A stretch of 33,744 nucleotides of DNA from Coriobacteriia bacterium. GTDB lineage: Bacteria > Actinomycetota > Coriobacteriia > Anaerosomatales > SLCP01. Shown here piece after piece: positions 1 through 33,744 of this stretch. The DNA lies in contig JAHYJI010000013.1 of NCBI GenBank assembly GCA_019429145.1, positions 1 to 33,744 of the forward strand, given 5' to 3'. The position numbers were made by a program, and so were the translations under genes. Every line of letters begins with the position of its first letter. The stretch's first letter is position 1. The notes under the pieces are model-generated. The model was given only the letters and a program-made list of their open reading frames with translations. It made no database searches and was not told the origin of the DNA.

Positions 1-1
1 G

Positions 2-1912
<1,911 letters not shown>

Positions 1913-1968
1913 GTACTGCGTTGGCGGCAGCGGTCGCCGCTGCTGTCCGCACCCCTTCGGTAACGAAA

Positions 1969-2003
1969 CGGCTCCGGTTGCCTGCGAGAGGCAGCCGGAG
2001 CCG
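1969..2003 (+). terminator. Hairpin terminator after katG
   Basis: A 15-nt arm (1969-1983) pairs with 1989-2003 around a 5-nt loop, with a single G-T wobble. The stem is very GC-rich. The run of T expected of a classic intrinsic terminator is lacking, as is common in high-GC genomes. It lies 57 bases after the katG stop and ends 54 bases before the next gene, so it probably ends the katG transcript. Confidence 0.65.
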
Positions 2004-2057
2004 TACCGTTGACTGCATGGTGTTCCCGGCAGAAGCCTGCAGCAGGGGAGGTCGGCG

Positions 2058-3422
2058 GTGGAGAGCACGGGTGTGGCAGAGGGTCTCGACTCGCGGATCG
2101 ACGGGTGGCGGACGTACGTTCTCGCCCATGCTGGGGTCGAGCCGAACGTCGCGGCCGTAGAGGCCCGGCTGCGCGCTCACGCGCTCGCACTCTGCGGCGC
2201 GGGCCTGTCGGAGGAGGAGGCATTCCTCGTAGCGCTCCGGCGCGTGGCGGAAAGCGACGAGGTCTCTGGCAGTCTCACCCGCGCGTACGCAGAGAAGCAC
2301 TGGTCTGGGCCTGTCGATACGGACACGGAGGAAGCCTCCACCCGCACCGGCACGACCGAGTTCTGGGTGATGCTCGGATGCGCGGTCGCTGCCGCGATCG
2401 CCATCAAGGTCCCGACGCTCTTCGGATTCGAGTTCGACGGGCCCGACGGGGGCTTCTTCGCACGGAACCTCAGCCTCTTCGTGCTGCCGCTTCTGGCGAT
2501 CTACTTCGTCTGGAAACGCCGCCCGGCCGCCACGGCCGTCATGGGCGTTGCCGGGGCCTTCGTCGCCGGGGCCGTGTTCACAAACGCATACCCATTCCTA
2601 CCGGGCGGGTCCACAGAGGTGCTCACCGCCATTCATCTGCCCATCGCGCTCTGGCTCGCTGTCGGCGTCGCCTACGTCGGCGGTGAGTGGCGCTCTCACT
2701 CGCGGCGCATGGAGTACGTGCGGTTCACCGGTGAGTGGCTCGTGAACTACGCGCTCATCGCGCTGGGCGGCGGTGTCCTCGTGGCGCTCTCCATCGGCGT
2801 CTTCGATGCCATCGGTCTCGATGCCGAGCCGTTCGTGGAGGACTGGATCCTCGCCTTGGCCATGGGTGCCGTGATCGTCGCTGCATGGCTCGTCGAAACC
2901 CGCCGCGCGTTGATCGGCGGGATGGCACCGATGCTCGCGCGCGTGTTCACACCCCTGTTCGCGCTCATGCTCATCGCCCTGTTGGTCGGCGTGGGCTGGA
3001 CATCGGGTGTCATCGACATCGAGCGCGAGGCCCTCATCCTTTTCGATCTGCTCCTCGTCGTGGTGGTGGCGCTCGTCCTCTACGGGATATCAGCACGCGA
3101 TCCGCTCGCCGGGCCCCGGGTGTTCGACTGGGTGCAGCTGGTACTGGTGGTATGTGCGCTGACGGTCGACGTGTTTGCACTCGTCAACATCGCCGCCCGC
3201 CTGAGCGAGTACGGCTTCAGTGCCAACAGGATGGCAGCGCTCGGGCTCAACCTGATACTGCTCGTCAACCTGGGGTGGTCCGCGCGTCTGCAGGCCGGCT
3301 TCCTCAGGAGGCTGCACGGGTTCGATCACATCGAGCGCTGGCAGATGCGCTACCTGCCTGTCTACGCTCTGTGGGCCGCGATCGTCGTCATCGCGTTCCC
3401 GCCGCTGTTCGGCCTTGCGTAG
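2058..3422 (+). CDS. Polytopic membrane protein with N-terminal permease-prefix-like domain (DUF4153-like)
   Basis: 454 residues, starting at GTG 2058 behind GGGGAGG with 7-base spacing. Residues ~10-85 form a soluble helical domain (RIDGWRTYV, then LSEEEAFLVALRRV) resembling the short prefix domains found before permeases in Gram-positive bacteria. About eleven hydrophobic segments follow from residue ~95 to the C-terminus, with short loops. The segment FTGEWLVNYALIALGGGVLV recalls the DUF4153 family; that link is from memory of the family and not from a search. No catalytic motif is visible. The metallophosphoesterase starts 83 bases downstream on the same strand, so the two may be co-transcribed. 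Function unknown; a sensor or transporter role is possible. Confidence 0.8.
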   Translation: MESTGVAEGLDSRIDGWRTYVLAHAGVEPNVAAVEARLRAHALALCGAGLSEEEAFLVALRRVAESDEVSGSLTRAYAEKHWSGPVDTDTEEASTRTGTTEFWVMLGCAVAAAIAIKVPTLFGFEFDGPDGGFFARNLSLFVLPLLAIYFVWKRRPAATAVMGVAGAFVAGAVFTNAYPFLPGGSTEVLTAIHLPIALWLAVGVAYVGGEWRSHSRRMEYVRFTGEWLVNYALIALGGGVLVALSIGVFDAIGLDAEPFVEDWILALAMGAVIVAAWLVETRRALIGGMAPMLARVFTPLFALMLIALLVGVGWTSGVIDIEREALILFDLLLVVVVALVLYGISARDPLAGPRVFDWVQLVLVVCALTVDVFALVNIAARLSEYGFSANRMAALGLNLILLVNLGWSARLQAGFLRRLHGFDHIERWQMRYLPVYALWAAIVVIAFPPLFGLA

Positions 3423-3505
3423 GTGCCCGGTTGCCGATGGTCCCTTCGGCCATCCGGTCACGAGCGGCCCGGTCGGATGGCAGACTTGTTGCACACCGGG
3501 AGACA

Positions 3506-4360
3506 ATGAGTATCTCCGAGTACATGCCGTGGCTGTTCGACACGTTCCGGGTCGGCATGCTCGGCGTTGCCCTGGCGGTCCCCGCGGTCACGCTGTACGG
3601 AGCTGCCGAAGCGCGCACGCTCAGGGTGACGAGCGACGTCATCACGTCGAGATCACTGCCGAAGGAGTTCGACGGCACCCGGATCGTCTTCGTCGCGGAC
3701 ATTCACGCCGGACCGTACTTCGGGCCCGATCGCATGGACAAGCTCGTCGAGCAGGTGAACGCGCTCGATCCTGACGTACTCGTCCTCGGCGGTGATTACG
3801 TGGGTGGTCGCATGGGCGGGGCGAGGACGTTCTACGCGCGGGCAGCAGACTTCCAGGCACGCAGAGCCAAGGTCGCAGTACTCGGCAACCACGATGTGTG
3901 GGAGGGCTCCGAGGAGGCGAGGCAGGGGTTTGCCGAAGCGGGATTCGCGCTACTCGAGGACGACAGCGTGCACATCTCGATCGGCGATGCCTCGATCGCG
4001 ATCGCGGGTGTCAGCGATCTGTCCACGGGCGCGCCGGACCCGGAAGCAGCAGCGCGCGACATCGCGCCGGGAACGTTCTCGGTGCTCGTGAGTCACAACC
4101 CGGATGTCTTCGCAGGGAGACTCGGCACGACGGCGGGCGAGTGGGACCTTGCGCTTGCAGGGCACACGCACGCCGGGCAGATCACGTTCTTCGGAACACC
4201 CGCATTCGTCCCCTCGGACCACGGCGACCGGTACCGCTCCGGCTGGCGGGACGAGAACGGAACACCGATCCTGGTATCGAACGGCGTGGGAACGGTCACA
4301 CTCCCCGTGCGTCTCTTCGCCGAGCCGGAGATACATCTCATCACGCTGCACAGCAAGTAG
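3506..4360 (+). CDS. Membrane-anchored metallophosphoesterase (YkuE-like)
   Basis: 284 residues. Calcineurin-like phosphoesterase with the metal-binding motifs in the usual order: DIHAG (D-x-H), GGDYVGG (GD), GNHD, SHNPD and GHTHAGQ. It therefore should bind a dinuclear metal centre and hydrolyse a phosphomonoester or diester. Residues ~15-35 (VGMLGVALAVPAVTLYGAA) form one uncleaved membrane helix, and the length and layout fit the YkuE/YaeI group, some of which act on lipid-type substrates at the membrane. The start is ATG 3506, with GGGAG only three bases upstream, which is short; the next in-frame ATG (3524) has no better ribosome site. The reading frame extends upstream without a stop, but that part overlaps the previous gene and is not coding. 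Substrate not deducible. Confidence 0.88.
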   Translation: MSISEYMPWLFDTFRVGMLGVALAVPAVTLYGAAEARTLRVTSDVITSRSLPKEFDGTRIVFVADIHAGPYFGPDRMDKLVEQVNALDPDVLVLGGDYVGGRMGGARTFYARAADFQARRAKVAVLGNHDVWEGSEEARQGFAEAGFALLEDDSVHISIGDASIAIAGVSDLSTGAPDPEAAARDIAPGTFSVLVSHNPDVFAGRLGTTAGEWDLALAGHTHAGQITFFGTPAFVPSDHGDRYRSGWRDENGTPILVSNGVGTVTLPVRLFAEPEIHLITLHSK

Positions 4361-4362
4361 TA

Positions 4363-4387
4363 CCGCTGCGAGCAGTCCGATCAGCGG
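4363..4387. terminator. Possible terminator hairpin between convergent genes
   Basis: CCGCTG (4363-4368) and CAGCGG (4382-4387) form a 6-bp inverted repeat in the 41-base gap between the ends of the plus-strand phosphoesterase and the minus-strand mini membrane protein. There is no T run. Position rather than strength supports the call. Confidence 0.3.
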
Positions 4388-4401
4388 CCGCGGACAGACG
4401 G

Positions 4402-4605
4402 TCAGTCCGTCGCCTCGCTCCGGTTCCCGAGTGCGACGAGGAGCAAGATAACGGCGGCGAAGCCGCCTCCGACCATGATGCCCCCCATGCGCAGCAGGAC
4501 CGGCTCGGTCAGCACCATGCCGGCGAAGGACACCGGGAGGCCTACGAGGATCAAGACGAGCGAGATGGAGACTCCGTAGGCGAATCCTTTTCCGGTCGGC
4601 GGCAT
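4402..4605 (-). CDS. Two-helix mini membrane protein, unknown function
   Basis: 67 residues. The start codon (complement of 4603-4605) sits seven bases behind a strong AGGGAGGG, which is the main reason for trusting this small gene and for rejecting a longer frame running to 4812. The protein has two hydrophobic segments: residues ~9-32 (YGVSISLVLILVGLPVSFAG) and ~42-59 (GIMVGGGFAAVILLLVAL), with a short charged tail (NRSEATD). It is divergent from the b561-like/CopB pair and convergent with the phosphoesterase. No family is recognised. Confidence 0.65.
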   Translation of the reverse strand: MPPTGKGFAYGVSISLVLILVGLPVSFAGMVLTEPVLLRMGGIMVGGGFAAVILLLVALGNRSEATD

Positions 4606-4695
4606 GGCGTCCCTCCCTGTCTTAGATAGTTCCGTCGTTTCAAGAGTAGCAGTCTCGTGCCACTTCCTCTCGCCACGACCCCAACTGCGCTCTGC

Positions 4696-4735
4696 CCGGG
4701 TTGGGTAGACACAGGTAAGACAGGCCCCAACCCGG
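4696..4735. promoter_or_regulatory. 10-bp perfect inverted repeat in divergent intergenic region
   Basis: CCGGGTTGGG (4696-4705) is exactly complementary to CCCAACCCGG (4726-4735). The 20-base loop contains an imperfect repeat (AGACACAGG / AAGACAGG). It lies 46 bases before the b561-like gene and 90 bases before the divergent mini membrane gene. It could be a transcript hairpin or a binding site for a metal-responsive regulator of the efflux pair; neither is proven and no known CsoR/CueR consensus is evident. Confidence 0.4.
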
Positions 4736-4781
4736 TCCGCCGGTCGGCCCTGCGGGGCGGGCATCCCTGGAGGAGAGTCCC

Positions 4782-5288
4782 ATGACGGAGAAGCAGAGCG
4801 GCCGCGGTTCACCTGCGATCGTCCTCCTGATCATCGCAGCCACGATGGCGATGATGATCGGCGTCGGCACGCGCTCGATCGACCTGCACTTCACCATCGG
4901 TCCGTGGAACCTGCATCACTGGCTCTCATGGTTCGGAGCCACGTTCATCGCACTCTTCACGCCCGCTTTCTACGTACTGAAACGTCGGAGCAGGGAGAGT
5001 CGCGAGGCCCTGCTGCCGTGGCACGTGTTCGGCGGACTGATCGCCGCCGCCGCGGTATCGGCGCACTTCATCCAGCACGTGACGCGACCGGCCGAGTTCT
5101 ACCCCGACCTGGGCACGGGGATCGTCCTCTACACCGCACTCGCGATATCGGTCCTCACGGGTGTCCTGATGCGCTACCGGTTGCTGTCCGGTGCCATGCG
5201 GGAGTGGCGTGCGCTGCACGTCGGTGCGACGGTCACCTTCTATCTTGCCATCGTGATGCACGTACTGAAGGGTCTGGGGGTCGTGTGA
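4782..5288 (+). CDS. Four-helix membrane protein, cytochrome b561 / ferric-reductase-like
   Basis: 168 residues, starting at ATG 4782 behind GGAGGAG. There are four predicted helices (about 12-29, 47-66, 81-99, 113-130), plus a hydrophobic tail from about 146. Candidate haem-ligand histidines lie in or beside the helices: LHHW (45-46), WHVFGG (81), HFIQH (95, 99), LHVGAT (146) and MHVLKG (160). This spacing recalls b-haem-binding four-helix bundles, but I cannot assign ligand pairs. Its TGA stop overlaps the ATG of the P-type ATPase by one base (TGATG), so the two are translationally coupled. Context suggests an electron-transfer or metal-reducing partner for the exporter, for example keeping copper as Cu(I). 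That is inference. Confidence 0.75.
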   Translation: MTEKQSGRGSPAIVLLIIAATMAMMIGVGTRSIDLHFTIGPWNLHHWLSWFGATFIALFTPAFYVLKRRSRESREALLPWHVFGGLIAAAAVSAHFIQHVTRPAEFYPDLGTGIVLYTALAISVLTGVLMRYRLLSGAMREWRALHVGATVTFYLAIVMHVLKGLGVV

Positions 5289-7306
5289 TGAACTCGACAC
5301 ATGGACACGAGGGGCATGCCGACGAGCACGCAGGACACGACCGTCACGAGGGCCACAGCCCGGAGATGTTCCGGCAGAAGTTCTGGCTCTCGCTCGTTCT
5401 GACCCTGCCGATCGTCTACTGGTCCGAGCACGTGCAGGAGTTGTTGGGCTACGAGGCCCCCGCAGTCGCCGGTTCGGAGTGGATCGGACCGGTTCTCGGC
5501 ACGGTGGTCTTCATCTACGGAGGATCGGTCTTCCTGCGCGGTGCGGCGCGAGAGCTCGCAGACCGCCTGCCCGGGATGATGACGCTCATCTCTCTCGCCA
5601 TCACCGTTGCGTTCGCGTTCTCCTGGGTCGTGGATCTCGGTCTGATCGAGGCCATGGCTCTCTGGTGGGAGCTCGCGACACTGGTGACCATCATGCTGCT
5701 CGGCCACTGGATCGAGATGCGCTCCATCTCGCAGGCCCAGGGTGCCCTGAAGGAACTCGCGGCGCTGCTCCCGGATACCGCCACCCGGCTGACGGAGGCC
5801 GGCGAGGAGCGCGTCGGTGTCGACGAACTGCGCACGGGTGATGTCATCCTGGTCCGTCCCGGCGAGAGCATCGCGGCGGATGGCGTGATCGAAACGGGTC
5901 AAGGTGACGTGAACGAGGCGATGATCACGGGCGAGTCCCGTCCCGTGAAGAAGGGGGAGGGAGACGAGGTTATCGCCGGCACCATCAACGGTGAGGGGTC
6001 CCTGCGGATCGAGGTCACCGGCACCGGGGACGACACGAAGCTCTCGGGAATCATGCGTCTGGTGGCCGACGCCCAGGTGTCCAAGTCGCGCGCACAGCAC
6101 CTTGCCGACAAAGCAGCCCAACTGCTCACCGGCGTCGCAATCCTGGCCGCCATCATCACCGCTGTTTCCTGGCAGCTTGCCGGCGCCACGATCGACTTCT
6201 CCGTCGTCCGCACGGTGACGGTGCTGGTGATCGCGTGTCCCCACGCCCTCGGGCTTGCGGTCCCGCTCGTCGTCGCGATCTCGACCACCAAAGGTGCGCG
6301 AAGCGGGCTACTGGTCCGGGACCGTCGCGGGCTGGAGGAGGCGCGCAATCTGGACACCGTCATCTTCGACAAGACCGGGACCCTCACGCTCGGGGAGTTC
6401 CGGGTGGTCGAGCTGACGGTGGCAGATGGTGTTTCGGAGGACGAAGCATTGTCGGTCGCCGCCGGCATCGAATCGGATTCGGAACACGCCATCGCCCGGG
6501 GCATCGTCAATACTGCCCGTGACCGGGAGATCGACATTCCTTCCACGGAGGGGTTCCGTGCCATCACCGGCAAAGGGGTCGCCGCATCCATCGCCGGCGC
6601 CGAGTACCACATCGGGGGTCCTGCGCTATTGGAAGCCGAGGATGCGCGCGTTTCCGAGGAACTCGCAGAGGCAGCCGACCGTGCCGCCAGCCGGGGGCAG
6701 GCCGCGATCTACCTGCTCAGAGAGGGCGATGCCCTTGCGGTCTTCGCCATAGCCGACGCCATCCGGGAGGAGAGCCGCGAGGCCATCCGCGCGCTGCACG
6801 AGCGCGGCGTGGAGGTGGCGATGCTCACCGGCGATGCCCGCGCTGTCGCCGACGCGGTGGCCGAAGAGCTCGAAATCGACACGGTCTTTGCCGAGGTGCT
6901 TCCCGAGGACAAGGCGGCCAAGGTCAAGGAGTTGCAGGCCGGGGGCAAGCGGGTGGCCATGGTGGGGGATGGCGTCAACGACGCCCCTGCGCTCGCCACC
7001 GCTGATATCGGCATCGCCATCGGTGCGGGGACAGATGTCGCGGTCGAGGCAGGCCACATCGTCCTGGTGCGCTCGGACCCGCGGGACATCCCGAAGATCA
7101 TCACCCTGTCCCGGGGGACGTACCGCAAGATGTTGCAGAACCTCTGGTGGGCGGCGGGATACAACATCGTCGCCATTCCCCTGGCTGCCGGCGTGCTCGC
7201 TGCGTGGGGCATCCTTCTGACTCCAGCTGCGGGAGCGGTGCTCATGTCTGCAAGCACGGTGATCGTCGCACTCAACGCCCAGCTCCTGCGGCGGATCGAG
7301 CTCTGA
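5288..7306 (+). CDS. copB: CopB-type heavy-metal P-type ATPase (Cu/Ag exporter)
   Basis: 672 residues. The start ATG 5288 overlaps the previous stop; longer upstream frames are overlap artefacts. The N-terminus has no CxxC metal-binding domain but is His-rich (about eight His in the first 26 residues), typical of CopB rather than CopA. In order: TGES actuator loop (214-217), the membrane metal site CPH (317-319, not CPC), phosphorylation motif DKTGTLT (Asp361), nucleotide domain, and GDGVNDAPAL (560-569). CPH together with a His-rich head indicates group IB-3, which exports Cu or Ag from the cytoplasm. The nucleotide-binding HP locus reads SEHAIARGI, so the Pro that usually follows the invariant His is Ala here. 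Pairing with the b561-like protein is noteworthy. Confidence 0.92.
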   Translation: MNSTHGHEGHADEHAGHDRHEGHSPEMFRQKFWLSLVLTLPIVYWSEHVQELLGYEAPAVAGSEWIGPVLGTVVFIYGGSVFLRGAARELADRLPGMMTLISLAITVAFAFSWVVDLGLIEAMALWWELATLVTIMLLGHWIEMRSISQAQGALKELAALLPDTATRLTEAGEERVGVDELRTGDVILVRPGESIAADGVIETGQGDVNEAMITGESRPVKKGEGDEVIAGTINGEGSLRIEVTGTGDDTKLSGIMRLVADAQVSKSRAQHLADKAAQLLTGVAILAAIITAVSWQLAGATIDFSVVRTVTVLVIACPHALGLAVPLVVAISTTKGARSGLLVRDRRGLEEARNLDTVIFDKTGTLTLGEFRVVELTVADGVSEDEALSVAAGIESDSEHAIARGIVNTARDREIDIPSTEGFRAITGKGVAASIAGAEYHIGGPALLEAEDARVSEELAEAADRAASRGQAAIYLLREGDALAVFAIADAIREESREAIRALHERGVEVAMLTGDARAVADAVAEELEIDTVFAEVLPEDKAAKVKELQAGGKRVAMVGDGVNDAPALATADIGIAIGAGTDVAVEAGHIVLVRSDPRDIPKIITLSRGTYRKMLQNLWWAAGYNIVAIPLAAGVLAAWGILLTPAAGAVLMSASTVIVALNAQLLRRIEL

Positions 7307-7343
7307 CGAGAGCCTAGGTACGGGCGGCGCATCGCACCTCCGC

Positions 7344-7372
7344 TTGCACGCTCCTGAACGCAAGTTTAGGAT
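7344..7372 (+). promoter_or_regulatory. Promoter of the tetR-ABC exporter operon
   Basis: TTGCAC (7344-7349) is followed by exactly 17 bases and TAGGAT (7367-7372). A start point about 7-8 bases downstream coincides with the A of ATG 7380, and there is no clear Shine-Dalgarno, so the mRNA is probably leaderless. Both operator repeats overlap this promoter. Confidence 0.6.
7354..7369. promoter_or_regulatory. TetR-type operator 1
   Basis: CTGAAC GCAA GTTTAG, an inverted repeat with one mismatch around a 4-base centre. It lies in the promoter spacer and reaches into the -10 box. Its centre is exactly 20 bp from that of operator 2, two helical turns, so bound dimers would sit on the same face of the DNA. 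Confidence 0.6.
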
Positions 7373-7373
7373 A

Positions 7374-7389
7374 CTGAACATGAGTTCAG
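7374..7389. promoter_or_regulatory. TetR-type operator 2
   Basis: CTGAAC ATGA GTTCAG, a perfect 6-bp inverted repeat with a 4-base centre. It contains the start codon (7380-7382) and the inferred transcription start. TGAAC-N4-GTTCA is a common form of TetR-family operator, and the adjacent gene encodes a TetR protein, so autorepression is the natural reading. Confidence 0.68.
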
Positions 7390-8114
7390 CGCGTTCGACA
7401 GATGATCGCACCGCGGCCGCCCGCATCCGCGACGCCGCCATCGTGAGCTTTGGCCAGGCGGGCTTCGACAAGACCACCGTCCGCGAGATCGCCGCCGCCG
7501 CCGGAGTCTCTCCCGGCCTCATCCTCCACCACTTCGGTTCGAAGGCGGGGCTGCGTGCCGCGTGCGACGAGCACGTGATCGCGGAGTTCGCCCGGTCGCG
7601 AAACGAGGCGGTCGACTCGGGAACGACCGATCCCTTTGCCGCGATGGCGGGTATCGAGCGCGAGGCACCGATGATGCGCTACCTGCTGCAGTCATTGCGT
7701 GAGGGCTCCGAGGCCGCCGCGACGCTCTTTGACGGGCTGGTTGAGGAGTCGGCACGTCTGATGGAGCACAGTGTCGAGGAGGGCCAGCTCAGGCCCAGCG
7801 ACAACATCCACGACATGGCGGTGATCCTGGTCGCGTGGCAGTTCGGCGGTCTGCTCTTGCAGGAGCACGTCGCCCGGGCGTTCGGCGCTGAGCCGCTCAC
7901 AGCCGCGCCGGCACCACGCCACATCCGTGCGGTTCTCGAGATCCTGACGCACGGGGTCTTTGCCGACAGCCGATACGAGGATGCGTGGAACAACCTCGAA
8001 TCCAGCGGGGAGCCGCCGCCCCACGGCGAGACCACCGCCCCCGGCAGGGGGACCGGCAGCGGTGCGGGCGGATCGGCGGCCCGTAAGCGAACCAGCGAGG
8101 CGAAGGAGCGATGA
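7380..8114 (+). CDS. TetR-family transcriptional regulator
   Basis: 244 residues from ATG 7380. The N-terminal helix-turn-helix spans residues ~20-65, with the classic TetR run [16 protein letters not shown] followed by HHFGSKAGL. The C-terminal ligand domain is variable, with a Gly/Pro/charged tail from ~205. The frame remains open upstream to a TTG at 7344, but that triplet is part of the -35 box, so 7380 is preferred. The gene overlaps the ABC ATPase by four bases (ATGA). It probably represses its own operon through the two repeats at its start, and is released by a hydrophobic ligand that the ABC exporter removes; the ligand is unknown. Confidence 0.9.
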
Positions 8115-9040
8115 CCATGTCGAGCGTTATCGAGACCGTCGGTCTGGAGAAGAGTTTCGGGAAGGTACGGGCGCTCGACGGGCTCGACCTGAGTGTTGCA
8201 CCGGGCGAGGTGCACGGGTTCCTCGGCCCCAACGGTGCCGGCAAGACAACCACGATCCGCGTCCTTCTCGGCCTCCTGCGTGGGGACGCAGGCCAGGCCA
8301 GGCTCTTCGGTGGCGATCCCTGGGAGGACGCGGTCTCGCTGCACCGGCGCATCGCGTACGTTCCCGGCGACGTGGAGCTCTGGCCGAACCTCACCGGCGG
8401 CGAGACGATCGATCTCCTCGGCAGATTGCGAGGTACGCTCAACGCCTCCCGGCGTGACACGCTGATCGACCGGTTCGACCTGGATCCCACCAGGAAGGGC
8501 CGCACCTACTCGAAGGGCAACCGCCAGAAGGTCGCGCTCATCTCGGCCCTGGCCTCCGACGCCGAACTGCTCCTGCTCGACGAGCCCACCGCCGGGCTCG
8601 ACCCGCTCATGGAGGCGGTCTTCCAGGAGGTCATCCGGGAGATGAAGGCCGAGGGACGAACGGTGCTACTGTCGAGCCACATCCTGGCGCAGGTCGAGGT
8701 ATTGGCCGACCGCATCTCTATCATCCGGCTCGGCAAGGTCGTGGAGTCCGGAACGCTCCGCGATCTGCGGCACCTCACCCGGACCACCTTTACCGTGGAG
8801 ACCGCTCAGCCGGCAGACGGGATCGCGCAGATGCCGGGTGTGTTCAACTTCGAGCCCACCGACGGGCAGGTGCGTTTCGACGTCGACGGCGAGCACATCG
8901 ACGTGGTGGTCAGGGAGCTCTCGGCCCTCGGCGTGCAGGCGATCACCTCGCGCCCGCCCACGCTGGAGCAGCTGCTGCTTCGCCACTACGGCGACGAGAT
9001 AGGCGCTCCCGGTGAGGAGCGTGCGGAGGTGGCACGATGA
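8111..9040 (+). CDS. ABC exporter ATP-binding subunit (drug/antibiotic type)
   Basis: 309 residues. Walker [10 protein letters not shown] (39-47), signature YSKGNRQK (133-140, a degenerate LSGGQ), Walker B LLLLDEPT (153-160) and switch His in SSHIL. The Q-loop region reads [13 protein letters not shown], with no Gln; this variant is frequent in ATPases paired with large TnrB3-like ABC-2 permeases. The C-terminal ~90 residues form the accessory domain found in such ATPases. Overlaps of 4 bp with both the tetR gene and the permease gene show tight coupling. Role: powers export of a hydrophobic compound under TetR control. Confidence 0.9.
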
Positions 9041-10671
9041 CCACTGCGACCACTTCGGCGAGCGCGACCGGCCGCGGGACGCTCGCCGGCACGGGCACGC
9101 TCGTGCGGCTCATGCTGCGGCGGGACCGCGTCAAGCTGCCCGCATGGATCCTCGGTATCTCCGTGTTCTGGCTCTACTACACGCGGCTCGTGCCTCAGGC
9201 CTATCCCACGCCGGAGGACCTCGAGAGCATCGTCTCCATGATGACCGCCGGGAGCGGCAGCATATGGACGGGGCCGACGTACTTCCTGGAGAACATGACA
9301 TACGAGACGTTCATCCCGGGCGCGTACGGCGGTTACCAGTTCTTGATCATCGCGCTCATGAGCATCCTGCTCGTCATCAGGCACACGCGGGTCGAGGAGC
9401 AGACCGGCCGTGCCGAGCTGGTGCGCGCGAGCGTCGTCGGGCGTCATGCACCGCTCACCGCGGCGCTGATCACAGCCTTGTTCGCAAACGTGATCGTTGC
9501 CGTGCTCGTCGCGCTCATGATGATCGCCGATCCGGTGTTCGGTACGGCGGGCTCGCTGCTCTTCGCGGCCGGATGCCTGGTGACCGGTCTCGCCTTCGCG
9601 GGTCTGGCATCGGTCTTCGTCCAGATCACCGAGTACTCCCGGACCGCAACGAGCCTGGCGGCGGGTGCAGGTCTCGGTGGGGCGTTCATGATCAGAGCGT
9701 TCGGTGATCTTGGCGGCGATCACGGCACCACGCTCTCGTGGTTCTCCCCGCTCGCCTGGCCGCAGCAGGCCGCCCCGTTCGTACTCGACCGCTGGTGGCC
9801 GCTTGCCCTGTCGCTGGGATTCGCCGCCGTGACGGCGGCGCTGGGTTACGTGCTCTCGTCGCGGCGCGATGTCGGCGCCGGCCTGGTGGCCGCTCGCGCG
9901 GGCAGGGCACGGGCCACCCGTTGGCTCGGCACGCCGATCGGGCTCGCGTGGCGACTCGAACGCAAGGCCATCTTGTGGTGGGCGATCGGCATGGGACTCC
10001 TGGGCATGGGAATGGGTGCGTTCTCCAACGCTGCCGTGCCCGGTGAGATGCCCGAGGCGCTCGAGCAGGTCCTGGGAGGCACCGAGAACATCCTTGCCGG
10101 CTACCTGAGTTACATGGGAGTGTTCATCGCGACCATCGTCGCTGTTTACGCCGTGCTGGCGGTGCAGGGAGTGCGTGCGGAGGAGACCGTCGGGCGCGGT
10201 GAGCCGGTGTTGGCAACGGCCGTGAGCCGCTGGTCGTGGCTCGGCAGCAACCTGGTCGTAGGCGCGATCGGCGTCGCGATCACCATGGCGGCGGCCGGAG
10301 CGGGGGTCGGGCTCGGTGCCGCAGCAGCCATGGGCGACAACTCGCTGGTGTGGGAGGTCACCTTGGCGCATCTCAACCACGTGCCGGCGGTGCTCGTGGT
10401 ACTCGGTTTCGCCGGCCTGCTGTTCGGTCTGGTGCCCAAGGCGACGAGTGCGGCGTGGGCGCTTGTGGGCTACGGCTTTCTCGTGGGTACGTTCGGTGGG
10501 TTGATGAGCCTCCCCGATGCGGCGATCAAGGCATCGCCGTTCGAGCATGCAGCGCGCATGCCGATCGAGAGCTTCGAGTTGGCACCGGTTGCTGCAGTGG
10601 GGGCCGTCGCACTCGCGCTCGCTGTCGCCGGACTTGTCGGCTTCAGGAGACGCGGCATCAACGTCACCTGA
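9037..10671 (+). CDS. ABC-2 type exporter permease (TnrB3-like, 12 TM)
   Basis: 544 residues from ATG 9037, overlapping the ATPase stop. There are about twelve hydrophobic helices in two similar halves: residues ~35-280 and ~305-540, each half beginning with a basic stretch before its first helix ([22 protein letters not shown]). This duplicated layout, the length and the dedicated ATPase match permeases annotated as exporters of polyketide antibiotics (COG3559-like). The gene ends the TetR-controlled operon. The substrate is unknown; self-protection or export of a lipid or drug is likely. Confidence 0.86.
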
Positions 10672-10680
10672 GGACGGCCA

Positions 10681-10711
10681 TTCACGCCTGACGGCGACAT
10701 ACTGGTAGACT
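10681..10711 (+). promoter_or_regulatory. Weak candidate promoter for the first amino-acid importer
   Basis: TTCACG (10681-10686), 19-base spacer, TAGACT (10706-10711). The spacer is long and the -35 poor. It is listed because the 158-base gap must hold the importer's promoter and this is the best match I can see. Confidence 0.3.
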
Positions 10712-10727
10712 ATCGCCACGAATGCGT

Positions 10728-10795
10728 GAGGTCCCCATCGCGCTGGGCGCCTGGACCTCTCCGGTTTGGCGCGTTGCGTTCGCGTACTCGAACGC
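10728..10795 (+). other. Two-hairpin leader before the first amino-acid importer
   Basis: Hairpin 1: GAGGTCC (10728-10734) pairs with GGACCTC (10753-10759) and encloses a GCGC/GCGC inner stem (10740-10750). Hairpin 2: GCGTTCG (10776-10782) pairs with CGAACGC (10789-10795) around a 6-base loop. Both are perfect and lie between the candidate promoter and the Shine-Dalgarno at 10818. No known amino-acid riboswitch or T-box motif is evident and there is no T tract. It may be a regulatory leader or simply mRNA structure. Confidence 0.4.
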
Positions 10796-10829
10796 GTGCA
10801 CGTCATGGCGACTCGGCAAAGGAGCGACG

Positions 10830-11555
10830 TTGATCGAGCTCGTTGATGTAAGCAAACACTTCGGACACCTTAAGGCGTTGCGGCACGTCGATCTCGAGGT
10901 CCCCGCGGGACAGAAGCTCGTCATCATCGGTCCGTCCGGCTCGGGCAAGTCGACGCTCATCCGCTGCGTGAACATGCTCGAGAAGCCCAGTTCGGGCCGG
11001 GTCATCGTGGATGGCGTCGAGCTCACCGCTCTCCGCGCACCCGTGGCCAAGGTCAGGCAGTCGGTCGCCATGGTCTTCCAGTCGTTCAACCTCTACCCGC
11101 ACAAGACCGTGCTCGAGAACGTCGCGCTGGCCCCGATCGTCGTCTGCGGCGTCAAGAAGGAGCAGGCGACCGAGGCGGCCCTAACCTACCTGAAGCGCGT
11201 CGGCCTCAGTGACAAGGCGGACAAGTACCCCGCGCAGCTCTCCGGCGGGCAGCAGCAGCGCGTCGCCATCGCCCGGGCGCTCAACATGCACCCGAAGATC
11301 ATGCTCTTCGACGAACCCACCTCGGCGCTCGACCCGGAGATGATCCAGGAGGTCCTCGAGGTCATCATCGACCTCGCGCAGGGCGGCATCACGATGGTGG
11401 TGGTCACTCACGAGATGGGTTTCGCCAAGGAAGCCGCCGACAGGGTGGTCTTCATGGACGAGGGCCGTATCATCGAGGACGGCACGCCCGAGCACTTCTT
11501 CGAGAACCCTCAGCACGATCGGACGAAGCTGTTTCTCAGTAAGATTCTGCGCTAG
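10830..11555 (+). CDS. Polar amino-acid ABC importer, ATPase subunit (GlnQ-like)
   Basis: 241 residues. The start is TTG 10830 behind AAAGGAG (10818-10824), giving [12 protein letters not shown], which matches the family N-terminus; the upstream open frame is leader sequence. Walker A GPSGSGKS (34-41), Q-loop Gln84, LSGGQ (137-141), Walker [13 protein letters not shown] (Asp161, Glu162) and H-loop VVTHEMGF. It energises uptake of amino acids captured by the lipoprotein encoded next. The order ATPase, binding protein, permease, permease is complete for a type I importer with two different permeases. Confidence 0.93.
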
Positions 11556-11583
11556 GCACTATGCGTGGATTGCCAGGCTGGTC

Positions 11584-11654
11584 GAGGTCGATCGTGACCT
11601 CTCGTGCACCGCACGTACTGTCAGCACCACCGTGTGTCCCGGGCCCGTCCCGGG
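11584..11654 (+). other. Three small hairpins between importer ATPase and binding-protein genes
   Basis: Within the 115-base spacer: GAGGTC/GACCTC (11584-11589 with 11596-11601), CGTGC/GCACG (11603-11607 with 11611-11615) and CCCGGG/CCCGGG (11638-11643 with 11649-11654). Stems are 5-6 bp with loops of 3-6 bases. They could shield the highly used binding-protein message from 5' decay, or include a second promoter that I cannot recognise. Confidence 0.35.
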
Positions 11655-11670
11655 GGGAGAAGGAGGAAGT

Positions 11671-12504
11671 ATGAGAAAGTCAGTATGGTTGATGTTGCTC
11701 GTCATCGTGCTCGCACTGGGCACGCTGGGCCTCGCCGGTTGCGGCGGAGCCGACGAGCCGGCCGACGACGAGACGCCTGACGCCGTCAGCGATCTGCCCG
11801 CCGGTGTGCAGGAGATCGTCGACAGTGGCAAACTGCGCGTGGGCGTCAAGGCCGACGTGCCCAACTTCGGTCTGCAGGATGCGGCTAGCGGTGAGTTCTC
11901 GGGCATGGAGATCGACCTTGCCTACGAGCTTGCCGAGCGCATGGGTCTGAGCAAGGACGCCGTCGAGTTCGAAGCGGTCACCGCCAAGACCCGTGGTCCG
12001 CTGCTCGACAACGGCCAGCTCGATGTGGTCATCGCGACCTTCACCATCAACGACGAGCGCAAAGAGCAGTGGAACTTCTCACAGCCGTACTACCAGGACG
12101 AGGTTGGCCTGCTCGTGAAGTCGGAGAACGGCTTCACCGGACTGGCCGATCTTGACGGCAAGCGCATCGGTGTCGCACAGGGCGCCACCACCGCCGACGC
12201 CGTGCAGGTCGAGGCCGACGCCGCCGACATCTCGGTCGAGTTTCTCGAGTTCGCGACCTACCCCGAGATCAACGCCGCGCTGGAGTCCGGTCGCGTCGAC
12301 GCGTTCTCCGTCGACAAGTCGATCCTCTCCGGCTACGTGACCGACGACTCGGAGATCCTGCCCGACGGCTTCGCGCCGCAGGACTACGGTGCAGCGATGA
12401 AGAAGGGCAACGACGATCTCACCAGCTTCTTCGATGACATGCTTGACGACATGCGTGCCAGCGGTGCGCTCGACGAGCTATTCGAGAAGTGGAACCTGCT
12501 CTGA
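11671..12504 (+). CDS. Aspartate/glutamate-type ABC substrate-binding lipoprotein (PEB1a-like)
   Basis: 277 residues from ATG 11671, behind GGAGGAAG; upstream in-frame codons are not part of it. A lipoprotein signal ends in LAGC (Cys about residue 25), followed by an acidic Gly/Asp linker. The rest is a family 3 solute-binding protein. Several stretches closely recall Campylobacter PEB1a, an aspartate/glutamate binder: AKTRGPLLDNGQLD, VIATFTINDERK, NFSQPYYQD, and RVDAFSVDKSILSGYV followed by SEILPDGF. The ligand assignment rests on that remembered similarity. The protein is tethered to the outer face of the membrane and delivers substrate to the two permeases. A perfect hairpin begins at its stop codon. 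Confidence 0.92.
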   Translation: MRKSVWLMLLVIVLALGTLGLAGCGGADEPADDETPDAVSDLPAGVQEIVDSGKLRVGVKADVPNFGLQDAASGEFSGMEIDLAYELAERMGLSKDAVEFEAVTAKTRGPLLDNGQLDVVIATFTINDERKEQWNFSQPYYQDEVGLLVKSENGFTGLADLDGKRIGVAQGATTADAVQVEADAADISVEFLEFATYPEINAALESGRVDAFSVDKSILSGYVTDDSEILPDGFAPQDYGAAMKKGNDDLTSFFDDMLDDMRASGALDELFEKWNLL

Positions 12505-12518
12505 TCGCTTGCGATCAG
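12501..12518 (+). terminator. Intercistronic hairpin at the stop of the first binding-protein gene
   Basis: CTGATCGC TT GCGATCAG, a perfect 8+8 palindrome that includes the TGA stop (12502-12504). It ends 12 bases before the permease start. With no T run it is more likely an mRNA-stabilising or partial-termination element that favours binding-protein expression than a full stop. Confidence 0.5.
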
Positions 12519-12530
12519 ACGTAGCCAGGC

Positions 12531-13238
12531 ATGTCTGACCTGATCGCGAACATAGGCTTCCTGCAACAGGGACCGTTTGCCATCCCTCGCTGGGAAGCGT
12601 TGTTCTCGAACATCGACCTGCTCTGGCAGGGGACGATCGTCACGCTGATCGTGGCGTCCCTAGGACTGGCGCTCGCGCTGGTCCTAGGGACCGTCCTCGG
12701 CGTGATGGCGGCTTCTCACTGGCGTATCCCGCGTGCGTTCGCGCGGGCCTACGTCGAGTTCTACCAGAACACCCCGCTCCTCATTCAGGTGTTCATGATC
12801 TTCAACGCGCTTCCGATGCTCTTCTCGGGGCTGTTCATCCCGGTCATCACCATCGGCATCCTCGGTGTCGGGATGTACCACGGCGCGTACATCTCCGAGG
12901 TGGTGAGGGCGGGCATCCAGTCGATCGGACGGGGCCAGCTCGAGGCCGCCCTGTCGCAGGGTTTCACCTACATCGGGGCGATGCGCTACATCATCATCCC
13001 GCAGGCTATGCGCATCGTGCTGCCTCCGCTGACCAACCAGGCAGTCAGTCTCATCAAGAACACGTCGGTCATCGCGATCATCGCCGGTGGCGACTTGATG
13101 TACGCCGGTGACGCGTTCGCCGGACGCTTCGGCCACTACGGTCCGACCTACGTGGTCGTCGGACTCGGGTACTTCCTGATGTGCTTCCCGCTCGCCATGC
13201 TGGCGCGGCGCCTCGAGGACCGGACGAGGGTGCTGTAG
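12531..13238 (+). CDS. Amino-acid ABC importer permease 1 (HisM/GlnP-like)
   Basis: 235 residues from ATG 12531; only a weak CCAGG site precedes it, consistent with lower expression than the binding protein. Hydrophobic helices begin at ~33 (GTIVTLIVASLGLALALVLG) and the protein carries the His/Glu/Gln-permease motifs: YVEFYQNTPLLIQVF in the first half and the cytoplasmic EAA-like loop EAALSQGFTYIGAMRYIIIP with PPLTNQ. It forms half of the transmembrane channel. Its TAG stop overlaps the GTG of permease 2 by one base. Confidence 0.92.
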   Translation: MSDLIANIGFLQQGPFAIPRWEALFSNIDLLWQGTIVTLIVASLGLALALVLGTVLGVMAASHWRIPRAFARAYVEFYQNTPLLIQVFMIFNALPMLFSGLFIPVITIGILGVGMYHGAYISEVVRAGIQSIGRGQLEAALSQGFTYIGAMRYIIIPQAMRIVLPPLTNQAVSLIKNTSVIAIIAGGDLMYAGDAFAGRFGHYGPTYVVVGLGYFLMCFPLAMLARRLEDRTRVL

Positions 13239-13924
13239 TGGAAGCGATCATGAACACGCCCGTCGTGATGATGCTCCGCGATCCGGTCCTCTACCTCGGT
13301 CTCGGACGGGGCTTGATGCTGACGCTGCAGATCGCGGTGCTCTCCATCGTGCTCAGCTTCGGGTTCGGCACCGTCCTCGGCGCGATGCGCTACTCGGGAG
13401 TGCCGGGCATCAAGCACATTGCCGCCAGCTACGTCGAGACCGTCCGCAACCTGCCCACGCTGCTGCTCATCCTCGTGAGCTACTTCGTGCTGGGGCTGCC
13501 GGCGATGTGGGCCGCGACGATCGGGCTGACCATCTACACCTCGGCCATCATCGCCGAGGTAATCCGTGGAGGGCTCAACTCGGTCCCGACCGGTCAGTGG
13601 GAAGCGGCGCGCTCGCAGGGCTTCTCGTTCCTGCAGTCGATGCGCTACATCGTGCTGCCGCCCGCGGTCGTCAAGATGATCCCGCCGATCGTCTCGCAGT
13701 TCGTCACCGTCATCAAAGACTCGTCGTTTGCGATGGCCATCGGTGCGTACGAGCTGATGTTCAAGGGCACGATCCTCGCGGCCGTCTACTGGAGGCCGTC
13801 GCAGATCATCACGATCTACGTGGTGATCTCGCTCGTCTACTTCACCGTCAACTTCATCATCTCGATGGTCGCCCGCCGCCTCCAGACCAAGCTCTCGGTC
13901 GGTCGCGGCTCGATCGGCGACTGA
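13238..13924 (+). CDS. Amino-acid ABC importer permease 2 (GlnP-like)
   Basis: 228 residues if read from GTG 13238 (TAGTG overlap with permease 1, with GAGGG about seven bases upstream); ATG 13250 is an alternative giving 224 residues. Motifs: YVETVRNLPTLLLILVSYF, the EAA loop EAARSQGFSFLQSMRYIVLP, and FVTVIKDSSF, with about five helices. It is the heteromeric partner of permease 1; the pair faces one ATPase dimer. The UPF0114 gene starts 12 bases downstream. Confidence 0.9.
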   Translation: MEAIMNTPVVMMLRDPVLYLGLGRGLMLTLQIAVLSIVLSFGFGTVLGAMRYSGVPGIKHIAASYVETVRNLPTLLLILVSYFVLGLPAMWAATIGLTIYTSAIIAEVIRGGLNSVPTGQWEAARSQGFSFLQSMRYIVLPPAVVKMIPPIVSQFVTVIKDSSFAMAIGAYELMFKGTILAAVYWRPSQIITIYVVISLVYFTVNFIISMVARRLQTKLSVGRGSIGD

Positions 13925-13936
13925 GGAGGTTCTCGC

Positions 13937-14422
13937 GTGAGCGACCAGCCGAGCGGACCAAGCGGGTTCTCCCAGAAGATCCCGATGTATACACGCTTCG
14001 TGATCGCGATCCCGGTACTTGGCCTCTTCGCGAGCGCGGTCACGCTGACCGTCATGGCGGCGGTCGAGACTGCCAAGATCATCGGACACGCGGTGGTTGG
14101 CGAGCTGCTCAAGAAGGACGCCGTGCTGGAGTTCATCGAGCTTGCCGACGTCTTCCTGCTCGCTACCGTCCTCTACATCATGTCGCTCGGCCTGTACGAG
14201 CTGTTCATCGACGACTCGGCTCCTCTGCCCGACTGGCTGACCATCCACTCGCTGGACGATCTGAAGGTCAAGCTGGTCGGCGTTATCGCAGTGGTGCTGG
14301 CGGTCTCCTTCCTCGGCTCGGTCATCAAGGGTATCGAGCCGCAGGCGCTCGCGTATCAGGGAGTCGGGATCGCGGCGGTGGTCGCGGCGATGGGCTACTT
14401 CCTCGGGAGCTCGAAGCACTAG
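13937..14422 (+). CDS. UPF0114 (YqhA-type) membrane protein
   Basis: 161 residues from GTG 13937, behind GAGGAGGT. There are four hydrophobic segments (about 20-43, 62-84, 109-130, 138-155). The central run LYIMSLGLYELFIDD and LPDWLTIHSLDDLKVKL are hallmarks of UPF0114, a family of unknown function. Spacing of 12 bases from permease 2 puts it in the importer operon, which raises the possibility of an ion- or proton-linked role in amino-acid uptake; this is speculation. Confidence 0.85.
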   Translation: MSDQPSGPSGFSQKIPMYTRFVIAIPVLGLFASAVTLTVMAAVETAKIIGHAVVGELLKKDAVLEFIELADVFLLATVLYIMSLGLYELFIDDSAPLPDWLTIHSLDDLKVKLVGVIAVVLAVSFLGSVIKGIEPQALAYQGVGIAAVVAAMGYFLGSSKH

Positions 14423-14432
14423 GCGCGTCCGG

Positions 14433-14615
14433 CTACTTTCCGGCGGCCTCGAGTTGCTCGATCACGTGCTCCAGAACGGCCTTCTCTCTCTTGAGTCCCG
14501 CGCGGAAGTCCCCGCTGTCCGTGTCGCAGATCTCCATCCGGACGTCTGAGAGCAACAGCTCCAGGCTCTGTTTGAGGAGCGAGGCTTCCTCCTCACTCAG
14601 TTTCACGGCGATCAT
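14433..14615 (-). CDS. Small helical acidic protein, unknown function
   Basis: 60 residues. On the minus strand the ATG (complement of 14613-14615) follows GGAGGGAGGGG with good spacing, which makes it a believable gene despite its size. The sequence is soluble, charged and almost entirely helix-forming (LSEEEASLLKQSLELLLSDV, EKAVLEHVIEQLEAA), compatible with a coiled-coil hairpin. It is divergent from the PlsY-like operon and convergent with the UPF0114 gene. No family recognised. Confidence 0.62.
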   Translation of the reverse strand: MIAVKLSEEEASLLKQSLELLLSDVRMEICDTDSGDFRAGLKREKAVLEHVIEQLEAAGK

Positions 14616-14687
14616 GGCGAACCCCTCCCTCCAGAGTGAAGATTCCCGGGAGGCGAGACTTCTCTCGCATGTGCGGGGCAGTGACGC

Positions 14688-14693
14688 TAAGAT
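14688..14693 (+). promoter_or_regulatory. -10 box of the five-gene operon, leaderless start
   Basis: TAAGAT ends six bases before ATG 14700, where no Shine-Dalgarno can be found. A start point at about 14700 would give a leaderless mRNA. The -35 is not clear (CTCGCA at 18-base spacing is poor). Confidence 0.42.
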
Positions 14694-14699
14694 GCGTTC

Positions 14700-15311
14700 A
14701 TGATAGAAACTCCGTATTCCGGCGTCGCGTGGGTGCTCTCATTGGCCGTGGCAGCCGCGGTGGGAAGCGTGCCTTTCACCGTCCTCGTTCCGCGGGCGTT
14801 GGGACACGATGACCCCAGGACCAGCGGCTCTGGCACGCCAGGCGTCGCCAACGTTGCGATGTCTGTGGGATACGGCGCTGGTGTCGCCGTAGCGCTTCTG
14901 GAGGGGGCCAAGGGTGTGATCGCGGTGCTGCTTCCGCGGGCGTTCGGACTCCCGTTCGAGGCGCAGGCGGCATCCCTCTTTGCCGCGGTGGTGATGACGG
15001 CGCACTCGCCGTTCCTACGCTTCCGCGGCGGGCATGCGCGGACGCCGGGCATCTGGGGCCTCCTCGCCGCGCAGCCGCTCGTGCTTCCGGTGCTCGCTGC
15101 AACGTACGGTGCGACACTCGCGGTGGCCCGCTCCGCACAGAGAGCCGATGTGGCGACCCTGCTCGCCATCGGGCCTGCTCTCGGACTTGCGACCCGGTCG
15201 GTGAGCGGCCTGGTGGCCGGCGCGTGTTTCTCGGCCTTTTACCTGTGGCGCAAGAGTATTCTGGGCAGCGATGCGCAGCACTACCGGATCTTCGGGGAGC
15301 TGACGGACTGA
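14700..15311 (+). CDS. Divergent PlsY-like membrane acyltransferase homologue, copy 1
   Basis: 203 residues from ATG 14700. Hydrophobic throughout with about five or six helices. The three PlsY motifs can be followed in diverged form: GSVPF (usual GSIPF), GSGTPGVANVAMSVG (usual GSGNxGATNxxR), LLEGAKG (usual LDxxKG) and HSPFLRFRGGHARTPG (usual GHxFPxFLxFKGGKGVAT). PlsY moves an acyl group from acyl-phosphate to glycerol-3-phosphate. Here Asn becomes Thr in GSGN, and the Lys of GGKG becomes His, so the donor, acceptor or activity may differ. It is the first gene of the operon; its TGA overlaps the ATG of the PEP-utilising enzyme by one base. Confidence 0.72.
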   Translation: MIETPYSGVAWVLSLAVAAAVGSVPFTVLVPRALGHDDPRTSGSGTPGVANVAMSVGYGAGVAVALLEGAKGVIAVLLPRAFGLPFEAQAASLFAAVVMTAHSPFLRFRGGHARTPGIWGLLAAQPLVLPVLAATYGATLAVARSAQRADVATLLAIGPALGLATRSVSGLVAGACFSAFYLWRKSILGSDAQHYRIFGELTD

Positions 15312-17707
15312 TGCGCTTCTTGCGGGCTACGTCGGCAGAAGCCGCGCGAGTGGGTGGCAAGGCCGCAAGCCTCGAACGTGCCCGTGATGCAGGTCTGCCC
15401 GTCCCGGCCTTCGCCGTGCTCGGACCCGAGGAAGTGCGTGTGCTCGTGGAGGGCGACCCGGGCGATGAGCGCACGCTCCGCGCTCGCGAACTGGTTGCAG
15501 CCTCGCTCGAGTCACTCGGTGATGCTTGTGTCGCGGTGCGCTCGTCGGGAGTGGGCGAGGACGGTGAGGCGTCGTTCGCGGGGCAGTTGCACTCGGTCGT
15601 CGGCGTTTCAGGCCTCGATGAGACCATCGATGCCGTGCGCGTCGTTGGCGCGAGTGGCTCGGCTGAGCTGGTTCGTGCGTACGGTGCGAGCATGGGCGTC
15701 GAGCTCGGAGCGGTCTCCGTCGTCCTGCAGCGCTTCATCGAGACAGAGTGGGCGGGCGTTGCGTTCTGCCGCGATCCGGTCACCTATCAGCCCGAGATTG
15801 TCGTCGAGGCGGTGCGCGGTCCGGGCTCGCTCCTCGTCGACGGCAGCACCACGCCGTCGAGGGCCGTGCTGGACCGCGATACACGCGACATCATCGTGCC
15901 TCCGGGACAGAACGCGCCCTCACTTCCACCCGACGTGTTGCGTGCGGTCGGGGACCTTGCGATGCGCACCGAGGAGCTCTTCGGCGCGGCGCAGGACATC
16001 GAGTGGGGATGGGACGGCGGGCGGCTGTGGCTGCTCCAGAGTCGGCCGATGACCGCGCTCGACGGGCTCGAGGTGTACTCGGACACCTTCTCGGCGGAGG
16101 TCTGGCCGGGGGTGATCAAGCCGCTGGTCTTCGATGTGGGCAACCGTTCGGTCAACAACGCCTGGGGACGCCTGCTCACGGCGATCGCAGGACCTGTCGA
16201 CGTTGACTGGCAGCGCATGGCAGGCTGGGCAGCCTCCCGGGCGTACTTCAACGATTCCCTCCTCGGGGACGTCCTGAGCTATGCTGGCCTGCCCGAGAAT
16301 GCGCTGGAGGCCATCGAGCGCGGCGAGCGCCCGCGTCTTCGGGAGGGCTCGGTCGCGCGCATGGTAGCGAGTGCGACACGGCTCGTGGGCTTCGCGCTGG
16401 CCAATCGCACGAGGTTACGCACCGTGGAGCGGGAGGTGCAGTCGCTAAGGGAACGGGCGAGGTCTCTCGCGGCCGGAGCTTCAGATGCCACGGCGGCTGA
16501 GGTGGCGCGCCGCTTCGACGAGCTGCTGGACCTGCTCGAAGACGCCGCGTATCTGAGCGTACTAGCGATGATCGGGATGGGCCTGCGGGGGATGCGAGTC
16601 AAGCTGCTCGCCCGGCTATTGCGTGCCGGGGGCGACGTCAACGCGCTTGCGACCCCTCGCGGGGAGGGGCCGATATCCGAGCTCGACGAGGTGGCCCGGC
16701 ACGTGCACGAGCTTTCCGAGGCCGAGCTCGCCCTGTTTGAGACTACGACCACCGACGAGATACACGAGGTGCTTGACCGCACCGAGGCCGGCCGGCAGGC
16801 CCGTCTGGCGATGGACGCCTTTCTCGAGCACTGGGGTCACGTGGCGACCGTGAACACCGACTTCTCGGCCCCGACGTGGCGCGATGATCCGATGCTGCTC
16901 TGGCGCCTTTCGGTACGAACCAAGAGTGTGCCACGCGTGTCCGATGAAGCCGATCGTGCGCTCGAGCGGACGGGATGGCTGCTGCGCCGTCACGTGATGA
17001 GACTGCGCCGGTCTGTAGTCGCTCGCGACGAGGTCAACGACGCGCTGGCGCTCGTCTACGACGGCTTGCGCGTGACCGCGCGCCGGGCGGGCAACCTGTT
17101 GACTCCATCGGTCATCCCCGCCGCGGACGGTGTGTACTGCCTCACCCTCGACGAGCTGTTCAGCGCGCTGCGCGGTGAGTCCGGACCGCTTCACGATGTC
17201 GTGGAGCAGCGCCAGGCCGCGCTTGTCGCGGACGCCGATGTCTCTCCGCCCCACCGGCTTTGGGGGCTTCGCCTTCCGCCGCGCTGGCGGATGCTCGACG
17301 TGGAGCGTGCTGAGAGCGTTGCGTCCGAGGGCGAGCTGCGCGGAACACCGGCGAGCGCCGGGACGTTTACCGGCACGGCTCGTGTCGTGACCGACTTCGC
17401 CGAGGCGCCGAAGCTGGGTCCGGGCGACGTGCTCGTGATCGCGCATGCGGATGTCGGCTGGACCCCGCTGTTCGGCGTGGTTGGCGCGGTGGTGACCGGG
17501 ACCGGCGGAGGGCTCTCGCATGCCGCGATCGTCGCCCGCGAACGCGGCGTCCCGGCTGTCCTCGGTGTCTCCGATGCGACACTGGCTATCCCGGATCGCT
17601 CCCGCGTATCAGTGGATGGAACTGAAGGGATCGTAAGGGTGCTGAACATCGAGCCCGAAGGAAATGAAAGCCGCTCGGGCAAAGGAGACTCCGTATGGAG
17701 AGCATGA
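15311..17707 (+). CDS. PEP-synthase/rifampin-phosphotransferase-like phosphotransferase
   Basis: 798 residues from ATG 15311. Residues ~1-310 form the PEP/pyruvate-binding ATP-grasp domain: GGKAASLERARDAGLPVP near the start, AVRSSGVGEDGEASFAGQ, then CRDPVT and DIEWGWDGGRLWLLQSRPMT. Residues ~315-690 are a long, mainly helical central domain of unassigned specificity. Residues ~695-785 are the swivelling PEP-utilising domain with the phospho-His motif TGGGLSHAAIVARERGVPA (catalytic His737). This three-part layout is that of rifampin phosphotransferase and other ATP-dependent dikinases, in which ATP phosphorylates the His, which then phosphorylates the substrate held by the central domain. PEP synthase itself lacks this kind of central insert. 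The 3' end overlaps the chelatase-like gene by 13 bases. Substrate unknown; an alcohol or lipid-like hydroxyl is plausible from the neighbours. Confidence 0.82.
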   Translation: MRFLRATSAEAARVGGKAASLERARDAGLPVPAFAVLGPEEVRVLVEGDPGDERTLRARELVAASLESLGDACVAVRSSGVGEDGEASFAGQLHSVVGVSGLDETIDAVRVVGASGSAELVRAYGASMGVELGAVSVVLQRFIETEWAGVAFCRDPVTYQPEIVVEAVRGPGSLLVDGSTTPSRAVLDRDTRDIIVPPGQNAPSLPPDVLRAVGDLAMRTEELFGAAQDIEWGWDGGRLWLLQSRPMTALDGLEVYSDTFSAEVWPGVIKPLVFDVGNRSVNNAWGRLLTAIAGPVDVDWQRMAGWAASRAYFNDSLLGDVLSYAGLPENALEAIERGERPRLREGSVARMVASATRLVGFALANRTRLRTVEREVQSLRERARSLAAGASDATAAEVARRFDELLDLLEDAAYLSVLAMIGMGLRGMRVKLLARLLRAGGDVNALATPRGEGPISELDEVARHVHELSEAELALFETTTTDEIHEVLDRTEAGRQARLAMDAFLEHWGHVATVNTDFSAPTWRDDPMLLWRLSVRTKSVPRVSDEADRALERTGWLLRRHVMRLRRSVVARDEVNDALALVYDGLRVTARRAGNLLTPSVIPAADGVYCLTLDELFSALRGESGPLHDVVEQRQAALVADADVSPPHRLWGLRLPPRWRMLDVERAESVASEGELRGTPASAGTFTGTARVVTDFAEAPKLGPGDVLVIAHADVGWTPLFGVVGAVVTGTGGGLSHAAIVARERGVPAVLGVSDATLAIPDRSRVSVDGTEGIVRVLNIEPEGNESRSGKGDSVWRA

Positions 17708-18951
17708 AGTGGATCATCGCCGGTGCGCTTGCCTTCGTGACGGGCTGGGCTCTTACCGGCTTTCTCACCGCACCACCCGTACAGATGAGTGCATACCTGG
17801 CCGTGGCGTGCTTTGCGCTGGCCGGGCTCGTCTATCTTGTGACGCGACCCCGCGGGCGTGAGCGCGCGATTCTGATCGGGCTTAGCGCGCTGCTGATCGT
17901 GGTCGGCTACACCGCCAACGCTGCCGTCGTGCTCGGCCGGGAGGACTCGCGTTTCGTGCCGGAGTTGACCCGCCAGGCGGGCGATGCAGGCGACGGTTTC
18001 ACGGCGGTGATCTACTTCACGCACGGCGAGCCCGAGACCTACGACCCCATCGGCTGGCTCAACCAGTTCCGCGAGTTCGACGAGCAGGGGATCTCCTTCG
18101 TCCCGTTCGTAGCGCGTCCGTTCTTCCTCTACCAGCTGCGCGAGGCCTATCTCGAGGTCGGAACGAGCCAGCATCGACTGCGGCACCTCGACATGGCGGC
18201 CTCGCTCGAGCAGAAGCTGCTTGACGAGGGATACGCCAACATCCGCGTCTACCCGTCCTTCCTCGATGACGAGCCGCGGCCCGACGCGGCGGTGATCCAG
18301 GCGCTCAACGACGGCGCGAGTGAGATCGTGGTCGCGGAGGTCTTCGTCTCGATCTCGAATCACACTGCCGAGGGGGAGGAGCTCATCCACGAGGTCGACG
18401 TCGAATCGCTCGGGGTGCCGCTGACCTTCACGGGACCCCTCTGGGATTCAGCGACGCTGCACCAGATGTTCGTGGACAAAGTCGAAGCGGAGCGCGGCGA
18501 GATCCCGAGAGATAGAGTCTCGGTACTCCTGGTCGGGCACGGACAGCCTGACGAGTGGGACGAGGAGTGGGCGACAGAGACCGAGCACGAGCTCGGACTT
18601 CGAGAGGGCATCATCGATGCGCTTGTGGCCGAGGGATACGACCGCAGCCTGCTTGATCTTGCGTGGATGTCCTTCAAGGAGCCGACGGTGCCCCAGCGTG
18701 CCGGCGAGCTTGCGTCGGCCGGGGCGGACAAGCTCGTCTACTTCTCGACCGGCATCAGCGCCGAATCGATCCACAGCCAGTACGATGTACCCGAGCTGGT
18801 CGCCGAGGCCCGCATCGACGAGTCGGTCGAAACCGTGAACCTCGGTGCCTGGAATAACCACCCACTCACGATCAAGGCGATCGCGGAGCGGGTCATCCCG
18901 TTGCTGCCGGAGTCGGCCCGTGGCGAGGCGAATGTGACGCGTGAACCCTAG
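17695..18951 (+). CDS. Membrane-anchored ferrochelatase-fold protein
   Basis: 418 residues from ATG 17695, with AAAGGAG just upstream and inside the previous gene. Residues ~5-25, 31-49 and 58-80 are membrane helices; the loop between the second and third is TRPRGRER, so by the positive-inside rule the remaining ~335 residues face outward. These resemble a complete HemH-type chelatase: the first half has THGEPETYDPIGWLNQF (110-126), REAYLEVGTSQHRLRHLD and a LEQKL helix, which match the LGTP, REAYRKI and SPLRHxT landmarks of ferrochelatase; the second half has LLVGHGQPDEW with His282 at the catalytic-His position and SAESIHSQYDVPEL with Glu357 near the catalytic-Glu position. Ferrochelatases are normally cytoplasmic or attached to the inner face without three N-terminal helices. 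A metal-chelating or other tetrapyrrole-like role is possible, as is a repurposed fold. Confidence 0.72.
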   Translation: MESMKWIIAGALAFVTGWALTGFLTAPPVQMSAYLAVACFALAGLVYLVTRPRGRERAILIGLSALLIVVGYTANAAVVLGREDSRFVPELTRQAGDAGDGFTAVIYFTHGEPETYDPIGWLNQFREFDEQGISFVPFVARPFFLYQLREAYLEVGTSQHRLRHLDMAASLEQKLLDEGYANIRVYPSFLDDEPRPDAAVIQALNDGASEIVVAEVFVSISNHTAEGEELIHEVDVESLGVPLTFTGPLWDSATLHQMFVDKVEAERGEIPRDRVSVLLVGHGQPDEWDEEWATETEHELGLREGIIDALVAEGYDRSLLDLAWMSFKEPTVPQRAGELASAGADKLVYFSTGISAESIHSQYDVPELVAEARIDESVETVNLGAWNNHPLTIKAIAERVIPLLPESARGEANVTREP

Positions 18952-18963
18952 CGAGCGTATGAC

Positions 18964-19695
18964 ATGAACTGGCTGCTGATGGGTGGCGCTCTGCTGCTCG
19001 GTTACTTCTGTGGCTCGATCTCGTTCGCTCGCATCATCGTGCGGCTTGCAGGACACGATCGAGTGCAGCCGCTTGACCTCACGTCTCCGGACGGCGGCGC
19101 ATCCCTCCGTTCGGATGCGGTGAGCGCGACCGCTGTGCGGCTGCAGCTCGGGGCGCGCTGGGGCCTGACGTGTGCGGCGGGCGACATCCTCAAGGCCTTC
19201 CTGCCCGTACTTGCGCTGCGCATCGCGTTCCCGGGCGAGCCGTACCTGTACGCTGCCGCTCTCGGAGCGCTTGTCGGTCATAACTGGCCTGTCTTCCACC
19301 GCTTCAAGGGCGGGCGAGGTCAGTCCCCGATGCTCGGGAGCATGCTGGCTATCGCCCCGCTCGGTGCCATCGTCTGCAGTCTTGCTGGCTTCGTGCTCGG
19401 CTACTATGTGATCCGTGATGCGATGACCTCGGACAACCTCGGGCAGCTCCTCTACATCCCATGGGTGTGGGTGGCGGGGCTCGGCCCGTGGGCCATAACA
19501 TGGGCGCTGGCGGCAAACATCACCTTCTTCGGTTCGTACGCCGGTGAGATCCGGCAGTACGCGGCCGGCCGCAGAGCCGGACACCTGCGGGACCCGGATG
19601 ATGTCATGAGGATGATGAGAATGGATTACGAATGGATGCCGGGGGTCTCACGCCGCGCACCGATCGATGACACGGATTCGGATGATTCGCGATGA
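18964..19695 (+). CDS. Divergent PlsY-like membrane acyltransferase homologue, copy 2
   Basis: 243 residues from ATG 18964, 12 bases after the chelatase-like stop, with a weak ribosome site. PlsY landmarks: GYFCGSISF, SATAVRLQLGARWG (in place of GATNxxRxxG; the GSGN part is missing), DILKAFLP (DxxKG) and GHNWPVFHRFKGGRGQSPML (GHxFPxFLxFKGGKGVAT). Compared with copy 1 it keeps the GH-P-F-FKGG motif well but has lost GSGN; copy 1 keeps GSG but alters the GGKG motif. An extra charged C-terminal tail (from ~195, DDVMRMMRMDYEW) is not typical of PlsY. It overlaps the dehydrogenase by four bases (ATGA). Confidence 0.72.
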   Translation: MNWLLMGGALLLGYFCGSISFARIIVRLAGHDRVQPLDLTSPDGGASLRSDAVSATAVRLQLGARWGLTCAAGDILKAFLPVLALRIAFPGEPYLYAAALGALVGHNWPVFHRFKGGRGQSPMLGSMLAIAPLGAIVCSLAGFVLGYYVIRDAMTSDNLGQLLYIPWVWVAGLGPWAITWALAANITFFGSYAGEIRQYAAGRRAGHLRDPDDVMRMMRMDYEWMPGVSRRAPIDDTDSDDSR

Positions 19696-20660
19696 AAGCG
19701 CTCTGGCTTGAGGACGGAAATCTCAGTGTTCGCGAGATCGACGTGCCACCCGCGAGCGGCGAGGCGCTGGTTCGGGTGACGTTGTCGGGCATCTGCGGCA
19801 CCGACCTGGAGCTGACGCGCGGCTACTACCCGTACGCAGGGGTTCCGGGCCACGAGTTCGTGGGCGAGGTCGCCGAGGCGCCCGATCCCGAGTGGGTCGG
19901 CGAGCGGGTGGTTGCCGAGATCAACGATGCGTGCGGCACGTGTGCGATGTGCCGTCGCGGGCATCCGACCCACTGCGAGCGCCGCACCGTGCTGGGCATC
20001 GTTGCCCACGACGGAGCGCATGCGGAGTACGTGCGCGTGCCCGTCGCCAATCTGCACCGTGTGCCTGACGGCGTACCCGACGAGGCCGCCGTGTTCGCAG
20101 AGCCGCTCGCCGCCGCCCTCGAGATTCTCGAACAGGTCCACATACGGCCTGGCGACAGGGTGCTTCTGGTGGGAGCCGGCCGGCTCGGCCAGCTCGTCGG
20201 CAGGGTGCTCGCGCTCACCGGAGCGCATGTGCGCGTGCTTGCCCGTTACGAGCGGCAGATCGAACTGCTCGCGCTCGCCGGGGTCGAGTGTGTGGCCGAG
20301 GACGAGGTCGGTGAGCGGTGCTGGGACGTCGTCGTTGAGGCGACCGGTTCGCCCTCGGGGCTCCATACCGCACGAGCCGCGCTCCGGCCGCGTGGCACGC
20401 TGGTGCTCAAGTCGACCTACCGCGGCGAGGTCACGCTCGACCTCGCGCCGTTCGTCGTCGACGAGATCACCGTCGTCGGCTCGCGCTGCGGCCCCTTCGA
20501 GCCCGCGCTCGAGCTGCTCGCCACCGGCCGGATCGACCCGGTGCCGCTCATCGAAACGCGCTACCCGCTCGCCCGTGCGCTCGAGGCATTCGAGGCGGCC
20601 GTGCGCCCCGGAGCGATGAAGGTGTTGCTGGAGCCGGGTGGCGGACCACCCGGCTCCTGA
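19692..20660 (+). CDS. Zinc-dependent MDR alcohol dehydrogenase-like enzyme
   Basis: 322 residues from ATG 19692, coupled to the PlsY-like gene. It is a medium-chain dehydrogenase. Catalytic zinc residues: Cys35 (GICGTD) and His54-Glu55 (GHEF). Structural zinc: Cys81, Cys84, Cys87 and Cys95 (CGTCAMCRRGHPTHC). A GAGRLG Rossmann turn follows LLV at ~154. It should oxidise an alcohol or reduce an aldehyde or ketone with NAD(P)(H). Details such as GYYPYAGVPGHEFVG, VFAEPLAAALEILEQV and VVGSRCGPFEPAL agree with my recollection of a specific uncharacterised MDR subgroup (cd08242-like). It is somewhat short for the superfamily. The last ten codons form half of a perfect hairpin. It is the last gene of the operon. 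Confidence 0.88.
   Translation: MKALWLEDGNLSVREIDVPPASGEALVRVTLSGICGTDLELTRGYYPYAGVPGHEFVGEVAEAPDPEWVGERVVAEINDACGTCAMCRRGHPTHCERRTVLGIVAHDGAHAEYVRVPVANLHRVPDGVPDEAAVFAEPLAAALEILEQVHIRPGDRVLLVGAGRLGQLVGRVLALTGAHVRVLARYERQIELLALAGVECVAEDEVGERCWDVVVEATGSPSGLHTARAALRPRGTLVLKSTYRGEVTLDLAPFVVDEITVVGSRCGPFEPALELLATGRIDPVPLIETRYPLARALEAFEAAVRPGAMKVLLEPGGGPPGS
20630..20657 (+). terminator. Perfect 12-bp hairpin ending at the dehydrogenase stop codon
   Basis: GGAGCCGGGTGG (20630-20641) and CCACCCGGCTCC (20646-20657) pair perfectly around CGGA; the TGA stop follows at once. The terminator stem is thus built from coding sequence and encodes the Gly/Pro-rich tail (EPGGGPPGS). Confidence 0.55.
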
Positions 20661-20664
20661 ACGC

Positions 20665-20691
20665 CATCTCCGGAGCGTCGCTCGGGAGATG
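20665..20691. terminator. Second hairpin between convergent genes
   Basis: Arms 20665-20676 and 20680-20691 pair at 11 of 12 positions around a 3-base loop. Together with the preceding hairpin it fills the 52-base gap between the dehydrogenase and the carboxypeptidase ends, and may act in both directions. The flank TCTCTAG is only weakly T-rich. Confidence 0.5.
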
Positions 20692-20712
20692 TCTCTAGAC
20701 GCTCGGCGTTTC

Positions 20713-23106
20713 TCAGTCGAGCCCGTTGTAGATTGCGTTTGCGATGAGGCGGAACGAGCCTTCCGGATGCGAGCGGAAGGTCGCATCCGCTCCGATGAGC
20801 GTCAGGTTCGATGCTCCGTCGTTGGCGTGTACGATGAGCGGCATACCTGCAGCTCCGCTCGCCTGCCACTCGGGCCAGTAGCCGCTCTTGAAGAAGTCGC
20901 CCTCCCCAAGCCATGCGGACACTTTGAGGCCCTCATAGCGCGTGAACCATACCGAGCGGTACAGGAAGGCGTGACCGCTCTCCAGGTACCCTGCCGCCAC
21001 GGAATCATCGGGATCGTAGCCGATGGCGACGACGCCGTTGCCCGTCATGTAACCGTACTCGATGTCTGCGATGCCGGCGCTGACAGCGAAGGCAAACGCT
21101 CGGCCACGGTCGGACAGCGCGATGTAGTTGCCCCCGGCTGCGTACCAGTCGAGGAACGAAGCGCGTCCGGCGGCGTTGATGCTGGTCCACATCAGTCCCT
21201 GGTTGATGAACACGTCGTAGTCGGCGAGCGCGCCTGCGTTCAGCATGCCAGTCGACACCCGGTCGTACTCGAACCCGAGGGCGTCGAGTGCGAGGTAGGT
21301 GCCGTTGTCGGTGGCGGAGACAGCGATGCGCTGCTCTCGCAGTGGCACCAGGTCGTCGGGTGCTGCGCTAAGCGCGTAGACATCGAGTCCGTACTCGCTC
21401 GCTACTTTCCGTGCCAGTGCGGGGTCGCCGGACAGGATGACGGCGCCTGCGCCGAAGCTGCGCCCTCCGTCCTCAAACGGACCTTCGACCCTGCTGAGTG
21501 TGAGTCCCTGTGCGAGCAGTTCGTTGGTTGCCTTGATTGCCGAGTTGCTTGTCGGCAAGTACGCATACGCGCCGGCCTTGCCACTCTCGACACTCGGGCC
21601 CGGCAGGTCGGCTCTCTTGATCGACATAGTGCGAAGCGGTATCCGCTCCTCCATGATCGCGCGTGTCACGTCCCAGAGCAGCGGGTTGCTCCACGCGGCA
21701 GGCGGTGAGTAGAAGACCATACCGGGCACGCCGGACAGATCGAGTCCGTCCTCGAGCATCACGTTGGCAAGGGCGCGTTTGGGCTGGTCCATCCAGATCA
21801 CGTACGTGCCTGTCGGATACATGACCCCGCCGAGGCTGAAGGCCTGCGCGGCCTTCTCGACCTCGATCCCGTTGTGGAGTAGGAACTCGATCAGACGGTA
21901 GGGCTGGTGCGCACTCGGCTGGAGTGGTGTACCCGCAGGGATCACGTAAGCGGCCGGGAAGTCCTGCAGCATCAGCTCGGGGAACTGGTCGTACACCGGC
22001 AGAAGCTCCGGTGGGACCGGCTGTTGCTCGAGATCCAGGTATCCACGGCGGTAGATCTCCACCTGGTCGTGGAGCATCTCCTGCCTGTTCTCGGCGATGA
22101 ACTTCAGTGCTCCCCACACGGCGTGGTAATGAGCGTCCACGCCCCGCTCGTCACGGTAGGGTGTCTCGAGCGTGTGGCCGTAGGAGCCGTGGTACGAGGC
22201 GAACACCGGCATGTAGCTCGGTGCCCAGTCGTCCCAGCCGCCGGCCCTGTCGCGATAGGGTATCTGCGCCGCCCACCCGGTCTTGTCGAACAGCTCGGCC
22301 TCCATCGCTTCTGCCTGGGCGAGCGCCCACTTGATGTAGAGGTCGTACTCGTAGTTCGGGTTGTGTGGTGGCGTGCACGGCTCGATGAGCATCGGGTTTA
22401 CGAAGCCGTGCAGGTCCAGCACGACCATCGGACTCCACTCGGTCAGTAGCCCAGCGGTTATCTGCGCCTCGGGCTGCGACTGCGTGAAGAAGTCACGGTT
22501 CACGTCGACCCCGTTGGCATTCGACCGCGTGCCCAGCACCCTGCCATCGGGGTTCTGGACGACGTTGACCAGCAGGATGACGTTGTCGAGGATCTCCCGC
22601 ACTTCCTCGCTGTCGTCGTAGGCGAGCGTCTCAATGAGCCGGATGGCCGCGTCGGTCCCGGGATACTCGGTGCCGTGGATGCTTCCGTTGATGAAGACCG
22701 GCACCTTGAAGTCACCGAGCTTCTCGATCATCTCCTGGGCCTTCTCGGGATCCTTGAGCATCGTCTGGGCGATCGCCTTGTACCGTCCGAGGCGGCCCAT
22801 CGCCTCCGGTGCCGAGAGCGTCACGAAGTACAGGTCACGGCCACCGGCAGACTGCCCGACAACCTCGACCTTCACCCGGTTGCTGTTCTGCTCGATCTCG
22901 CGCAGCTTCGGGGCGATCTCGGAGTAGAGGATCGAGTCGTAATACGGGGACGGACTCTCCGGTTCGGGCTCCACGATCCACCAGGGACCCGAGTTCTTGC
23001 CTGAACTGGCGGGTGCCGCACTCGCTGCCATCGGGATCGCCAGGGCGACCACCAGCAGCACCGCGAGCACGGCGCGCCATAGCTTCTCTGATGAGCGCAT
23101 ACTCAT
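20713..23106 (-). CDS. Secreted M14-family zinc carboxypeptidase, large
   Basis: 797 residues. The start (complement of 23104-23106) lies behind GAAGGGAG. A Sec signal peptide (residues 1-30, AVLAVLLVVALAIPMAASA) indicates export. The peptidase domain spans ~50-370: zinc ligands His144 and Glu147 (GSIHGTEYPG) and His233 (LDLHGF), substrate-binding Asn203-Arg204 (VDVNRDF) and a likely catalytic Glu314 (HTLETPYRD). The C-terminal ~400 residues are a region of unknown specificity with a Rossmann- or glutamine-amidotransferase-like look (DYDVFINQGLMW followed by a Gly-rich ALSDRGRAF). The enzyme should trim peptides or cell-wall stems outside the cell. It is transcribed alone, convergent with the five-gene operon. 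Confidence 0.9.
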   Translation of the reverse strand: MSMRSSEKLWRAVLAVLLVVALAIPMAASAAPASSGKNSGPWWIVEPEPESPSPYYDSILYSEIAPKLREIEQNSNRVKVEVVGQSAGGRDLYFVTLSAPEAMGRLGRYKAIAQTMLKDPEKAQEMIEKLGDFKVPVFINGSIHGTEYPGTDAAIRLIETLAYDDSEEVREILDNVILLVNVVQNPDGRVLGTRSNANGVDVNRDFFTQSQPEAQITAGLLTEWSPMVVLDLHGFVNPMLIEPCTPPHNPNYEYDLYIKWALAQAEAMEAELFDKTGWAAQIPYRDRAGGWDDWAPSYMPVFASYHGSYGHTLETPYRDERGVDAHYHAVWGALKFIAENRQEMLHDQVEIYRRGYLDLEQQPVPPELLPVYDQFPELMLQDFPAAYVIPAGTPLQPSAHQPYRLIEFLLHNGIEVEKAAQAFSLGGVMYPTGTYVIWMDQPKRALANVMLEDGLDLSGVPGMVFYSPPAAWSNPLLWDVTRAIMEERIPLRTMSIKRADLPGPSVESGKAGAYAYLPTSNSAIKATNELLAQGLTLSRVEGPFEDGGRSFGAGAVILSGDPALARKVASEYGLDVYALSAAPDDLVPLREQRIAVSATDNGTYLALDALGFEYDRVSTGMLNAGALADYDVFINQGLMWTSINAAGRASFLDWYAAGGNYIALSDRGRAFAFAVSAGIADIEYGYMTGNGVVAIGYDPDDSVAAGYLESGHAFLYRSVWFTRYEGLKVSAWLGEGDFFKSGYWPEWQASGAAGMPLIVHANDGASNLTLIGADATFRSHPEGSFRLIANAIYNGLD

Positions 23107-23625
23107 CGTCTCCCTTCCTTCGGTGTGCAGATCTCAGGGCTCGCTCCTCATCGGCGAGACGTCCCCGTCGGTCCACCTCCTCTGGAGGGACGGCAGTGCC
23201 TGCGTGTCTCCGTCCAGACCGCCCGGGTGCGCCGCGGCATACCGGCGAAGCGAGCGCTCTGCCCGACTCCGGGCATGCCGAGACAAGCGGGGTGTGTCTG
23301 TGCGGAGACGGAGCAGCCCGTTACCGACGGGTCTGACTGGTTGAGGGATGCACGCAGCTCTCCGATCGTGTGAATCAGGTGCGATCGGCCGCCCGTAGCC
23401 ACGGGCCGGCAGTTGACAGGATGTGCGCGCTTCGTGGACTCCCACGCCCGTGCCCCTCATTTCACCAGCATCATCATGATTGCCGCTTCGCGTCGCGCCC
23501 AAACAGGCCGGAGTCTGGTCGCCGCCGGAGCGTGCTTTGCCGCGGGCCCCCTGAGTGCGGTAGAGTACGCTGCCTATGAAGAGGATGGCCCGGCGATCGA
23601 TCCCGCGAGAGGAGGTGTGTCCCGA
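23107..23625. other. Non-coding interval of ~520 bases between divergent genes
   Basis: The interval holds the 5' regions of the carboxypeptidase (minus) and the zinc-ribbon gene (plus). Open frames in it have arginine/proline-rich shadow-like translations and no matching ribosome sites. A CCTCC/GGAGG hairpin near 23179-23191 and several GC-rich short repeats are present. No tRNA, riboswitch or transposon end is recognised. Only the promoter at 23537-23566 is convincing. Confidence 0.5.
23537..23566 (+). promoter_or_regulatory. Promoter of the zinc-ribbon / prfC unit
   Basis: TTGCCG (23537-23542), an 18-base spacer and TAGAGT (23561-23566). Transcription from about 23573 would give a ~50-base leader carrying the strong GAGAGGAGG at 23607-23615. 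Confidence 0.5.
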
Positions 23626-24012
23626 GTGCAGTCGCGCATCGTGTGCCCGACGTGTGGTGAGTCAGAGGAGCTGACCGGCTCTCCCTCGCCGGATGGGATA
23701 CGCATCCGCTGTGGACGATGCGATGCCGAGTGGCTGAGGGACGGAGTCTCGCAGACGTGTGCAACGTGTGGGGGCAGCGACCTGGAAACCCGCTCCCGCG
23801 CGCTCACCCAGTACTCGAGGGGAACGCAGCTGTCCATCGTAGGGTTGAGCGAGATCCTGCTCTGTCGCGTCTGCGACCATGACATGATCGAATGGTCCAA
23901 GGCGGGACGCCCCGTCCCGCACACGTATCGCTCCGCTGCGCTCGATGGTGAGGCAGGTCGCGAGCGCGGTGACTCCGGCACGCGAGGAGGAGCGGTTCGG
24001 ATCGAGCCCTGA
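23626..24012 (+). CDS. Zinc-ribbon protein of unknown function
   Basis: 128 residues from GTG 23626, placed ten bases after the strong GGAGG; another GTG at 23617 is too close to that site. The frame extends far upstream but crosses the promoter. Four Cys pairs are seen: CPTCG and CGRC, then CATCGG and CRVC, enough for two treble-clef or ribbon zinc sites; no transmembrane segment. The C-terminal ~25 residues are charged and low in complexity. It lies 59 bases before prfC on the same strand, separated by a hairpin. The link with translation termination may be accidental. Confidence 0.68.
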   Translation: MQSRIVCPTCGESEELTGSPSPDGIRIRCGRCDAEWLRDGVSQTCATCGGSDLETRSRALTQYSRGTQLSIVGLSEILLCRVCDHDMIEWSKAGRPVPHTYRSAALDGEAGRERGDSGTRGGAVRIEP

Positions 24013-24014
24013 GT

Positions 24015-24033
24015 CTGCGGTCACGAACCGCAG
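24015..24033 (+). terminator. Short hairpin between zinc-ribbon gene and prfC
   Basis: CTGCGGT (24015-24021) and ACCGCAG (24027-24033) pair perfectly around a 5-base loop, two bases after the stop codon. No T run. It is possibly a partial terminator; prfC begins 38 bases later and a CTTACGTAAG palindrome (24054-24063) covers the start of its ribosome site. Confidence 0.4.
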
Positions 24034-24071
24034 CTCGTCTCGTCCCGCCGCCGCTTACGTAAGGATCCCGA

Positions 24072-25670
24072 ATGTCACGCACTCCCCAGGCCCAGATTCG
24101 CCGAGAGGCGGCACGTCGCCGCACGTTTGCGGTGATTAGCCACCCCGACGCCGGTAAGTCCACGCTCACCGAAGCGCTGGCACTCCACGCCCACGTGATC
24201 GACGAGGCAGGAGCCGTGCACGGCAAGACCGGTCGCCGGGGAGTGACCAGCGACTGGATGGCGATGGAGCGCCAGCGCGGCATCTCGGTGACCTCCGCTG
24301 CGCTCCAGTTCGAGTACCGCGAGTTGGTGCTGAACCTGCTCGACACCCCCGGTCACGCCGACTTCTCGGAGGACACCTACCGGGTACTTTCGGCGGTGGA
24401 CTGCGCGGTGATGCTGCTCGACGCCGCCAAGGGCCTGGAGCCGCAGACGCTCAAACTCTTTGACGTGTGCCGCCATCGGCATCTGCCGGTGATCACGTTC
24501 ATCAACAAGTGGGACCGGCCCGGTCGCGAGGCGCTCGACCTGCTCGATGAGATCGAGCAGCGACTCGGCATCGTTCCGACGCCGGTGACCTGGCCTGTCG
24601 GCTATGCAGGGGGCTTCCAGGGGCTGATCGACCGGCGCGACCCGGATCGGGTCGTCCGGTTCTCGCGCACCGCAGGCGGGGCGACGGCCGCCGGCGAAGA
24701 GCATGTCCGCATCACCGACGAGCTCGCGGAAGAGATGTCCGGTCTGCGGCCCGCACTCGAGGAGCTCGAGCTCCTCGACGGTATCGGCGCTCACCACGAC
24801 GCCGGATCGTTTCTCGCGGGAGCGTCGACGCCGGTCTTCTTCGGTGCCGCAGTCTCGAACATAGGGGTCCGCCTGCTGCTCGACGCGATCGTCGACCTCG
24901 CGCCATCTGCCTCGGCGCGCTCCACACGCGATGGTGGCACGGTACCGGTCGACGCCGACTTCTCCGGACTCGTGTTCAAGGTGCAGGCGAACATGGATCC
25001 CGCCCACCGGGACCGGATCGCCTTTGTGCGTGTCTGTTCGGGAGTCTTCGAGCGGGGGATGGTGCTCACGCACACCGCTACCGGCCGTCCGTTCACGACC
25101 AAGTACGCACACTCGATGTTCGGCAGGGAGCGTACGTCGGTCGAGCTCGCCTATCCCGGCGACATCGTCGGGCTGGTCAACGCCGGTGCCCTGATCCCCG
25201 GCGACACGCTCACCGAGGGACAGCAGGTCGAGTTCCCACCGATGCCGGTGTTCGCACCCGAGCACTTCGCGACCGTGAGGACGACCGATCTCAGCCGCTC
25301 CAAGCAGTTCCGGCGGGGGGTGAGCCAGCTCGAGGCCGAAGGCGTGGTGCAGGTACTGGTCTCCGATCGCCGGGGCGGGCAGACCCCGGTGCTCGCCGCC
25401 GTCGGGCCGATGCAGTTCGAGGTCGTGCTCCACAGGCTCCAGCACGAGTTCGGAACGCCCGCGGTACTCGACCCGCTGCCGTACACGGTCGCCCGGCGCA
25501 CCGACCGCGCTGGTGAAGAGCAGCTCGGACGCATGCGCGGCGTCGAGGTGCTCACGCGCACGCGCGACGGCGAGCTCCTCGCTCTCTTCATCGACGAGTG
25601 GCGTCTCGGCTCCATCACCCGGGAGTTGCCCGATCTGATGCTGGAGCCACTGGTCGCCCAGGGGACGTAA
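24072..25670 (+). CDS. prfC: Peptide chain release factor 3 (GTPase)
   Basis: 532 residues from ATG 24072, behind AAGGA. Class II release factor GTPase that removes RF1/RF2 from the ribosome after peptide release. G1 SHPDAGKST (23-31), switch region with RGISVTSAALQF, G3 DTPGH (91-95), G4 NKWD (145-148); then the RF3-type second domain (SGLVFKVQANMDPAHRDRIA) and C-terminal domain (VGPMQFEVVLHRLQHEFG). SDWMAMERQRGISVT is the RF3 signature that separates it from EF-G. Length is normal. Confidence 0.96.
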   Translation: MSRTPQAQIRREAARRRTFAVISHPDAGKSTLTEALALHAHVIDEAGAVHGKTGRRGVTSDWMAMERQRGISVTSAALQFEYRELVLNLLDTPGHADFSEDTYRVLSAVDCAVMLLDAAKGLEPQTLKLFDVCRHRHLPVITFINKWDRPGREALDLLDEIEQRLGIVPTPVTWPVGYAGGFQGLIDRRDPDRVVRFSRTAGGATAAGEEHVRITDELAEEMSGLRPALEELELLDGIGAHHDAGSFLAGASTPVFFGAAVSNIGVRLLLDAIVDLAPSASARSTRDGGTVPVDADFSGLVFKVQANMDPAHRDRIAFVRVCSGVFERGMVLTHTATGRPFTTKYAHSMFGRERTSVELAYPGDIVGLVNAGALIPGDTLTEGQQVEFPPMPVFAPEHFATVRTTDLSRSKQFRRGVSQLEAEGVVQVLVSDRRGGQTPVLAAVGPMQFEVVLHRLQHEFGTPAVLDPLPYTVARRTDRAGEEQLGRMRGVEVLTRTRDGELLALFIDEWRLGSITRELPDLMLEPLVAQGT

Positions 25671-25698
25671 GTGCAGAAGAATCTGGAAGCAATGGCAC

Positions 25699-25725
25699 TT
25701 GTGCATCCCGGGAGTCTGCTATACT
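25699..25725 (+). promoter_or_regulatory. Extended -10 promoter of transketolase
   Basis: TGcTATACT (25717-25725) is a near-ideal extended -10; a weak -35 TTGTGC (25699-25704) is at 15 bases. Transcription from ~25732 gives a leader of about 115 bases. Confidence 0.65.
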
Positions 25726-25744
25726 ACATATTGTGGTGAGCGGG

Positions 25745-25789
25745 GCCGGTTGGACATCCTTCCGGTCTCGTTTGCTGTCCGACTCCGGC
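25745..25789 (+). other. Structured leader hairpin of the transketolase mRNA
   Basis: GCCGG TTGGAC (25745-25755) pairs with GTCCGA, a CT bulge, then CCGGC (25777-25789), with one G-U pair. The 21-base loop is pyrimidine-rich. No known riboswitch consensus is seen. It ends 57 bases before the start codon. Confidence 0.4.
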
Positions 25790-25846
25790 GCCGAATGGGC
25801 ATCAACCCCGTAGTCCATCCATAACGGCGTAGTAACGGAGAACACG

Positions 25847-27871
25847 ATGACGACACCCCTCGATGCACTCAGCATCAACGCGCTGCGTTTCCTTGCGGTC
25901 GACATGGTACAGAAGGCGAACTCCGGGCACCCGGGTATGCCGATGGGGGCAGCTCCGATGGCCTACACCCTCTGGGACCGCTACCTGCGCTTCGACCCCA
26001 AGCATCCGAAGTGGCCCGACCGGGACCGGTTTGTTCTGTCCGGTGGACACGGCTGCGCGCTGCTCTATGCGCTCTTGCATGTGACCGGCTACGACCTGTC
26101 GATGAGCGAACTTGAGAGCTTCCGCCAATGGGGAAGCCGCACGCCCGGGCACCCCGAGTACGGGCTCACTTCCGGCGTCGAGGCGACGACGGGGCCGCTT
26201 GGCCAGGGCATCGGCAACGCAGTGGGGATGGCCATAGCCGAGGCCTCGCTGTCCGCTCACTACAACCGGCCGGGACACGAGATCGTCGATCACTACACGT
26301 ACGCGATGTGCGGCGATGGCGACCTGATGGAGGGGGTCTCCGCCGAGGCGGCCTCGCTTGCCGGGCATCTCGGCCTGGGTAAGCTCATCGTGCTCTACGA
26401 CGACAACCACATCTCGATCGAGGGCTCGACCGACCTCGCGTTCACCGAGGACGCCGTGGCCCGGTTTGCTGCCTACGGCTGGCACGTGCAGCGCGTGAGC
26501 GACGGCACCGACGTCGAGGAGATCGCCGCAGCGATCGCTGGGGCTCGCGCTGTGGCCGATCAGCCCTCGCTCATCGCAGTGCGCACGCATATCGGCTACG
26601 GAAGCCCCAACAAGCAGGACACGGCGTCCGCACACGGCGAACCCCTCGGCACCGACGAGGTGCGGCTTGCCAAGGAGCGGCTCGGTTGGCCACTCGAGCC
26701 GGCGTTCCACGTGCCGGAGGAAGTTCGACAGCGCTTCGGTGAGGCCGCGTCACGCGGCGCCGGGATGAGGGCTGCATGGCACGAGCGCTTCGAGGCGTAC
26801 CGTCAGGCGTTCCCGGCCGAGGCAGCCGAGTTCGAGCGGCGGATGCGCGGACGGCTGCCCGATGGCTGGGAGACCGATCTCCCGGTGTTTCGCGCCGAGG
26901 ACGGGTCGCTGGCCACGCGTGACGCTGGCGGCAAGGTGATGAACGCGATCGCCGCCCGCCTCCCAGAGCTCATGGGCGGCTCGGCCGATCTCGCTCCGAG
27001 CACCAAGACGCTCCTGAACGACTACGAGGGCTTTAGCTCGGGAAACCGGGCCGGCCGCAACCTGCACTTCGGCGTTCGCGAACACGCCATGGGGGCGGTC
27101 GTCAACGGCATGGCGTACCACGGAGGGTTCGTGCCGTACGGCTCGACATTCCTGACCTTCTCCGACTACATGCGCCCGCCGATCCGTCTGGCCGCGCTGA
27201 GCCATCTGCACGCGGTGCACGTCTTCACTCACGACAGTGTCGGGTTGGGGGAGGACGGCCCCACCCACCAGGCCGTCGAGCACCTGGCCGCTTTGCGGGT
27301 CATACCCAACGTCCTGGTCATCCGACCGGCCGATGCGAACGAGACCGCTGGGGCGTGGCGCGTGGCGCTGACCGAGACCAGCCGACCCACGTTGCTCGCA
27401 CTCTCGCGCCAGAAGCTGCCAGTTCTCGATCCTACCGAGTATCCAGGCGTGACCGAGGGCGTGGCACGCGGCGCGTACGTGCTGGTTGACGCCGATGACG
27501 GGCAACCGCACGCTGCCCTCCTCGCCACCGGATCCGAGGTGCAGCTCGCGCTCGCCGTGCGGGAGCAGCTTGCGCACGAGGGGGTTCACGTGCGGGTCGT
27601 GAGCATGCCCTGCATCGAGCTCTTCGCCGAGCAGCCGGAGTCGTATCGCGAGAGCGTCGTTCCTCCCGGCGTGCCAGTGGTTGCGGTGGAGGCCGGCGTC
27701 ACGCTCGGCTGGACCACCTACCTCGGCGGCGGCGTGGCAGCGGTCGGCCTCGACCGGTTCGGCGCATCCGCGCCCGGAGAGGTCGCCATGGCGAAGCTCG
27801 GGTTCACGGTCGAGGCGGTGGCAGGGCGAGTGCGCCGCGCCGTGGACGACGCCGGCCCCGTCATGTGGTGA
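25847..27871 (+). CDS. tkt: Transketolase
   Basis: 674 residues, full length, from ATG 25847 behind CGGAG. ThDP-dependent enzyme of the pentose phosphate pathway that moves two-carbon ketol units between sugar phosphates. The ThDP pyrophosphate motif [19 protein letters not shown] lies at ~155-173; substrate and cofactor residues are recognisable in [14 protein letters not shown] near the start, [19 protein letters not shown] (the activating Glu of the pyrimidine domain) and [15 protein letters not shown]. No gap or frameshift. A MoaD-like gene follows 127 bases later. Confidence 0.97.
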
Positions 27872-27998
27872 GGCGGATCTCCGGCGGAGGCCCCGGCGCC
27901 ACTTGAGCGAAGTCAAGGCGTTCACGTGTCATGAGGGCGCATCATGTGAGGACGCGCGGCGCGGCAGCGTCGATACGTCACGGTCACAGGAGCACCTC

Positions 27999-28295
27999 AT
28001 GCCAGTCACCTCGAGCGTCACGGTACGCACCATCGCGTTTCTCGATGCCTTCCAGAAGGAGCGTGGCAGGCCGAGCACCATCAAGGTCCATGTGCCAGCG
28101 AGCGGCATGAGCGCATCCGAACTTGCGACCGAGCTCGGTTTGCCGCTCGACCGCGTCGAAGGCGTCTTCCTCAACCACGTCATCTCAGGCCTCGATGCGA
28201 TGGTGCACCCGGGCGATCGCGTGACCTTCGTGCCGCATGGCACTCCCGCGTCGCACCCCGCCTTCTTCGGGCCGTTCATCACGCGGCGCGGTTAG
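27999..28295 (+). CDS. Beta-grasp (MoaD/ThiS/Mut7-C ubiquitin-like) small protein
   Basis: 98 residues from ATG 27999, behind CAGGAG at good spacing. The pattern IKVHVPASGMSASELATEL, VEGVFLNHVISGLDAMV, HPGDRVTFVPHG recalls the beta-grasp ubiquitin-like proteins (xxVxVNGxxxxxDxxLxDGDxVxxFPP). Unlike MoaD or ThiS carriers it does not end in GG; its tail continues to FFGPFITRRG, so it may be a non-conjugated beta-grasp domain. No activating E1-like or molybdopterin gene lies nearby. Separate short repeats (CATGA-N7-TCATG, 27930-27946) precede it. Confidence 0.62.
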   Translation: MPVTSSVTVRTIAFLDAFQKERGRPSTIKVHVPASGMSASELATELGLPLDRVEGVFLNHVISGLDAMVHPGDRVTFVPHGTPASHPAFFGPFITRRG

Positions 28296-28297
28296 TC

Positions 28298-28312
28298 GCC
28301 TCCTCAGGAGGC
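28298..28312 (+). terminator. Short hairpin after the beta-grasp gene
   Basis: GCCTCC TCA GGAGGC, a perfect 6-bp stem two bases after the TAG stop. Short, with no T run. Confidence 0.35.
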
Positions 28313-28389
28313 ACAGCCGGGCCCACGCGCCCTCACGGGGCACATACAACACAAGGAGGCGCCACGATTCCGGCTGGAGGTGGAACGTG

Positions 28390-28578
28390 ATGACCGAGAA
28401 GAGCCACTGGCCGTTCAGCACCGACGAGGAGATACGCGGAGCCCGGGGACGCAGGCGTTCGCGAGGGGAGAGCGGGAACGCACTCCATGCGAACCAGGCG
28501 ATGTCCCGACGGCTTGCCCGTCACGATCGATTGATCGTTGGCGGCAGGGCCCATGCGAAGAAGAGCGGACTGAGCTAG
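28390..28578 (+). CDS. Small basic protein, uncertain
   Basis: 62 residues from ATG 28390, behind GGAGGTGG. The composition is Arg/Ser/Gly-rich and mostly hydrophilic (EEIRGARGRRRSRGES; SRRLARHDRLIVGG). The ribosome site is the chief support; the composition is close to random high-GC translation, so it may not be a gene. It lies between the beta-grasp gene and the AI-2E permease. Confidence 0.38.
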   Translation: MTEKSHWPFSTDEEIRGARGRRRSRGESGNALHANQAMSRRLARHDRLIVGGRAHAKKSGLS

Positions 28579-28686
28579 GAGCGCACCTCAGCGGGATGAT
28601 CGAGACCTATCGGGAGACCGGTGACATAGTGCAAGCTATCAGCCAGGGCGTCCCGCAAGGTCCTGGACCCGGACGAGGGGGAGATC

Positions 28687-29772
28687 ATGAACGACTTACG
28701 AGGGCTTGCTCCGCACTGGCTGTGGAAGGCCGGCGTGCGCGGGTGGCTGCTCGGCGGCGTGCTCGTCACCGTCGCGGCGATCGGCTGGTTCGTCGGCTTC
28801 ACCTCCGGGCTCATCGTCCCGCTGATCGTCGCAGTCATCCTCGGCGTACTGTTCGTGCCGGTGGTGGACCTGCTCAAGGCCAGGGGTGTGCCGCGTCAGG
28901 TGGGGGCCGTCGCAGTCATGATCTTCGTCGTCGCGCTGGCAGTTGTGGCCGTGTGGCTGACGGTAGCCGGCGTCATCGATCAGGGCGATGAGATCGTCAG
29001 GCAGACCCGCGGCGGCATCGAAGCTGCCGGTGCGTGGCTGGAGACGCTCGAACTCGACCCCGCCGTGCTGGATCGTGTGTATGAAGAGGGCGAGAAGGCC
29101 CTGCCGCGTCTGGCTTCGGGTGCCGCGACGTTCTTCACCGGAGGTCTGTCCGGGTTCGCCTCCTTAATCTTCGGCGCGTTCCTCGGCTTCTTCATGCTCT
29201 ATTACATCCTCGTCGACTGGAGGAACCTCTCGGCGTGGTTCGGTGCGCACCTCGGCGTGCCGGCCGATCTCGGCGAGGGCATCGTGCTCGACTCGACGGC
29301 AGCGGTCCGCCAGTACTTCAAGGGCCTGACGATCTCGGCCATCGTGGTGGCCGTGCTCATCGGTCTTGCGATGTGGGCGCTCGGCTTACCTCTCGCAGCG
29401 ACCATCGCTGTCGTGACGTTCATCACCGCGTACATCCCGTTCCTGGGCGCGATCGTCTCAGGCGCGTTCGCCTTTGTGGTCGCGCTCGGAGCGGGCGGGG
29501 CGGCCAAGGCGTTCATTGTCCTGGCCGTGGTCCTCATCACCCAGAACGTTATCCAGACGATCGTCCAGAATCACTACGCGAGCCAGGAGCTCGAGCTGCA
29601 TCCTCTGGCCACGCTCATCGGGACGATCCTGGGCGGCACGTTCGGCGGTCTGATCGGCGCGATGCTCGGTGCACCGGTGATGGCGGTCATCGTCCGCACC
29701 GCTGCACGCGTTAGGGCATACGCCGGTGGGGCGGCCGTGCCTCCGGAGGTTCCCGGGGAGGCGGGTGCCTGA
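28687..29772 (+). CDS. AI-2E family (PerM/YdgG-like) membrane transporter
   Basis: 361 residues from ATG 28687 behind a GAGGGGGAG site. About eight helices with a central soluble part (~105-150); the AI-2E family pattern is present: PLIVAVILGVLFVPVVDLLK near the start, LGFFMLYYILVDW, YFKGLTISAIVVAV, YIPFLGAIVSG and LHPLATLIGTILGGTFGG near the end. Family members export AI-2 or act as Na+/H+-linked permeases; which one applies here cannot be told. A thioredoxin-like gene begins about 105 bases downstream. Confidence 0.9.
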   Translation: MNDLRGLAPHWLWKAGVRGWLLGGVLVTVAAIGWFVGFTSGLIVPLIVAVILGVLFVPVVDLLKARGVPRQVGAVAVMIFVVALAVVAVWLTVAGVIDQGDEIVRQTRGGIEAAGAWLETLELDPAVLDRVYEEGEKALPRLASGAATFFTGGLSGFASLIFGAFLGFFMLYYILVDWRNLSAWFGAHLGVPADLGEGIVLDSTAAVRQYFKGLTISAIVVAVLIGLAMWALGLPLAATIAVVTFITAYIPFLGAIVSGAFAFVVALGAGGAAKAFIVLAVVLITQNVIQTIVQNHYASQELELHPLATLIGTILGGTFGGLIGAMLGAPVMAVIVRTAARVRAYAGGAAVPPEVPGEAGA

Positions 29773-29876
29773 GGGCATCGCGCCGCGACAACCGTCGCTT
29801 CCTATACCCCGCTGGGCATAGCTAAGGTAGAGCGACGCCCACTCCGCGGCGCGAGTAGCCCCGTGACTACAGGAGG

Positions 29877-30389
29877 ATGACGATGAGGGACAGTAGGCAA
29901 GAGACACGCCTTCCAAGCTAACCGTCGCGGCGAGTCACTGTGGCAATCCTGCTCGTGGTCGCAGTGTTCATCGGTGTACTCGTGGGCCTTCGGTTCGCAG
30001 GTTCATCCGAGGATGCGCAGCCGCTCGAGGCGGGTTTCCTCGAGGATTCGACCGTGGCAGAGGGGCTCCATCCGTTCGAGGCCTATCAGGATGCCCGGGC
30101 CGCCGGCTCACCGGTCTATGTTCTCTTCCACTCCGGCGCGTGCCAGCCGTGCGTGGAGGCCAAGGATGCCGCCGACCGCGTGCTGCCCGAGTACACGGAC
30201 ACCGTTGTGTATGTGAGCGCACACACCGTCGACTCGCGCTCCCGCGACCTTTTCGACGAGTTCTCCTTCCGCTCGGTGCCCACGTCCTTCTTCGTGGACC
30301 AGGCCGGGGAGGTCATCGATGAGCATGTCGGTCCGCTGAGCGACGCAGAGCTGCGGGAGCGCCTCGACACGCTCCTTTCAGCGCAGTAG
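29877..30389 (+). pseudogene. Membrane-anchored thioredoxin-like gene with an in-frame TAA near the start
   Basis: The best ribosome site, AGGAGG (29871-29876), serves ATG 29883 (or 29877 in the same frame). That frame reads 12 residues, stops at TAA 29919-29921, and then continues open in the same frame through a hydrophobic helix and a thioredoxin fold to 30389. If the TAA were a sense codon the product would have a cytoplasmic basic head, one membrane helix and an outer thioredoxin domain: a normal layout. As written, the upstream piece is a 12-residue peptide and the rest must start elsewhere, for example at GTG 29940 (see next entry). It may be a nonsense mutation, a sequencing error, or a short coupled leader ORF. 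Confidence 0.5.
29940..30389 (+). CDS. Thioredoxin-like thiol-disulfide protein, membrane-anchored (downstream start)
   Basis: 149 residues if read from GTG 29940, the nearest start after the TAA; no real Shine-Dalgarno precedes it. Residues 2-18 (AILLVVAVFIGVLVGLR) form a signal anchor. The thioredoxin fold follows: active site CQPC (Cys68 and Cys71, in FHSGACQPCVEAK) and cis-Pro region RSVPTSFF (Pro114), then a final GEVIDEHVGPLS strand-helix. It should reduce or oxidise disulfides on the outer face. The domain itself is intact; only the 5' end is in doubt. Confidence 0.75.
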   Translation: MAILLVVAVFIGVLVGLRFAGSSEDAQPLEAGFLEDSTVAEGLHPFEAYQDARAAGSPVYVLFHSGACQPCVEAKDAADRVLPEYTDTVVYVSAHTVDSRSRDLFDEFSFRSVPTSFFVDQAGEVIDEHVGPLSDAELRERLDTLLSAQ

Positions 30390-30449
30390 GGTCGTCCCAC
30401 GATCGGTGTGGCGTGACGGGACCGGATGGCGTGCGGCTGATGGGGGAGA

Positions 30450-30467
30450 GATGGCGCGGATGCCATC
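30450..30467. terminator. Possible hairpin between convergent genes
   Basis: GATGGC (30450-30455) and GCCATC (30462-30467) form a 6-bp stem with a 6-base loop inside the 143-base gap between the thioredoxin-like and SemiSWEET genes. Short, with no T run. Confidence 0.28.
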
Positions 30468-30532
30468 GGTCGGTGACGCGCTGAACGGCGGGCAGGTTGA
30501 TGAGAGGGCCCGTTGGCTCAGGGCTTTCTGCC

Positions 30533-30904
30533 TTACGCCGCCTGCTCGACCTCAGCAGGCACCAGGACCGGTTCCGGGCTGATCGCACGGGCGGTCGGCC
30601 AGAGACGCAGCAGAGCGCCCGTGCCGGCGGGGTGCGTTCCGTACGCCAGGATCAAACCGACCATTCCGATACTGAACGCGAGGCTCAGGCTGTTCGTGAT
30701 CAGCAGTGCGCGGGTTCCCGCGGTAAGCAGCATGTGGACAGCGTAGACCTCCATCAGGAGCAGACCGGCAAGGACGCTCAACCACATCGTGAGACTCAGG
30801 TCATGCGCGGAGCGGGTGGCTAGAATGCGCCTGATCTGCGGGATGTAGCCCGCGCATAGGATGATACCGCCGCCGAGTTGAAGCATGTCCATGAGTCCAG
30901 CCAC
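30533..30904 (-). CDS. SemiSWEET / PQ-loop small transporter
   Basis: 123 residues when read from GTG (complement of 30902-30904), which is eight bases behind GGAAAGGG; Met5 and Met7 of this frame are alternatives, and the longer frame to 31054 lacks a site. Three helices: LGGGIILCAGYIPQIRRIL with the PQ motif, LTMWLSVLAGLLLMEVYAVH, and LLITNSLSLAFSIGMVGLIL. A Ser/Asp pair (RSAHDLSLTMW) after the PQ helix is typical of SemiSWEET proteins, which dimerise to move sugars. The C-terminal ~30 residues are an extra non-helical tail. Function predicted from fold only. Confidence 0.75.
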   Translation of the reverse strand: MAGLMDMLQLGGGIILCAGYIPQIRRILATRSAHDLSLTMWLSVLAGLLLMEVYAVHMLLTAGTRALLITNSLSLAFSIGMVGLILAYGTHPAGTGALLRLWPTARAISPEPVLVPAEVEQAA

Positions 30905-31075
30905 GTGAAGAGCCCTTTCCATTGAGAGTGCCGTCTGCGATGCGCTGTGAACGAGTGCAGACAGAGCGTAGGGCGCAGGCGCCATGGATTCCAGATGCTG
31001 TTGCCGTGCCGTCACCGAGATGTAGTCGCCCGGATGCGAACGCCCGGCAGACACACAGCGGGGTTCCGGACCGCC

Positions 31076-31105
31076 TTCGCATAGAAATGCATAATGCCGT
31101 ATAAT
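31076..31105 (+). promoter_or_regulatory. Promoter of the second amino-acid importer
   Basis: A consensus TATAAT (31100-31105) with TTCGCA (31076-31081) 18 bases upstream. A start near 31112 gives a leader of about 220 bases before ATG 31333, which is long for this genome. Confidence 0.65.
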
Positions 31106-31226
31106 CCCTGGGCAGGCCGCGATTCTGGGAAGAGGAGCGCAGAGCAGATTTGCGATGCTCAGGGAGTTGCGTTAGGGTCTCGTTGTATCCCTATTGGATG
31201 TGGCCAGGCTTACTGGCGCGTCTTGC

Positions 31227-31262
31227 TTTGCATTGGAGGTCAGTTTGTTTGCATTGTGAGGT
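31227..31262 (+). repeat. Direct repeat in the leader of the second importer
   Basis: TTTGCATTGGAGGT (31227-31240) and TTTGCATTGTGAGGT (31248-31262) begin 21 bases apart, two helical turns, and differ by one inserted base. They lie in the T-rich part of the leader, 70-105 bases before the start codon. They could be tandem sites for a DNA- or RNA-binding regulator. Confidence 0.45.
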
Positions 31263-31332
31263 GTGTGTGGTGGGTCCCGGTCGCCGACTGTGGGGTCGAC
31301 ACGTAACCGGACAAGACCGGGAGGTCGCACAC

Positions 31333-32109
31333 ATGAAGCGCACCAGGAAATGGATCTTGATCGCCGCCGTTGCGGTGGCATCACTCGCGTTAGTCGGCTG
31401 CGGCGGTGACGCAGCGGACGATGGCGACGAAACGTTCGTCTTCGCCAACAGCGGCGCGTACAAGCCCTTCAGCTTCGACCAGGGTGGCGAGATCGTCGGC
31501 TTCGATGTCGACATCGCCAACGAGATCGCCGAGCGCATCGGGAGGACACCGGAGATGGTGTCGCCGGTTCCCTTCGACACACTGATCCAGGGCCTGCGCG
31601 ACGGGCGCTACGACGCGCTGGTAGCCAGCCACGGCATCACCGACGAGCGCAAGGAACAGGTCGACTTCTCGCGTCCTTACTACCGCTCGGGTGCCCAGAC
31701 GTTCGTAGCCGAAGACAACACGACGATCACCTCCACCGACGATCTGCCGGGCGCGAGGATCGGCGTCGTGAAGGCGTCGACCTATCTGGCGCTCGCGCAG
31801 GACATCACCGGTGAAGGCAACGTAACGACCTACGAGAGCGATGTCGTCGCGCTCCAGGATCTCACGACTGGCAGGCTCGACGCCGTCATCACCGACAAGC
31901 TCGTCGGCTTCATCGCCATGGACGAGTCCGACCTTGCCATCAAGGCCGTCGGCGACGTGCTCGAGCAGGACGAGATGGGTATCGCCGTCCAGAAGGGCGA
32001 CACCGAGCTTCTGGACGCGGTCAACGATGCCCTCGAAGAGATGATCGCGGATGGCACCTACGAGGAGATCAGCCTGCGCTGGTTCCCCGAGAACATCCTC
32101 GGCGAGTAG
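31333..32109 (+). CDS. Polar amino-acid ABC substrate-binding lipoprotein
   Basis: 258 residues from ATG 31333, behind GGGAGG. Lipoprotein signal ending in LVGC (Cys about 23), then a family 3 solute-binding domain: FANSGAYKPFSF, GFDVDIANEIAERIG, YDALVASHGITDERKEQVDF and GRLDAVITDKLV. This style is closest to Gram-positive cystine/arginine/polar amino-acid binders (TcyA/ArtP-like); it is clearly different from the PEB1a-like protein at 11671, so the two importers probably serve different ligands. First gene of a three-gene importer operon; a strong hairpin follows. Confidence 0.9.
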   Translation: MKRTRKWILIAAVAVASLALVGCGGDAADDGDETFVFANSGAYKPFSFDQGGEIVGFDVDIANEIAERIGRTPEMVSPVPFDTLIQGLRDGRYDALVASHGITDERKEQVDFSRPYYRSGAQTFVAEDNTTITSTDDLPGARIGVVKASTYLALAQDITGEGNVTTYESDVVALQDLTTGRLDAVITDKLVGFIAMDESDLAIKAVGDVLEQDEMGIAVQKGDTELLDAVNDALEEMIADGTYEEISLRWFPENILGE

Positions 32110-32131
32110 CCGCCACCTACACGTAGGCCCG

Positions 32132-32165
32132 GATGGGGCCGACCGCAGCGTCGGTCGGCCCCATC
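32132..32165 (+). terminator. Perfect 14-bp intercistronic hairpin after the second binding-protein gene
   Basis: Arms 32132-32145 and 32152-32165 are perfectly complementary, with a 6-base loop. The permease ribosome site (AAGGAGGT) starts only six bases later. There is no T run. As at the first importer, this would hold back expression of the permease and ATPase relative to the binding protein. Confidence 0.6.
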
Positions 32166-32184
32166 TCGCTGAAGGAGGTCATCC

Positions 32185-32853
32185 TTGCTTTCGTCCCTGT
32201 CGCAAGTCGTCGACATGCACTTCTTCGCGTTCCTGCGGGCAACCGGCGTCACGCTCCAGCTCACCGCCGTGTCGCTCGCACTCGCGGTGGTCATCGGCTT
32301 GGTGTTCGCGTTCCTCAAGCTGTCGAGGAACCCGATCGCGAATCTGCTGGCCAACGCCTACATCGGCATCGTGCGGGGCACCCCGCTCATCGTGCTGCTG
32401 ATGTTCCTGTACTTCGGGATCTCGTCGATCGTGGTGCTCACGTCGTTTTGGGCCGGCTCTTTCGCGCTCGCGATCCACGCCGGCGCGTACGTCGCCGAGA
32501 TCTTCCGCGGCACCATCCAGAGCATCGATCACGGCCAGCACGAGGCCGCGCGCTCGCTCGGCATGTCACGGCGCCTGTCCATGCGGCTCATCATCCTGCC
32601 GCAGGCGTTTCGGCGTGCCATCCCGCCACTCGGCAACCAGTTCATCATCGGGCTGAAAGACTCCTCACTCGTCGCGTTCCTCGGTGTGTCCGAGATCTAC
32701 AGCACGGCGATGACGGCCGCGGCGGCCAACTTCAGGCCGTTCGAGACCTACCTCGTGGCGGGTCTGTACTATCTCGTCCTCGTGCTCATCTTCACGGCGC
32801 TCGTGAACCGGCTCGAGCTGAAGCTGACCCCGGACAGGAGGGCTGCGGCGTGA
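32185..32853 (+). CDS. Amino-acid ABC importer permease (GlnP/TcyB-like)
   Basis: 222 residues from TTG 32185, seven bases after GGAGG; ATG at residue 11 is the alternative but sits too far from this site. About five helices. [18 protein letters not shown] and the EAA loop [20 protein letters not shown] followed by PPLGNQFI are typical. A single permease is present, so a homodimer is expected, unlike the two-permease importer upstream. It overlaps the ATPase start by four bases (GTGA). Confidence 0.92.
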
Positions 32854-33587
32854 ATGTCATAGAGACGCGGAACCTGCACAAGCACTTCGGCGACCTGCAT
32901 GTGCTCAAAGGGATCGACCTCACCGTCGCCGAGGGTGAGGTCGTGGTCATCATCGGTCCGTCGGGATCGGGCAAGTCGACACTGCTGCGCTGCCTCAACT
33001 TCCTCGAGTTTCCCGACGAGGGCTCCGAGGTGCTTCTCGACGGTGAGCCTATCGATCCGGCGAGCAATAACCTGGACAAGGTGCGGGAGCGCATGGGCAT
33101 GGTGTTCCAGCACTTCTACCTCTTCCCGCACAAGAACGTACTCAACAACATCACCATCGCACCGGAGAACGTGAAAGGAATGCCGCGTGCGAAAGCCAAG
33201 GAGGTCGCGCGCGATCTCCTTGGCAAAGTCGGGCTGCCCGACAAGGAGAAGGCATGGCCTTCGCAGCTCTCGGGCGGTCAGAAGCAGCGAGTGGCCATCG
33301 CCCGCGCGTTGGCGATGGACCCGGAGATCATGCTGTTCGACGAGGTTACTTCGGCGCTCGACCCTGAGCTCGTGGTCGAGGTGCTTCAGGTCATCCAGGA
33401 CCTGGCGTCAGGCGGCATGACGATGGTCATGGTCACGCACGAGATGGGCTTTGCACGCGAGGTCGCCGACCGGGTGATCATGATGGATGATGGCATGATC
33501 ATCGAAGAGGGTGAGCCTGCCGCGTTCTTCGCCAACCCGACCGAGGAGCGCACCAAGACGTTCCTCGGACAGGTACTGCACGCGTAG
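32850..33587 (+). CDS. Amino-acid ABC importer ATPase (GlnQ/TcyC-like)
   Basis: 245 residues from GTG 32850, with CAGGAGGG upstream inside the permease gene; longer frames starting near 32133 are artefacts. Walker A GPSGSGKS (36-43), Q-loop in VFQHFYLFP, signature LSGGQ (140-144), Walker [12 protein letters not shown] (Asp164, Glu165) and H-loop MVTHEMGF. Completes the operon of binding protein, permease and ATPase. Very similar in layout to the ATPase at 10830. Confidence 0.93.
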
Positions 33588-33612
33588 CAGTCCGTCAACG
33601 GAGGTGTAGTCT

Positions 33613-33744
33613 GTGGTTTCCGAGGTGATGCCCGAGGTCGCGACGGTGCGCGCGGTCGCCGAGTCGGCCGGGATCGTGCTGGCGGTTGTCGTCGGCGGCC
33701 TGTTGCTGCACGCGATCGTGTACGCGCTTCTCGGACGCGTTGCC
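33613..33744 (+). CDS. Membrane-protein start, cut by window end
   Basis: 44 codons from GTG 33613, with GGAGGTG six bases upstream; the frame is open to the last base. After a short N-terminus (VSEVMPEVATVRAVAESAG) comes a hydrophobic segment IVLAVVVGGLLLHAIVYALL. It could be the first helix of an MscS-type channel or another membrane protein; the visible part is too short to say. It starts 25 bases after the importer ATPase and may belong to that operon. Confidence 0.6.
   Translation, partial: MVSEVMPEVATVRAVAESAGIVLAVVVGGLLLHAIVYALLGRVA

Follow-up and report, generated by a model that had tools for sequence, protein, structure and literature searches.

The locus described here, contained in a 33,744-nucleotide window of a Coriobacteriia genome (the whole stretch of DNA that was analysed), raises the question of what a ferrochelatase-like domain carried by a membrane anchor is for, and whether, as a preliminary description of the sequence proposed, this domain faces outward. 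The gene in question (CHEL, Table 1) is an open reading frame that starts with ATG and is preceded by a Shine-Dalgarno-like aaaggag.

Structure prediction confirmed the HemH-like fold that had been claimed for the product. The protein exceeded the Pfam gathering score for Ferrochelatase (E 7.8e-8) and also matched CbiX (E 2.3e-5), its AF2 model was of high confidence (pLDDT 89.9, pTM 0.86), and the top Foldseek matches of this model were all HemH/CpfC/FECH structures (best E 2.4e-11, TMt ~0.74), followed by SirB, with a probability of 1.00 for the HemH and SirB matches. The model, Foldseek and the gathering scores agree on the two-lobed, Rossmann-like fold of the class II chelatase superfamily; a chance reading frame or random similarity is ruled out by the Pfam scores, the high-confidence model and the presence of homologues in several phyla. 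The three N-terminal helices were also found as described, both in the sequence and by DSSP of the AF2 model, with the TRPRGRER loop lying between helices 2 and 3. Sequence and model together show that CHEL consists of a three-helix anchor and a class II chelatase domain whose two lobes lie in one chain.

Table 1. Features of the CHEL locus (positions in the window).
Feature	Position	Strand	Basis or remark
PlsY-like membrane protein 1, divergent	14700..15311	+	Pfam G3P_acyltransf 8.9e-20; similar gene in L042
RPH/PEP-synthase-like dikinase (ATP-grasp, middle domain, phospho-His swivel)	15311..17707	+	Pfam PPDK_N 2.9e-32, PEP-utilizers 1.4e-18
CHEL (418 aa), single chain with class II chelatase fold and membrane anchor	17695..18951	+	ORF/translation, Pfam Ferrochelatase/CbiX, AF2 model, Foldseek HemH
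Three-helix membrane anchor, residues 2-25, 28-49, 55-80	17698..17934	+	DSSP of AF2 model; three hydrophobic segments in 12 relatives with usable N-terminus
RPRGRER, basic loop linking helices 2 and 3, on which the outward-topology claim rests	17845..17865	+	Sequence; relatives' loop not equally basic
Bilobal chelatase domain, residues 102-403	17998..18903	+	AF2 model, Foldseek
His110, N-lobe site, CfbA His9 equivalent	18022..18024	+	Invariant in CHEL family
Asp191, N-lobe acidic position, possible CfbA Glu42 equivalent	18265..18267	+	Asp/Glu in 16/16 rows; equivalence inferred from strand position
His223, N-lobe site, CfbA His75 equivalent	18361..18363	+	Invariant in CHEL family
His282, C-lobe site, CfbA His9/HemH His183 equivalent	18538..18540	+	
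Ser326, CfbA Glu42 position	18670..18672	+	
Glu357, residue named in the preliminary description; aligns with Asp of HemH DHxET motif	18763..18765	+	Profile alignment
His360, C-lobe site, CfbA His75/HemH catalytic Glu equivalent	18772..18774	+	
PlsY-like membrane protein 2	18964..19695	+	Pfam 4.4e-22; adjoins CHEL in several phyla
Zinc-type alcohol dehydrogenase-like gene	19692..20660	+	Pfam ADH_N 5.3e-24; overlaps preceding stop

HemH/CpfC proteins are thus the nearest relatives of CHEL in fold, and they share with it a weak Pfam match and an RxxYxxxGxS stretch, but the protein is not a plain ferrochelatase. Profile alignment (the equivalences to CfbA His75 and the HemH catalytic Glu come from phmmer and hhalign) pairs DHMETLYDLD of HemH with AESIHSQYDVPE of CHEL, so that His360 takes the position of the catalytic Glu, and the C-lobe His plus Glu typical of HemH/CpfC are not found together. 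CHEL differs further in having an additional His pair in the N-lobe and a membrane anchor; it reaches 14.2 bits against the NCBIfam ferrochelatase model (cut-off 408) and 29.7 against that of CfbA (cut-off 120), and its branch from HemH in the tree is very long. The replaced catalytic Glu and the presence of a true HemH elsewhere in the same genome (G000:C104:5067-6023, 193 bits) rule out that CHEL is simply HemH. The same alignment corrects the residues that had been proposed as retained landmarks of ferrochelatase. His282 does match the catalytic His of the C-lobe, although it is not universal, being replaced by Tyr in a subclade of Coriobacteriia. Glu357, which matches the Asp preceding the catalytic Glu of HemH, is ruled out as a catalytic residue. 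The more general claim that landmarks of both halves are kept holds in a stronger sense, since each lobe has a His pair and an acidic position.

The most intriguing feature of CHEL is this duplication of a CfbA-type site, one per lobe: H110/D191/H223 and H282/(E326)/H360. In the model the pseudo-symmetric His residues are placed after strand 1 and at a helix start. The domain, 308 residues long, has six columns of conserved His, and all four fall among these (p ~4e-8 for random columns). H110, H160, H164 and H223 are invariant in the family, and H282 and H360 occur in every row with data apart from the above-mentioned subclade. Position 326 is Glu in most relatives, Met where the C-lobe His pair has been lost and Ser in the window genus, whose C-lobe site therefore has no third ligand, an observation that does not favour the function we prefer below. 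Sequence and model indicate that a single CHEL chain would form a pseudo-symmetric four-His cleft, each lobe having retained the His pair, and in most cases also the third, acidic position, of the site in the homodimeric ancestor (CfbA/CbiX-S). Further invariant residues and motifs (H160, H164, FREFD, SNHTAEG and TETE) suggest a specialised substrate, which likewise does not favour that function.

Such an arrangement sets CHEL apart from the chelatases described so far. CfbA/CbiX-S enzymes, which insert Ni into sirohydrochlorin, have the His9/(Glu42)/His75-type site and the same count of four active-site His per cleft (PMC11301274), which CHEL matches as judged by sequence and secondary-structure position only; they are, however, dimers of ~130-residue chains (small homodimeric chains being ~120-145 aa), whereas CHEL has 418 residues, with two lobes fused into one domain of ~310 residues, an anchor and extra HemH-like helices. 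SirB, CbiX-L and CbiK share with CHEL the fused two-lobed architecture and the type of His pair, but single-chain class II chelatases keep the pair in one lobe only (PMC11301274, PMC7689651), while CHEL keeps both. A 2024 study in which a four-His single-chain SirB was built as a mimic of CfbA found this protein partly denatured, and noted that a class II chelatase that is monomeric by nature and has four His in its active site is not known (PMC11301274).

Within the family, this Coriobacteriia subclade (L037/L040/L004) shows joint replacement of the C-lobe site (H282 to Y, E326 to M, H360 to S) with an intact N-lobe site, which is how a functional metal site behaves. Because the subclade is nested within the CHEL tree, the family probably started out with four His.

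The CHEL clade itself is rare and patchy, occurring in Actinomycetota, WOR-3, Bipolaricaulota, KSB1, Chloroflexi and two archaeal lineages, and we read this distribution as horizontal spread of CHEL and two partner genes between distant anaerobic microbes. No relative was found in a scan of viral contigs, in PHROGs or among PLSDB plasmids, and a virus or plasmid gene was rejected on the basis of these collections. Neither is CHEL shared throughout the host order: the relative present in 59 of 61 genomes is mostly a different, fast-evolving, syntenic paralogue without most of the His set.

The first of the partner genes encodes a dikinase. Its start is the ATG at 15311 (TGATG overlap), it overlaps CHEL by 13 nt, and its relatives are conserved next to CHEL, being adjacent in most carriers. 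It has the same ATP-grasp, middle substrate and phospho-His domains as RPH and PEP synthase-like enzymes, with the catalytic His in an invariant GGxLSH. RPH is the closest solved structure (~18% identity in the Foldseek alignment), and the middle-domain motif FGHFSDSGNDFSxxPWRE is the protein's own; since the dikinase model is of low confidence (pLDDT 67.8), the relationship to RPH is taken mainly from sequence. The second partner, a PlsY-like gene, adjoins CHEL in many carriers; the protein PlsY-like 2 has kept GSxxxAR and GHxWPxxxRFKGGRG, without SGNxGATN. The alcohol dehydrogenase-like gene ends the local operon and is not part of the cassette elsewhere. We know of no tetrapyrrole metal-insertion pathway that involves a dikinase or a lipid-type acyltransferase.

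The tetrapyrrole supply of the carriers gives a further indication. ALAD (HemB) is absent from 7 of the 15 carriers, including one with a complete chromosome (G065, CP070680). These organisms appear to use tetrapyrroles but not to make them, because six of the seven encode cytochrome c assembly proteins and five have B12-binding domains. An exogenous tetrapyrrole ligand is therefore plausible; of the options raised from the sequence, this is close to the first, an extracytoplasmic metal or tetrapyrrole ligand, and reuse of the fold is retained as an alternative. One carrier (G066) lacks matches to ALAD, cytochrome c assembly and B12-binding among the families tested, which counts against tetrapyrrole salvage, although its genome is a MAG of 1.4 Mb.

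Our preferred reading, held tentatively and with somewhat less than even confidence, is that CHEL may be an enzyme of the membrane, more likely active on its outer face, that inserts metal into salvaged tetrapyrroles or takes it out of them. One His pair would bind a divalent metal (Ni, Co or Fe class), and the opposite pair would provide either a base or a second site for metal, which has been proposed for CfbA (PMC11301274, PMC7689651 for its mechanism and the role of its four His). Metal would be inserted into, or removed from, a tetrapyrrole held at the membrane. This substrate could be salvaged heme or corrinoid in carriers unable to make tetrapyrroles, a proposal based on the fact that many carriers cannot. 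On the cytoplasmic side, the RPH-type dikinase and PlsY-like protein might activate a group and attach it either to the salvaged molecule itself or to a membrane lipid by which it is carried.

Alternatively, the chelatase fold could have been reused, with the four-His cleft serving a reaction that involves no tetrapyrrole and whose substrate could be, for instance, a membrane lipid or other small molecule bearing a phosphate or acyl group; in the pathway belonging to this account, the dikinase would make a phosphorylated intermediate and the PlsY-like protein transfer a group. The conserved association with a dikinase and a lipid-type acyltransferase, the ALAD-less half of the carriers (in G066 with no tetrapyrrole use in the families tested), the strong invariance outside the metal sites and the long branch from HemH would all fit. 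Nevertheless, retention of all four CfbA-type His positions and the apparent use of heme or corrinoids by most ALAD-less carriers make us regard both this reuse and its pathway as rather unlikely.

It is also conceivable that the anchor is N-out and that a four-His chelatase works with its partners at the cytoplasmic face, an option which we likewise consider rather unlikely and which depends on the topology of the anchor. This was scored by the positive-inside rule in the 12 relatives whose N-terminus could be used and in 28 order-wide paralogues. Loop charges point outward in the window genus (LLR +2.4), and the K+R densities of the 12 relatives (loop 1 0.10, loop 2 0.34, N-terminus 0.19) agree with this placement, as these residues are scarce in loop 1 and abundant in loop 2; seven of the 12 score outward. 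On the other hand, the stretch directly after helix 3 is basic too (0.21), the remaining five relatives score inward, and so do 25 of the 28 paralogues, which have a similar anchor. Translational overlap with an ATP-dependent dikinase likewise speaks for the cytoplasm, against which stands the fact that many carriers make no tetrapyrrole there. The dikinase needs ATP and is thus cytoplasmic, which would suit a cytoplasmic chelatase domain better than the outward one that we prefer. The evidence is mixed (a basic loop in one genus, a majority of relatives, and paralogues pointing the opposite way), so outward topology is not established; we no longer treat it as settled, and the outward-facing domain originally proposed is plausible but weakly supported by the charge pattern. 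By analogy, an extracytoplasmic chelatase would have precedents in Dv-CbiK-P, a periplasmic cobaltochelatase (PMC4063343), and IhtB, an outer-membrane CbiK-like protein of P. gingivalis (PMC6460266). If outward, CHEL would share with them a class II fold outside the cytoplasm, while differing in its three-helix anchor (rather than a periplasmic or outer-membrane location), its lineage and its four His.

That CHEL binds a tetrapyrrole or metal without catalysis, as a sensor, carrier or store, and so resembles the order-wide paralogues, in which the anchor and fold persist but most residues of the sites are gone (one CHEL subclade has lost its C-lobe site), is very improbable given an N-lobe site invariant in 16/16 rows from bacteria and archaea, the dense conservation around it and a cassette with two enzymes.

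To conclude, we favour a membrane-bound chelatase or dechelatase of salvaged tetrapyrroles. Its most far-reaching form, a natural single-chain four-His class II chelatase on the outer face, belonging to a horizontally spread three-gene module for tetrapyrrole salvage or remodelling in organisms that do not make these compounds, is a doubtful proposition at present. If it is true, the loss of the C-lobe site in one branch repeats the path by which SirB and other one-lobe enzymes arose. The CHEL family looks like a natural four-His monomer and so provides a test of whether a symmetric site can be stable and active in one chain; how asymmetry evolved can be traced within it, as one subclade is already without the second site. 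The conserved linkage of CHEL with the RPH-type dikinase and PlsY-like genes, half of the carriers having no tetrapyrrole synthesis, suggests that uncultured anaerobes possess a membrane pathway not described before, perhaps one for salvaging tetrapyrroles.

We showed that CHEL, the membrane-anchored 418-aa protein, adopts the predicted fold of the class II chelatases, as the preliminary description had proposed. It scored 32.1 bits against the Pfam Ferrochelatase profile (cut-off 27) and 25.1 bits against CbiX (cut-off 22), and lay far below the NCBIfam equivalog cut-offs for both ferrochelatase and CfbA. The AF2 model, built from 15 aligned sequences (mean pLDDT 89.9, pTM 0.86), begins with three long helices, followed by two alpha/beta lobes; it superposes on ferrochelatases, which provided the top 41 PDB matches, followed by SirB.

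Each lobe is predicted to carry a His-acid-His set of the CfbA type (except for Ser326 in the window genus), because the registers of H110/H223 and H282/H360 correspond, an Asp or Glu occupies position 191 in all rows of the family alignment and position 326 is Glu in most. The hhalign comparison pairs FTHGEPETYD with VGHGQPDEWD, i.e. His110 with His282, and places the small-CbiX His on His223 of the N lobe (a weak match, E 0.025). In the model, H110 and H282 immediately follow strand 1 of their lobes, while H223 and H360 open the helix that comes after the matching later strand; the geometry of the four-His arrangement is predicted. His282 had been proposed earlier as a ferrochelatase landmark and retains this status, but Glu357 does not: when CHEL was aligned by profile with true HemH proteins of related genomes, HemH DHMETLYDLD fell on AESIHSQYDVPE, and the HemH catalytic Glu therefore corresponds to His360. 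The register agrees with phmmer, which aligns chain His75 of CfbA with His360 and Glu42 with position 326 (CfbA numbering derived from the printed alignment). Assuming random columns, the chance of six conserved His filling the four named columns is ~4e-8.

In single-subunit class II chelatases the His pair lies in one domain, N or C (PMC7689651), whereas CHEL has one in each lobe. No natural monomeric four-His enzyme had been found so far, and an engineered four-His SirB was partly denatured (PMC11301274). No description of a protein like CHEL was found in the open-access literature searched, though one may have been reported elsewhere. In CfbA, one His9/Glu42/His75 set binds the metal, and deprotonation of the macrocycle may fall to the pair opposite (PMC11301274); CHEL could follow the same scheme, with metal on one His set and the opposite pair as base.

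The outward orientation proposed for the domain is somewhat favoured over the inward one. The positive-inside score (all short loops plus 15 residues past helix 3), calculated for non-independent sequences with uncertain N-termini in MAG genes, pointed outward for 7 of the 12 relatives (LLR +2.4 for the window protein), but not for the remainder, and was inward, opposite to the window protein, in 25 of 28 sequences of an order-wide HemH-like paralogue. Since extracytoplasmic chelatases are already known (PMC4063343; IhtB in PMC6460266), such a location would not be new by itself.

The paralogue (20-30% identical to CHEL) is widespread in the window's order; a match of either kind occurred in 59 of the 61 related genomes searched. 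It is syntenic over the sampled loci, where it faces a PHP-domain gene in convergent orientation, and its rate of evolution exceeds that of its neighbours. Anchor and fold are retained, but most His positions of the set have been lost. A tree that includes HemH places the paralogue next to CHEL (own support 84/78). Both Methanofastidiosum chelatase copies also adjoin a PHP-domain gene, similar to the paralogue's neighbour.

Close relatives of CHEL (49-93% identity) form a single clade (support 100/99), well separated from HemH, and come from Actinomycetota, WOR-3, Bipolaricaulota, KSB1, Chloroflexi, Methanofastidiosum and a Methanosarcinales MAG. Carriers are uncommon: the searches found them in 3 of 147 genomes of the phylum that holds the WOR-3 group, in 1 of 100 of that of the Bipolaricaulota carrier and, among 295 genomes of the Methanosarcinales carrier's phylum, in that carrier alone (plus one weak partial match); an even draw of 396 Actinomycetota gave no strong match except the window's own gene. 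This patchy distribution fits horizontal spread. Binning error may account for single carriers, several being MAG contigs, but it is unlikely as the overall cause, given that finds recur and one is on a complete chromosome (CP070680). Extra C-terminal pieces of the chelatase gene in three genomes are either second copies or missing ends of truncated contigs.

Features of the window and of related loci
Feature	Position	Strand	Remark
Heme peroxidase-domain protein	209-1912	+	domain C-terminal (Pfam peroxidase 4.4e-48)
PlsY-like 1	14700-15311		first in local order
Dikinase	ATG at 15311		second; TGATG overlap with PlsY-like 1
CHEL	17695-18951	+	third
PlsY-like 2	18964-19695		fourth
Zinc alcohol dehydrogenase-like gene	19692-20660		fifth
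Long protein	20713-23106	-	convergent with the probable CHEL operon
Paralogue	L045:9446-10768	-	window's own genome (G000:C73); equivalents throughout the order
Chelatase-dehydrogenase interval	L031:8251-8270		PlsY-like 2 missing
ABC transporter pair	L037:2741-4616	+	between dikinase and PlsY-like genes
Methanofastidiosum copy	L039:6033-6845	-
Methanofastidiosum copy	L041:5896-6708	-
Extra C-terminal piece	G066:C90:4-282
Extra C-terminal piece	G074:C41:10420-10713
Extra C-terminal piece	G073:C675:5568-5963

The CHEL ORF starts with ATG, preceded by aaaggag, which resembles a ribosome-binding sequence, and overlaps the dikinase gene by 13 nt; given such close overlaps, the five consecutive genes from PlsY-like 1 to the dehydrogenase gene likely form one operon. 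The host is an Anaerosomatales-type actinobacterial MAG (2.07 Mb, 98.5% complete). PlsY-like 2 is absent between the chelatase and dehydrogenase genes of the 93% identical relative L031, which indicates a very recent gain or loss, and the His motif of PlsY-like 1 varies (AHSPF or AYSPF). The long protein is probably exported, shows by eye an M14-like zinc carboxypeptidase pattern and has a ~89% identical copy in L031. Cultured members of the lineage that encodes the heme peroxidase-domain protein are described as anaerobes.

The RPH/PEP-synthase-like dikinase gene adjoins CHEL in the window, L031, L032, L034-L038, L042 and L043, and a second CHEL fragment in G074. With the full-length profile, 13 of 15 carriers scored at least 300 bits; the close subfamily (at least 800 bits) occurred in 10 of the 15 carriers and in none of the 4 non-carrier relatives, one of which (G053) has a distant member. 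In the dikinase both the ATP-grasp and the phospho-His motif GGxLSH are retained, and the nearest solved structure is rifampin phosphotransferase. PlsY-like 2 proteins near CHEL keep GSxxxAR and GHxWPxxxRFKGGRG and lack SGNxGATN, all of them PlsY motifs; since the last is missing, the acceptor may differ from glycerol-3-phosphate. Tentatively, the dikinase and a PlsY-like protein might act in a pathway with CHEL.

HemB (ALAD) was found in the carriers from Anaerosomatales and Archaea but not in 7 of 15 carriers, one of them a complete chromosome. As 6 of these 7 encode cytochrome c assembly proteins and 5 encode B12-binding domains, they appear to use tetrapyrroles without making them, and a tetrapyrrole substrate there would therefore need import. 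In G066, neither HemB, cytochrome c assembly proteins nor B12-binding domains were found, so a ligand other than a tetrapyrrole is conceivable.

In the Coriobacteriia rows L037, L040 and L004 (two independent genomes, as L040 and L004 are one locus from two collections), H282, E326 and H360 are jointly replaced by Y, M and S, and the N-lobe site is intact. The L037 cassette additionally contains genes for an FtsX-like permease and an ATPase, which form an ABC transporter pair. The chelatase sequences of these three rows are nested inside the CHEL family, and loss of the C-lobe site is therefore derived. The joint replacement beside an intact N-lobe site constitutes a natural mutation experiment.
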